The position numbers and the translations under genes are program-made. From positions 1-48,669 of the forward strand of contig DUZW01000025.1 in assembly GCA_013349295.1 (NCBI GenBank): DNA of 48,669 nucleotides. Direction: 5' to 3'. The notes below the pieces were generated by a model. It ran no database searches. It saw only the letters and a list, made by a program, of their open reading frames with translations, and was not told the origin of the DNA. Shown here piece after piece: positions 1 to 48,669 of the stretch (its first letter is position 1; the number at the start of each line of letters is the position of its first letter). Source of the DNA: Deltaproteobacteria bacterium. Its GTDB lineage: Bacteria; Desulfobacterota; Desulfobulbia; Desulfobulbales; Desulfurivibrionaceae.

Positions 1-160
1 TATTAATTCAAGACGATCCGGACCTGTGGTAGGTGTTTTTTTGAAGGGGTTAGCGCCGCTGTCAAAGCAGGTGACGGTCGGAGTATATTTCCCCAAAATT
101 TTCCGCGAGATCGCCCCGCTGTTCCCTCTCCTGCCGCCAACACCGACCCAGAGATCCCCC
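1..160. other. Window edge, no gene assigned
   Basis: The frame of the first gene stays open upstream to about base 26. The extra 45 residues look unlike a signal or membrane segment and precede a natural GTG start at 161. I see no clear promoter or end of a previous gene here. Confidence 0.4.
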
Positions 161-1819
161 GTGACTATTGTCTCAATCATCCCCAGGCAGAAATGGCTTT
201 TTCGCGGCGCAGTGCTTTTGCTTGCGGCCACCATTGCGGCCCTCGCCTTTTATATCTTTGGTTCCTACCAGGCTTTTTTTAACTCCGACGCCGCCATTGC
301 CAACATCCTGGCGGAAGAGATTGTCCGGTCCGGGGATTTTTTTCCGAAAACTTGGTGGTATGTCAATAATGATCTCTGGGTGTTTTATAAGCACTTGCTG
401 TTGATCCCCTGGGCCATGGCCGGCGAAAACAGCTTTTTTGCCCATGGCGTTTCGGTCTTTCTGGTCATCATCGTCACTATGACGGTGCTGGTCCTGCTCC
501 TCAGGGCGCTGGGGCTTTCAAAAACCGCAGCGGTGATGGGGTGCGTCCTCATCGGTCTGGGCTATTCCCCCATGTATCTGCGAGAGGTGTATGGCGAGGC
601 CGCCTACACCTGGTACTTTGCCTTTATCCTCTCCTTCTTTCTCCTTCAGCTTAAGAGCGATTCGCCGTTGTCCGGCAAGGGGTTGCAGCGAACCCTCTTT
701 GCGGTCCTGCTTGTCCTGATTTATCTGGTGGTGATCGAAAATCCGGTGCGGTTTTTTGTTTACTACATCGCGCCGTTCTTCGGCGCTTTCCTGGCGCTGC
801 TCTATGCCGAACGGGATGAATTCTTCGCGGTTGGCATGAGCGGTTGGCGGGCCGTGGTTTTCCCTAAGATCATTCCCTGGGCAGCGGTTATCGGGGCGAT
901 TGTGCTGGCCGCCTTATCCCACAACCTTTTGCTTGCGGGCCTGAATCATGCCGGCGGCGCCAATCAGGCGCTGCTGGTTCCCCTTCAGGATCTGCCGTTT
1001 CATATCGCCTATTCGCTGCTCGGGTTGCTGAATTTTATCGGCGCCGAGTGGGGAAGCAAGGTGGTGCTGGCCTCGATGGAAGGGGTGCTTTCCCTGCTGA
1101 AGCTGGGGCTCTATCCTGTGGCATTGGTTCTTCCCGCGTATTATGCCGGGAAGAATTTTCAAGAGATGGAGCAGAGGCAAAGATATTTCCTGCTCCTTGC
1201 CTACCTCGGCTTTGCCCTGATATTTTTTCTTTACTCGGTGAGCACCCTGCACGAAGGCGCCTACGCAGCCCGCAACAATATCCGCTACATCATCCCGTAT
1301 CTGATGATGATTCTGGTCTGTCCGCTGCTGGTCTGGCGTTTTTTTCCTCCGGTGGCTAAGGGTGTACTTGTCGCGGTCTTTGTTCTCGCTGTTGCCGGGA
1401 CCTGGAAAAACATCTCCCCCGAGGGCTGGCAAGAGACGGCCAAGGGGCGAGCCGATCTGGTGTCCACCCTGGAAAGTCGCGGGCTCCATTTCGGCTATGC
1501 CCCCTACTGGGATTCGCATATCTACACCGTGTTCAGCAAGGGTGCGGTGGCCATCCGTCCCGTTGACATCGACTGGCGCGGACTCGGCCTTTGCCTTTGG
1601 CTTTCCAGCGACCGCTGGTACGAAAAGGATGCGGCCTTCGGCCAGGTGTTCTTCCTGGTGCCCAACGACAAGCTCGACAACTGGAACACCGGGCTCAAAC
1701 AACGCGGTCTGCCCAAGGCTGAGGAGGAATTTCCCCTTGGAAATTACACGGTGTTCGTCTTTGCCGAAAACCCGATTCGCCTGCTCGGAGAAGAACGATG
1801 CTCCCCGAAAGACAGATGA
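161..1819 (+). CDS. GT-C-like polytopic membrane protein (ArnT/PMT-like glycosyltransferase candidate)
   Basis: A 552-residue integral membrane protein with about a dozen hydrophobic segments and a soluble C-terminal part of roughly 130 residues. After the first membrane helix comes an acidic loop 'FNSDAAIANI' (Asp43 when counted from the GTG at 161), the place where GT-C enzymes such as ArnT and PMT carry a catalytic acidic residue. This layout suggests transfer of a sugar from a polyprenyl-phosphate carrier on the periplasmic face. The next gene is a GtrB/ArnC-type GT2 that would make such a donor, which supports the reading. The GTG at 161 was chosen because the membrane domain begins right after it; no strong ribosome site is visible. 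The exact family and substrate cannot be told from the sequence. Confidence 0.6.
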   Translation: MTIVSIIPRQKWLFRGAVLLLAATIAALAFYIFGSYQAFFNSDAAIANILAEEIVRSGDFFPKTWWYVNNDLWVFYKHLLLIPWAMAGENSFFAHGVSVFLVIIVTMTVLVLLLRALGLSKTAAVMGCVLIGLGYSPMYLREVYGEAAYTWYFAFILSFFLLQLKSDSPLSGKGLQRTLFAVLLVLIYLVVIENPVRFFVYYIAPFFGAFLALLYAERDEFFAVGMSGWRAVVFPKIIPWAAVIGAIVLAALSHNLLLAGLNHAGGANQALLVPLQDLPFHIAYSLLGLLNFIGAEWGSKVVLASMEGVLSLLKLGLYPVALVLPAYYAGKNFQEMEQRQRYFLLLAYLGFALIFFLYSVSTLHEGAYAARNNIRYIIPYLMMILVCPLLVWRFFPPVAKGVLVAVFVLAVAGTWKNISPEGWQETAKGRADLVSTLESRGLHFGYAPYWDSHIYTVFSKGAVAIRPVDIDWRGLGLCLWLSSDRWYEKDAAFGQVFFLVPNDKLDNWNTGLKQRGLPKAEEEFPLGNYTVFVFAENPIRLLGEERCSPKDR

Positions 1820-1867
1820 GTTTTCAGGATATTCCTACATCCCGCCGCACCGCGCAGGAGGCGTAAC

Positions 1868-2812
1868 ATGACTGCTCCCGTAAAAATCAGTGTCGTTTCA
1901 CCTGTGTATGGCTGCAGGGAATGTCTGGCTGCTCTCTGTGAAAGGGTTGCCGCAACTCTTGCTCCCATCACCGACGATTTCGAGATTATCCTGGTCAACG
2001 ATGCCTGTCCCCAGGGCTCCTGGGAGAGTATCCAGGCGCTGGCCCGGAAGGATCCGCGGATCAAGGGCATCAACCTCTCCCGCAATTTCGGTCAGCATTA
2101 CGCCATTACCGCCGGACTCGATCATGTCCAGGGCGACTGGGTGGTGGTGATGGACTGCGACCTGCAGGACAAGCCCGAGGAGATAGCCAAGCTCTACGCC
2201 AAGGCCATGGAAGGGTACGACATTGTCTTCGGGCAACGGGTGGAGCGGCAGGACAGCTTTTTCAAGAAGCTCGCCTCCCGGATGTTTTACCGGGTTCTGG
2301 AGTATTTCACCGACACGGAGCACGATAAAACCATCGCCAATTTCGGTATCTTTTCCCGCCAGGTGATCCAAACCGTTAACCGCTACCGGGAGCAGAACCG
2401 CTCCTTCCCGCTTTTTGTGAAGATCGCCGGCTTCAAGAGAACCCAGATTCCGGTGCAGCACGACGACCGGTTGTACGGCAAGTCGTCCTATAATCTTGCA
2501 AAGTTGATTAATCTCGCCATCGACTCCATCGTGGCCCACTCGAACAAGCCTTTGCGGCTTTTCATCCAGTTGGGATTTTTCATTTCCCTGGGCAGCATGC
2601 TCTATGCCTTCTGGCTTTTCCTGAGGTATTTTCTCTACGGCGACGTCACGGAGGGGTGGACCAGTCTGATGGTCTCGATGTTTTTCATGTTCGGGCTTCT
2701 CTTCGGTATTTTGGGGATCCTGGGCCTCTATATCGGCAAGATCTTTGATGAAGCGAAAAAACGTCCCCTCTACATCATCCGGGAAGCCGTCAATCTTGAG
2801 CCGAACCCATGA
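1868..2812 (+). CDS. Family 2 glycosyltransferase, polyprenyl-phosphate sugar synthase type (GtrB/ArnC-like)
   Basis: A 314-residue protein with an N-terminal GT-A domain: 'ISVVSPVYG' at the start, 'ILVNDACPQGSW' near residue 41 and a DxD-like 'MDCDLQDKP' at 95-103. Two hydrophobic segments follow at about 229-251 and 263-290. This is the architecture of dolichol-phosphate-mannose synthase, GtrB and ArnC, which load a nucleotide sugar onto undecaprenyl phosphate at the inner face of the membrane. A strong AGGAGG ribosome site precedes the ATG, and the stop overlaps the next start by 4 nt. It probably prepares the donor for the upstream GT-C-like protein. The sugar is unknown; the aminotransferase two genes on suggests a 4-amino sugar. 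Confidence 0.87.
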   Translation: MTAPVKISVVSPVYGCRECLAALCERVAATLAPITDDFEIILVNDACPQGSWESIQALARKDPRIKGINLSRNFGQHYAITAGLDHVQGDWVVVMDCDLQDKPEEIAKLYAKAMEGYDIVFGQRVERQDSFFKKLASRMFYRVLEYFTDTEHDKTIANFGIFSRQVIQTVNRYREQNRSFPLFVKIAGFKRTQIPVQHDDRLYGKSSYNLAKLINLAIDSIVAHSNKPLRLFIQLGFFISLGSMLYAFWLFLRYFLYGDVTEGWTSLMVSMFFMFGLLFGILGILGLYIGKIFDEAKKRPLYIIREAVNLEPNP

Positions 2813-3492
2813 AAAAAATAGCCATTCTTCAGTCCAACTACATCCCCTGGAAGGGATATTTCGACCTGATCCGCAGCGTCGACGAGTTCGTGCTCTACGA
2901 TGACATGCAGTACACCAAGAACGACTGGCGCAACCGCAACAAGATCAAGACCCGGGAAGGCCTTGTCTGGCTCACCATTCCCGTGCGGCAGGAGACACTG
3001 CACCAGACGATCCGGGAGACAAAGATCAGCAACCCCCTTTGGCACAAGCAGCACTGGAAGACGCTTGCCCAGAACTACGCCAAGGCCGCGCATTTTAAGG
3101 AGTACAAGGAGATTTTCGAGGAGCTGTACCTGGGCGCCACCGAAACCTATCTCAGCGAGATAAACCGCAAATTCCTGGTGGCCATCAATGCGCTGCTGGG
3201 CATCACCACTACCATCCGCTGTTCCAGCGAATTCACCCTGGCTCCGGGCAAGAGCGAGCGGTTGCTGGAGTTATGCAAAAATCTGGGGGCGACCAGCTAT
3301 CTGAGCGGGCCTGCCGCCAAAGACTATCTCGACGTCCCGCTTTTTACGGAGGCGGGAATAGAGGTCGAATGGATGGATTACAGCGGCTATCCCGAATACA
3401 CCCAGCTTTTCCCCCCCTTTGAGCACGGGGTGAGTATTGTGGATTTATTGTTCAACGAGGGCGCCGATGCCCGGAAATTCATGAAAGGCTAA
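2809..3492 (+). CDS. WbqC family protein
   Basis: A 227-residue soluble protein opening with 'KKIAILQSNYIPWKGYFD' and carrying 'DDMQYTKNDWRNRNKIK', the hallmark N-terminal region of the WbqC family (PF08889). Family members occur in O-antigen and capsule clusters next to amino-sugar genes, but I know of no settled biochemical role. The ATG overlaps the GT2 stop (ATGA) and the aminotransferase starts 5 nt after its stop, so it is translated with them. A role in acylating or otherwise modifying the amino sugar is only a guess from position. Confidence 0.82.
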   Translation: MKKIAILQSNYIPWKGYFDLIRSVDEFVLYDDMQYTKNDWRNRNKIKTREGLVWLTIPVRQETLHQTIRETKISNPLWHKQHWKTLAQNYAKAAHFKEYKEIFEELYLGATETYLSEINRKFLVAINALLGITTTIRCSSEFTLAPGKSERLLELCKNLGATSYLSGPAAKDYLDVPLFTEAGIEVEWMDYSGYPEYTQLFPPFEHGVSIVDLLFNEGADARKFMKG

Positions 3493-3497
3493 TACCG

Positions 3498-4634
3498 ATG
3501 ATCCCCTTCAACAAGCCCCCCCACACAGGCAACGAAGAGCAGTACGTTCTTGCGGCGATGAAGAGCCCGCAAATCTCCGGCGACGGCGAGTTTGGCAAGC
3601 GTTGCCAGCGCTGGTTCGAAGCCCGGCTCGGCTGCCGGAAGACCCTGCTCACCCCCTCATGCACCCATGCCCTGGAGATGGCCGCGATTCTTATCGGCAT
3701 CGAGCCGGGGGATGAGGTGATCATGCCCAGCTATACCTTTGTCAGCACCGCCAACGCCTTTGCCCTGCGCGGCGCCCGCATCGTCTTCGTCGACATCCGC
3801 CCGGACACCATGAACATCGACGAAACGCGGATCGAGGCGGCGATCACCCCGCAGACCAAGGCCATCGTGCCGGTGCATTATGCCGGAGTGGGCTGCGAGA
3901 TGGACGCCATCATGACCCTGGCGGAAAAATACGGCCTTTTTGTCATCGAGGATGCGGCCCAGGGCATGATGAGTCGCTACAAAGGCCGACCGCTGGGGAC
4001 CATCGGCCATCTCGGCGCCTACAGCTTCCATGAAACCAAGAACTACACCAGCGGCGGCGAAGGCGGATTGCTGATCATCAACGATGGGCGGTTTGCCGAG
4101 CGTGCCGAGATCATCCGCGAAAAAGGGACCAACCGCAGCCAGTTCTTCCGCGGCATGGTGGACAAGTACAGCTGGGTGGACATCGGCAGCAGCTACCTGC
4201 CTTCCGAACTCCAGGCCGCCTATCTCTGGGGGCAGTTGGAGATGGCGGAGGCCATCAACGCCGACCGGCTCGCAAGCTGGCTGGCCTACCGCGACAAACT
4301 GAGCCCCCTTGCGGCGACTGGAGTCATCGAGCTCCCCGTGGTCACGGAAACCTGCGAGCACAATGCGCATATGTTCTATGTCAAGGTCAAGGATCTGGAA
4401 GAGCGCACCGAGCTTCTGTCGCAATGCAGGGAGGAGGCCATCTGGGCGGTGTTTCACTATGTGCCGTTGCACAGCGCGCCGGCCGGGCTGAAATACGGGC
4501 GCTTTTCCGGCAGGGATATCTATACTACCAGCCAGAGCGAACGGCTCATCCGGTTGCCCCTCTATTATGGCATTACCGGGGAAGAGATTGACACGGTCTG
4601 TATGAAAATCAAGGAATGGAGCGAGAAAAACTGA
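3498..4634 (+). CDS. rffA: DegT/DnrJ/EryC1/StrS aminotransferase, WecE (RffA)-like
   Basis: A 378-residue PLP-dependent sugar aminotransferase of full length for the family. Visible landmarks are 'TPSCTHALEMAA' (phosphate-binding region), 'EDAAQ' with Asp152 for the pyridine nitrogen, and 'SFHETKNYTSGGEGG' with Lys181 as the Schiff-base lysine. The last motif and the start 'IPFNKPPHTGNE' match WecE/RffA, which converts dTDP-4-keto-6-deoxyglucose to dTDP-4-amino-4,6-dideoxygalactose using glutamate. No RmlA or RmlB gene is in the window, so the substrate must be made elsewhere. It shares its stop with the next start (TGATG). ArnB-like or PglE-like specificity is the main alternative. Confidence 0.85.
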   Translation: MIPFNKPPHTGNEEQYVLAAMKSPQISGDGEFGKRCQRWFEARLGCRKTLLTPSCTHALEMAAILIGIEPGDEVIMPSYTFVSTANAFALRGARIVFVDIRPDTMNIDETRIEAAITPQTKAIVPVHYAGVGCEMDAIMTLAEKYGLFVIEDAAQGMMSRYKGRPLGTIGHLGAYSFHETKNYTSGGEGGLLIINDGRFAERAEIIREKGTNRSQFFRGMVDKYSWVDIGSSYLPSELQAAYLWGQLEMAEAINADRLASWLAYRDKLSPLAATGVIELPVVTETCEHNAHMFYVKVKDLEERTELLSQCREEAIWAVFHYVPLHSAPAGLKYGRFSGRDIYTTSQSERLIRLPLYYGITGEEIDTVCMKIKEWSEKN

Positions 4635-4996
4635 TGGCACATCTCTATATTTTCGGCACCATACTCTTCACCGTTTACGGTCAGTTGATCATCAAATGGC
4701 GGATACCCTTTCATGGGGCGTTGCCAGGGGAGATGCTCCCCAAGCTGATCTTTCTGCTTAAGCTGTTTTTCGACCCCTTCATCATGAGCGGCTTTGTCGC
4801 GGCTTTTCTGGCCTCACTCTGCTGGATGGCCGCCATGACCGCCTTTGACCTCAGCTATGCCTATCCCTTCATGGGCCTCAACTTTGTTCTGGTCTTCCTG
4901 GCCTCCGCAGTTCTGCTCAGCGAACAGGTCACCCTGTACAAGGTTTCCGGCCTGATCCTCATCGTACTGGGGATCGTCATCTCAAGCAGGGGCTGA
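4634..4996 (+). CDS. Small EamA/SMR-type membrane protein (ArnE-like lipid-sugar flippase subunit candidate)
   Basis: A 120-residue protein of four predicted membrane helices with the EamA end 'VSGLILIVLGIVISSRG'. The size and the ending 'SEQVTLYKVSGLILI' resemble ArnE/ArnF and other single-EamA proteins that flip undecaprenyl-phosphate amino sugars. The ATG at 4634 overlaps the upstream stop (TGATG), a sign of translational coupling, and was preferred over the in-frame ATG at 4616. Being last in an operon with a GT2, a 4-aminotransferase and a GT-C-like protein supports a flippase role. ArnE normally works with a second small subunit, which is absent here, so it may act as a homodimer. Confidence 0.7.
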   Translation: MAHLYIFGTILFTVYGQLIIKWRIPFHGALPGEMLPKLIFLLKLFFDPFIMSGFVAAFLASLCWMAAMTAFDLSYAYPFMGLNFVLVFLASAVLLSEQVTLYKVSGLILIVLGIVISSRG

Positions 4997-5027
4997 GCTG
5001 CGGAAGTCCTTCCAGCCCCTCTTTTTG
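4988..5027 (+). terminator. Rho-independent terminator
   Basis: An 8-bp perfect stem AGGGGCTG (4988-4995) / CAGCCCCT (5013-5020) is followed by C and five T. It overlaps the stop codon of the small EamA gene and closes the first operon. The opposite strand lacks a T run after the stem, so it probably works in one direction. Confidence 0.85.
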
Positions 5028-5051
5028 TTGCACTCTTTGTGAAAAATCCTG

Positions 5052-6209
5052 TTAGAGAACCGGATTCCTGTGATAGATGTCGGGCCGGAACTGAACCGTG
5101 CCTTCGGAATCGACCCAGGCAGTCATGTAGACGATATGGATGGCTATGGGGGCGGGGATGTTGATGTACTGTGTCTTTTTCCGGGTAATTGCCGCGGTGA
5201 GGGAATCCATGGTGCCCAGCTTGGTGCCTTTAAGAAGGTACACTGCAAGATCCAACGGCTTTGCGACGCGGATACAGCCCGAGCTGAAGGTGCGGGAGTC
5301 CTTTTGGAACAGCTCGCGGGCCGGGGTGTCGTGCAGATAGACATCGTAGGGGTTGGGAAAGAGGAACTTTACCTGGCCGAGGGCGTTATCCGGGCCGGAG
5401 GGCTGGCTCAACCGGTAGGGGAAGTGCTCCTGGGTAAGCTTTGTCCAGTCGACGGTGGCCGGGTCAATGGCTGCGCTTTGCTTCCTGTCGCGGAAAACCC
5501 GCAGGTGCAATTGGGCAAGATAGCCGGGATCTTTTTGGATCTTTGGAAGCAGATCCTTGGTGGCGATGGAGTGCGGCACCTCCCAGTTCGGATTGAGCAC
5601 CAGGGTAGCGATGCGTCCGGTGAATACCGGGGTTTGCCGGTAGGTTTTTCCGACAATTACGGGCATGGAGAGGACGGGTTTGCCGTTCTCGAACAGCTTG
5701 AGGGTGAAGTCGGCGATGTTCACCAGGATATGGCGGGGTTCAAGCAGTTGCGGCAGCGGCTGGCAGCGTTCAAGGCTTGCGGTGAGCTGGCGGATGCGTT
5801 CGCTGATGGGGACATTGAGTGCGGCCAGGGTGTTGGGGCCGACCACCCCGTCGGCGGTGAGGCCGTGGCGGGTCTGAAACCTCTGCACCGCCTCCATAAG
5901 GGGGGTGTCGAAATGATCTCCCTGAGCCGTCGTCGCAGCCAGATCTCCGCTGGTGAGCAGGCGTTTTTTCAGTAAAGAAATGCGTTCGTTTGCATCCCCT
6001 TCGTGCAGGCTGGGACCATCAGGAACCCTGACCCAGCCGCCCTGGTCGGCAAGCTGTTGATACTGGGCAAGGGATTTTTCCAGCGCCGGGAGCAGGCAGA
6101 GTTCTCCCAGTGGAGTCGGCGTTTCCGCTGCCGCCGGGGCGGACGCGAAAAGCAAAGAGACGATAAGGGCAAAACAGCATAACCGGAAGAGATTCGTGGC
6201 AAAGGACAT
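5052..6209 (-). CDS. L,D-transpeptidase, YcbB/LdtD-like, with peptidoglycan-binding domain
   Basis: A 385-residue secreted protein: signal peptide (hydrophobic 'FALIVSLLFASAPAAA'), a PG_binding_1 domain at about residues 96-132 ('AVQRFQTRHGLTADGVVGP'), and a C-terminal YkuD-type catalytic domain. The active-site block 'FSSGCIRV' places the nucleophilic cysteine at about residue 312, with 'YLHDTPA' carrying the expected histidine upstream. LdtD-type enzymes form 3-3 crosslinks between diaminopimelate residues in the periplasm. ATG 6209 was chosen because it gives a clean signal peptide; a TTG at 6242 is possible and no strong ribosome site is visible. It lies 26 nt after the MepK-like gene, the same pairing as E. 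coli ycbB-ycbK. Confidence 0.88.
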   Translation of the reverse strand: MSFATNLFRLCCFALIVSLLFASAPAAAETPTPLGELCLLPALEKSLAQYQQLADQGGWVRVPDGPSLHEGDANERISLLKKRLLTSGDLAATTAQGDHFDTPLMEAVQRFQTRHGLTADGVVGPNTLAALNVPISERIRQLTASLERCQPLPQLLEPRHILVNIADFTLKLFENGKPVLSMPVIVGKTYRQTPVFTGRIATLVLNPNWEVPHSIATKDLLPKIQKDPGYLAQLHLRVFRDRKQSAAIDPATVDWTKLTQEHFPYRLSQPSGPDNALGQVKFLFPNPYDVYLHDTPARELFQKDSRTFSSGCIRVAKPLDLAVYLLKGTKLGTMDSLTAAITRKKTQYINIPAPIAIHIVYMTAWVDSEGTVQFRPDIYHRNPVL

Positions 6210-6235
6210 GGGAGTAAGTGTCGTTGTCGGCCGGA

Positions 6236-6790
6236 CTACCAAGTGCGGAAGGATCCGGAATCGATATGGACGAAATCCTCGCTGGGATAATAGCCGACTC
6301 CGCCAAGGCGAAAAGAGAGCGCGGTGCGCTGCAGTGTGGACAGAGCCGTGCCCGGGATGCGGATGTCGATGGCGCGTCCTTCTAGGTGCAGGCTGTGCTT
6401 TGCCACCTTGTGGCCGAGGCTCAGCAGGTGGTTGTTGTATTTCGGCGAGCGGTAGCCGGAGATCACATGGATTTCGTTGTTACAGCCCAGTTGGGTGTTT
6501 ACCAGATCGAGAAAATCCAGGGTTTGGGGATCAATGGGGTGCTGTTCGTTTGTGTGGTGGCAGCGCAACAGCCGGTTCAGCTCGGTAATGGCCTGCGGGT
6601 TATACTCACCATCCGGATCGCGATAGGTGGTGGTGAGTTTTTCGCCGGTATGGATGTTGTACAGGTTCAGTCGGCCCGACGGCTGTTGTTTCGTGGAAAA
6701 ACCGGCCAGCGCCGTTCCGGGGTGGAGAAAGGCAAGGGTTGTCAGCAGCGAGGCTTTGAGAAAAGAGCGTCTGGCGGTGGGACCGGGCAT
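6236..6790 (-). CDS. MepK/YcbK-like murein endopeptidase (DUF882, M15 fold), Tat-exported
   Basis: A 184-residue protein with a twin-arginine signal ('RRSFLKASLLTTLAF') and a C-terminal peptidase_M15-like domain. The metal ligands are visible as HxxxxxxD in 'HLEGRAID' and a later 'FVHIDSG', after the typical 'SGYRSPKYN'. E. coli MepK cuts D-Ala-mDAP and mDAP-mDAP bridges, so this enzyme would open the crosslinks its neighbour makes. The start at 6790 is fixed by an AGGAGA ribosome site 6 nt upstream; the longer frame to 6874 lacks one. The pair is probably co-transcribed, with the peptidase first. Confidence 0.85.
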   Translation of the reverse strand: MPGPTARRSFLKASLLTTLAFLHPGTALAGFSTKQQPSGRLNLYNIHTGEKLTTTYRDPDGEYNPQAITELNRLLRCHHTNEQHPIDPQTLDFLDLVNTQLGCNNEIHVISGYRSPKYNNHLLSLGHKVAKHSLHLEGRAIDIRIPGTALSTLQRTALSFRLGGVGYYPSEDFVHIDSGSFRTW

Positions 6791-7343
6791 GCAAGATTCT
6801 CCTGATTTGTTGGGGAAGCGGCTGGGTGGTAAGTGTGGGTGCGGAGAGGGCTGCTCCGCATGAAGTCGTCGCAACGATTGTCATTCTAACCGTATTTGCC
6901 CGGAGTTGCCGCATTTTTTTAAATAGTCGGATTGAGATGGGGCCGTGGATCTTGAAGATTTTATTGGCCCGGCGATTCAATAACTCCTGTCCGCATGCAT
7001 TAATTGGTGGTTTGCCGGGGCTCTCCCGCACGGAATCAAGGGGCTTGTTTGCGCGTGTCAAAGGGGGGTTTCGGAGTTTTGTCGGAGGCGTGAAATCGTC
7101 TAGTATTTTTTCGGTATTTCATTTGGATGAGATACGGGGTATAAATTTGATATTTACGCTGTAACCGTATCTTGCAGCAGACAATGAGCCTCTTGCAAAA
7201 CTCCGGAACGTTCCCTCTCCTGGCGGGAGAGGGGAAGTTAATTTGGCAGAGTTTTGCCGGAGGCTCCATCATATAGTTGGTTTTTCTGACCGCATGAAAT
7301 ATTATTTTTTTTGTGAGTTGTCGGAAAGAGGGGAGAGGGCGTG
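6791..7343. other. Intergenic region between divergent genes
   Basis: About 550 bases between the minus-strand MepK-like gene and the plus-strand GGDEF gene. It must hold promoters for both directions, but I see no convincing -35/-10 pair. Its one clear structure is the palindromic element at 7186-7266. Confidence 0.5.
7186..7266. repeat. MITE-like palindromic element, copy A
   Basis: Left end GAGCCTCTTGCAAAACTC and right end GAGTTTTGCCGGAGGCTC are inverted repeats matching at 16 of 18 positions. Between them is a second hairpin, CCCTCTC with GAGAGGG. The same left end opens the longer element at 13281-13433. There is no coding capacity. It ends 77 nt before the GGDEF gene, so it lies in or near that gene's leader. 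Confidence 0.7.
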
Positions 7344-8492
7344 ATGGAGGCGGTCAGGAAAGCTGTATTGGCATGCATGTGTAACTGCACCCCGGATGAC
7401 GATCTGGTTGCAAGCCTGAATGCCGTTATTGAGCAAGAGGGGCAACAGGCCTGCAGGATAATCATGGATATGGTGGCGCATCGCGATTGTGATGCGCCGG
7501 AGGCCGTGCACCATTGGGAGGCAATCCTGGCCCATCGCACAGAGTTGTCGCGGGTCATCGGTCGTAGCGTAAGTCTTCCGACCGCTGTTTGTGACTATCT
7601 TCACTGGATTGATAAAAGCATCGGCTGTCCGAAACTTATCGATATCGGCAAATTTGAGGAGATTTTCAAGCAAGCGCGGCGGGATTTTCTGACCGGTCTT
7701 TATAATCGCCAGGAGTTTGAAGAAGCGATCGGCAGAGAGATTGCCAGGGCGAAACGGTACGAGAGAAAGGTATCGCTTCTGTTTTTCGATCTGGATTCCT
7801 TTAAGAAGTTAAATGACCAATACGGACATCTGGCCGGCGACAAGGCGTTACAGTATCTCGCCGAAATCATAGGGAAAAATAAGCGTGAGGAGGATGTCGT
7901 CGCCCGCTATGGCGGCGATGAATTCGTGATGCTCTTGCCGGACACCGGCAAAGAAGATGCCTTGCGCCTTGCGGAAAGATTCCGGAGGATGGTGGAGAGT
8001 CGGCGGATTCCTTTTGAAGGCCATTCCTTGCCGATAACCATAAGCGGGGGGGTGGCCACTTGTCCGGATGATGCGCAAGCTGCCGTTAAACTTATCCAGT
8101 GTGCGGATCATGCTCTGCATGTTGCGAAACGCCAGGGTAAGAATTCCTTTCTCGGATATAAAAAAGAAGCGCGCAGGTTTGTGCGGCTTCCATTTTTTGA
8201 GAAAATTAAAGGGAGAACCGTGTCGGACAATGCGAATGTCGACCTGCTGGCGGAAAGCAAGAATCTCGGTTCCGGGGGTATGCTTCTGGAAAACGATTTT
8301 CCGGTTCATGTCGGGTCGGTTCTTGAGCTTTGTATCGTTTTAGCCGGGCAGGCTGTTACGGTGCGTGGAGAAGTCGTCCGCATCGGTGAGTTGGCTACGA
8401 ACCGGTTTGATCTCGGCGTTTCTTTTTTGGCTCAACAGGAGCCTGCCCAAATGGTCTTGGATAATTATGTGTTGAACAGCCTCCGCCAATAA
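7344..8492 (+). CDS. Diguanylate cyclase with C-terminal PilZ domain
   Basis: A 382-residue cytoplasmic protein. Residues about 1-105 are an unassigned helical region. The GGDEF domain follows from 'DFLTGLYNRQEFEEAI', with 'FFDLDSFKKLND' and an intact active site 'RYGGDEF' at 189-195. The product-inhibition site is present: R181-E-E-D184 exactly five residues before GGDEF. A PilZ-like domain ends the protein, with an RxxxR at about 277-281 and 'NLGSGGM' near 307-313. It should make c-di-GMP from two GTP and also bind it. ATG 7344 directly follows a GTG at 7341; either could start, both behind a purine-rich GAGGGGAGAGGG. Confidence 0.92.
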   Translation: MEAVRKAVLACMCNCTPDDDLVASLNAVIEQEGQQACRIIMDMVAHRDCDAPEAVHHWEAILAHRTELSRVIGRSVSLPTAVCDYLHWIDKSIGCPKLIDIGKFEEIFKQARRDFLTGLYNRQEFEEAIGREIARAKRYERKVSLLFFDLDSFKKLNDQYGHLAGDKALQYLAEIIGKNKREEDVVARYGGDEFVMLLPDTGKEDALRLAERFRRMVESRRIPFEGHSLPITISGGVATCPDDAQAAVKLIQCADHALHVAKRQGKNSFLGYKKEARRFVRLPFFEKIKGRTVSDNANVDLLAESKNLGSGGMLLENDFPVHVGSVLELCIVLAGQAVTVRGEVVRIGELATNRFDLGVSFLAQQEPAQMVLDNYVLNSLRQ

Positions 8493-8739
8493 GGTACTAA
8501 TCAGTACTATGTATTGTTTCTGCAGCGAGAATCACCATTTTCCGGCAGAAAAATTCGCCAAAGCAAAAAGAATCATCTCTCCCCTTATAGGGAAGTGGAA
8601 GCCTGCTGTAAAAAAGAAAACCGGATACTGCTGGGAGGGAGTGGCGGCATGATCTTTATGGGTTGGCCGCCCTGTTTCCGTACAACCTGTAGCGCTGCAA
8701 CGCGCTTGCAGGTGGCCTTTTTGTCTCAATCGGGTGGAC

Positions 8740-9957
8740 ATGACTGAAAATCCTTCCTGCCTCTTCGGCAACCGGGGCAAGTATGCGGGGCGAATTCTTT
8801 CCGGGCGGTATAGCGACACCTTGAAAAAACGCCTCGCTTCTTCCATTGCCCACTTCAAGGCCTTGGAGGGGATGGGCGCGCCGGTAATCCCCTATATTGC
8901 CGCCTGGTTACCCGAGGGTGGGCATATCTGGTACGAATATGCCGGAGCAAGATTGCATACCTTGCTCGGCTTTCACACCACCGAAGTGGCCGGGGCTTTT
9001 CGCGACAATATCCTCACCCGTTGTCTGTACCGGATACAGAAAAATCCTCCCTCCATCGACAAAATTATTCGCGACAAGGCACAGATCGGGCGATTGCGTG
9101 AGGCGATGCGCCGGATGGCGGAGCGGGGCGGCGGGGTCGACGCGGTATACAAGTTCGATGTCAACGGCAGTCCGCTCTGGCTCAAGGATCTGGCCAGGGT
9201 GGAGATCCACGACCGGGATCGGGTCGTGCTCTCCTACGGGACACTGATCGACGTCACCAAGGAGATGCAGCTGGAGGAAACCCTGGTCGAGATGCAGTGT
9301 GAGCTGGAATCCCACAGGGAAAATCTGGTGACCTTGGTGGAGGATCGTACCAGGGAGCTCAAAAAAGCCCAGCTCGATGTGCTTACCCGTCTTACCCAGG
9401 CGGCGGCGTTCCGTGATGGCGAGACCGGCGCCCATATTATAAGGATGAGCCAGTATTGTACCGTCCTCGGCAGTTCATGCGGTTTGAGTAAAAGCGCCAA
9501 TACGGTGTTGTTCCACGCGGTACCCATGCATGACGTGGGGAAACTGGGTATAGCGGATTCGATTCTGCAAAAGCAGGGGTCGCTTTCCCTTGATGAGTTT
9601 GAGGTCATTAAAACACATTGCCAAGTCGGTTCGGATTTGTTGAGCGATGGCAAATCCACGCTGTTGCAGGTGGCGCAGACCATCGCCCTGACCCATCATG
9701 AACGGTGGGATGGCTCGGGCTATCCGCAAGGGTTGGTGGACAGGCAAATTCCTTTGGCCAGTCGGATCACCGCTATCTGCGATGTCTTCGATGCGCTGAC
9801 CTCGGAGCGGCCATACAAAAAGGCCTGGCGTTTCGAGGATGCCGTGGATGAGATTTGGCGTCTGCGAAAGATATATTTTGACCCAAAGCTTGTCGATCTT
9901 TTCGTGAAAAATATCCCGCAAATAAAAAAGGTGTATCAGCAAGCCCCCATGGCTTAA
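8740..9957 (+). CDS. HD-GYP domain c-di-GMP phosphodiesterase with PAS-like sensor region
   Basis: A 405-residue protein with a PAS-like N-terminal half (about 50-175, ending 'YGTLIDVTKEMQ'), a coiled-coil linker at about 175-212 and an HD-GYP domain. Metal and signature residues are all present: 'TGAHIIRMS' (His232), 'MHDVGK' (His264-Asp265), 'HHERWDGSGYP' (His319-320, GYP 327-329). HD-GYP enzymes hydrolyse c-di-GMP to GMP or pGpG. It follows the GGDEF-PilZ gene by about 250 nt in the same direction, so a maker and a breaker of the signal sit side by side. GTG 8734 is an alternative start. Confidence 0.9.
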   Translation: MTENPSCLFGNRGKYAGRILSGRYSDTLKKRLASSIAHFKALEGMGAPVIPYIAAWLPEGGHIWYEYAGARLHTLLGFHTTEVAGAFRDNILTRCLYRIQKNPPSIDKIIRDKAQIGRLREAMRRMAERGGGVDAVYKFDVNGSPLWLKDLARVEIHDRDRVVLSYGTLIDVTKEMQLEETLVEMQCELESHRENLVTLVEDRTRELKKAQLDVLTRLTQAAAFRDGETGAHIIRMSQYCTVLGSSCGLSKSANTVLFHAVPMHDVGKLGIADSILQKQGSLSLDEFEVIKTHCQVGSDLLSDGKSTLLQVAQTIALTHHERWDGSGYPQGLVDRQIPLASRITAICDVFDALTSERPYKKAWRFEDAVDEIWRLRKIYFDPKLVDLFVKNIPQIKKVYQQAPMA

Positions 9958-10431
9958 GGGCTTGCCGGTTTCGCTGGTTGTCCTCCTCGGTTTTTTCCCA
10001 GTTGTTTCCACTTCGTCTCCCAACCCCAGTAGTCATGGCCACGTATTTTTCCCGTATTGAGTTTGCGGGGAAGGCCGGGTACATTCTTGCTTGCTTCTTT
10101 TTGTTTGACCGCGATGGATTGTAAAAAAACCACTTGTCGCAAGATAGCGGGCGATTCGCTCTTTTCTGTGGGAGTGCGATTTAGTGGTAGACTTGGGGGA
10201 GGGGAGACAGCTCCCTGTAAAAAAAATACGGGGTACTCCTTATTGTGATTTCGCTTGGCGTTTGGTATTAAACATGCACTTAGAGGAACATGGTGTGCTG
10301 CTTCTTCGGTATCTCGCGCTTCATGGGCGAGAAACAACGTTTCGTTTGGCCTGAGCCGACCGGGGATGCACTGTGCGAGGTCGGTTTTTTAGCGCTGTCA
10401 TCGTGTCGGAAAAAACGAAAAAGGATCGGCA
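9958..10431. other. Intergenic region upstream of the first VPxPG-CTERM gene
   Basis: This 474-base stretch has no credible gene. The stop region of the HD-GYP gene forms a short hairpin (CAAGCCC ... GGGCTTG) without a T run. Near the right end is the terminator-like hairpin at 10356-10390. No riboswitch class that I recognise is present. Confidence 0.5.
10356..10390 (+). terminator. Terminator-like hairpin in the leader of the first VPxPG-CTERM gene
   Basis: CCGACC (10356-10361) can pair with GGTCGG (10379-10384), followed directly by six T. It lies 42 nt before the ATG of the downstream gene. It could end an upstream transcript or act as an attenuator; the sequence does not decide. Confidence 0.5.
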
Positions 10432-11058
10432 ATGAAAAAGATAGTGTGTTTGATGGTGCTGGTGTTTGCCTTCGGTGGTGTTGTTGATGCCATGGCCACA
10501 GAGTCGGCGTCCCCGGAATGGGTGACGACTCAGGGTACGGCCATGACTGCTTGGTCGGCGGGCGCGGATAATAATTTTAGTATACAACAACTTGGCTCTG
10601 TCTCGACGTTTTATTTCGATATGTACGAGCATGGAAAATCGGGCGAAAACTATACCCAGCTGTGGCCGATATCGAATAGCAACGGAAGTGGAAATAACGG
10701 CCAGGGTAAAATGAATTCGGCGCCTAGCCAGGTGAATATGTCGCAATACGGCTATAGCTCCTTTGCCTTTTCTTTCCGGGACACGCAAGGGAATCGTTTC
10801 TACGATTACACCATTAACGAGCATCTCGATAATTCCAACAAAAACGACAATTCACATTTTTACGATCTTACTTTCGGGGCTGTTACTGGTAACAATGACG
10901 GCTTGACCATGCGGATCCGTGGCGCGTCGCCGGTGACGATTCCGGTGATGGGGTCTGGAACGGGTTCGGGAACGAGTGCGGTTCCTGTGCCGGGCGCGAT
11001 ATTTCTGCTCGGCCCGGGTTTGGTTGGTCTCCTCGGCTTACGCAGAAAAAAAGAATAA
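10432..11058 (+). CDS. Exosortase substrate with VPxPG-CTERM sorting tail (1)
   Basis: A 208-residue secreted protein with an N-terminal signal peptide ('KKIVCLMVLVFAFGGVV', cut probably after 'DAMA') and a mature part rich in Ser, Asn, Gly and aromatic residues. The C-terminus has the three-part sorting signal: 'VPVPGAIFLLG', a hydrophobic helix and a final RRKKE cluster. This fits the VPLPA/VPLPG branch of PEP-CTERM tails that goes with XrtD exosortases, and an XrtD-like gene lies at 30647. A ribosome site AAAGGA precedes the ATG. I recognise no domain in the mature part; a matrix or surface role is inferred from the tail only. Confidence 0.85.
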   Translation: MKKIVCLMVLVFAFGGVVDAMATESASPEWVTTQGTAMTAWSAGADNNFSIQQLGSVSTFYFDMYEHGKSGENYTQLWPISNSNGSGNNGQGKMNSAPSQVNMSQYGYSSFAFSFRDTQGNRFYDYTINEHLDNSNKNDNSHFYDLTFGAVTGNNDGLTMRIRGASPVTIPVMGSGTGSGTSAVPVPGAIFLLGPGLVGLLGLRRKKE

Positions 11059-11190
11059 GTTGGGTGTAAGGATGCTTCCCCCTGGCTTGGCATGGTTAGG
11101 GTGGCTAGGAAGTTGCCATTATATCAGCAGGTTGTAACTGTCTCCATTCTACCCCATCCCGCAAGGGGAGGGGGGCTGAAATGTTAAGTA

Positions 11191-11204
11191 TTACAAGAGG
11201 CTCA
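11191..11204. repeat. Lone end of the MITE-like family
   Basis: TTACAAGAGGCTCA matches the outward end of the palindromic elements at 7186 and 13281 (TTGCAAGAGGCTC-type). I cannot find a matching left end, so this is probably a decayed copy or a solo end. A hairpin of C and G runs just to its left recalls the inner hairpin of copy A. Confidence 0.4.
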
Positions 11205-11221
11205 CAAGGTGCTGGTTGGTT

Positions 11222-11246
11222 TTTTCTGCTTGGGAAAAGCAGAAAA
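11222..11246. repeat. Perfect 10-bp inverted repeat upstream of the riboswitch
   Basis: TTTTCTGCTT (11222-11231) and AAGCAGAAAA (11237-11246) flank a 5-nt loop. No T run follows on the plus strand, so it is a poor terminator for the upstream gene. An operator near the promoter of the riboswitch-controlled transcript is possible. Confidence 0.45.
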
Positions 11247-11290
11247 GAAAATAATTTGCAGTAGAGCAAAGTGTTGTTGGTCGTTCCAAA

Positions 11291-11377
11291 AATTCGTTTG
11301 ATACCGCCAAACCTGTCGCGAGGCAGGGACGGAAAGCTACGGGTCTCCGAGGGGGAGATAGCCGGGTCGCTCGAATC
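11291..11377 (+). ncRNA. Cyclic di-GMP-I (GEMM) riboswitch aptamer
   Basis: The aptamer is recognisable in sequence and structure. P1 pairs ATTCG (11292-11296) with CGAAT (11372-11376). P2 is CCTGTC-GCGA-GGCAGG, a 6-bp stem with a GNRA tetraloop as the class requires. The core GGACGGAAAGC matches the conserved GGACGCAAAGC except one base, and P3 (TCTCC/GGAGA) leads into AGCCGGGT. The odd base (C46 to G in Vc2 numbering) is compensated by G21 to C in 'CGCCAAACC', keeping the 21-46 pair. G20 and A47 are kept, favouring c-di-GMP over cGAMP. It lies 64 nt before the start codon, with a small hairpin (TTATCA/TGATAA) touching the ribosome site, so control of translation is plausible. Confidence 0.9.
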
Positions 11378-11440
11378 GTTCAAGGTGTTCGCTTCGAGTA
11401 TCAGCGCCAAAACTTTATCAATTATGATAAGGAGGTTCTG

Positions 11441-12082
11441 ATGAAGATGAAGAGAGGGTTGTTGGGGATCAGTGGGGTTCTGTTGTTGAGCATGGTCACA
11501 GCCGGTTCGGCAATGGCGTCAGTAGTCAACATGGGTTTTGAAAACGGCACAACAGGCTGGGATATAACCTTGAATGGGGGAAGTGCAGAGGTCCTATCCT
11601 CATACGAGGGCTATGCGCCGGTCGAAGGGAATTCCTTTCTCGTGCTTGGTGGTGGAACTGCAAACAAATATGTCAAGGCTTCGCAGACCTTTTATGTGGG
11701 TGCTCATGAAACTGTAAGCGGCAACGCGGCCTTTATTGGAAATGATTATCTTCCATTTAATGATCTGATGACCGTTACATTTAAAGATGCGGATTCTGAA
11801 CCCATATATATGCCCATTCTCTTCGACATCAAGACGGTCGGCGACTATGGGAAAACGCCCTGGACTCCATTTTCCTGGACATCGGATGTTGCTGGTGAGT
11901 ACACATTGAACTATGCGATTAAGAATGTTGGTGACGCAGCACTGCCAAGTTATGCTCTGTTCGATGGCCCTTCCAGCGGCTCTCCCACCGGCGCCGTACC
12001 TCTGCCGGGGTCCGTCATGCTCTTCGGTTCCAGCCTTTTGGGACTGTTGGGAGTCGGTAGCCGCAAGAAGAACAAGGCGTAA
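11441..12082 (+). CDS. Exosortase substrate with VPLPG-CTERM tail (2), riboswitch-controlled
   Basis: A 213-residue secreted protein: signal peptide ('LLGISGVLLLSMVTAGSAMA'), a beta-rich mature domain resembling the carbohydrate-binding-like folds common in PEP-CTERM proteins ('NMGFENGTTGWDITLNGG' at its start), then 'VPLPGSVMLFGSSLLG' and a basic end RKKNKA. The N-terminal 'GFENGTTGW' pattern is typical of choice-of-anchor type domains. Its leader carries the c-di-GMP-I aptamer, and an AAGGAGG ribosome site sits 6 nt before the ATG. It is thus the member of the trio most directly tied to c-di-GMP. The binding partner is unknown. Confidence 0.87.
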   Translation: MKMKRGLLGISGVLLLSMVTAGSAMASVVNMGFENGTTGWDITLNGGSAEVLSSYEGYAPVEGNSFLVLGGGTANKYVKASQTFYVGAHETVSGNAAFIGNDYLPFNDLMTVTFKDADSEPIYMPILFDIKTVGDYGKTPWTPFSWTSDVAGEYTLNYAIKNVGDAALPSYALFDGPSSGSPTGAVPLPGSVMLFGSSLLGLLGVGSRKKNKA

Positions 12083-12150
12083 TCCGGTTCGTTGATCCTG
12101 GGCGCGAATTTTGCCCCGGCATCGTTGCAGAATAAGCTTGTACCACAGGA

Positions 12151-12190
12151 TTGAGGGGCCGGTTCATGCCGTGCCCCTCATTCTGTTCTT
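12151..12190 (+). terminator. Terminator after the second VPLPG-CTERM gene
   Basis: A 7-bp GC-rich stem GAGGGGC (12153-12159) / GCCCCTC (12173-12179), followed by a T-rich stretch ATTCTGTTCTTT. The T run is broken, so strength is uncertain. Confidence 0.6.
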
Positions 12191-12273
12191 TGCACGAATG
12201 AGTTCTTGCCTCAGCGCTCCCGGATTCCCTGGGGGCCGGTTTTTGGAGGCATAAGAATTACGAGGGCATAAGG

Positions 12274-12876
12274 ATGCGATGGAAAAAATGGGCCTATGGA
12301 TGCATCGGGATAGCGGTGATCGCCCTGTTGGGTCAGCCGGCATTCTCCGCTGTCTTGCAGGGTTTAGGGGGGGCCCCTCCCTCGTTTTCCTGGGTGCCTG
12401 CGGCACGGGATTCTTTTATGGCGCTCGATCTGAATCCATTCTCTGCGCCGTATCCCCCGAGCCATTCCATGAGTTCCGATGCCCACGCTTTTTTCCCAAA
12501 TTATTCCGGCATGGGAGATGATTTCCATGGCGTGCCGACCATAATGCACGGTGGCCCCGATCTGAATGGACGCAACCGTGATGTTCGGCAACCCTTTGTG
12601 CGACCGCAGCAAGGGCCTGACTATGCCGGGCAGGGTTTCCGGGTTGCCCAGGGAGTGGGTCCGGCTGCCTACCAGTCCGGCGGGCAAGCATTATCTAACA
12701 TCACGGACCCCCCACTGACTCCGCCTGCGGAGGACGACGGCGGGACCATCACGGATGATCCCACCACGTCGCCGCCAAGTCCTGTCCCGCTGCCCGGGGC
12801 GGTGTGGCTTCTCGGTTCCGCTCTTCTTGGCCTCGGCGGTCGCAAGTACTGGGCAGCTTACGCTAAAGCAGAATAA
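12274..12876 (+). CDS. Exosortase substrate with VPLPG-CTERM tail (3), low-complexity mature part
   Basis: A 200-residue protein with a signal peptide ('AYGCIGIAVIALLGQPAFSA') and a Pro-, Gly- and Asp-rich mature region without a recognisable domain. Its tail is 'VPLPGAVWLLGSALLGLGG', close to the canonical signal. The end differs from its neighbours: a single 'GRK' is followed by YWAAYAKAE, not an Arg/Lys cluster. The mature part looks disordered, perhaps a spacer or matrix-binding protein. The ribosome site is weak (AAGG just upstream). A terminator separates it from gene 2, so it probably has its own promoter. Confidence 0.78.
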   Translation: MRWKKWAYGCIGIAVIALLGQPAFSAVLQGLGGAPPSFSWVPAARDSFMALDLNPFSAPYPPSHSMSSDAHAFFPNYSGMGDDFHGVPTIMHGGPDLNGRNRDVRQPFVRPQQGPDYAGQGFRVAQGVGPAAYQSGGQALSNITDPPLTPPAEDDGGTITDDPTTSPPSPVPLPGAVWLLGSALLGLGGRKYWAAYAKAE

Positions 12877-12886
12877 ACGCCGAACT

Positions 12887-12942
12887 CCCTGGGTATTCAG
12901 CACATTGAGGGAATTTTTTCTATCGCCCAGGGTGCTTTTTTT
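12887..12942 (+). terminator. Terminator after the third VPLPG-CTERM gene
   Basis: CCCTGGG (12887-12893) can pair with CCCAGGG (12926-12932), followed by TGC and seven T. An inner alternative hairpin TCCCT/AGGGA also ends in a T run (TTTTTT at about 12914). Confidence 0.65.
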
Positions 12943-13280
12943 GGTATGTAGTGAAATGAATTCCCACCGGCATGGGGGCTGGTGTTATTTTGTGATTGGT
13001 GTTGCCCTGTTGTTTCAGGGGTGTACTGAAAGGGGGGGATGCAATTGAAGAAACTTGTGTTTTGTTTGCTGGTTCCGCGCCTGACAGCCCTGAGGGGCAA
13101 TCCTGCATCTTTCACGAATTTGCCGATCAATTCAGAGTGGTTCGGCTCTTCCTCCGATTTCTGTTTTTCATCAAGATGACATTTGCGTTGCCCTGTGCCA
13201 GGGTTCTCCTGCTTCGTTCAACGCTGATTCTCCCTGCCGTCGGCACCAGGAGAATGAGTCGTAATATTCAAATGTTATTT

Positions 13281-13433
13281 CAAATTGAGCCTCTTGCAAA
13301 ATGATGAATGAAACCCAAGAACTGTCCTTCCCGCATAGGCGGGAATCCATAATGCACTGAATTTGCAAAAATGGATTCCCGATAAAAGCACTCGGGAATG
13401 ACATATTGGTCATTTTGCAAGAGCCTCAAATTG
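13281..13433. repeat. MITE-like palindromic element, copy B
   Basis: Terminal inverted repeats of 24 nt (13281-13304 and 13410-13433) match at 22 positions; the shared core is GAGCCTCTTGCAAAATGA. Inside lies a nested palindrome: TTCCCG with CGGGAA near the left, and ATCCAT/ATGGAT around the centre. The element has no open frame and would be mobilised only in trans. It shares its outer end with copy A (7186) and the lone end at 11191. Confidence 0.8.
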
Positions 13434-13503
13434 ACAACAAATAAGCCGAGGAATCAAAAGGGTTGTCCCGCGTTTATCAGGATTATGGGAACGGCTTTAA
13501 AAA

Positions 13504-13509
13504 TATAAT
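13504..13509 (+). promoter_or_regulatory. Possible -10 box for the PAPS-synthesis/GalE genes
   Basis: A perfect TATAAT lies 22 nt before the start of the sulfurylase/kinase gene. No good -35 hexamer is found 16-18 nt upstream, so an activator may be needed or this may be chance. Confidence 0.3.
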
Positions 13510-13530
13510 AAGTTGGAGTTGCGCTGATCA

Positions 13531-15267
13531 ATGGAGAAAATTTCCAGCTCAACAAGGCCGGGATGGCAGGATTATTCCGAGAGCCTGATTGTCCACTTCC
13601 GGCATGGCGAGAGCCTCCGGCAGAAGGCGCAGGGCTGTCTTGCCGTGGATCTCAACCAGAGGCAGCTCTGTGATCTTGAGCTGCTTTTGAACCGTGCCTG
13701 CTACCCTCTGTCCGGGTATCTCGATCGGGCGGACTACGAAAGCGTTCTTGATTCCATGCGGCTCTGCGATGGTACGCCCTGGCCGATCCCTCTCTGTCTG
13801 GATCTGGATGAGAAAACAGCCCTGGCCCTTACCTCCGGGCAGCTGCTGGCTCTCAATGATCAGGAAGGTTTTCTCCTGGCGCTTCTCACGGTGCGTGATA
13901 TCTGGCAGCCCGACAAGAAACGGGAAGCCATGCAGGTCTACGGCACCGATGATGGTTCCCGTCATCCTGGGGTGCAGCAGTTGTTTTCCCAAGTCGGCCC
14001 TTGGTATGTCAGCGGTACCCTTGAAGGCCTTCATCTGCCGGTTCACTACGATTTTAAGGAGTTGCGCCTCAGTCCCGCGGATACCCACCGTCAGTTCGCG
14101 CTCAACGGCTGGCGGCAGGTTATCGGTTTCCACACCGAGGAGTATCTGCATTGCGCCCATCGCGAAATGGTGCTTCACGCGGCACGGGAGGCCGGGGCCA
14201 ATATCTTTTTGCAGCCGGTGGTAAGCCTTGGGCAGTACGGGAATCTCGATCATTACACCCATGTCCGCTGCTATCAGCAGATAGCCCATAAATTCCCCAG
14301 GAATATGGTGCTGGTCGGCCTGTTGCCCATGGCCAATCGCTGGGCAGGGCCGCGCGAGGCCCTCTGGCATGCGATCATCAAAAGGAACCATGGCTGCACG
14401 CATTTTATCGTGGCCGATGACCACGGCGATCCCTTTGCCTCCCCCAACGGCGGTGAGCAGCCGCTCTTTTATCCCCGGCATGCAGCCCAGGAGCTTGTCC
14501 GTCGGTTTGCCCCTGAAACGGGCATCGCGATGATTCCTCTTGTCAGGATGGTCTATGTGGAGGATAAGGCCCAGTATGTGCCGGAGTCGCAGGTCACTGG
14601 CGGAATGCAGGTCAAGGAGATTTCCTCGGGCGAACTCAAGCGGCGTCTGGAACATGACCTGGAGATACCCGGCTGGTTTTCCTATCCGGAGGTGGTGGCG
14701 GAGTTGAAGCGTGCCTATCCGCCCCGGTCCAAGCAGGGCTTTACCATCTTTATCAGCGGGCTTTCCGGCTCCGGCAAGTCAACCCTGGCCCGGGTGTTGT
14801 TGATCAAGTTTCTCGAGATGCGGGCCAGGCCGGTGACCCTGCTTGACGGCGACATTGTCCGGAAAAATCTCTCCAGCGAGCTCAATTTTTCCCATGCCCA
14901 CCGGAACCTCAACATCATCCGGATCGGTTTTGTCGCCAGCGAGATCACCAAGAACGGCGGCATCGCCATCTGTGCACCCATCGCCCCCTACGAGGAATCG
15001 CGCCAGGCCAATCGCGAACTGATCAGCCGATGCGGCGGTTATATCGAGGTCTATATGGCCACGCCCTTGGAGGTTTGCGAACAGCGCGATCGCAAGGGCC
15101 TCTATGCCAAGGCAAGAGCCGGCAAGGTCCAGGGTTTTACCGGGGTGTCCGATCCGTATGTCCCGCCAAGCAATCCGGAACTGACCATCGATACGACAAC
15201 CATGACTCCTGCCGAGGCGGCGCAGGAAGTTTTGCTCTATCTTGAAGAGCAGGGATATCTGCGATGA
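13531..15267 (+). CDS. ATP-sulfurylase-like/APS-kinase fusion with degenerate sulfurylase active site
   Basis: A 578-residue fusion. Residues about 1-390 are an ATP-sulfurylase fold ('GNLDHYTHVRCYQQI', 'AGPREALWHAIIKRNHGCTHF'), and 400-578 an APS kinase with P-loop 'GLSGSGKST' (410-418), 'LDGDIVRKNL' and 'KGLYAKARAG', all intact. In the sulfurylase half the catalytic QTRNPxHxxH reads 'HTEEYLHCAH' (201-210): only the HxxH survives. GRDHAG reads 'ADDHGD' (295-300). Both catalytic arginines of the family are therefore gone, and I infer that this half no longer makes APS. The kinase would convert APS, from a separate Sat, to PAPS for the sulfotransferases at 22342 and 25928. The alignment was made by eye. 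Confidence 0.88.
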   Translation: MEKISSSTRPGWQDYSESLIVHFRHGESLRQKAQGCLAVDLNQRQLCDLELLLNRACYPLSGYLDRADYESVLDSMRLCDGTPWPIPLCLDLDEKTALALTSGQLLALNDQEGFLLALLTVRDIWQPDKKREAMQVYGTDDGSRHPGVQQLFSQVGPWYVSGTLEGLHLPVHYDFKELRLSPADTHRQFALNGWRQVIGFHTEEYLHCAHREMVLHAAREAGANIFLQPVVSLGQYGNLDHYTHVRCYQQIAHKFPRNMVLVGLLPMANRWAGPREALWHAIIKRNHGCTHFIVADDHGDPFASPNGGEQPLFYPRHAAQELVRRFAPETGIAMIPLVRMVYVEDKAQYVPESQVTGGMQVKEISSGELKRRLEHDLEIPGWFSYPEVVAELKRAYPPRSKQGFTIFISGLSGSGKSTLARVLLIKFLEMRARPVTLLDGDIVRKNLSSELNFSHAHRNLNIIRIGFVASEITKNGGIAICAPIAPYEESRQANRELISRCGGYIEVYMATPLEVCEQRDRKGLYAKARAGKVQGFTGVSDPYVPPSNPELTIDTTTMTPAEAAQEVLLYLEEQGYLR

Positions 15268-15305
15268 GGATCTGGCTCTACGTCGCAGGTCAAAGGGGGA
15301 AGTAA

Positions 15306-16316
15306 GTGCGGATTCTGGTAACGGGCGGCGCGGGATATATCGGCAGTCACACCTGTCTGGAGTTGCTCGAGGCTGGGTACGAGGTTGTGGTTGTCGACAA
15401 CCTCAGCAATTCAAAAAAAGAGGTTCTCCATCGCGTCGAGGCCTTAACCGGCAAGTCCATTGCCTTTTATGAATTGGACCTGCGCGATACGGAAAGGCTT
15501 TCTGCTGTTTTCCGGGAGAACAAGATCGAGGCGGTGATCCATTTCGCGGGACTCAAGGCGGTGGGCGAGTCGGTGAGCATGCCGCTGCGTTACTACGGCA
15601 ACAATATTAGCGGGACATTGGCCTTGTGCCAAGTGATGGACGAGCACCAGGTCAAGAACGTGGTTTTCAGTTCTTCCGCCACGGTGTACGGCGATCCCAG
15701 CTCGGTGCCGATAACCGAGGGTTTTCCCCTGTCCGCCACCAACCCGTATGGCGCTTCCAAGCTCTTTGTCGAACAGATTCTCCAGGATCTGCATGTGGCT
15801 GATAATGCCTGGAATGTCGCCCTGCTGCGCTATTTTAATCCGGTGGGCGCCCATGTCAGCGGTCGCCTCGGCGAAGATCCCAACGGCATTCCCAATAATC
15901 TGATGCCCTACGTGGCGCAGGTGGCGGTGGGCCGTCTTGCGGAATTAAGCGTGTTCGGCGGGGATTACCCCACGCCGGACGGCACCGGGGTGCGCGATTA
16001 CATCCATGTGGTCGATCTGGCCAAGGGGCACCTCAAGGCCATTGAGAGGTTAATGGCTGACCCGGGGGTGGTCGTTTATAACCTGGGCACCGGCAAGGGA
16101 TACAGTGTGCTTGATATGGTCACGGCCTTTGAAAAGGCCTCCGGCCACAAGGTGCCATACCGGATTGTCGATCGTCGTCCGGGCGACATAGCCGTCTGTT
16201 ACGCCGATCCCGCCAAGGCCAAACGAGAGTTGGGTTGGCAGGCCGAGAGAGGAATTGACGAAATGTGCCGGGATACCTGGCGCTGGCAGTCGGGTAACCC
16301 CAACGGCTATGCCTGA
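15306..16316 (+). CDS. galE: UDP-glucose 4-epimerase
   Basis: A 336-residue extended SDR enzyme of normal GalE length. It opens with the NAD motif 'TGGAGYIG' and carries 'SSSATVYG' (Ser124) and 'YGASK' (Tyr148, Lys152) as the catalytic triad, with GalE-typical 'RYFNPVGAH' and '[14 protein letters not shown]'. It interconverts UDP-glucose and UDP-galactose (or the N-acetyl forms), giving a galactose-type precursor for the polysaccharide. It starts with GTG behind a GGGGGA ribosome site, 38 nt after the APS-kinase gene, so the two are likely co-transcribed. Confidence 0.93.
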
Positions 16317-16393
16317 GCTGGGGCCATTGGCTGAAAAGGTTTGCTGTAAGCTGTTATTGAAAATGTTTGGCCTAACGAGAAATGGATGAACCG

Positions 16394-16477
16394 ATGACAG
16401 AGATGATTGTGCCGGTAGTCTTGGCTGGTGGCTCCGGAACACACCATGTTGCAGGAAACGGTATGACGGGTTCTTGA
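16394..16477 (+). pseudogene. Remnant of a mannose-1-phosphate guanylyltransferase (manC-like) gene
   Basis: A 27-codon frame reads 'MTEMIVPVVLAGGSGT', then departs and stops. 'PVVLAGGSGT' followed by RLWPLSR is the N-terminal signature of ManC, which makes GDP-mannose. Here the text breaks right after GSGT. The rest of this 220-base gap, up to gmd, holds nothing else recognisable. The position next to gmd and the fucose-synthase gene, where manC often sits, supports a decayed gene. A chance match of ten residues cannot be ruled out. Confidence 0.55.
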
Positions 16478-16540
16478 TCTGGATGGTGTGGACAAGTTGC
16501 AGGTTATAAACCAATAAATTCAGCTTCCACGAAGGTGTTT

Positions 16541-17623
16541 ATGAAAAAAGCATTGATAACCGGAATCACCGGACAGGATGGGGCATATCTCGCCGAGTTT
16601 CTTTTGGCAAAGGGCTATGTGGTACACGGCCTCAAGCGGCGGACCTCGTTGTTCAACACCGACCGCATCGATCATCTTTACCAGGATCCCCACGAGGCGG
16701 ATCGGCGCTTTATCCTCCACCATGGAGACATGACCGATTCGAGCAGCCTGATCCGCATCATTCAGCAGGTGCAGCCCGACGAGATCTACAATCTGGCTGC
16801 CCAGTCCCATGTGGCGGTATCGTTTGAGGAGCCGGAGTATACCGCCAATTCCGATGCCCTCGGCACTCTCAGGGTTCTTGAGGCAATTCGGATTCTGGGG
16901 CTGGAGAAAAAGACCCGCTTTTATCAGGCCTCGACCTCCGAACTCTTCGGCAAGGTCCAGGAGATCCCCCAGAAGGAAACCACCCCCTTTTATCCCCGTT
17001 CCCCTTACGCCTGTGCCAAGCTCTATGCCTACTGGATCACGGTCAACTACCGTGAGGCATACGGGATGTATGCCTGTAACGGCATCCTTTTCAACCACGA
17101 GTCGCCGGTGCGCGGGGAAACCTTTGTCACCCGCAAGATCACCCGGGCCCTGGCCCGGATCAAGCTGGGGTTGCAGGGCCAGCTTTTCCTCGGCAACCTG
17201 GATGCCAAGCGCGACTGGGGCCATGCCAAGGACTATGTGGAGATGCAGTGGCTGATGCTGCAGCAGGAAAACCCGGAGGATTTTGTCATCGCCACCGGCG
17301 AGCAGCATTCGGTGCGGGATTTTGTCGATGCCGCCGCGGCGGAGATGGACATAGCCATTCGCTGGCAGGGCAGCGGCGTGGAGGAAAAGGGCTATGATGA
17401 TGCCGGTCGCTGTATCGTCGCCGTGGATCCCCGCTACTTTCGGCCCACCGAGGTGGAGACCCTGCTGGGTGATCCGAGCAAGGCCAAGGAAAAACTTGGA
17501 TGGGTGCCCAAGATCACGTTCAAGGAACTGGTCAGCGAAATGGTCCGTGAAGACCTGATTGCGGCGAAGCGCGATGAGCTGGTCAAGCGCCACGGATTTA
17601 ATACCTACGATTATAATGAGTAA
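16541..17623 (+). CDS. gmd: GDP-mannose 4,6-dehydratase
   Basis: A 360-residue SDR enzyme with '[17 protein letters not shown]' at the N-terminus, '[12 protein letters not shown]', '[11 protein letters not shown]', and the catalytic '[10 protein letters not shown]' (YxxxK). These are signatures of Gmd, which converts GDP-mannose to GDP-4-keto-6-deoxymannose, the first step to GDP-L-fucose. ATG 16541 was preferred over GTG 16535, with GAAGG just upstream. Its last Glu codon and stop (GAG TAA) are the first unit of the heptamer array at 17618, so the original end of the gene may have been changed by that insertion. No intact manC is in the window. Confidence 0.95.
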
Positions 17624-18121
17624 GGAGTGAGGAGTAAGGAGTAACTGCAAAGGTTGAGAGTGGTAGTGGCAGTAGCCTTTTTCTACTCTCTCCTTACTTT
17701 TAATTCCTTCCTGAAAAAATGGATAAACCGCATAAAAAGTTGCGAGCTTGGCAGTTGGCCATGGACATTGCTGTGAATGTCTACCGGATCACTGAGCGTT
17801 TCCCTGCGGAGGAGAAGTTTGGGCTTACTTCGCAGATGAGAAGAAGTGCGACAAGCATTGCCAGCAATGTTGCCGAAGGGGCAGGGCGGAACACGAAGAA
17901 GGAATTTGCGAATTTTCTCCATATTGCTCAGGGTTCGCTTGCCGAACTCGACACGCAACTGGAGCTGGCGACACGCCTACGATATGTCGATAAGAATATT
18001 TGGCAGGAGATTGATGCAATGCTTCAGGAAGAAGACAAGGTGTTGACCGGATTGATTCGTTCCCAAAAGGAGTCGTTGTGATGTCGTCGACTCCTCACTC
18101 CTCACTCCTCACTCCTCACTC
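17618..18121. mobile_element. Heptamer-flanked unit carrying a four-helix-bundle gene
   Basis: The left edge (17618-17644) is an array of GAGTRAG heptamers that includes the gmd stop codon. The right edge (18090-18121) is the inverted array, ACTCCTC four times plus ACTC, inside the start of the fucose-synthase gene. Between them is one gene, for a four-helix-bundle protein. A partly complementary CTCCTTACT near 17690 could form a hairpin with the left array. This looks like an inserted cassette with inverted ends; no transposase is present. A related stretch recurs at 18778. Confidence 0.6.
17719..18081 (+). CDS. Four-helix bundle protein (23S rRNA intervening-sequence family)
   Basis: A 120-residue helical protein with the typical family features '[17 protein letters not shown]', '[20 protein letters not shown]' and '[19 protein letters not shown]' (TIGR02436). 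Such genes are found inside 23S rRNA intervening sequences and scattered between unrelated genes; their function is unknown. Here it splits gmd from the fucose-synthase gene and is flanked by inverted heptamer arrays, which suggests that it travels as a unit. Its stop overlaps the next start (TGATG), and its 3' end supplies the AAGGAG ribosome site of that gene. Confidence 0.9.
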
Positions 18122-19184
18122 TAAAATCTACGTTGCCGGTCATCGCGGCCTGGTGGGCGCGGCCATTCTTCGGCGGCTTGCGGCGCTGGGTTATGTCAAT
18201 ATCGTCACCCGGACACATGCCGAACTGGATCTGGTCGACCAGCGGGCGGTGGCAGACTTCTTTGCTGCCGAACGGCCCGAGTATGTGTTCCTGGCCGCAG
18301 CCAAGGTGGGGGGAATCCTGGCAAATAACACCTATCGCGGCGAGTTCATCTATAAAAATTTGATGATCCAGACCAATCTGATCCATCAGAGTTACCTGCA
18401 CGGCGTTACCAGGCTTCTTTTTCTGGGCAGCTCCTGCATCTACCCCAAGCTCTGTCCGCAGCCGATGAAGGAAGAGTACCTGATGACCGGCCCTCTGGAG
18501 GAAACCAACTCTCCCTATGCCGTGGCCAAGATTGCCGGCATCGAGATGTGTTGGGCCTATAACCGGCAATACGGGACTCGGTTTATCCCGGTGATGCCGA
18601 CGAACCTCTACGGCCCCAACGACAACTTCGATCTGGAAAATTCCCATGTCCTGCCTGCCTTGATCCGCAAGTTTCAGCTGGCCAAGATGGCGGCGCAAGG
18701 GGATATCGGCGCGATCCGGAAAGATGAAAAAAGGTTCGGCCCCATTCCCGCCGACATAAAAGCAGCAATGGGTTTTTCTCCTGACTCCTCACTCCTTTCT
18801 TCTCACTCACAACCAAAGGTTGTCATCTGGGGCTCCGGTGCGCCCAAGCGGGAATTCCTTCATGTGGACGACATGGCCGACGCCTGTGTTCATGTCATGG
18901 CCATGGAGAAAAACGAGTTTGACGATCGCCTCGCCTCGCAGTCCGCCCCCCTGCTCAATATCGGCACCGGCGAAGATTGCTCGATCCGGGAGCTTGCCCA
19001 ATTGGTCAAGGAGGCGGTGGGTTTCAGCGGCGAACTGCTCTTCGACAGCACCAAGCCCGACGGCACCCCCCGCAAGCTGCTTGATGTGTCCAGGGTCAGG
19101 GCGTTGGGTTGGCAGGCGGGGACTGCGCTTAAGGGTGGAATCGGGCAGGTGTGCCGGTGGTATGAAGATGAGCTGCGGCAGTAG
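18081..19184 (+). CDS. fcl: GDP-L-fucose synthase with two repeat-derived peptide insertions
   Basis: A 367-residue SDR epimerase/reductase: '[19 protein letters not shown]', '[17 protein letters not shown]', '[10 protein letters not shown]' (YxxxK) and '[12 protein letters not shown]' are GMER/WcaG landmarks. It turns GDP-4-keto-6-deoxymannose into GDP-L-fucose. Residues 2-14 ('[13 protein letters not shown]') are pure heptamer repeat, placed before the normal N-terminus. A second stretch '[12 protein letters not shown]' sits in the middle of the protein, in a loop just before 'PKVVIWGSG'. Both keep the frame, so the enzyme is probably active. The start is set by AAGGAG inside the upstream gene and by TGATG coupling. 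Confidence 0.92.
18778..18810. repeat. Heptamer-type repeat inside the GDP-fucose synthase gene
   Basis: A degenerate ACTCCTC array (CTGACTCCTCACTCC and a variant tail) of about 33 nt inserted in frame. It is the same sequence type as 18090-18121 on the same strand. It codes for a Ser/Leu-rich loop in an otherwise conserved enzyme. Confidence 0.65.
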
Positions 19185-19245
19185 AAAAGGGTGATCATTG
19201 CGCGAATCTGGTGGAGAGAAAGATTGTGCCGATGAGGATGATAAT

Positions 19246-19677
19246 GTGAGCCAAGTTTACCTCTCAACCCCGAAAAACAACACCAGGGCGATCATCCTGT
19301 TGAGTTTCATGATTATTGGCTGGGTCGGTATTCTTTTTGCCGAATCCACCAGACCGCCGGCCGAAGTTGTGGGGCTGATTCCCCAACTCGATAAGGTCGC
19401 CCATTTTGCTGCCTTCAGCGTCTTGGGTTTGTTGGTGTGTGGCCTGTCGCTCAAAGTGCGGCCCAGGCCGAGCATCCCGCTGTTTTCCCTGCCCTTGCTG
19501 GTGGTGTCACTCTGCGGTGTTCTCGAAGAGTGTCTGCAACTGTTTGTTCCCGGCAGGATGGCCAGTATTCCTGACCTGTTGGCTGATATGGCTGGGGCAA
19601 TATTTGCGATTTTGTTGGTTAATCGCATATGGAAATGTGGGAAGGTGAGATCCTGGGGTGTGATAGGAAGTTTTTAG
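19246..19677 (+). CDS. VanZ-like family membrane protein
   Basis: A 143-residue membrane protein with about four helices and the VanZ family pattern: 'DKVAHFAAFSVLGLLVCG' followed by 'EECLQLFVPGRMASIPDLLADMAGA'. The acidic and His residues (DKxxHF, EExxQ, DxxAD) are the conserved polar set. VanZ-like proteins are often near polysaccharide clusters; their general function is unclear. GTG 19246 is preferred, behind GAGGAT, over the upstream TTG 19198, which gives an unlikely acidic leader. A weak hairpin (CCTGC/GCAGG at about 19737-19752) may end the transcript. Confidence 0.82.
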   Translation: MSQVYLSTPKNNTRAIILLSFMIIGWVGILFAESTRPPAEVVGLIPQLDKVAHFAAFSVLGLLVCGLSLKVRPRPSIPLFSLPLLVVSLCGVLEECLQLFVPGRMASIPDLLADMAGAIFAILLVNRIWKCGKVRSWGVIGSF

Positions 19678-19944
19678 TGTATGTGGTATAAGGGCAAGCC
19701 AGGCCCTCACGCTGTGTGACATAATTTCAATGAATGCCTGCTTTGTTGCAGGTAAAATAATGTTTTTGTGTGGTGGAGAGAGAAATCGTGTCAAGAATAA
19801 CGGTTAATCTCTATTGTGATGTCTCTGTTTTTGTAAATCTTTTGAAATAAGGATTTGCGGGTTTTTGAGAGGGTTGGGATTGGGAAGTGGCATTTCAGGC
19901 TAGGTTGTCGAGATCAATCACTCACGGTTGGGCGCAACAGCTTC

Positions 19945-22245
19945 ATGGATAATAGTCAAAAACAAAGCTTTGATTGCCGCCCAAGTTATTTTCTGACGTC
20001 ATCTTTGCCGCAATTTTTTGTCATCTTCATACTCTCTTTCTTTTTTTCTGTTTTTGCGAATGGGGCGACTTCGGATGACTTTGTCAATCCGACCGTAACA
20101 CAACCGTTTGTTGATGGTGTGAATCTTGAGATTCCCGAGATGCTGGCCAGGGGGCATTTAGCAGAAAACGGCTTGGTTGATGTGACTGCCTCACCGTTTC
20201 TAGCCGATCCGACAGGCGTTAGAGATTCTACTGCCGCGATCCAAAAGGCTGTTGATTTTGCGCGAGATAAACAAATGGTCTGTTTCTTTCCCAGAGGGAG
20301 ATATGTTGTTTCCGATACTATCGAATGCATCCAAAACCGATATCGTCGGTCAAATGGTGTGTTGCTGAACGGACGTGATTTTCCCTGTGTTCTTGTTGGG
20401 TCCCGTGCTGGAAGTCGACCGGAGATTGTACTTCGTGCAAAATCTCCCGGGTTTCAGAAGCCTGATGCGAGAAAATATGTTTTTCACTTCTGGGCTAGAG
20501 GGGTTAAGGATCCTTCGATTGGGCAACCCAATATATCCATGAATCAGATGCTGATCAATCTTGATATAACCATCGGCAAGGGCAATTCAGGTGCGGTGGC
20601 AATCCGGCATCAGGGCGCTCAAGGGTCAGGAGTTCAGGAAACCACGATAAACGCAACTCATGGGTTAGCCGGCATTGAGGGGGGGTGTGGATCAGGGGGT
20701 AGCCATGCCAATGTTACAATTATTGGTGGGAAAATTGGCATGGATATGCGGGAGAGCCAACCTGCTCCTACCATTGCCGGGGTTACTTTGATTGATCAGA
20801 CACAAGCCGCAATCCTTTATGAAGGGAGGCAAACTCTCACAGCTGTTGGTGTCAAGATTTCATCTCGTACCAGTGGCCCTGTTATTCAAAGCGGCGATGG
20901 AGGCAAAATCCCCTTTCGCGGCCAAATAAGTCTCATTGACAGCGAAATTACTTTTGATCCTGGAGGGCAACAGACAGCCATCGTTGCGGGGAGCAGTCTG
21001 TATCTCAGAAATGTTTATGTGAAAAATGCTGCTCGTGTTGTCGCTGTTGGTGGTCGAATATTATTGCCAGGCAATAATGAGGGTTGGTTGCATGTTGTAG
21101 AATTTGCTCATATGGTCTCGCCGCGTTCCTGGAAGGGAAATAATTATTCGATGCCTATTGTTCGTAATGGGGTTAATAAAATAGCAATAGCAGAAGTAGA
21201 AAAAGACAGTGAGCCTCCTGCAGATTTGCAGCGGCAACACCTATTACCTTCCAGTACCGCTGGATGGGAAGACAAAACTACCATCAATGTCAAGGCGCCT
21301 CCTTATCTAGCCAAAGGAGATGGTAAAGCTGATGACTATGCTGCTATCCAGCGGGCCATTAATGAGCATGATGCTGTCTTCCTTCCTAAGGGGTACTACC
21401 TGATTTCACAGCCTCTTAAGTTGAAGATGAGTACCAAGCTTTTTGGTGTGGCCCGCCATCTTTCCGTCATCACACCTGAACAAAGAACGCCATATTTTTC
21501 TAGCGCTAGCTGCCCGGCCCCTTTGGTTGAGACCGTCGATAACCCGAAGTCAAATACGATCTTGGCGTTTCTGACACTTCACGTCCCCAATGCCATAACG
21601 GGGGCCTATGCCCTTGAGTGGCGAAGCGGCGGAGCCAGTATGGTTAGAGATGTTAATTTTTCAGCACTTCCTCCCCTTGGCGGATTTGGTAATTCTCGTC
21701 GTATAGGCGAGAAGAATTTTCCCTTGGTGAGGATTACGTCTTCTGGGGGAGGGAGTTGGTGGAACTTCTTTCAGGAAGAACATCTTGGGCAAGGGGCGAA
21801 CTATCGTCATCTTTTGATTTCCAATGTCACCGGACCGGTTCGTTTTTACCAGTGCAATCCTGAGCATGCTAAGAGTGATGCCAATCTTGAAATAATGGAT
21901 TCAAAGGGGGTTCATATTTATGGCTTGAAAGGGGAGGGGAATAAGCCTGTGTTGCGTATTCTGCGTTCCGAAGATGTCGCTGTTTATGGCTATGGCGGTA
22001 ATGCTGCGGCAATGGAAGGCAAAGCTCTTTTTGAGATAATCGACAGTAGTGATATTATTCTTGCCAATCTGGTTGATTCACCAAGGCCTGTCGGCATGGG
22101 AAGTCAAGATCACTATGCCGGTATAAGTGTGGACCCATCCAAGTGGTATATGGTGATTGATAAAAATGTCCATCGTGTGGGGGGACATAGTGCCCCGCTT
22201 GAGAGACCGGTTCTGTATAGAATTCTTCGACAGTCACCCCTCTGA
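19945..22245 (+). CDS. Secreted right-handed beta-helix protein, pectate-lyase-3-like, possible polysaccharide lyase
   Basis: A 766-residue protein with a signal peptide ('FFVIFILSFFFSVFANGA') and two copies of a pectate_lyase_3-type start. The first, near residue 78, reads 'FLADPTGVRDSTAAIQKAV' with 'FFPRGRYVVSD'. The second, near 450, reads 'YLAKGDGKADDYAAIQRAI' with 'FLPKGYYLISQ'. Each begins a parallel beta helix, so the protein is a double helix of the kind seen in GH28/GH55-like enzymes and phage depolymerases. In an export locus it may trim or release the polymer in the periplasm. I cannot identify catalytic residues. The start at 19945 gives the best signal peptide; a TTG at 19855 is possible. 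Confidence 0.72.
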   Translation: MDNSQKQSFDCRPSYFLTSSLPQFFVIFILSFFFSVFANGATSDDFVNPTVTQPFVDGVNLEIPEMLARGHLAENGLVDVTASPFLADPTGVRDSTAAIQKAVDFARDKQMVCFFPRGRYVVSDTIECIQNRYRRSNGVLLNGRDFPCVLVGSRAGSRPEIVLRAKSPGFQKPDARKYVFHFWARGVKDPSIGQPNISMNQMLINLDITIGKGNSGAVAIRHQGAQGSGVQETTINATHGLAGIEGGCGSGGSHANVTIIGGKIGMDMRESQPAPTIAGVTLIDQTQAAILYEGRQTLTAVGVKISSRTSGPVIQSGDGGKIPFRGQISLIDSEITFDPGGQQTAIVAGSSLYLRNVYVKNAARVVAVGGRILLPGNNEGWLHVVEFAHMVSPRSWKGNNYSMPIVRNGVNKIAIAEVEKDSEPPADLQRQHLLPSSTAGWEDKTTINVKAPPYLAKGDGKADDYAAIQRAINEHDAVFLPKGYYLISQPLKLKMSTKLFGVARHLSVITPEQRTPYFSSASCPAPLVETVDNPKSNTILAFLTLHVPNAITGAYALEWRSGGASMVRDVNFSALPPLGGFGNSRRIGEKNFPLVRITSSGGGSWWNFFQEEHLGQGANYRHLLISNVTGPVRFYQCNPEHAKSDANLEIMDSKGVHIYGLKGEGNKPVLRILRSEDVAVYGYGGNAAAMEGKALFEIIDSSDIILANLVDSPRPVGMGSQDHYAGISVDPSKWYMVIDKNVHRVGGHSAPLERPVLYRILRQSPL

Positions 22246-22341
22246 ACGAATTTTACAACAGGCCATGTTTATCTTAGCAGGGATAGGTACAGAATTTTTG
22301 TTCATTGAGCGACGGGACCACATCATGAGTCAGGCGAGCAT

Positions 22342-23124
22342 ATGTCAATAAAATCATGGGAAAAATTTGCAAAGCAAGTTAGGGGGCGGGGATGTAGTTT
22401 GCTGAAAAATCTTGATAGTTTTCCGCAATCCATTCTTGTTACAGGTTGCCAGAGATCTGGCACAACAATCCTTGCACGAATCATAACTCAAAGTGAGGGT
22501 ATGGTTAATTACTGGTTTGGCAAGGATGATGAACTTGACGCAGCACTTATTCTTGCCGGAGAAGTGCCGCATGAGCCTCGCGGTAGATATTGTTTTCAAA
22601 CTACATACCTAAATAACTGCTACAATGAATATCTGGAGCATAAAGATAAAGGTCATAAAATTATATTTGTAATCAGAAATCCATATTCTGTTGTCTATTC
22701 TATGGTCTATAATTGGAAAAGGTTCGCATTGAATGAATTGTTTTTTCAGTGTGGAATGGATGTTATTGATGATAGCACAAGAAAACGGATTAATTTATTT
22801 GGTTCATTGTTTGTTTCTCAGGTTTCTAAGGCATGCCATGCCTATGTCGGAAAGACTTCTCAGGCAATTGAATTAAGGAAGGCATTTAGCGATCAAGAGA
22901 TTATGTTTGTTGAATATGATGCATTGGTAAATAATAAAAATATATTACTTCCTAAAGTGTATGAGTTTCTTAATATACCATATAAGGTCGGTTATGCGGA
23001 TAGGCTTTCAGCCAAAAGTCTTAATAAGGCTGATAGGCTTTCTTTGTCAATTAGAAACAAGATAGATGCCATCTGTTTGCCGACATATGAGCGTGTGAGT
23101 AAACTTGTTGCAGGACCGATGTAG
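22342..23124 (+). CDS. Sulfotransferase family protein (1)
   Basis: A 260-residue soluble protein. The 5'-phosphosulfate-binding loop is 'TGCQRSGTTILARII' near residue 35, and the 3'-phosphate site is 'IFVIRNPYSVVYSM' at about 110-123. These are the two PAPS-binding signatures of the sulfotransferase superfamily. It should move sulfate from PAPS to a hydroxyl or amino group, most likely on the polysaccharide repeat unit. The gene is clearly more AT-rich than the sugar-nucleotide genes upstream, which suggests transfer from elsewhere. The acetyltransferase gene follows after 8 nt. Confidence 0.85.
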   Translation: MSIKSWEKFAKQVRGRGCSLLKNLDSFPQSILVTGCQRSGTTILARIITQSEGMVNYWFGKDDELDAALILAGEVPHEPRGRYCFQTTYLNNCYNEYLEHKDKGHKIIFVIRNPYSVVYSMVYNWKRFALNELFFQCGMDVIDDSTRKRINLFGSLFVSQVSKACHAYVGKTSQAIELRKAFSDQEIMFVEYDALVNNKNILLPKVYEFLNIPYKVGYADRLSAKSLNKADRLSLSIRNKIDAICLPTYERVSKLVAGPM

Positions 23125-23132
23125 GTGATAAT

Positions 23133-23552
23133 ATGGAACGACTCTATTACTTGTCTCATTGGCTTTATGAAAGAAAGATCCCATTTCTTCCTCGTATTAT
23201 CATGATTTTGATTCGATTCATTTATGGTTCTTTTATTCCTTATCAGACAAAGATCGGTGAGGGTGTTTCTTTCGGACATAAGATGGGTATCGTCATCAGC
23301 AGGACTGCTAGGATAGGGGCACGGGTGAAGATCCGACATTTTGTAACTATAGGTTCCGGCGGGGCGATTATCGAGGATGATGTTCAAATCGGTGCCGGAG
23401 CCAAAATTATCGGAAATGTACGGATCGGAGAGAATGCCCGTATTGGCGCTAATGCCGTGGTCGTTGATGATGTGCCGCCGGGTGCCACTGTCGTCGGCAT
23501 CCCTGCCCGCATTATAAAAACAACGGACTTGTCATTCGCTAATGATGACTGA
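23133..23552 (+). CDS. Left-handed beta-helix (hexapeptide) acetyltransferase, CysE-like
   Basis: A 139-residue protein made of hexapeptide repeats ('IGEGVSFGHKMGIVIS', 'ARIGARVKIRHFVTIGSGG', 'VQIGAGAKIIGNVRIGENA') ending 'GVPA'-like in 'VVGIPARII'. It resembles serine-acetyltransferase-type enzymes but lacks the N-terminal helical domain of true CysE. Set between a sulfotransferase and the flippase, it probably O-acetylates the polysaccharide using acetyl-CoA. Its end overlaps the flippase start by 11 nt. Confidence 0.83.
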   Translation: MERLYYLSHWLYERKIPFLPRIIMILIRFIYGSFIPYQTKIGEGVSFGHKMGIVISRTARIGARVKIRHFVTIGSGGAIIEDDVQIGAGAKIIGNVRIGENARIGANAVVVDDVPPGATVVGIPARIIKTTDLSFANDD

Positions 23553-25074
23553 AGATCCTTACAGCCAGGGAAGGTTGCGCCAGGCCCTTATTCATTTTTT
23601 TACCGGACGTCTTTTGCAGGCTGTACTCTCCGCACTGTTGTTGCTATGGGTCGTGCGCCTGCTCTCGGTTGAGGACTACGGGGCGTATGTCTCTATTGTC
23701 GGACTTGTTGAACTTTTGGTTTTGTTGGCCTCCTTCGGGCTTATGGAAGGTGTGCAACGGTTTGTGCCCCAGGTTGCCGTGGCTGGAAATCGTCGAGAAA
23801 TCCAGAAACTTGTGCTGGGACTTTGTTTGGCCCGACTTGGGACACTCTTCCTGATCATGGGCGTTTTTTTCTGGCAGTGGGGTAATTTTTCGCGGTGGAT
23901 GTCTTTTTCAGAAGGTCATATCGCATTAACTACTTACGCTCCATTGCTCATTTTTTTTGTGCTTGGTTTTCGCTTTTTCGCAGAGATTATGGAGGCATTC
24001 CTCGAGCAAGGGCGCTCTCAATATCTCCGCGCTGGTGAGCCTGTCTATAAGGTTGTTGCTATCGGGGCGGTTATGCTTCTGGGGTACAAAATAAACTTGC
24101 AGAACTATTTGATCATTGAGATAGCTGTATCTGCGTTTTTATTACTGACAGCAATTTTTTCCCTTCAGCGACTTCTCTCCACCATTGGCCGTGAAGATGC
24201 GAGTGAAACCGGTGTGCAATTTCGAGAAATCTTTTCTTTTTGCTGGCACATGACATCCGTGGCCATTACGCGTTCCGCCACCAGTGAGGGAGCTTTGCGG
24301 TTAGTGGTGAGTAATGTTCTTGGCCTTCAGGCCGTGGCAGCCTTTGGTTTTCTGCAACGGTTGGAGTCCCTTGTTGCCCGTTATCTTCCTTCGATGCTTC
24401 TTCGCAATCTTGTTCGTCCGGTCCTCATTTCCAGGTATTTCCGGAGTGGTAATTTTGACGAATTGCGCTATCCGACAAGTTTTCTGTTGAAAGTCAACTG
24501 GCTCTTGATAGGTGTGATCATCTGCGGGATGGCTGGTGTTGCCGATGAGCTCATTTTTTTCTTGAGTGGGCACAAATTCGAGCAGATGGGGGCGGTATTT
24601 ATTGTGATGGTGGTGGGGGTGGCCATCAATTCCAATCGTCTGTTGATTGAAATGGTCATGCAGCTTGTTAAGCTTACCCGACAGCTGCGGTTGCTGAGTC
24701 TCTTGGGCGTATTGGCGTTGGGTGTCTGCTATATTATTGCAAAACATGGTTTGTTGTCCATAGTTATGGTCGTGAGTGTGTATGTCGCCGTGTGGAACTG
24801 TTTAGCTGTGGGAGTGGTGAAGCGGCAGGGGTACAACTATTCCAGCGACTGGCAGGGGCTTTTAGTTCTTTTTTTCGCCTCTATTGTTGCGTCATTTATG
24901 GCATGGGGTGGGCGGATTTTCGGGATCGATCTGGTGTTGCTGCCACCAATGGCAGTTTTAGTTTTTGTGGGGGTAGTTTGGTTCGGTAAACCGTTCTGTC
25001 GGGAAGAACTTGAGAGTATAAGAGGCATTGTTGGCCATGGCATCGGTTTAATTTTTCGACAGGTTACTAAATAA
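23542..25074 (+). CDS. Polysaccharide flippase, Wzx/MATE-type
   Basis: A 510-residue protein with about 12-14 hydrophobic segments, starting 'ALIHFFTGRLLQAVLSALLLLWVVRLLSVEDYGAY' in form: an N-terminal helix followed by the 'LLSVEDYGAYV' motif common to Wzx and oligosaccharide flippases. It would move the undecaprenyl-diphosphate-linked repeat unit to the periplasmic face for polymerisation by the protein at 29180. The ATG overlaps the acetyltransferase gene. Confidence 0.85.
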   Translation: MMTEDPYSQGRLRQALIHFFTGRLLQAVLSALLLLWVVRLLSVEDYGAYVSIVGLVELLVLLASFGLMEGVQRFVPQVAVAGNRREIQKLVLGLCLARLGTLFLIMGVFFWQWGNFSRWMSFSEGHIALTTYAPLLIFFVLGFRFFAEIMEAFLEQGRSQYLRAGEPVYKVVAIGAVMLLGYKINLQNYLIIEIAVSAFLLLTAIFSLQRLLSTIGREDASETGVQFREIFSFCWHMTSVAITRSATSEGALRLVVSNVLGLQAVAAFGFLQRLESLVARYLPSMLLRNLVRPVLISRYFRSGNFDELRYPTSFLLKVNWLLIGVIICGMAGVADELIFFLSGHKFEQMGAVFIVMVVGVAINSNRLLIEMVMQLVKLTRQLRLLSLLGVLALGVCYIIAKHGLLSIVMVVSVYVAVWNCLAVGVVKRQGYNYSSDWQGLLVLFFASIVASFMAWGGRIFGIDLVLLPPMAVLVFVGVVWFGKPFCREELESIRGIVGHGIGLIFRQVTK

Positions 25075-25124
25075 ACTTTTTACCTTAGTCTGATATCAGT
25101 TTTATCGGAGAAAAGGAGTCAAAA

Positions 25125-25889
25125 GTGGCAACAACTGTCCCTCTTTTCGGTTTGAACCTAACTGATCATACCCTTTCCGAGGCGGCGGAGTATGTCGCTG
25201 CATGTGTTAGGGGCGGGGGGGAGCAAACCATCAATTTTGTTAACGCCCATTGCGTCAATATTGCAGCCAAGGATAAAAACTATTTCGCCGTTCTCCGTGC
25301 ATCAAATGTTCTTTATGCTGATGGGATCGGCATGCGGTTAACTGCTAGGATGACTTCCGTGTCCTTTCGTGACAATGTTAACGGGACTGATTTGTTTCCC
25401 TGCCTTTGCCGCCTTGCGGCGCAGCGGAATATTCGCATCGGTCTATTGGGAGCGGAACCGGGGGTGGCCAGGTTGGCGGCTGACAACATGAAGAGTCAAT
25501 ACAATGGGTTGTCTATTCCCTTTGTTCAGGATGGTTATTTCGCTGAAAATAATATTGACGGGATATTGGAAAGTATCAACGTTGCCGGTGTCGACCTATT
25601 ACTGGTGGCTCTAGGGGTGCCCAAACAAGAATTGTTCATTCATCGCTTTCGGCAGCAGCTTAATGTCCCGGTAGCCATGGGGGTTGGTGCCCTGTTTGAT
25701 TTTTATTCGGGAAGGGTCTGTAGAGCCCCGGCATGGATTCGGCGTGCTGGGATGGAATGGTTTTTTCGTTTGCTGTTGGAGCCGCAGAGGTTAGCGAGCC
25801 GTTATTTGTTTGGCAACGTAATGTTTTTGGGGCGAGCCTTGGTGAGAAGGATTCAAGGACGCCATGTTCTTCAATTTAAATCACTCTAA
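25125..25889 (+). CDS. WecG/TagA/CpsF family glycosyltransferase (GT26)
   Basis: A 254-residue protein with GT26 landmarks: 'NFVNAHCVNIA', 'YADGIGM', 'GLLGAEPG', 'LLVALGVPKQELF', and the end block 'GVGALFDFYSGRVCRAPAW' with 'EWFFRLLLEPQRLASRY'. Family members add N-acetylmannosaminuronate, N-acetylmannosamine or related sugars to a lipid-linked acceptor at the membrane. It starts with GTG after AAAAGGAG. The probable role is the second or later sugar of the repeat unit, after the priming enzyme at 32278. Confidence 0.9.
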   Translation: MATTVPLFGLNLTDHTLSEAAEYVAACVRGGGEQTINFVNAHCVNIAAKDKNYFAVLRASNVLYADGIGMRLTARMTSVSFRDNVNGTDLFPCLCRLAAQRNIRIGLLGAEPGVARLAADNMKSQYNGLSIPFVQDGYFAENNIDGILESINVAGVDLLLVALGVPKQELFIHRFRQQLNVPVAMGVGALFDFYSGRVCRAPAWIRRAGMEWFFRLLLEPQRLASRYLFGNVMFLGRALVRRIQGRHVLQFKSL

Positions 25890-25927
25890 GAAACATTTTG
25901 GAATGATATTGCTTCGGGCGGAAATGG

Positions 25928-26848
25928 ATGACCAGCACTCAATATAAACATTTCATTATTGCTGGAACGGAGAAGGCCGGGACTACTTCTGTGTTCAGCT
26001 ATCTATCCGGACATCCGGAGATTTTTCCATCACGGGTTAAGGAAACGGATTTTTTCCGACAGGAACACCTCGGATCCAATGAAGATTATTTGAGCTATTT
26101 TGAAGGTTGTCCCTCGTCTGAGATGGTTTTGATGGAGGCATCTCCAGGCTATCTTTCGGAAGCGGAGAAAGTCAGTGGCCGACTACAGGCAGCCCTGTCT
26201 GAGGCCAAGCTGCTTTTTATCCTCCGGGATCCAGTGGAAAGGCTTATCTCTTCCTTTCGGTTTCATGTTGGGAGGCTCAATATCGATGATACGATAAGCC
26301 TCGATGAATATGTTACGAAGTGTTTTGCTTATTACCGTGGTGAGGCAACCCCGGAGCAGCTTGGGATTGGAAAGTGGTATCTGCAGACCTTGGAACAGGG
26401 ACTCTATGCGAAAAAATTGTCTCATTTTCGCGAGATGTTCCCCGAATCGCAGATCTCTGTAATGTTTCTTGATGACCTGATTAGGAATACACATGCCTTC
26501 ATGTGCTCAGTTTGTGTTTTCGTTGGCATTGACAGCAGCTATTTTAACAATTTTACGTTTCATCGAGAAAACGTTACTTTTTTCGGCAAGAACAAAGCCT
26601 TGCATAAGGCCGCAATATTGGTAAACAATTTTTTTGAACCTTTTTTTCGTAAGAATCCTGCGGTGAAAAGGCTGCTTCTTTCCTGGTATAAAACCTTCAA
26701 TGCTTCCGAGTCCAAACTTACTCCAATGTCTCCCTCTGTTCGGAGTCAATTGGAGGATTTTTACCTTTCCGATAAAGAGCAACTGCTTTCAATGTTGGGC
26801 GGCTCAGAGAAAGTTTCTGTGAGATGGTTGCAGGGTGACATTGGATGA
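25928..26848 (+). CDS. Sulfotransferase family protein (2), NDST-like
   Basis: A 306-residue protein with the 5'-phosphosulfate loop 'AGTEKAGTTSVFSYLSGHP' near residue 12 and the 3'-phosphate site 'LFILRDPVERLISSFRFH' near 98 (RxPxxRxxSxF). 'VKETDFFRQEH' after the first strand is the acceptor-loop pattern of heparan-type N- or O-sulfotransferases. It differs in class from the first sulfotransferase, so the polymer may be sulfated at two positions. Its stop overlaps the next start (ATGA), the first of four coupled genes up to 30538. Confidence 0.9.
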   Translation: MTSTQYKHFIIAGTEKAGTTSVFSYLSGHPEIFPSRVKETDFFRQEHLGSNEDYLSYFEGCPSSEMVLMEASPGYLSEAEKVSGRLQAALSEAKLLFILRDPVERLISSFRFHVGRLNIDDTISLDEYVTKCFAYYRGEATPEQLGIGKWYLQTLEQGLYAKKLSHFREMFPESQISVMFLDDLIRNTHAFMCSVCVFVGIDSSYFNNFTFHRENVTFFGKNKALHKAAILVNNFFEPFFRKNPAVKRLLLSWYKTFNASESKLTPMSPSVRSQLEDFYLSDKEQLLSMLGGSEKVSVRWLQGDIG

Positions 26849-28056
26849 AACTGCTCTATATCACCGAAGATCGGTTTCCTCCTTTTCGCGCCGATGTGGT
26901 TGAACTTTTCGCGGTATGCATGCCGGCCCTGGGGCACAAGATTTCCTGGCTGATGCAGCGCGGACCCAAAGACGGCGGCAAATCGTTCACCGAGATGTGG
27001 CATGGCTGCAAGGTTTATATAATTCCTCGTCTCGGAGTGAAAGGACTGCTAGGGCGTATCGTGAATGCGCTTTTCGCGCTCCTCGGAGAATGGGTAGTGG
27101 TGCCGTTGGCGATGCGGGGGAAATATGACGCCATCCAGGTACGCGATAAATTTTTCACTTGCATTCCCGCTTGGATTGCCGCGCGTATAACCGGGGCGCA
27201 GTTCTTTTTTTGGATGTCCTACCCTTTTGCCGAATCGAGAATTTATTTGGCAACCAACAGGCTTACCACCAAACGATTTTCTTTTTTTGTTAAAGGTTGG
27301 TTGAGTTATTTTCTTCTGTACTTTTTTATTCTGCGGGTTGCGGACCATATTTTTGTTCAGAGTGATCAGATGCTTGAAGATGTTAAGAGCCATGGGATTC
27401 CAGAGAGCAAGATGACGGCGGTGCCCATGGGGATCAGGTCAGATCAGATACTCACCGAAGCCGCCGCCCGTGAACCTGACCGGCAGAACCCAAAACTTCT
27501 TTATCTTGGCACACTAGTAAGGATACGGTGTCTTGGTTTTCTCGTGAGGATGTTGAAAATCGTCCATCTCCATTACCCCGGAGCAAGGCTTTTTTTTGTC
27601 GGTGATGGAGAAAATGTGGAAGATCGGATGGTTTTGGAAGAAGAAGTCCGCCGTCAGGGCCTGGAAGACCATGTGATCTTTACAGGATTTCTGCCCATGG
27701 AAGAAGCATGGCGGTATGTCGAAGAGGCGGATATCTGTTTTTCTCCTTTTTATCCAGTACCGATGCTGCTCTCAACTTCACCGACCAAGCTCATAGAATA
27801 TATGGCCAAGGCTAAAAATGTCGTTGCCAATGAACATCCGGAACAGTGTCGGGTGCTTGAGGAAAGCGGTGTCGGGCGGTGTGTCCCTTGGAGTGAGACT
27901 GCCTTTGCGGATGAGGTCTGTCGTCTCCTTGATCATCCAGAGGAAGCGAAAAACATGGCGGCAAAAGGTCCTGCCTATGTGCGCATGAAAAGAACCTACG
28001 ATGTTATCGCGCGCCAACTGCATGAACAATATGTGGCGATTTTGGAGAAGACATGA
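26845..28056 (+). CDS. Glycosyltransferase family 4 (1)
   Basis: A 403-residue GT-B enzyme. The C-terminal domain has 'KLLYLGTLVRIRCLGFLV', 'LFFVGDGENVEDRMVLEEE' and 'ICFSPFYPVPMLLSTSPTKLIEYMAKAKNVVAN', a variant of the ExxxxxxxE donor-binding motif of GT4. It probably adds one sugar of the repeat unit from a nucleotide donor, at the cytoplasmic membrane face. A hydrophobic stretch at about 145-162 may help membrane binding. The ATG and TGA overlap with both neighbours. Confidence 0.87.
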   Translation: MKLLYITEDRFPPFRADVVELFAVCMPALGHKISWLMQRGPKDGGKSFTEMWHGCKVYIIPRLGVKGLLGRIVNALFALLGEWVVVPLAMRGKYDAIQVRDKFFTCIPAWIAARITGAQFFFWMSYPFAESRIYLATNRLTTKRFSFFVKGWLSYFLLYFFILRVADHIFVQSDQMLEDVKSHGIPESKMTAVPMGIRSDQILTEAAAREPDRQNPKLLYLGTLVRIRCLGFLVRMLKIVHLHYPGARLFFVGDGENVEDRMVLEEEVRRQGLEDHVIFTGFLPMEEAWRYVEEADICFSPFYPVPMLLSTSPTKLIEYMAKAKNVVANEHPEQCRVLEESGVGRCVPWSETAFADEVCRLLDHPEEAKNMAAKGPAYVRMKRTYDVIARQLHEQYVAILEKT

Positions 28057-29183
28057 AGGTACTCCATGTGATCAACGGAGAGTTTTATGCTGGTGCTGAA
28101 CGAGTGCAAGATCTCCTTGCCTTGTGTCTTCCCGCCTTGGGGTATGAAGTTGGTTTTGCCTGCATGAAAGCACGGGACTTCCCCGGCAATAGGATTGCTC
28201 GGGATACGCCTTTGTACGATATCCCTATGCGTTCACGGTATGATCTCTTGGTCGCAGTGAAATTGGCTCAACTTATCCGGCAGGAAAAGTATCGTCTGGT
28301 CCATACCCATACGCCGCGTTCCGCTATGGTGGGGCGTCTGGCATCTTTCCTTGCAGGGGTGCCCATGGTGCATCATGTGCATAGCCCAACGATTCAGGAC
28401 ACGGAAAATAAGGTGCGTAACGCAATCAATGCGTTTGCTGAAAAGGCTACGCTTATCGGTGTCCCTTTTCTCGTTGCGGTTTCTGGTAGTATCAGCTCCT
28501 ATCTTCATGGTCTTGGGTATGATGGGAGCAGAGTTCGTCTTGTGCCAAACGGGGTGCCGGCCGGGGGGGGCTATGAACATCGTGCGCCCGGTAAGGATGG
28601 GAGTCCTTGGGTGCTTGGATGTATTGGTTTTTTCCGTCCTCGCAAAGGTCTTGAGGTGTTAATTAAGGCCGCTGGCAGATTGCGGAAGGTAAACAAGGCC
28701 CCTGCTTTTGTTCTGCGTATGGTTGGGGGGTTTGAAACTCCGCAATACGAGGCAAAGGTGAAAGAGCTGGCTGCCTCTGAGGGTGTTTTAGATGCTATTG
28801 ATTGGGTTGGGGTTTCCAGTGATGTTTATGCCGAACTTGCTCGTATGGATCTTTTCGTTCTGCCGAGTCTTTTCGGTGAAGGCTTGCCCATGGTCGTATT
28901 GGAAGCCATGGCGAACGGGGTGCCGGTTGTGGCTTCCAATATTGACGGCGTTCCGGAAGCAGTCCGGCATGGGAGGGAGGGGGTGCTGTGTCCTCCTGGC
29001 AATGAGCGGGAACTTGCCGAAGCACTTGCTGTTTTTCTGTCTGGTCGCCATGATTGGGCGGTCATGAGCAGGAATTGTACGATGCGACACAGAGAGCGCT
29101 ACTCGGACTTCCGCATGGCGGAAGGAGTCGCGGCAGTGTACGCGGATGTAATGAACAGTTGTCGAGAAAAGAACCGCCCATGA
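28053..29183 (+). CDS. Glycosyltransferase family 4 (2)
   Basis: A 376-residue GT-B enzyme: 'KVLHVINGEFYAGAERVQDLL' at the start (glycine-rich acceptor loop), 'LVHTHTPRSAMVGRLAS', and in the second domain 'GCIGFFRPRKGLEVLI' and 'DLFVLPSLFGEGLPMVVLEAMANGVPVVAS' in form, with Glu-x7-Glu (EGLPMVVLE). It is a standard GT4 retaining transferase, sugar unknown. It is coupled by ATGA overlaps to the genes on both sides. Confidence 0.92.
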   Translation: MKVLHVINGEFYAGAERVQDLLALCLPALGYEVGFACMKARDFPGNRIARDTPLYDIPMRSRYDLLVAVKLAQLIRQEKYRLVHTHTPRSAMVGRLASFLAGVPMVHHVHSPTIQDTENKVRNAINAFAEKATLIGVPFLVAVSGSISSYLHGLGYDGSRVRLVPNGVPAGGGYEHRAPGKDGSPWVLGCIGFFRPRKGLEVLIKAAGRLRKVNKAPAFVLRMVGGFETPQYEAKVKELAASEGVLDAIDWVGVSSDVYAELARMDLFVLPSLFGEGLPMVVLEAMANGVPVVASNIDGVPEAVRHGREGVLCPPGNERELAEALAVFLSGRHDWAVMSRNCTMRHRERYSDFRMAEGVAAVYADVMNSCREKNRP

Positions 29184-30538
29184 AAAAAACGATTTTGCTC
29201 TATAGTTGTATTGTGCTGGTACTTGCCGGAGTTGCCGTTTTGTTGAGGATAGCCGGGATTGACACAACAAGAGGAATGGTAACTTATCTGTTGCCTGTTG
29301 CTGTTGTACTTTTGGGAATGGCTGCAGTTTATAATCCAGAAAGTATTTTCTATCTTGTGCTTGCCTCCCTGCCCTTTGCCGAAGGATTATTGAAATTTGA
29401 AATTGGATCGGTGACGTTCAATATTTATACGATAGGCATGGTCGCTTTAGGCGGATTTTGTGGCTGGCGGATCATAACCGGAACAAGCCGCCTCCGCTTC
29501 ATCCCTCAGGATATCGCCATCTTGCTGTTATGTGTGCTCTATCTGGGCACAACTTTGAACTCCACGGATGTGATTGGCAGTGGTTTTCTCGCGTTCCATG
29601 CGATATTCATTCCCGTTGTTTCCTTTTATGTCTTGAGGATATATGTCACCACGGAGGAAAGGTTCTGGTTATGTTTCCGGTTTTTTTGTTTGGGAATAAT
29701 CCTTTTTTCTGTTGCTGGAATTAGCCAATTTTTTGTCAATAAACAGCGACTGGAGGTACTGTCGGTCCCCCCAGTCGGTGCAGCGACTTTTTTTCTTATC
29801 CCCGTGTTGTTTGCTAAGCATCTCGCCACTGCGAAAAAAATAAAGTTAACTATTTTTTTACTTTCCAGTGTCGCCTTTATTCTTACTTTTACTAGGGTCT
29901 ATCTTTTTTTGTTATTTTTGAGCCCGATTATTTATTTTCTAATCAGAAGAGGGTTTGCTCGTCTGCTCATTTTTTTAATGTTGCTTTTTTCTCTTTTCGC
30001 AACGTTAACTCTTTCGTATTCAGTTTACACTCCGGAAGAATTTGACACTTTGAACTTGGTTGAGGAACGGCAAGAATATGCCGCAAAGGAGCGAATGATA
30101 GATCGTATGACCGATCCTAAACTTTGGAAGAGAGCATTGGTTGGTCGTGCTCTATCCTACAGGGAGGGGCTAAATAATTTTATTAAGCATCCAATTGTCG
30201 GTACGGGATTGTACAAAGGAGTCATCGTGAAGGGTGGGCAGAAATATGGGATGATCACTAGGCATAATTTTCATGTCGAATGGCTAGAATATGGCGGAAT
30301 CGCTGGATATATGGCCTCATTTTTCTTCGTGATGCTTTATTTCTCACGGTTGGCCAATGCCGCTAAGCATCACAAAATTTTGGCCTTAAACCTAGTCGCG
30401 GTCTTCGTCATCCTGTGCAATAGTCTTACAAATGGTTTTATGCATGGGGTCATGCCTCTTGTTACCTTCATTATGATGGGGTTCGGCGTGTCGTATTATT
30501 GGCTTATCCGGAGAGAAGTGTTGAGTGGGGAGTTATAG
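29180..30538 (+). CDS. O-antigen ligase/polymerase-like membrane protein (Wzy candidate)
   Basis: A 452-residue protein with about ten membrane helices and a large periplasmic loop ('RALSYREGLNNFIKHPIVG' followed by 'HNFHVEWLEYGGIAGYMASF' in form), the Wzy_C/WaaL loop with His and Arg residues. It is the only polymerase-like gene here and so the likely Wzy, joining flipped repeat units. ATG 29180 overlaps the upstream stop (ATGA); the longer frame from 29054 lies inside the GT4 gene. Confidence 0.83.
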   Translation: MKKTILLYSCIVLVLAGVAVLLRIAGIDTTRGMVTYLLPVAVVLLGMAAVYNPESIFYLVLASLPFAEGLLKFEIGSVTFNIYTIGMVALGGFCGWRIITGTSRLRFIPQDIAILLLCVLYLGTTLNSTDVIGSGFLAFHAIFIPVVSFYVLRIYVTTEERFWLCFRFFCLGIILFSVAGISQFFVNKQRLEVLSVPPVGAATFFLIPVLFAKHLATAKKIKLTIFLLSSVAFILTFTRVYLFLLFLSPIIYFLIRRGFARLLIFLMLLFSLFATLTLSYSVYTPEEFDTLNLVEERQEYAAKERMIDRMTDPKLWKRALVGRALSYREGLNNFIKHPIVGTGLYKGVIVKGGQKYGMITRHNFHVEWLEYGGIAGYMASFFFVMLYFSRLANAAKHHKILALNLVAVFVILCNSLTNGFMHGVMPLVTFIMMGFGVSYYWLIRREVLSGEL

Positions 30539-30646
30539 AGAACCACTGTGTGGGAAAAGAAGACAGCACAGCCAGAAGAGAGCGGTTTACAAGTTACTCA
30601 GATGCTCATCTGGTAAAAAAGAAAAGAAGATCGGTTCGAGTGTGTG

Positions 30647-32209
30647 ATGAGAATGATAGTCTCGCAAGTAAAACAATGGGGTACGGATACATTTATTGCT
30701 CCACTGCTGCTCCTCGGTGGCCTTGTCCTCGGCTATTGGTCCGTGTTCCAGAGGCTAATGATTACCTGGGACTCCGGCGATAACAGCTATGGCTATCTGG
30801 TGATCCCGCTTTTCCTCTTCCTGTGCTGGGAAAAGCGGGATTCCTTCCGTTTCGGCCAATTTTCCTGGAGCCTTGCCGGGGTTGCCGTAACCCTGCTCGC
30901 CACGCTCCTGCTTCTGGTCGGTGAAGCAGGCTCCATGGAAACCCTGGTTTTTCTCGGGATCTGGGGCTGCTTTGTCGGGATTACGGCGGCCCTGTACGGC
31001 AAGCGTCTCAAGGTTCTGCTCTTTCCGCTCTTGATTTTGCTCTTTATCGTGCCTCTTCCTGCATTTTTGAACCGTACACTCACCTTTCAGCTCAAGCTGC
31101 TGGCCAGTTACCTGGCCGCTGGCATGCTCCGGGTCTCCGGGGTCAGCGTGCTCATGGACGGCAATATCCTTGATCTTGGGGTGAGCCAACTCCAGGTGGT
31201 GGATGCGTGCAGCGGCCTGCGCTATGTGGTGCCCATGCTGCTCATGTCTCTGCTCATCGGCAATTTTTTTCTCGCCAGCCGCTGGCGGCAAGCTGTGATT
31301 GTGGCTTTGGCGATTCCCTTGACCATCGTGGTCAACGCCCTGCGGATTTGGATTACCGGGCTGCTGACCGTGAATGATCTGGCACGATTCACCGAGGGTA
31401 GCTTCCATGACTCCATCGGTCTGGTCATGTTCCTTGCCTCCGGTGCTCTGCTGATCTGGTTGGCTCTGCTGTTGCGCGGGGGATCTCCTGCGCCGCCGAT
31501 CTCCTTGCCCCCGGCAGAGTCGCAGCAGGTAAATCCTCTGCGCGCCCTGGTGGTGAGCCTTGTCATCTGCGCTCTTTTTCTTGCCGGCGGCTGGGCCTTG
31601 CCGCGTTTGCAGGCCACGCAGCATGTTTCTCCTCCCCGGAGCAGCTTTGATTCCTTTCCCATGCAGCTTGGCCCCTGGCAAGGGACTCGGCATTTCCTTT
31701 CCCGGGAAATTCTCGATGCGCTGTGGTCGGATGATTATGTGAGCGCCAGCTTTGTGAAGCAGGATTCCGGTAATGTCATCCACCTGCTCATCCCCTATTA
31801 TACCTACCAGGGCACCCGGCATACGGCGCATGCCCCGCAATCCTGTCTGCTCGGCAGCGGCTGGGCGGTGTTGCAGACCAAGGAGCGATCCTTTCCCGCT
31901 GCTGCCGGGCAAGATCTCCCGGTAACGACGTTGGAGCTCAAAAAAGGGCAGGAGAGGATGCTCAGCGGGTTCTTTTTCCTGGGCCGGGGGAGGGTGGTCA
32001 CCTCTCCCTGGCGCAACAAGTTTTATCTGGTTTTGGATTCCTTTACCAAAAGGCGGACGGATGGCGCCTTGGTGCGGGCCGAAATGGTAGTTGCCCCTGA
32101 CCAGCCCTTGGATGCGGCCTATCGGGAGCTGGCGCAGTTTCTCTCGCTGCTGTGGCAGGAGTTGCCTGCCTATGTGCCGGGGGACGAGGTGGGCAATGCC
32201 TCCAAATAA
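30647..32209 (+). CDS. xrtD: Exosortase fused to EpsI domain (XrtD-like, VPLPA-CTERM-specific type)
   Basis: A 520-residue protein. The first 275 residues are the eight-helix exosortase domain with the catalytic set: Cys188 in 'VDACSGLRYVVPM', Arg233 in 'NALRIWITG', His254 in 'SFHDSIGLVMF'. From about 300 a periplasmic EpsI domain follows ('FDSFPMQLGPWQGTRHF', 'YYTYQGTRHTAHAPQSCLLG'). This fusion goes with exosortase D, which handles VPLPA-type tails and matches the VPxPG tails at 10432-12876. It should cut the sorting signal and probably pass the protein to another anchor or to export. GTG 30644 is an alternative start. It is not overlapped by the glycosyltransferase string, from which a 108-nt gap separates it. 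Confidence 0.9.
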   Translation: MRMIVSQVKQWGTDTFIAPLLLLGGLVLGYWSVFQRLMITWDSGDNSYGYLVIPLFLFLCWEKRDSFRFGQFSWSLAGVAVTLLATLLLLVGEAGSMETLVFLGIWGCFVGITAALYGKRLKVLLFPLLILLFIVPLPAFLNRTLTFQLKLLASYLAAGMLRVSGVSVLMDGNILDLGVSQLQVVDACSGLRYVVPMLLMSLLIGNFFLASRWRQAVIVALAIPLTIVVNALRIWITGLLTVNDLARFTEGSFHDSIGLVMFLASGALLIWLALLLRGGSPAPPISLPPAESQQVNPLRALVVSLVICALFLAGGWALPRLQATQHVSPPRSSFDSFPMQLGPWQGTRHFLSREILDALWSDDYVSASFVKQDSGNVIHLLIPYYTYQGTRHTAHAPQSCLLGSGWAVLQTKERSFPAAAGQDLPVTTLELKKGQERMLSGFFFLGRGRVVTSPWRNKFYLVLDSFTKRRTDGALVRAEMVVAPDQPLDAAYRELAQFLSLLWQELPAYVPGDEVGNASK

Positions 32210-32277
32210 AAAGGTTATTTCTTGCATGCCATGCCGGACTGTAGGCGGACAATACTGATGATGCGCAGGGGGAAAAC

Positions 32278-33681
32278 ATGATCAGGCAGCAAGTCTATAT
32301 CTTGAACAATATTCTCATGCTCTTGGATGCGTTGTGCATTATTTTTGCCGGATACGCGGCTTTCTACGGCAAATTGTATCTCTCCGACTCCACCTGGAGC
32401 ATGGATGAGGCAATTTTTACGGGCGCCATCCTGCTGGTCATGTTTGTTAATAATTATGTGATGGGCCGGTTGCATCTGTATAGCGAGACGAAACCCGCAT
32501 CCAACGGCTCGTTGATTTTTGCGGTGGCTAAGGCGGTGGTTATAAGCTTTCTCTGTCTGGTCACCGGTATTTATCTGCTGAAGCAGCACGAAATCTCGCG
32601 GGAGTTTGTTGGGCTCTTTGCCATATTCTCTTTTGTTTTTCTCTGTGTCGAGAGGTTGATCGCCCGCCTGTACATTAACGGCATTGCCCATAGGACTTTT
32701 CATGCCCGGAAGATCCTGGTGGTGGGCAACATGGAGCGGGGCAAATATGTTTCGGATTTGTTGAGCCAGCAGTTGAGCTGGGGGCATGAGGTTGTCGGCA
32801 TGTTGGCCGTGGACGATGAAGAAGCAAAGGCGCCGGAGTGTCTTGGCAAGATTGAAGAGCTGGCCCTGATATTGCGAAAATTTCCGGTGGATGAGGTTAT
32901 CTTCGCCGCCCATGGCGGGCGTTCCGTCGATATCGGAGCGTATACCCAGGTTTGTAAGAAGATGGGGATTCCCTCCCGCATCCTGCCTGCCCTCTGGCAG
33001 CCCGGCGAGACCAGCATTTCCGCGGAACGGTGCCAAGGGGTGCCTTTTCTCGTCGTGGCGGCGGAAAACATCAATGCCACCGGTTTGATGTATAAGCGGA
33101 TGCTGGATTGTCTCGGCGGCTTGATCGGCTCCCTTGTTTTTTGTATCCTCTACCCCGTAATCAGTGTGGCCATCAAGCTCGACTCGCCGGGGCCGGTGCT
33201 TTTTCGGCAGGAACGGGTCGGCCGCAACGGCCGGGTATTTCATATCCTGAAGTTTCGTACCATGTATCAGGATGCCGAGGCGCGCAAACAGGAGCTTATG
33301 GCCTTAAATGAGATGCAGGGCGCCATGTTCAAGCTCCAGGACGATCCGCGGATTACCAAGGTCGGCAGATGGCTCCGGAAAACCTCGTTGGATGAGTTCC
33401 CGCAATTTTTGAATGTGTTGAAAGGGGAGATGAGTCTGGTCGGCACCCGTCCCCCAACCCTGGCCGAAGTGGAGCAGTATGATCTCTGGCATCGGCGGCG
33501 GATTTCCGCCAAGCCGGGAATCACCGGCTTATGGCAGATTTCCGGCCGCAATGCGATCACCGACTTCGACAAGGTCGTGGAGTTGGATTGCCGGTATCTG
33601 GACCAATGGCGGTTTTCGGATGATATCTGGATTTTGTTGAAAACCATAGTGGTTGTTTTTCAGCGCAAGGGCGCCTCCTGA
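32278..33681 (+). CDS. Undecaprenyl-phosphate sugar phosphotransferase (EpsE/WbaP-like priming enzyme)
   Basis: A 467-residue enzyme: four N-terminal membrane helices, a Rossmann-like CoA-binding-3 region near 145-250 ('ILVVGNMERGKYVSDLL'), one more helix at about 280, then the bacterial sugar transferase domain with 'LKFRTMYQDAEARK', 'DDPRITKVGRWLRKTSLDE', 'GEMSLVGTRPP' and 'KPGITGLWQISGRN'. It starts the repeat unit by moving a sugar phosphate to undecaprenyl phosphate. The ATG follows GGGGGA. It is 68 nt after the exosortase gene. Confidence 0.93.
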   Translation: MIRQQVYILNNILMLLDALCIIFAGYAAFYGKLYLSDSTWSMDEAIFTGAILLVMFVNNYVMGRLHLYSETKPASNGSLIFAVAKAVVISFLCLVTGIYLLKQHEISREFVGLFAIFSFVFLCVERLIARLYINGIAHRTFHARKILVVGNMERGKYVSDLLSQQLSWGHEVVGMLAVDDEEAKAPECLGKIEELALILRKFPVDEVIFAAHGGRSVDIGAYTQVCKKMGIPSRILPALWQPGETSISAERCQGVPFLVVAAENINATGLMYKRMLDCLGGLIGSLVFCILYPVISVAIKLDSPGPVLFRQERVGRNGRVFHILKFRTMYQDAEARKQELMALNEMQGAMFKLQDDPRITKVGRWLRKTSLDEFPQFLNVLKGEMSLVGTRPPTLAEVEQYDLWHRRRISAKPGITGLWQISGRNAITDFDKVVELDCRYLDQWRFSDDIWILLKTIVVVFQRKGAS

Positions 33682-33720
33682 TTAATTTTCGTGGGCTGGT
33701 TGTGCCTGCAAGAGGGAAAT

Positions 33721-36126
33721 ATGAAGAATACTCAGAGAAAAAAGCTGTTGTGTCTGCTGCTGCTCGTAATGATGACCTTTGCTGTCGGTTGCAGCAGTTC
33801 GCCGCAGGAAAAGCGGCAGAAATTTATCGCCAAGGGGAACGCCCTGTTGGCGGAAGGGAAAAATGTAAAGGCGTCGCTGGAATTCCGCAATGCCATTCAG
33901 GCCGATCCTGAATATCCGGAATCCTATTACCTGGCAGGCAAAACCCAGCTCAATCAGGGCAAGATGCAAGAGGCGTACGGGTTTTTCCTGAAAACCGTGG
34001 AAAGGCAACCAGACCACCCCGGCGCGAACGTCCAATTGGGCAAGTTTCTCCTGGCCGGTAAGGAATTTTCCAAGGCCCACGAGAAAGCGGCGTTGGTCTT
34101 GAGCAAGGAGCCCGACAACCAGCAGGCCCTCTTGCTGCAGGGGGCCATCCTGCTTGGCGAACGCAAGACCGGAGAGGCAAAGGAGCTTCTGGAAAAGCTC
34201 TTGCCGCGCAATGAAAAAGAGGTCGATCTGTACATGCTTCTGGCCACGGCATACCGGCAGCTTGACGATCTTGCCTCCACCGAGTCCATCCTGCAAAAGG
34301 GGGCGGCAAAGAACCCCGGCTCCGTTCCGTTGTGTCTGGCGCTTGCCAACTTCTACTCGGAACAGAGGCAGCCGGGGAAAGTTGAGGAGATGCTGAGGAA
34401 AATCATCGCCCTTGAGCCCGGCAAGCCGGAACATACCGTTCGGCTGGCCTCGTTTCTCTGGCATGAAGGGCGCAAGGCTGATGTCGATGCTCTCTTGCAG
34501 GGGCTTGTGGCAAAAGAGAAAGATAAGGAGGAGCGCTGGGCTGAAGTCGCCGCCTTTTATCTGTCCCGTCGGCAAATAGACAAAGGCAAGGAGTTGTTGC
34601 TTGCGGGCTTGCAGCAGAACAAGAAAAGTTTTCGCCTCCGTTTTCTCTTGAAGGAGGCCTTCCTTGCCAAAGGCGAGGTCAACAAGGCAATTGATGTTTT
34701 GCAGGAGTGTTCGACCCTTGATCAGGATAATCCCGCCGCGGTTTTGGCCCAGCGCGGGCTTGCGGAACTCTATTACCGGGTGGGCAATATCGATGAGGCG
34801 GAAACCCATCTCGCCGCGGTTATGAAGAAGAGCCCCAATGATATCGACGGACACCTGCTCAAGGGCACGATTCTGGTGCTTAAGGGCGAGCTTGATCTGG
34901 CCATTGCCGAATACCGGGTGGTCCTGCAGGCGCGGCCAAAGGATATCCAGCTTTATCCGAGGCTGGCGGACGCCCTGGTGCGTAATCGGCAGAACAGCCT
35001 GGCCCTCGATACCCTGAAACAGGGCTTGCAGATTGCCCCGAATGCCCCGGAATTGCATCGCGCCCTGGCAAGAATGTATCTGATGGAGAAAAAGCCCAAG
35101 GACGCCGAGGCCCAATTGCAAAAAATGGTTGAACTGCAGCCTGAAAATCTTGCGGCCCACCTTGATCTGGCGGATTTTTATCTGGCCAATGACGGCCAGG
35201 CAAAAGCGATGCCGATATATAAGATGGTCATCGCCAAGGCCCCGAATAACCCTGTCGGCTATTTGAAGCTCAGCAACCTCCATGCCGCAGAAAAACAGTG
35301 GAATGAGGCAGTCGCCATTGCGGCTGCCGGTCTTGCCGCTCACCTTGAAAACAATTTGTTGCTGGAGCGTTGTGTGCAGCTCTATGTCCAGCAGGGGCGT
35401 ATCGGAGAGGCCCTTGCCCTGACGGAACAGAGAATCCGGCGCCATCCCGACGACGTATTCGCCTATAATCTGCAAGGCGGAATCCATGCGATGAAAAAAG
35501 ACCTGGTCGCGGCGGAACAGGATTACCGGAAAGCCATGGAACTCAATGGCGACCAGCCGGAAACCGCTCTCCGTCTCGCGCGTCTTTTGATTATTGGGGG
35601 AAATGGCGAAAAAGCGATTGGCGAAACAGAAAAGCTCATCGCCGCCCCCGCGTCATCTCCGGCGCAGTTTATCCTGCTGGCAGAACTCTATGAGCAGACG
35701 AAACGGCATGATCAAGCCCTTGCCGTCTATGAACGGGGTTTGAAAAAATACCCGGAAAACTGGTTTATCATGAACAATATTGCCTATGCCATCGCAAATG
35801 GGCAGAACCCGACATCCCAGGATTTGACGAAAGCGGAAGCCCTTATAAAGAAGGCGCAGGTGTTTGCGCCGGGGAATATGGCGGTGCTGGATACCCTTGG
35901 CTGGCTTTCCTTTAAAATGGGGAAAACGGTTCAGGCGCGGGCTGCGCTTACCATGGCCTTGACCGGCAATCCGAACAATCCGGTGTTCAACTACCACCTG
36001 GGCACGGTGTTGTTGAAGGAAGGAAAAAAGGAAGAGGCGCGGAGTCTGTTGGAAAAGGCGGTGCGCACTCCCGGAAATTTTGGCGAACGCGATGAGGCCG
36101 AGAAGATGCTCAAAGGGCTCATCTGA
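33721..36126 (+). CDS. prsT: PEP-CTERM-system TPR lipoprotein (PrsT-like)
   Basis: An 801-residue lipoprotein: signal peptide with lipobox 'FAVGC' (Cys24), then TPR helices to the end, about 20 repeats. Examples are 'GNALLAEGKNVKASLEFRNA', 'ELYYRVGNIDEAETHLAAV' and 'GWLSFKMGKTVQARAALTMA'. TIGR02917 members (PrsT) are slightly longer, near 900 residues, and always sit in exosortase loci. It would act in the periplasm as a scaffold for export or matrix assembly. The start ATG 33721 follows GAGGGAAAT; an earlier in-frame start at 33691 spoils the signal peptide. Confidence 0.85.
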   Translation: MKNTQRKKLLCLLLLVMMTFAVGCSSSPQEKRQKFIAKGNALLAEGKNVKASLEFRNAIQADPEYPESYYLAGKTQLNQGKMQEAYGFFLKTVERQPDHPGANVQLGKFLLAGKEFSKAHEKAALVLSKEPDNQQALLLQGAILLGERKTGEAKELLEKLLPRNEKEVDLYMLLATAYRQLDDLASTESILQKGAAKNPGSVPLCLALANFYSEQRQPGKVEEMLRKIIALEPGKPEHTVRLASFLWHEGRKADVDALLQGLVAKEKDKEERWAEVAAFYLSRRQIDKGKELLLAGLQQNKKSFRLRFLLKEAFLAKGEVNKAIDVLQECSTLDQDNPAAVLAQRGLAELYYRVGNIDEAETHLAAVMKKSPNDIDGHLLKGTILVLKGELDLAIAEYRVVLQARPKDIQLYPRLADALVRNRQNSLALDTLKQGLQIAPNAPELHRALARMYLMEKKPKDAEAQLQKMVELQPENLAAHLDLADFYLANDGQAKAMPIYKMVIAKAPNNPVGYLKLSNLHAAEKQWNEAVAIAAAGLAAHLENNLLLERCVQLYVQQGRIGEALALTEQRIRRHPDDVFAYNLQGGIHAMKKDLVAAEQDYRKAMELNGDQPETALRLARLLIIGGNGEKAIGETEKLIAAPASSPAQFILLAELYEQTKRHDQALAVYERGLKKYPENWFIMNNIAYAIANGQNPTSQDLTKAEALIKKAQVFAPGNMAVLDTLGWLSFKMGKTVQARAALTMALTGNPNNPVFNYHLGTVLLKEGKKEEARSLLEKAVRTPGNFGERDEAEKMLKGLI

Positions 36127-36298
36127 TAAAAAGACCTGATGAACGCTAATGTCCAACCGGAGGATTCCGGGTTCGACGGGGCTCAGCGCGAATCGAAAAA
36201 GGCGAAGATTGTCAAGGCAACTGCCGTCAGGGAGAATTCTGGCGCAGGGTGACATAACTGCCGGCGTAATGGCAAAACGGAATAACAAGGAGTATGCG

Positions 36299-36919
36299 AT
36301 GCTTGGGAAAAGATGGAATCTGGTGGCGGGGGTGTGGATGTTGGCGGTAATGGCGTTTCCTGTGTCTGGTCATGCCGCGGACGCCGTGGTTCCGGGTACG
36401 GCCTTGGGAGGCGAGGCTGCGGTTCATGCTGCCGAGAATGGGTATCGTATCGGTCCCGGGGATGTGCTTTCCATTGCCGTGTGGAAAAATGTTGATCTGA
36501 GCAAGGCGGTTCAGGTTTTGCCGGATGGGACGATTTCTTTTCCGTTGATCGGCCAGATCATGGTGGAGGAGATGACCGTGGCCCAGCTTAGAAAAATCCT
36601 GCAGGAGAAAATAGCCCCGTTTTCCCCGGAGCCGCAAATCTCCGTTGAGGTGCAGCAGGTGAACAGCCTGATGGTCTATGTGATCGGGCGGGCAAATCAT
36701 TCCGGCAGATTTGTGCTCAACGGAAATATCAATGTTCTTCAGGCGCTTGCCATGGCAGGCGGTCTCAACCCCTTTGCCAAGCGGGCGGAGATCAAGGTGT
36801 TCAGAACGGAAAAGGCCGGCACCAAGGTGTATCCGTTCGACTATGACGCAGTAACCGAGAACAATGCTTTGGCGCAGAACATTGAACTGAAACGGGGCGA
36901 CATAATCGTTGTGCCATGA
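36299..36919 (+). CDS. Polysaccharide export protein (Wza/EpsA-like) without lipobox
   Basis: A 206-residue secreted protein with a signal peptide ('VAGVWMLAVMAFPVSGHAA'), the Poly_export domain 'YRIGPGDVLSIAVWKNVDLSK' in form with 'LPDGTISFPLIGQI', and one SLBB-like domain ('VYVIGRANHSGRFVLNG'). It lacks a cysteine after the signal, so unlike E. coli Wza it is probably not lipidated; many exosortase-locus members are small like this. It is likely the periplasmic part of the channel together with the barrel protein downstream. ATG 36299 follows AAGGAG; the earlier ATG 36149 makes no signal peptide. Confidence 0.88.
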   Translation: MLGKRWNLVAGVWMLAVMAFPVSGHAADAVVPGTALGGEAAVHAAENGYRIGPGDVLSIAVWKNVDLSKAVQVLPDGTISFPLIGQIMVEEMTVAQLRKILQEKIAPFSPEPQISVEVQQVNSLMVYVIGRANHSGRFVLNGNINVLQALAMAGGLNPFAKRAEIKVFRTEKAGTKVYPFDYDAVTENNALAQNIELKRGDIIVVP

Positions 36920-36968
36920 GCGTGTCGGCCTGTGATGCGCGAAACCGTAAGAACTCGCGGCTGACACC

Positions 36969-37005
36969 GCTCCTGTCGATCATGTCGTTTCGCTTTGGAA
37001 ATGGA
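36969..37005. repeat. Duplicated 36-nt element, copy 1
   Basis: This stretch matches 40764-40800 at 32 of 36 positions. The shared parts are CTCCTG, CGATCATGTCGTTT, TTT and GAAATGGA. It sits 50 nt before the barrel gene. Unlike copy 2, it is not flanked by an inverted repeat. Confidence 0.65.
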
Positions 37006-37051
37006 TTTATTTATGCAACGTAACACGAGCCAACCTGATGTCGGATATCCC

Positions 37052-38266
37052 ATGAAACTGACGACCTTTCTTGTCCTTTTTTTGCTCCTGGCCGTTTCCT
37101 GCGTGATGACATCCGCCTTTGCGGACGAGCGCAAGGTGATTCCCTCCATCGCCCTGCAGCAGGAATACAATGATAATGTCTATTTTTCCGCGCATAGCCG
37201 AGACGCAGACTTCATCAGCACTGTCTCGCCGGCCCTGGAATTGTTGAACAACACGGAGCGGTTGCAGGCCGGGCTGAAAATGCAGCTGGACAGCGCCTAT
37301 TATCATGACAACTCCAACCTGGACAGTACCGACCAGGATTATTCCGGCAGCCTGCGCTATGCCGTGTCCTCCCAGGCAAATCTGTTTACCTCGGCGGGAT
37401 ATCGCCGCGATTCGCGGGTGGATCGGGAATTTAATCAAACCGGGTTTCTTTTGGGCGCCGTTACCCGTGATCGCTATAATTATCGCTTGGGCGGGGATTA
37501 CGCCTTGTCCGAGGCGATGCGCGCGCAGTTGCAATATACTTTTGCCGGTGATTACTATGAAAGCTCGGCCTATTCCGACTTCAAATCCCATGATCTTTCC
37601 TTGATGATCAGCAGGGATCTCTCCGAGATGATTTCTCGGACCATCGGCCGGGTTAATTTAGGGATGACGAAGTATGACAGCCAGGGCTCGCAGGTAACCA
37701 ATTATAGCGGGACAATCGGGGCGGAACGGAGTCTGGACGAGCGGTTCAGCGTATTTGCCGATCTCGGTCTCCGTTTTACCCGGTCGGCATTCGACAGCAC
37801 GCACTTGGTCCCCAGCGGGATTCCTTTCGTCTTTTTTGTGGTGCCCTACGAAGAACATGCCGAGGGGGCTGGGATATCAGGCCAGGCCGGCATGACCTAT
37901 AATGGGGAACTCAATAACGCCAAGCTTGTGCTTTCGCACGGCGTTACCGCGGCAAGCGGCAGAAACGGCACCGTGGAGCGGACCGCGGTGCAGGCGAATA
38001 TCGGGCGGAGATTGAATGAAACCTCCCGGATCGGTTTTTCCGCCGGCTATACGTTGAACAAATCAACGCAGGATGAACTGGGAGCGGCGGCAACGGACGA
38101 GAGCTCCCTTTGGCTGCAGCCGAAAATACTCTACGCGCTCACCGATCAGGTTGCGGTTGAAACCTCGTACAATTATGCCCAGCTTATAAACAGGCAGGCG
38201 GACACCGATGCCTGCCGCAACCTTGTTTTGCTCCGGCTTATTTTTCAGTACCCGCTGTTTGAATAG
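37052..38266 (+). CDS. Outer-membrane beta-barrel protein of the exosortase locus
   Basis: A 404-residue protein with a signal peptide ('LTTFLVLFLLLAVSCVMTSAFA') and alternating beta-strand text to the end, closing with 'LVLLRLIFQYPLFE' (aromatic C-terminus as in porins). 'LQQEYNDNVYFSA' near the start is shared by exosortase-associated barrels of the TIGR03016/EpsL type. I infer that it forms the outer-membrane pore for the polymer together with the Wza-like protein. ATG 37052 was chosen for the clean signal; ATG 37013 and 37001 are possible. Confidence 0.72.
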   Translation: MKLTTFLVLFLLLAVSCVMTSAFADERKVIPSIALQQEYNDNVYFSAHSRDADFISTVSPALELLNNTERLQAGLKMQLDSAYYHDNSNLDSTDQDYSGSLRYAVSSQANLFTSAGYRRDSRVDREFNQTGFLLGAVTRDRYNYRLGGDYALSEAMRAQLQYTFAGDYYESSAYSDFKSHDLSLMISRDLSEMISRTIGRVNLGMTKYDSQGSQVTNYSGTIGAERSLDERFSVFADLGLRFTRSAFDSTHLVPSGIPFVFFVVPYEEHAEGAGISGQAGMTYNGELNNAKLVLSHGVTAASGRNGTVERTAVQANIGRRLNETSRIGFSAGYTLNKSTQDELGAAATDESSLWLQPKILYALTDQVAVETSYNYAQLINRQADTDACRNLVLLRLIFQYPLFE

Positions 38267-38339
38267 TGGCTGACAACACGCATCGCGTGCTCTTCGGGGA
38301 CGGGGATGTTTTTATGAATTCGAAAGAGGAGTTGAGGAT

Positions 38340-39845
38340 ATGGATGCCGATACAATGAGCTTGAATGACCTGAAAGCGGTGCTCTTGCGGAGGAGGTGGG
38401 GCTTGCTTCTCCCCCTGGCCGCCATTTTCTGGGTGGCGGTGGCCCTGGCTTTTTTTCTGCCCTCGATTTATCGCTCCATGGCCACGATTCTCATCGAGGA
38501 GCAGGAGATACCGGCCAATCTTGTGCAGACCACGGTGACGAGCTACGCCCAGCAACGGTTGCAGAATATTTACCAGCGCATCATGAGTACCTCCCGCCTT
38601 CTGGAGATCATCAAGAATCTTCATCTCTATCCCGATCTGCAGGACAAGGTGAATCCTGACGAAATCGCGGCAAAGATGCGGGAGGATATTGTCCTTGATT
38701 TTATCAAGGCCGACGTCGTCGACCCTAAAACCGGCAAGGCCTCCTCGGCAACCATCGCCTTTACCCTTTCCTACCAGGGCAAGGATCCGGCCCAGACCCA
38801 ACAGGTCGCCTCGGTACTCACTTCTCTCTTTCTTGAGGAAAACTTGAAAGATCGTGAGAAAACCGTGAGCGAGGCCTCGGGTTTTCTGCAGGAGGAGGTC
38901 AATCGGGTAAAGGAAGCGATGGCGGTCTCCGATGCGAAAATCGCCGACTACAAAGAGAAGCATATCAATGAGCTGCCCGAGCTGTTGCAGGTCAATATGC
39001 AGAGCTTGCAAAATATAGAAGTCAACAGCGACAGGCTTTCCGAGCAAATGCGAACATTGCGGGAACGGGAGGGCTATTTGGAGTCGCAGTTGGCAAGTAT
39101 GCCCAAGCAGGCGATGCAGAAAAATCGTTTGGAGGAGTTACGGGTACAACTGGCCAATCTGGAAACGCGTTTTTCTCCTCAATATCCAGATGTCATCGCG
39201 GTAAAGGCCGAGATTGCCAAGCTTACGGCGGGAAAAGGGGCAGCTCAGGAAGAAACCCCTGATAACCCGGCCTATGTAACCTTGGCGGCACAATTGGCCA
39301 GCACCAAGTCTGAGATCGCCTCGGTGAGCAAGCAGATTGCCGCGAATGACCAGAGGTCTTTCCGGTATCGCAATTCGATTGAAGCAACGCCGCGGGTTGA
39401 AGAAACCTATAAAACCTTGCTCAATGAGCGGGACAATCTGTTGCGTAATTACAATGAGTTGATGCAGAAGCACATGGGCGCCCAAGTCGCGCAAGGGCTT
39501 GAAAAAGATCAAAAAGGTGAGCGTTTTACCGTGGTCGAGCCTGCTTTGTTGCCGGAAAAGCCGGATAAACCGAATCGCCTGGCCATCGTTCTGGTCGGCA
39601 TTGTTTTAGGAATCGGTGCGGGGATTGGGACGGCCGCTCTCATGGAGTTCAGTGATCAATCAATCAGGAGCGCCGAGGGTCTTGCCAAGGCCACATCTTT
39701 TCCCGTGTTGGGGGTTATCCCGGAAATTCTTAACGAGCAAGAAAGAGTACAGGTCAAGAAAACGAATAAATTGCACAATATTGCTCTCCTGGCGAATCTC
39801 GGTTTGGCGCTTGTGGCTCTTCTGGCCTTGAAATTTGTGGGCTGA
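38340..39845 (+). CDS. Polysaccharide chain-length determinant (Wzz/GumC-like, exosortase-type)
   Basis: A 501-residue protein: N-terminal membrane helix at about 20-42 after 'LNDLKAVLLRRRWGLLLPL', a long periplasmic coiled coil ('LEELRVQLANLETRFSPQYPD' in form, residues 165-410), then the Pro-rich 'LPEKPDKPNRLAIVLVG' before the second helix and a third helix at the C-terminus. It matches the chain-length protein of exosortase loci (TIGR03007 type). It would set polymer length and pair with the kinase-like protein next to it. The ribosome site is GAGGAG. Confidence 0.88.
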   Translation: MDADTMSLNDLKAVLLRRRWGLLLPLAAIFWVAVALAFFLPSIYRSMATILIEEQEIPANLVQTTVTSYAQQRLQNIYQRIMSTSRLLEIIKNLHLYPDLQDKVNPDEIAAKMREDIVLDFIKADVVDPKTGKASSATIAFTLSYQGKDPAQTQQVASVLTSLFLEENLKDREKTVSEASGFLQEEVNRVKEAMAVSDAKIADYKEKHINELPELLQVNMQSLQNIEVNSDRLSEQMRTLREREGYLESQLASMPKQAMQKNRLEELRVQLANLETRFSPQYPDVIAVKAEIAKLTAGKGAAQEETPDNPAYVTLAAQLASTKSEIASVSKQIAANDQRSFRYRNSIEATPRVEETYKTLLNERDNLLRNYNELMQKHMGAQVAQGLEKDQKGERFTVVEPALLPEKPDKPNRLAIVLVGIVLGIGAGIGTAALMEFSDQSIRSAEGLAKATSFPVLGVIPEILNEQERVQVKKTNKLHNIALLANLGLALVALLALKFVG

Positions 39846-39906
39846 TGCGTGGAAGAGTGAATGTGCTCATTTTTGAATGTATTTTAAAAGGGAAGGAGCG
39901 GTTGCG

Positions 39907-40716
39907 ATGAATTTACGAAAAGCACTTGATAAGGCTCAGAAAGAGCGTCAGGAAGATATATTGAGCGAAGGGTCAAGCCCCTCCGGGGACGTGGCTTCGG
40001 CAAAAAAGCAAAAGGTTGAAGCTGACAGATCCTGGCATGCCCCAGCCTATACGGAATCTTCCCAGGTTCGATTCAATCAAGGCGTGCTGGTGGAAAACAA
40101 GTGCGTCTGCATCTCCCCCGGCGCCGCCGAGATCGATAATTACAAGGTGCTCCGGGCGCAGATAATGCAACGCACCAAAGAGAAGGGGTGGAACACCTTG
40201 ATGGTGACAAGCGCCCAACCGGGGGAGGGTAAAACGCTCACCGCCATCAATCTGGCAATTACCCTGGCCAAGGAGTTTAATCAGACGGTGTTGCTGGTAG
40301 ACTGCGATTTGAAAAAACAGGATGTGCATACGCGGTTTGGATATCAATCCGACAGGGGGTTGGGTGATTATTTGCTCAATGACTGCTCGTTAAATGAAAT
40401 CATCAGTTGGCCTGGGGTGGAAAAGATGACGCTCATCTCCGGAGGGCAAACCATCCGGGACACCACTGAATTGTTGGGTTCTCCGCAAATGAAGAGCCTG
40501 GTCGCCGAAATGAAAGAGCGATATGCCGACCGCTATGTGATTTTTGATCTTCCCAGCCTTTTGGAAGGGGCGGATGCAATTACCTTTGCCCCTCTGGTGG
40601 ATGGGATTTTGATGGTAACCCAGGTTGGCCGAAATACTCCCAAGGAGATTGATGCGGCCTTGGAGTTGATTCCGACCGAGAAGTTGTTGGGATTCGTCTT
40701 GAATCGCCAAGCCTGA
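39907..40716 (+). CDS. BY-kinase-like protein (CpsD/CapB family) without Tyr-rich tail
   Basis: A 269-residue P-loop protein with Walker A 'SAQPGEGKT' (102-110), Walker A' 'LLVDCDLKK' (129-137) and Walker B 'VIFDLPS'. This is the bacterial tyrosine kinase layout of exosortase loci (TIGR03018). The end is 'KLLGFVLNRQA', with no tyrosine cluster, so it cannot autophosphorylate the usual tail. It may act as an ATPase partner of the chain-length protein. ATG 39907 follows AAGGAG. Confidence 0.88.
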   Translation: MNLRKALDKAQKERQEDILSEGSSPSGDVASAKKQKVEADRSWHAPAYTESSQVRFNQGVLVENKCVCISPGAAEIDNYKVLRAQIMQRTKEKGWNTLMVTSAQPGEGKTLTAINLAITLAKEFNQTVLLVDCDLKKQDVHTRFGYQSDRGLGDYLLNDCSLNEIISWPGVEKMTLISGGQTIRDTTELLGSPQMKSLVAEMKERYADRYVIFDLPSLLEGADAITFAPLVDGILMVTQVGRNTPKEIDAALELIPTEKLLGFVLNRQA

Positions 40717-40730
40717 TAATGACAAACAGG

Positions 40731-40803
40731 TAATTCCATTTCTGTTTCAATAGTGCAGCCAAGACTCCTGCCGATCATGTCGTTTTGATTTAGAAATGGA
40801 ATA
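40731..40803. repeat. Inverted-repeat element containing duplicated 36-nt element, copy 2
   Basis: ATTCCATTTCT at the left and AGAAATGGAAT at the right form an 11-bp inverted repeat around the second copy of the 36-nt element (40764-40800). The unit is about 73 bp and lies 78 nt before the ATPase gene. It has no coding capacity. Confidence 0.6.
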
Positions 40804-40881
40804 CACAGGGACAACATTGCGCCTCTGGGGTCGCGGTGGTTTTTCGGGGTTTATTTCTTCGAATTGGGAGGGCTATAGACA

Positions 40882-42138
40882 ATGTATGAGAAATTTTATG
40901 GGTTCAAGGAAAAGCCTTTTCATCTTGTCCCCAACCCCAATTTTTTATACCTGAGTAAAAAGCACCAGAATGCCTTGACCTACCTTGAGTACGGTCTTTC
41001 GGAAGGGTCGGGGTTTATCCTGCTCACCGGCGATATCGGCGCAGGGAAAACGACAATTATCCGGCATATCCTGAACAGGATTGAAGACAATATCGAGGTC
41101 GGCGTAATTTTCAATACGAACGTGAATTCCGGTGAGTTAATCGATCTTGTCTTGCATGAATTCGAGCTTGAATCAACGTATGATAATAAGGCGAAATCAC
41201 TTGATGCCATTTTTCAGTATCTGATCAAAAAATATTCCCAGGGGAAAAGGGTTCTCCTGATTATCGATGAAGCGCAAAATCTTTCTACTCAGGCGCTGGA
41301 AGAGATCAGGATGTTGTCGAACCTGCAAACCGATGATCAGATGTTGTTGCAGATCATGTTGGTTGGCCAGCCCGAGTTGAAACGGAAGTTGCATTCGGCT
41401 GCGCTCATACAACTTTCCCAGCGCATCGCCGTCTCGTATCATCTTGGGGCATTGGAGCCTGATGAAATAAAAGAATATGTAACTTTTCGTCTGGAAAAGG
41501 CGAATGGCTCCCCGGAGATATTCGAGGAAGACACCTTTGCCCCTATTTATCAAGCTTCAGGGGGGATTCCCCGGATTATCAATTTGTTATGCGATACCGC
41601 TTTGGTCTACGGTTACGGAGAGTCCCTCAAGCGCATCAACACAGATGTTATTTCCCAAGTAATTCTGGATAAGGGAGGGCTTGGCCTCGCGGTGCATGAG
41701 CAGCCGGCGGGCGAGCAGCCCCTTGCCGGGCAGGAGCAAAGCGACGACAACAACTCTTCGCGCCTCCTGGCCTTGGAAGAAAAGGTTGCAAGTTTGCAGC
41801 AACAAATCGATTGGCGATTGGCGGAAATTTCCCGAAATGGTGCCCCGTCCAATGACAGGCTGGTGGCGGAATTAAGAGAGCTGTTAACTATCGAGCGGAA
41901 GAAAACCGATAAACTTCTTCTGGAGTATGGCAAGCTTAAAGTCGGGCTGGCGGTGCGGGCGAAGAATGAAAATGAGGATGAAGGCGGGGCTGCGGCAAAG
42001 GCGAAGGAGGCGGTGGAACGGAGTCCCTCTTCCGGGTTATCCCAGGCATTGGGAGATGACGATGGGGCAACGCAGGAGGTAGAGTCCAGCGAAAGCGCGA
42101 ACAATTGGTTCCGCCGCATTTTGCATGTCCTCTCCTGA
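40882..42138 (+). CDS. XrtA-locus-type secretion ATPase (ExeA/GspA-like)
   Basis: A 418-residue protein opening 'YEKFYGFKEKPFHLVPNPNF', the mark of ExeA-like AAA ATPases of exosortase loci (TIGR03015). Walker A is 'GDIGAGKTT' (50-58) and Walker B 'LLIIDEAQ'. Residues about 300-350 form a coiled coil and the C-terminal 70 residues are charged and disordered-looking. Its relatives serve type II secretion by carrying energy or opening peptidoglycan; here it may assist export. Its start follows GGGAGGG. It is the last gene of the export operon and converges with the signalling genes. Confidence 0.9.
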   Translation: MYEKFYGFKEKPFHLVPNPNFLYLSKKHQNALTYLEYGLSEGSGFILLTGDIGAGKTTIIRHILNRIEDNIEVGVIFNTNVNSGELIDLVLHEFELESTYDNKAKSLDAIFQYLIKKYSQGKRVLLIIDEAQNLSTQALEEIRMLSNLQTDDQMLLQIMLVGQPELKRKLHSAALIQLSQRIAVSYHLGALEPDEIKEYVTFRLEKANGSPEIFEEDTFAPIYQASGGIPRIINLLCDTALVYGYGESLKRINTDVISQVILDKGGLGLAVHEQPAGEQPLAGQEQSDDNNSSRLLALEEKVASLQQQIDWRLAEISRNGAPSNDRLVAELRELLTIERKKTDKLLLEYGKLKVGLAVRAKNENEDEGGAAAKAKEAVERSPSSGLSQALGDDDGATQEVESSESANNWFRRILHVLS

Positions 42139-42184
42139 TCCATGCTGTGCGGGGTCAACTTCGCACGGCAACGGACAGCCTTGA

Positions 42185-44500
42185 TCAGGCCATGGCGGCG
42201 GTTATTTTCTGGATATCAAGAATCAGAACAACTTCTTCGTTGCCCAGGATCGTGTACCCGCTTACCCCCTTAATATTGTTCAATTTCTCATATCCGCCGT
42301 TGAAATCCTTTACAACGATCTTTTGATGGTTGACCACCTGATCCACCAGCAGGGCAAGCTTCTGCTCCCGGCAAACGATGATCACCTGTTTTTGCTCCTC
42401 GGGCACCTCTGCCGCGACCAGGTTCGGATAGAAAAAGGTGCCGATATCCAGAACCTGCATTACGGAGCCGTCGTAGTTTAAGCAGTTTTCCTCGGTATAC
42501 AGCTGTGTCCAGCCGCCCTTCTCGGCCTTGATCGAGGCGGTAATGCTATCGGAGGGGATGGCGTAGACCCGGCCGGCCGCCTCGACAATCATGGCGTCTT
42601 TGGCCACCAGGGTTTTGGTAAGAGGAATGGTGATCTTGATGTTGGTGCCCCGGTTCACGGTGGAGTCGACCTGGATCGTACCGCCGCACTCTTTCAGGCC
42701 GGACAAAACCACATCCATGCCGACTCCGCGCCCTGAGACATCGCTGACTTTTTCCGCCGAGCTGAAACCCGGCTTGAAAACAAGGTTGATCAGCTCCTTG
42801 TCTGACAGCTCGGCGACCTCGGCCTCGCTCATAAATCCCTTTTTCACCGCGACGTTTTTCATCTTTTGGGGGTCAATCCCGGCGCCGTCATCGTTGATGA
42901 CAAGATAGACATAATTTTCATCCACCGAGGCCTTGATTTCCAGGATGCCTTTTTCCGATTTCCCATTGGCTTTGCGAATTTCCGGCAGCTCTATGCCATG
43001 ATCCACGGAATTTCTTAATAGATGAACCAAGGGGTTTTCGATCTTTTCCAAAAGATCCTTGTCGATCACCGTATCTTCCCCTTGCATCTTGAAATCAATA
43101 TCCTTGCCGAGGGAACCGGAGAGTTCGCGAATCACCCGGGGGAGGCGCTGGAGCAGGTTTTTGATCGGCACCTTGCGGATGCCCATGACGCTTTCCTGGA
43201 GTTGTTCCACCAGTTCGTCAAGTGATTGGGTGGTGCTGGTGAATTTCGAGATGATCCCATCCGCTACTCCGGCGACAAACATTTGTTTCCTGAGGTAATT
43301 GAATGAGTCAAGCGCGATAAAAAGTTCGCCGACATAATTGGCGAAATTATCCAGCTGATATTGATCGATCCGAATGGTTTTCCCGGCTTCCTGTTCCTTG
43401 CGACCCGCTTGCCCCTGGCCCTTAATGGCTCGCTGGTTCTGAATTTCCAAGGCGTTTTCCAGATCCTTGGCAGCGATCTTGCCCTCTTCGAGAAGAATTT
43501 CGCCGACCTTCTTTTGTTTATCCAAGGCAGAGGCAAGATCCTGTGAGGAAATCAAGGCCTGCTCGACCAGGATTTCACCGAGCCGTTCACCTTGGCCGTC
43601 GGCGGCGGCAATCCGCACCTCAAAGTGCGCGAGCATGGATTGCATCGAGTCGCTGATGCTCTGGTAAAACTCATCACTGGACGCCATCAGCTCATCGTCG
43701 ATGAAATTGGCCATGCCCATAATGTTATCGAGATGTTCGAGAAAATCATCTGCCCGGCCTTGGGAGTTGGTGCTGATTTCCTGGAGCGCCTTTTCGAACT
43801 CCTTGATAAGATCTCCCTGGATCGCTTTTTTGTTTTTCAGGCTTTCCAGGACCTGGGCCAAAGGCTTGAGCCGGTCGGTAAAATCCTCTCCCGCCAAAAG
43901 GTACGTCGCGCCCGGAGCAAAAACGGCTTTGCTTTCCGCTGATTTGCTTTCCTTGATGAATTGAGTCAGTTCATGGTTGGCTTTTTCCATTTGCGCGAAG
44001 AGGTTGGCGAGCAGGGCGTTGCCTTGAATTTTGAGCCCCAGGTCCATGGCCTCATCAAGCAGTTGCTGCAGATTGAGCAGGCTTTGGACATTGCCGACCT
44101 TTTCTTCCGGTCGGCACTCTTCCACCTTTGCGAGAAACTCTTCCTCATCCGGCCGCAAGGCAATATCATTTGGGTCGTCAGCCGCTCGGTCGAGCATTTT
44201 TTGGAGATAATCAGTCCCATGCAGCAGGACGTCGATTATCTTTCTGGTAACAAGCAGGTCGCCCTTTCTGATGGTATCGAGCAGGTTCTCCAGCCGGTGG
44301 GCGAATTTATTGATATTGGTGAGGCCGAAAAAACCGGAATTCCCCTTCAGGCTGTGAACAGGGCGGAAGATCTTGTTGATGATCTCAAGGTTTGCCGGAT
44401 CGTTTTCAAGTTCGATAAAAGAGGACTCAATCCCCAGCAATGAATCATTGGATTCATCCAGAAATCCTTGCAGTGCCCTGATGTCCATTTCGCTACGCAT
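42185..44500 (-). CDS. CheA-like histidine kinase with tandem MshEN-like motifs
   Basis: A 771-residue CheA-type kinase. Hpt is N-terminal with His49 in 'RPVHSLKGNSGFFG'. A region at 140-300 is helical. Residues 306-354 hold two adjacent 24-residue motifs of MshEN type, each opening '(R/K)xGEIL' and ending 'LxxALxxQ'. Dimerisation, HATPase ('NSVDHGIELPE', 'DDGAGIDPQKM', 'SGRGVGMDVV') and CheW-like domains follow. No CheW, CheR, CheB or receptor gene lies nearby, so this is probably not a chemotaxis system. The start ATG 44500 has GGAAGG 6 nt before it and overlaps the end of the response-regulator gene by 8 nt. A role in tuning polysaccharide output is inferred from position. Confidence 0.87.
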   Translation of the reverse strand: MRSEMDIRALQGFLDESNDSLLGIESSFIELENDPANLEIINKIFRPVHSLKGNSGFFGLTNINKFAHRLENLLDTIRKGDLLVTRKIIDVLLHGTDYLQKMLDRAADDPNDIALRPDEEEFLAKVEECRPEEKVGNVQSLLNLQQLLDEAMDLGLKIQGNALLANLFAQMEKANHELTQFIKESKSAESKAVFAPGATYLLAGEDFTDRLKPLAQVLESLKNKKAIQGDLIKEFEKALQEISTNSQGRADDFLEHLDNIMGMANFIDDELMASSDEFYQSISDSMQSMLAHFEVRIAAADGQGERLGEILVEQALISSQDLASALDKQKKVGEILLEEGKIAAKDLENALEIQNQRAIKGQGQAGRKEQEAGKTIRIDQYQLDNFANYVGELFIALDSFNYLRKQMFVAGVADGIISKFTSTTQSLDELVEQLQESVMGIRKVPIKNLLQRLPRVIRELSGSLGKDIDFKMQGEDTVIDKDLLEKIENPLVHLLRNSVDHGIELPEIRKANGKSEKGILEIKASVDENYVYLVINDDGAGIDPQKMKNVAVKKGFMSEAEVAELSDKELINLVFKPGFSSAEKVSDVSGRGVGMDVVLSGLKECGGTIQVDSTVNRGTNIKITIPLTKTLVAKDAMIVEAAGRVYAIPSDSITASIKAEKGGWTQLYTEENCLNYDGSVMQVLDIGTFFYPNLVAAEVPEEQKQVIIVCREQKLALLVDQVVNHQKIVVKDFNGGYEKLNNIKGVSGYTILGNEEVVLILDIQKITAAMA

Positions 44501-44921
44501 TGTGACCTTCCTTCCCTACCAAGCTGTTCAGGATGATGTTTACCCGATCCAGGCGGGCGGCGATGGCATCGGTCGCAGTGACAAGTTCCTGGACATTGTC
44601 AAAAGGCTTGAAGAAGATGTCAACCGCGCCGTATCGAAAGGCATCCAGGGTGTTATTGATGGTTATGTGACCGGTCATGACAATGACCTGGATCATCCCG
44701 TTAAAGCTTTTTATTTTTTTAAGCAGGCTTAAGCCGTCCATCTGCGGCATCTGGATATCGGTGATCACGATATCGAAATGCTCATCTTCAATAAGCTTAT
44801 ACGCTTTGACCGGATCGGTAATACTCCGTATTTCGTAAGGGGAGCCGCTGAAGGCAAGTTCGAGCATGCTCAGGATCTGCTGGTCGTCATCCACCAATAA
44901 AATCTTATATTCGTTACTCAT
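44493..44921 (-). CDS. Single-domain response regulator
   Basis: A 142-residue REC domain with 'LVDDDQQ' at the start, phospho-acceptor Asp55 in 'VITDIQMPQMDG', and 'VMTGH' plus 'FFKPFD' (Lys) for the rest of the active site. A short helical tail of about 20 residues follows, with no output domain. It overlaps the CheA-like gene, so the pair are partners: the kinase would phosphorylate this Asp. It may pass the signal by protein contact, as CheY does. ATG 44921 was chosen because REC begins there; the longer frame to 44957 adds nothing. Confidence 0.88.
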   Translation of the reverse strand: MSNEYKILLVDDDQQILSMLELAFSGSPYEIRSITDPVKAYKLIEDEHFDIVITDIQMPQMDGLSLLKKIKSFNGMIQVIVMTGHITINNTLDAFRYGAVDIFFKPFDNVQELVTATDAIAARLDRVNIILNSLVGKEGHNA

Positions 44922-45113
44922 GGCGTACAGCCCTCGTTTTCTCTTGTTGAAGCGCAACTCGCATCTGTTTTTTTAACGGACTGCTCATTGCAATAGCACA
45001 TTTACACACCGCTTGGTCGGTCACTTTTACCGATAATTGACACAGGTATCCGTGGCACTGTTGCATAGCTGTATTTTGTGGTTTTTGTCCAATTTCTGCA
45101 TGCATGGGAGTTT

Positions 45114-46391
45114 CTAGGTTTCCTGTTTGGCCAGAGGAATTCTTACCTGAAAGGCGGCGCCTCCGGTAGGTGGACTTTCGGCTCGTATCTCGCCCCCCAT
45201 TGCCTTGACGGAACGCTGGCACATGTACAGCCCCAGCCCGGTTCCGGTCAACCCGGCGGAATTTTTCGCACCTTTCTCCGGTCTGGCTTTGGTGGTGTAA
45301 AAAGGTTCAAAAATTTTTTCCAGATTTTGGGGGGCGATGCCGGGGCCATTATCCGTCACACGTAACAGAATATCAGAACCGCTGATCCGGGTGTTAATGG
45401 AAATTGTCGGAGAAGGAGAACCCGTCAGGGCATCCTTGGCGTTTCCCAGCAGGTTGCTGAGAACCTGGGCAATCTCGGAAGGGTTGGCCAGGATAACAGG
45501 CTTTTCCGGGCAAAGATCGACATCTTTTTTGATATTATGCTTGAAATACAGATCGGCGGAAAGAAATTCCAGCTCGTTCAGGATAATCTCGTTGAGATCG
45601 CACCGGACCAGCGTATGGATATGATCGGCGGTTCCTTTTTCCATCAAGGAGTTGATCATCTCCTGCAAACGTTCCGCCGCAGTGGCGGTCAACTCCAGGG
45701 CCTTGCTCGCGTCACGCCCCCATTTGCCGAGCTGCCCCTGGCTGGGGGCGGTTTCTTCCTCTGCGGCATGGGTCAAGGCGGACAAGATTTTCCGGCCGAT
45801 ATCCAGCCCGCCCTTCATGGTGGTGAGCGGTCCTTTTAAATTATGGACAATCCCTTGGATCAGCTGGCCAACGGCGGCCTGCCGCTCGGCCCTGATCAAC
45901 TCCTTGCTGCTTTCGGCAACCACCTGTTCGAGTTCTTCGTTGTAGCGTTTGATCGCCTCCGTGGCTGTTTTCAGTTTCAGGTGGGTCTTGACCCGGGCTC
46001 TCACTTCTTCGACATTGATAGGTTTGGAAACGTAATCCTCGGCCCCGACATTGAATCCCTTGACCAGATCGGCGGAATCGCTCAAGGCGGTGATGAAAAT
46101 AACCGGGATGCTTTCCGTGTCCGAATCTGCTTTCAGGTACTCACATACCTCGTAACCGTCCATCTCGGGCATCATGATGTCCAGCAGGACAAGATCCGGT
46201 TTGTCGGCTTTGACCCGCGCCAGCGCCTCCTTGCCGTTGAAAGCCTCCAGAACTGCATACCCGGAATTTTCCAGAATTTTTCGCAGAAGCATCCGGTTGA
46301 CGAAGTCATCGTCCACCACGAGGATCACCTGGTTTCCAACCTTTGCCGAGGACAAAGCCGAAAACCCGGCGCCGACATTGTCTGTGGGCAT
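45114..46391 (-). CDS. Response regulator-histidine kinase hybrid
   Basis: A 425-residue protein: REC at about 22-140 with Asp71 in 'LLDIMMPEMDG', coiled coil to 170, HisKA-like helix with His183 in 'GIVHNLKGPL', then HATPase with 'NLLGNAKDAL' (N box), 'TDNGPGIAPQNLEKIFEPF' and 'GTGLGLYMCQRSV' (G boxes). The receiver-first order, without a sensor domain, suggests that it is driven by another kinase, perhaps the CheA-like one. ATG 46391 has GGGAAG upstream. It is read before the response regulator; about 190 nt separate them. Confidence 0.88.
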   Translation of the reverse strand: MPTDNVGAGFSALSSAKVGNQVILVVDDDFVNRMLLRKILENSGYAVLEAFNGKEALARVKADKPDLVLLDIMMPEMDGYEVCEYLKADSDTESIPVIFITALSDSADLVKGFNVGAEDYVSKPINVEEVRARVKTHLKLKTATEAIKRYNEELEQVVAESSKELIRAERQAAVGQLIQGIVHNLKGPLTTMKGGLDIGRKILSALTHAAEEETAPSQGQLGKWGRDASKALELTATAAERLQEMINSLMEKGTADHIHTLVRCDLNEIILNELEFLSADLYFKHNIKKDVDLCPEKPVILANPSEIAQVLSNLLGNAKDALTGSPSPTISINTRISGSDILLRVTDNGPGIAPQNLEKIFEPFYTTKARPEKGAKNSAGLTGTGLGLYMCQRSVKAMGGEIRAESPPTGGAAFQVRIPLAKQET

Positions 46392-46943
46392 CTGTACTTC
46401 CCTTGGATTATCTTGAGAGTCGATTCGCAAAAAATTCCTGCCTTCCCGAGCACGATATTAGTGGCAGCCACATCCAGCAGTGTCTCGTGTGTAGCTGTGC
46501 TATTTTTAAAAAACCGAAGGCCCCCTAGAGGCATAATTACGATACCATAATCTGCATCCAGGAGGGGTTGTTCCTCGTCAATATATTATAGGTTATCTGA
46601 AATTACTCCGGGGGACAACACTCTATCTTTTTTTTGAAGGAAAACTTTATTGGGGGCACGAGCATGGGATCTTGACCTCTGATGAAAAAGCAGAGGCGCC
46701 ACGTTTGAAAGAGTGGCGCTTTGGGCGTAAGGAAATCTTGGGGGGATATTTGCTGATTTTAAGCTGCTTGTAGAGGCTCGCGATCGGCGCCGCCGTAGGC
46801 TTATAGCAAGGGAACCCGGTTTTGGGTCAAATTTGCAGGGGAGAACAGGATGCAGCACAATCCGGCGAGACATGCGGCATGTTCGGATTGCCTGTTTCCG
46901 CTCGTTTGCGGATGAAATTATGTCTGGAGATCTTTGCAGAAAA
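46392..46943. other. Intergenic region between two minus-strand genes
   Basis: This 552-base stretch lies upstream of the hybrid kinase and downstream of the DUF2293 gene. It holds a GC-rich hairpin at about 46694-46720. A TATAAT on the minus strand (ATTATA at 46586-46591) has no matching -35 hexamer. I see no gene; a plus-strand frame at 46851 ends after 21 codons. Confidence 0.5.
46685..46720 (-). terminator. Probable terminator of the DUF2293 transcript
   Basis: GCGCCAC and GTGGCGC form a 7-bp perfect stem with a 10-nt loop. Read on the minus strand it is followed by CTCTGCTTTTT, a broken T run. Confidence 0.5.
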
Positions 46944-47636
46944 TCAGGCGCTATCCGGGTGTTCGGCCTTTTTCAATGCTTTCTTGAGTGGGCAGCCGGG
47001 AGAGGGGGGCAGATCCTCTCGATAAGACTTGAGCAGTTCCATGGATCGCTGTGCCAGCATCCTTCTGATTTCCCGTCTCTTGCCTTTTATCCTGGGGATC
47101 CTCATGGACTCATATGCGGTGGTTTGATGCCGCATCCAGGCGATCACTGCTTTAGCCGCCCGCTCTTCAACAGGGATCATGGTTGTCCGGGCCACCGTGC
47201 CGCTGCCTACCGGGACGGCATGTGCGGTAATTGCCGCAGCCATCTCTTTTTCTAAATCCTGGTGTCTTTGGGAAAAGGCCAGGAAGGAACGAACCTCAAG
47301 GCAAAACGTCTTTTCGTACTCGGATTGCTTCAAGATCCTGCGCTGACGGTCGCTGTTTAATTTTTTCCTGTATGCCTCGGTTGAACGAAGCGCTTCGACC
47401 TCCTGCGTGGCCAGGGCTATCGTTGTTTCCGGAGCCCAGAGTCCTTTGGAGATGATGCGCCGGCCCATTTGCACACGCAGGCGCCAGAAAATGCCCCCGG
47501 CGGTTACTTTTTTGGTAATACCGGCATCGCCGGCGGGAAGAAAGGCCCACCCGTCCGGGGGAGTTAACTTTTCGCCGGTTTCACTGATAAGGTTTCCGTT
47601 TAAGCCAGGGCGAACGATTTTATTTGCGGGTTCCAT
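46944..47636 (-). CDS. DUF2293 domain-containing protein
   Basis: A 230-residue soluble protein, rich in Arg and Lys. The C-terminal part carries the DUF2293 pattern 'AAKAVIAWMRHQTTAYESM', 'RIPRIKGKRREIRRMLAQRS' in form. The N-terminal part has 'PDGWAFLPAGDAGITKKV', which looks like a second small domain. The function is unknown; the basic C-terminus might bind nucleic acid. ATG 47636 follows GGAAAG; the longer frame to 47840 lies across the neighbouring zinc-finger gene and is unlikely. Confidence 0.72.
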   Translation of the reverse strand: MEPANKIVRPGLNGNLISETGEKLTPPDGWAFLPAGDAGITKKVTAGGIFWRLRVQMGRRIISKGLWAPETTIALATQEVEALRSTEAYRKKLNSDRQRRILKQSEYEKTFCLEVRSFLAFSQRHQDLEKEMAAAITAHAVPVGSGTVARTTMIPVEERAAKAVIAWMRHQTTAYESMRIPRIKGKRREIRRMLAQRSMELLKSYREDLPPSPGCPLKKALKKAEHPDSA

Positions 47637-47724
47637 GGAGCTTTCCGGAAGGAAATGAAAAACCGGGGAAGAAAAAAAGCCGGTTCGCGCAACGAGTCTC
47701 ACCTCGGGAAAGGGAAAGACCGGA

Positions 47725-47946
47725 TCAGATGCTTTCCTCAAGGCCCGAGGAGTGAGGCGTGCAAAGATCGGTTGCCTGGAGTGCTGCATAGGTTGGCTGC
47801 GAACAGAATTCACAATCTGAGCCGTCCTCTCTCTTGTCAATAAGTTTCCAGGATTTCAGCAAGATGAGCTCCGCGCGGGACTTCTTGCAGTTATCGCACA
47901 CCCAGAGTTCCTTGCCGTCATTCATTCTATATTTAAAACGTTTCAT
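47725..47946 (-). CDS. Small zinc-finger-like protein
   Basis: A 73-residue protein with two CxxC pairs, Cys17-Cys20 ('CDNC') and Cys45-Cys48 ('CEFC'), spaced as in a zinc ribbon. It starts 'MKRFKYRMNDGKELWVC'. It lies 88 nt before the DUF2293 gene on the same strand and the two are probably co-transcribed. A ribosome site GGAGA (GGAGAGACA before the ATG) supports this start. I do not know the family. Confidence 0.6.
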   Translation of the reverse strand: MKRFKYRMNDGKELWVCDNCKKSRAELILLKSWKLIDKREDGSDCEFCSQPTYAALQATDLCTPHSSGLEESI

Positions 47947-48448
47947 TGTCTCTCCGTGTTCACAGTTGCAGATATAATAATCATTGCCGGAATGTATCAG
48001 GAATTGCGCAGATACCCAAGTGATTTTGTGGCAATGGAAGACGATGTTTGCCGGGTTGCATCACTGGGAAAATTTTTTGATCCAGGACGGATCTCTCCGC
48101 CTGTCGCTTCTTTTCCCGCCGGCTCGGCAAAAAATTCCTCTTTCGCCGGGTCGTATGCAAGTCGTCACAAGCATCTTTTTCCTTGGGAAATCTCTTTTAA
48201 TTACAAGGTGTTGGTTGTTATTTCCCTCTTGCGTCTACTCGGAATGATCTGGCTGGTCTATTTATTGCATTTGCAATTAAAAACCTGATGGACTCCGGAA
48301 AAAACCGGTCATCAGTGTTAGCCGGGAGGGTATGTCCCCAATAAGGTTCTCTTTAACTTTTTTATTGGGTGCACAAAGCTGAAGCGGAGCTTTCGCTTCA
48401 CAAATACCGTAAAGATGGTTTGTAACTTTATTTCGGAGGACAGCACGG
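47947..48448. other. Intergenic region and structured leader before the TPR gene
   Basis: About 500 bases without a convincing gene. Open frames here (for example 47956-48288) lack ribosome sites and family features. From 48334 to 48400 two hairpins can form: CCAATAA with TTATTGG, and TGAAGCG with CGCTTCA. Confidence 0.5.
48334..48400 (+). promoter_or_regulatory. Two-hairpin leader of the TPR gene
   Basis: A first stem CCCAATAA/TTATTGGG is followed about 15 nt later by GAAGCG/CGCTTC. Both lie 50-115 nt before the ATG at 48449. They may be a regulatory leader or a small palindromic repeat; no known riboswitch class fits. Confidence 0.35.
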
Positions 48449-48669
48449 ATGACACTTGCTTTGGTATCGAACAGTGCGGAGGCGTACAGCAAGCACGCAA
48501 ATATGCTGAAAGAAAGCGGCAAATTGAGTGAGGCTGCGGATAACTATCTGCTGGCACTTGACATAAAACCCGATTATGCCGAAGCCTATGGCGACCTTGG
48601 CAATGTATTCAAGGAGCAAGGAAAATTGGACAAAGCCATCGCCAGTTACCGGCAGGCCCTGACCCTGAA
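48449..48669 (+). CDS. TPR protein, 5' part only
   Basis: The gene starts ATG at 48449 after GGAGGA and is still open at the window end (73 codons). It shows at least two TPR units: 'AEAYSKHANMLKESGKLSEA' and 'AEAYGDLGNVFKEQGKLDKA'. There is no signal peptide, so it is probably cytoplasmic. TPR proteins with this 'LDIKPDYAEAYGDLGNVF' text are often fused to glycosyltransferase (SPINDLY/OGT-like) or sulfotransferase domains, which would lie beyond the window. Confidence 0.8.
   Translation, partial: MTLALVSNSAEAYSKHANMLKESGKLSEAADNYLLALDIKPDYAEAYGDLGNVFKEQGKLDKAIASYRQALTL

Follow-up and report, generated by a model that had tools for sequence, protein, structure and literature searches.

In this study, we show that the stretch of DNA analysed here (the window, 48,669 nucleotides) carries an RNA that is, judged by its sequence, a real and ordinary member of the known c-di-GMP-I riboswitch class, and that is predicted to bind c-di-GMP. 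In our reading, this riboswitch, which has G20 and a C21-G46 pair, probably controls the translation of a probable exosortase-sorted surface protein encoded beside an XrtD/exopolysaccharide cluster. The C21-G46 pair itself would do no special work, being one of two interchangeable natural states. Positions in the aptamer follow the numbering of Vc2 of Vibrio cholerae, the type c-di-GMP-I riboswitch, by our own mapping onto the RF01051 alignment. Its parts are as follows:

11292-11376 (+), c-di-GMP-I aptamer including the P1 strands (RF01051 match at 11296-11374; P1 from the predicted fold)
11304 (+), position 18, C where the consensus has A (RF01051 alignment)
11306 (+), G20, the ligand-specificity base, consensus (RF01051 alignment)
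11307-11332 (+), pair 21-46, C11307-G11332 (RF01051 alignment; 81 distinct cores)
11308 (+), C22 (RF01051 alignment)
11312-11327 (+), P2 hairpin with a GCGA tetraloop at 11318-11321 (RF01051 alignment; core pairing count)
11331 (+), G45 (RF01051 alignment)
11333 (+), A47 (RF01051 alignment)
11370 (+), C92, the ligand-pairing base, consensus (RF01051 alignment)

The family RF01051 matched the window at 11296-11374 on the forward strand with 53.9 bits, where 35 is the gathering score (E 7.1e-8; model positions 1-87, complete), the sole match of the whole window to Rfam at gathering scores, which bears out the first-pass annotation that had called a c-di-GMP-I riboswitch here and had proposed the RF01051 search. 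Its drawing of the aptamer also held up: P1 (ATTCG/CGAAT) lies at 11292-11296 and 11372-11376 and is paired in the fold of 11292-11376, the GCGA tetraloop stem is found at 11312-11327, G20 and A47 are unchanged in the RF01051 alignment, and 21-46 is a C-G pair kept by covariation, as both the alignment and the cores of relatives confirm. All four key ligand bases listed in the available part of PMC3764141 (G20, A47, A48, and C92) are consensus in the aligned window copy, and P2 has a GNRA loop, the 21-46 and 22-45 pairs and its six pairs intact. Three departures had gone unnoted, namely C18, U93 (consensus C) and A49, which faces a C as a mismatch in the RF01051 alignment; also unnoted were the bulge of P1, with UUU between its strand and position 14, and the stable predicted hairpin over the ribosome-binding site and start codon. 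Because it departs from the consensus at 18, 93 and A49-C, the window copy may bind weakly. The aptamer stretch has no extra stability over shuffled sequences (z -0.62; 48 of 200 shuffles as stable).

The window copy thus resembles c-di-GMP-I (RF01051) in its full-length match, G20, C22, A47, C92 and GNRA-looped P2, and differs from it in the C-G form of 21-46, C18 and the bulged P1. With thresholds lifted, the member retained of the same Rfam clan was c-di-GMP-I-GGC (RF03167) at 56.3 bits, below the gathering score of 59 of that family, whose consensus is GGC where the window copy has GCC. In the 3',3'-cGAMP riboswitch (GEMM-Ib) of Geobacter, P2 is closed by C15-G40 with A14 before and A41 after it (PMC6274999, in part), which we equate with 21-46, 20 and 47 by our own mapping; the closing pair is C-G in both RNAs, whereas the A at position 20 of the cGAMP riboswitch is a G in the window copy (11306).

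The genes that bear on the function of the riboswitch are the following:

7341-8492 (+), GGDEF protein, probable diguanylate cyclase (PF00990, 166.2 bits; TIGR00254, 178.6 bits)
8734-9957 (+), HD-domain protein, HD-GYP-like by eye, probable c-di-GMP phosphodiesterase (HD_5, 100 bits; NF053512, 105.8 bits, cut-off 400)
10432-11058 (+), upstream gene of the same kind as the controlled gene, ending VPVPGA...RRKKE (TIGR02595, 14.6 bits, cut-off 16; no PF07589 match listed)
11441-12082 (+), controlled gene, 213 aa, ending VPLPGSVMLFGSSLLGLLGVGSRKKNKA (ORF; signal-peptide-like start, and an end of VPLPG, hydrophobic stretch and RKKNKA, by eye)
12274-12876 (+), downstream gene of the same kind, VPLPGAVWLLGSALLGLGGRKY (PF07589, 15.5 bits, below cut-off)
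30644-32209 (+), XrtD-type exosortase (TIGR04152, 404 bits, cut-off 400; PF09721)

The product of 11441-12082 and those of its neighbors at 10432-11058 and 12274-12876 share a VPLPG- or VPVPG-like motif, a hydrophobic stretch and a basic end. The scores lie below the curated cut-offs (for 11441-12082, PF07589 with 17.2 of 20.7 bits, and TIGR03370 absent from the matches listed), so that membership of the three in PEP-CTERM/VPLPA-CTERM is likely by eye and not reached by score. By these sequence features, the 11441-12082 product is probably an exosortase substrate and an exported surface protein. The exosortase itself contains, at 30716-31471, the only PF09721 match in the genome assembly (88% complete), and an exosortase occurs in 5 of the 27 genomes of the window's family. 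Two further models of the XrtD system pass, PrsT (315 of 312.2 bits) and the system ATPase (329.8 of 324.5 bits), and its export, chain-length and kinase models matched below their cut-offs. The direct link between an exosortase substrate and c-di-GMP that had been drawn from the sequence is therefore plausible: the aptamer does precede a probable substrate and an exosortase is encoded in the window, but the substrate falls short of the curated cut-offs. The GGDEF and HD-domain genes (7341-9957) adjoin each other just upstream of the controlled gene and its neighbors. A c-di-GMP sensor thus shares one region with a probable cyclase, a probable phosphodiesterase, and an exosortase together with its probable substrates, so that the control of exosortase cargo by c-di-GMP in this probably desulfobacterial lineage can be tested directly.

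Methylophaga nitratireducenticrescens is a gammaproteobacterium, unlike the organism of the window. In its strain GP59, as far as the available text of PMC12530212 goes, there are four c-di-GMP riboswitches that each flank an exosortase-substrate-like gene, one of these genes being of the VPLPA-CTERM and three of the PEP-CTERM type, in surroundings that contain exopolysaccharide genes, much as here; the 21-46 pair does not come up in that text. The place of the riboswitch beside a probable PEP-CTERM gene is a fitting but already published kind of location (PMC12530212, in part).

Between the aptamer and the start codon, two structures are predicted:

11369-11399 (+), alternative stem of 7 pairs (GCUCGAA/UUCGAGU) into which C92 and part of the 3' strand of P1 are drawn (fold of 11366-11445)
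11400-11442 (+), hairpin covering the Shine-Dalgarno sequence (11429-11435) together with the first two AUG bases (AUG at 11441-11443; fold of 11400-11445)

Both folds are far more stable than shuffled sequences, that of 11366-11445 at -24.9 kcal/mol (z -3.52) and that of 11400-11445 at -13.9 kcal/mol (z -3.82), with 0 of 200 shuffles as stable in either case. In the free fold of 11285-11470 the pairs of the alternative stem have probabilities of 0.71-0.96, and the predicted P1 and alternative stem are mutually exclusive at C92. In these models, the anatomy of the leader is that of a translational switch, and translational control by the riboswitch is likely. In the absence of ligand, C92 and the P1 strand would be held in the 11369-11399 stem, which abuts the hairpin covering the ribosome-binding site and start codon; upon binding of c-di-GMP, the aptamer and P1 would reclaim these bases, the stack would loosen, and translation would then rise together with exopolysaccharide. 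At least with regard to the ON direction, this is a guess that we hold about evenly balanced.

It is quite possible that the riboswitch is instead an OFF switch, or that it acts on transcription or mRNA stability rather than on translation. In the ligand-bound proxy fold of the window leader, the start codon is more paired, the last base of the AUG being unpaired with a probability of 0.11 as against 0.75 in the free fold, and ON and OFF members are both known in this riboswitch group (PMC9262584). Six of the seven bases of the ribosome-binding site are paired in the bound proxy, no fewer than in the free fold, and because of this the secondary structure shows no switching. On the other hand, the leader has no terminator-like site, the sole one on 11000-12300 lying at 12216-12236, and a possible pairing in a sister copy of the same genome argues for ON. 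This second flipped copy, on contig C36, has the same 32-base core and stands before a sorting-signal gene ending TPIPGAVWLMGSGLAGMFGLRRRKQEA. In its local fold (z -1.91; 6 of 200 shuffles reach the same stability), the CCUUGG segment that contains C92 is able to pair with CCAAGG in the ribosome-binding site; this pairing has a probability of 0.43-0.46 in a longer free fold and would suggest ON with ligand. Under the bound proxy, some single bases of the C36 copy gain and others lose pairing, and on balance the ribosome-binding site is not opened.

Contig C36 also carries the 3' half of a further aptamer and the conserved leader (locus L351, about 3016-3082, reverse strand) before a short ORF; the 5' half is missing, and both strands of the CCUUGG/CCAAGG pairing are kept. 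A transposase-like gene (METFYDIGLDVHKKTIAYCIKT, named by eye) lies near this remnant, and further down the contig there is a sorting-signal-like end (PF07589, 17.1 bits, C36:9245-9301). On contig C11 of the same genome, a G-C copy (L001, 1501-1640) is followed by a hairpin and T run (aacccatctc...gagatgggttttttt), which suggests that the genome may use both transcriptional and translational readouts.

It is unlikely, in our view, that the window copy is decaying, with an aptamer that binds poorly or not at all and a gene expressed without control. Such decay would fit the C18, U93, A49-C and bulged P1 departures, a ribosome-binding site paired in both modelled states of the leader, and the loss of the 5' half of the nearby sister copy on C36 beside the transposase-like gene. 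However, the core is identical over its 32 bases to that of the flipped C36 copy, the six pairs of P2 are kept, and the RF01051 score clears the cut-off by a wide margin; decay alone would also not explain why the C18 form is shared by three tandem copies in another genus. These are flipped c-di-GMP-I aptamers with C18, found by a looser pattern at L124 (5821, 6016, and 6222, +) before an ORF of 211 aa for which neither NCBIfam (E up to 5) nor Pfam (E up to 0.5) gave a match.

Among the 108 fetched hairpin-forming copies, 92 carry A at position 18, 7 carry T, 6 carry C and 3 carry G; since 16 of them lack A18, it is not a defining feature of RF01051. In the excerpts of the literature available, A18 is among the ligand-binding nucleotides (PMC7288161), position 18 is absent from the list of highly conserved positions (PMC3764141), and A12 of the cGAMP riboswitch, which we map to position 18, stays hydrogen-bonded to the ligand in simulation (PMC6274999). 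Of 193 genomes in the order, two contain the motif ACCGCCAAA with a flipped core: the window's genome and genome G480, each with two occurrences. Positions 49' and 93 were set aside in the pattern parse, which was noisy there (21 of 108 copies unparsed, register slips). We give little credence to the notion of a small c-di-GMP-I sub-lineage, marked by C18 (ACC-G20-CC in J1/2) and by a P1 that is bulged or absent, in which ligand contacts would be altered and which in this genome would be linked to exosortase substrates, its readout being a direct pairing between the start region and C92 or neighboring bases. C18 is the one feature of the window copy worth a binding test.

The claim that C46 is normally fixed was not borne out. 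In a pattern search of 395 genomes of the phylum, with 21 and 46 left open, the spacer forms the P2 hairpin in 111 of the 150 rows listed (picked by eye), and in these 111 the pair is C-G in 85 (45 genomes), G-C in 25 (19 genomes) and C-A in 1, so that both forms are abundant among the rows listed. Similarly, the 81 distinct 32-base cores obtained from 108 fetched rows divide into 64 C-G, 16 G-C and 1 unpaired, and across them the whole P2 structure is paired to 98.1%, versus 29.5-55.4% with the partner slid by 1-3 columns. The listed rows and the distinct cores together rule out the flip as a rare event. Positions 21 and 46 are missing from the highly conserved positions in the available portion of PMC3764141. 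A scan of genome contigs for the flipped form returned at least 118 stretches, under titles that include Methylomonas, Nitrosospira, Sulfurovum, Photobacterium and Desulfobulbus, and 58 of the 118 listed have a hairpin-forming core by a strict test (a few perhaps by chance).

The balance between the two forms depends on the sample, those ranked by RF01051 score favoring G-C and the pattern-based phylum sample C-G; C-G is the more frequent form in the latter only. The score-ranked samples gave 44 G-C and 2 C-G (n = 46; L182-L232, strict hits in 44 of 51 loci), 16 G-C, 12 C-G and 1 T-C (n = 29; L237-L276, 28 of 40 loci), and 26 G-C and 4 C-G (n = 30; L004-L033, 25 of 30 loci). The window's own family accounts for 40 RF01051 copies: 36 G-C, 2 C-G, 1 T-C and 1 in which the pair was not seen (L244); this tally joins 29 G-C, 1 T-C and 1 C-G from the strict pattern, 7 more G-C from alignments, and the window copy. 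Both C-G copies belong to the window's genome, which has three RF01051 copies, the third being G-C. In the nearest relatives, then, a C-G pair is seldom seen, whereas the phylum sample has it often.

The suggestion that the flipped 21-46 is an unusual variant retuning ligand affinity or selectivity is very improbable, although the pair borders the pocket, with G21 and C46 counted as ligand-binding nucleotides in the available part of PMC7288161 and with simulated ligand contacts of C15 and G40 in that of PMC6274999: the flip is not rare (85 of the 111 hairpin-forming rows among the 150 listed), both forms occur within the window's genome, and the flip is found with either specificity base. In a set of 228 strict copies, 69 of whose C-G copies stem from the flipped-only scan, base 20 and pair 21-46 are G with C-G in 129, G with G-C in 89, A with C-G in 6, A with G-C in 3, and G with T-C in 1. 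The state of 21-46 thus does not go with the specificity base, and the flip as a mark of cGAMP sensing is ruled out. A shift in selectivity by the flipped pair, which the first-pass annotation had thought it might cause, is likewise not borne out, as G20 and A20 both occur with it and the cGAMP riboswitch also has C15-G40 (PMC6274999, in part). A mild effect of the flip on affinity is possible, because PMC7288161, in its available part, lists G21 and C46 as ligand-binding. Since 21-46 is widely C-G or G-C, a G at 46 alone is no sign of changed specificity, which corrects a potentially misleading point.

The idea that the flipped form is tied to PEP-CTERM genes was dropped. Among whole-genome loci with a classified downstream ORF, which leaves out 18 C-G and 29 G-C copies, a PEP-CTERM gene lies behind 9 of 48 C-G and 0 of 63 G-C copies, and in the flipped-only contig scan such a gene goes with 10 of 55. 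In the pattern-based set, where 14 of 85 C-G and 4 of 25 G-C rows were unclassified or not fetched, the numbers are 8 of 71 C-G versus 0 of 21 G-C classified copies (Fisher p 0.19) and, by genome, 4 of 38 versus 0 of 16 (p 0.31). As the first-look loci were partly picked for the flip, and given these p values, we make no claim of such a tie; the sorting-signal test was a simple pattern that missed at least two likely cases in genome G006.

Flipped copies in other genomes vary in what follows them. At L279, L284, and L287, the flipped copy is directly followed by a GCAACCCGG arm and T run; the arm can pair with the P3 3' strand, by which a terminator would compete directly with the aptamer. In two genomes of one genus (G183 and G230; L295 and L350), three tandem flipped aptamers stand before a short exported-looking protein (MSRKSLFTALCIISLCFIP...) in each genome.
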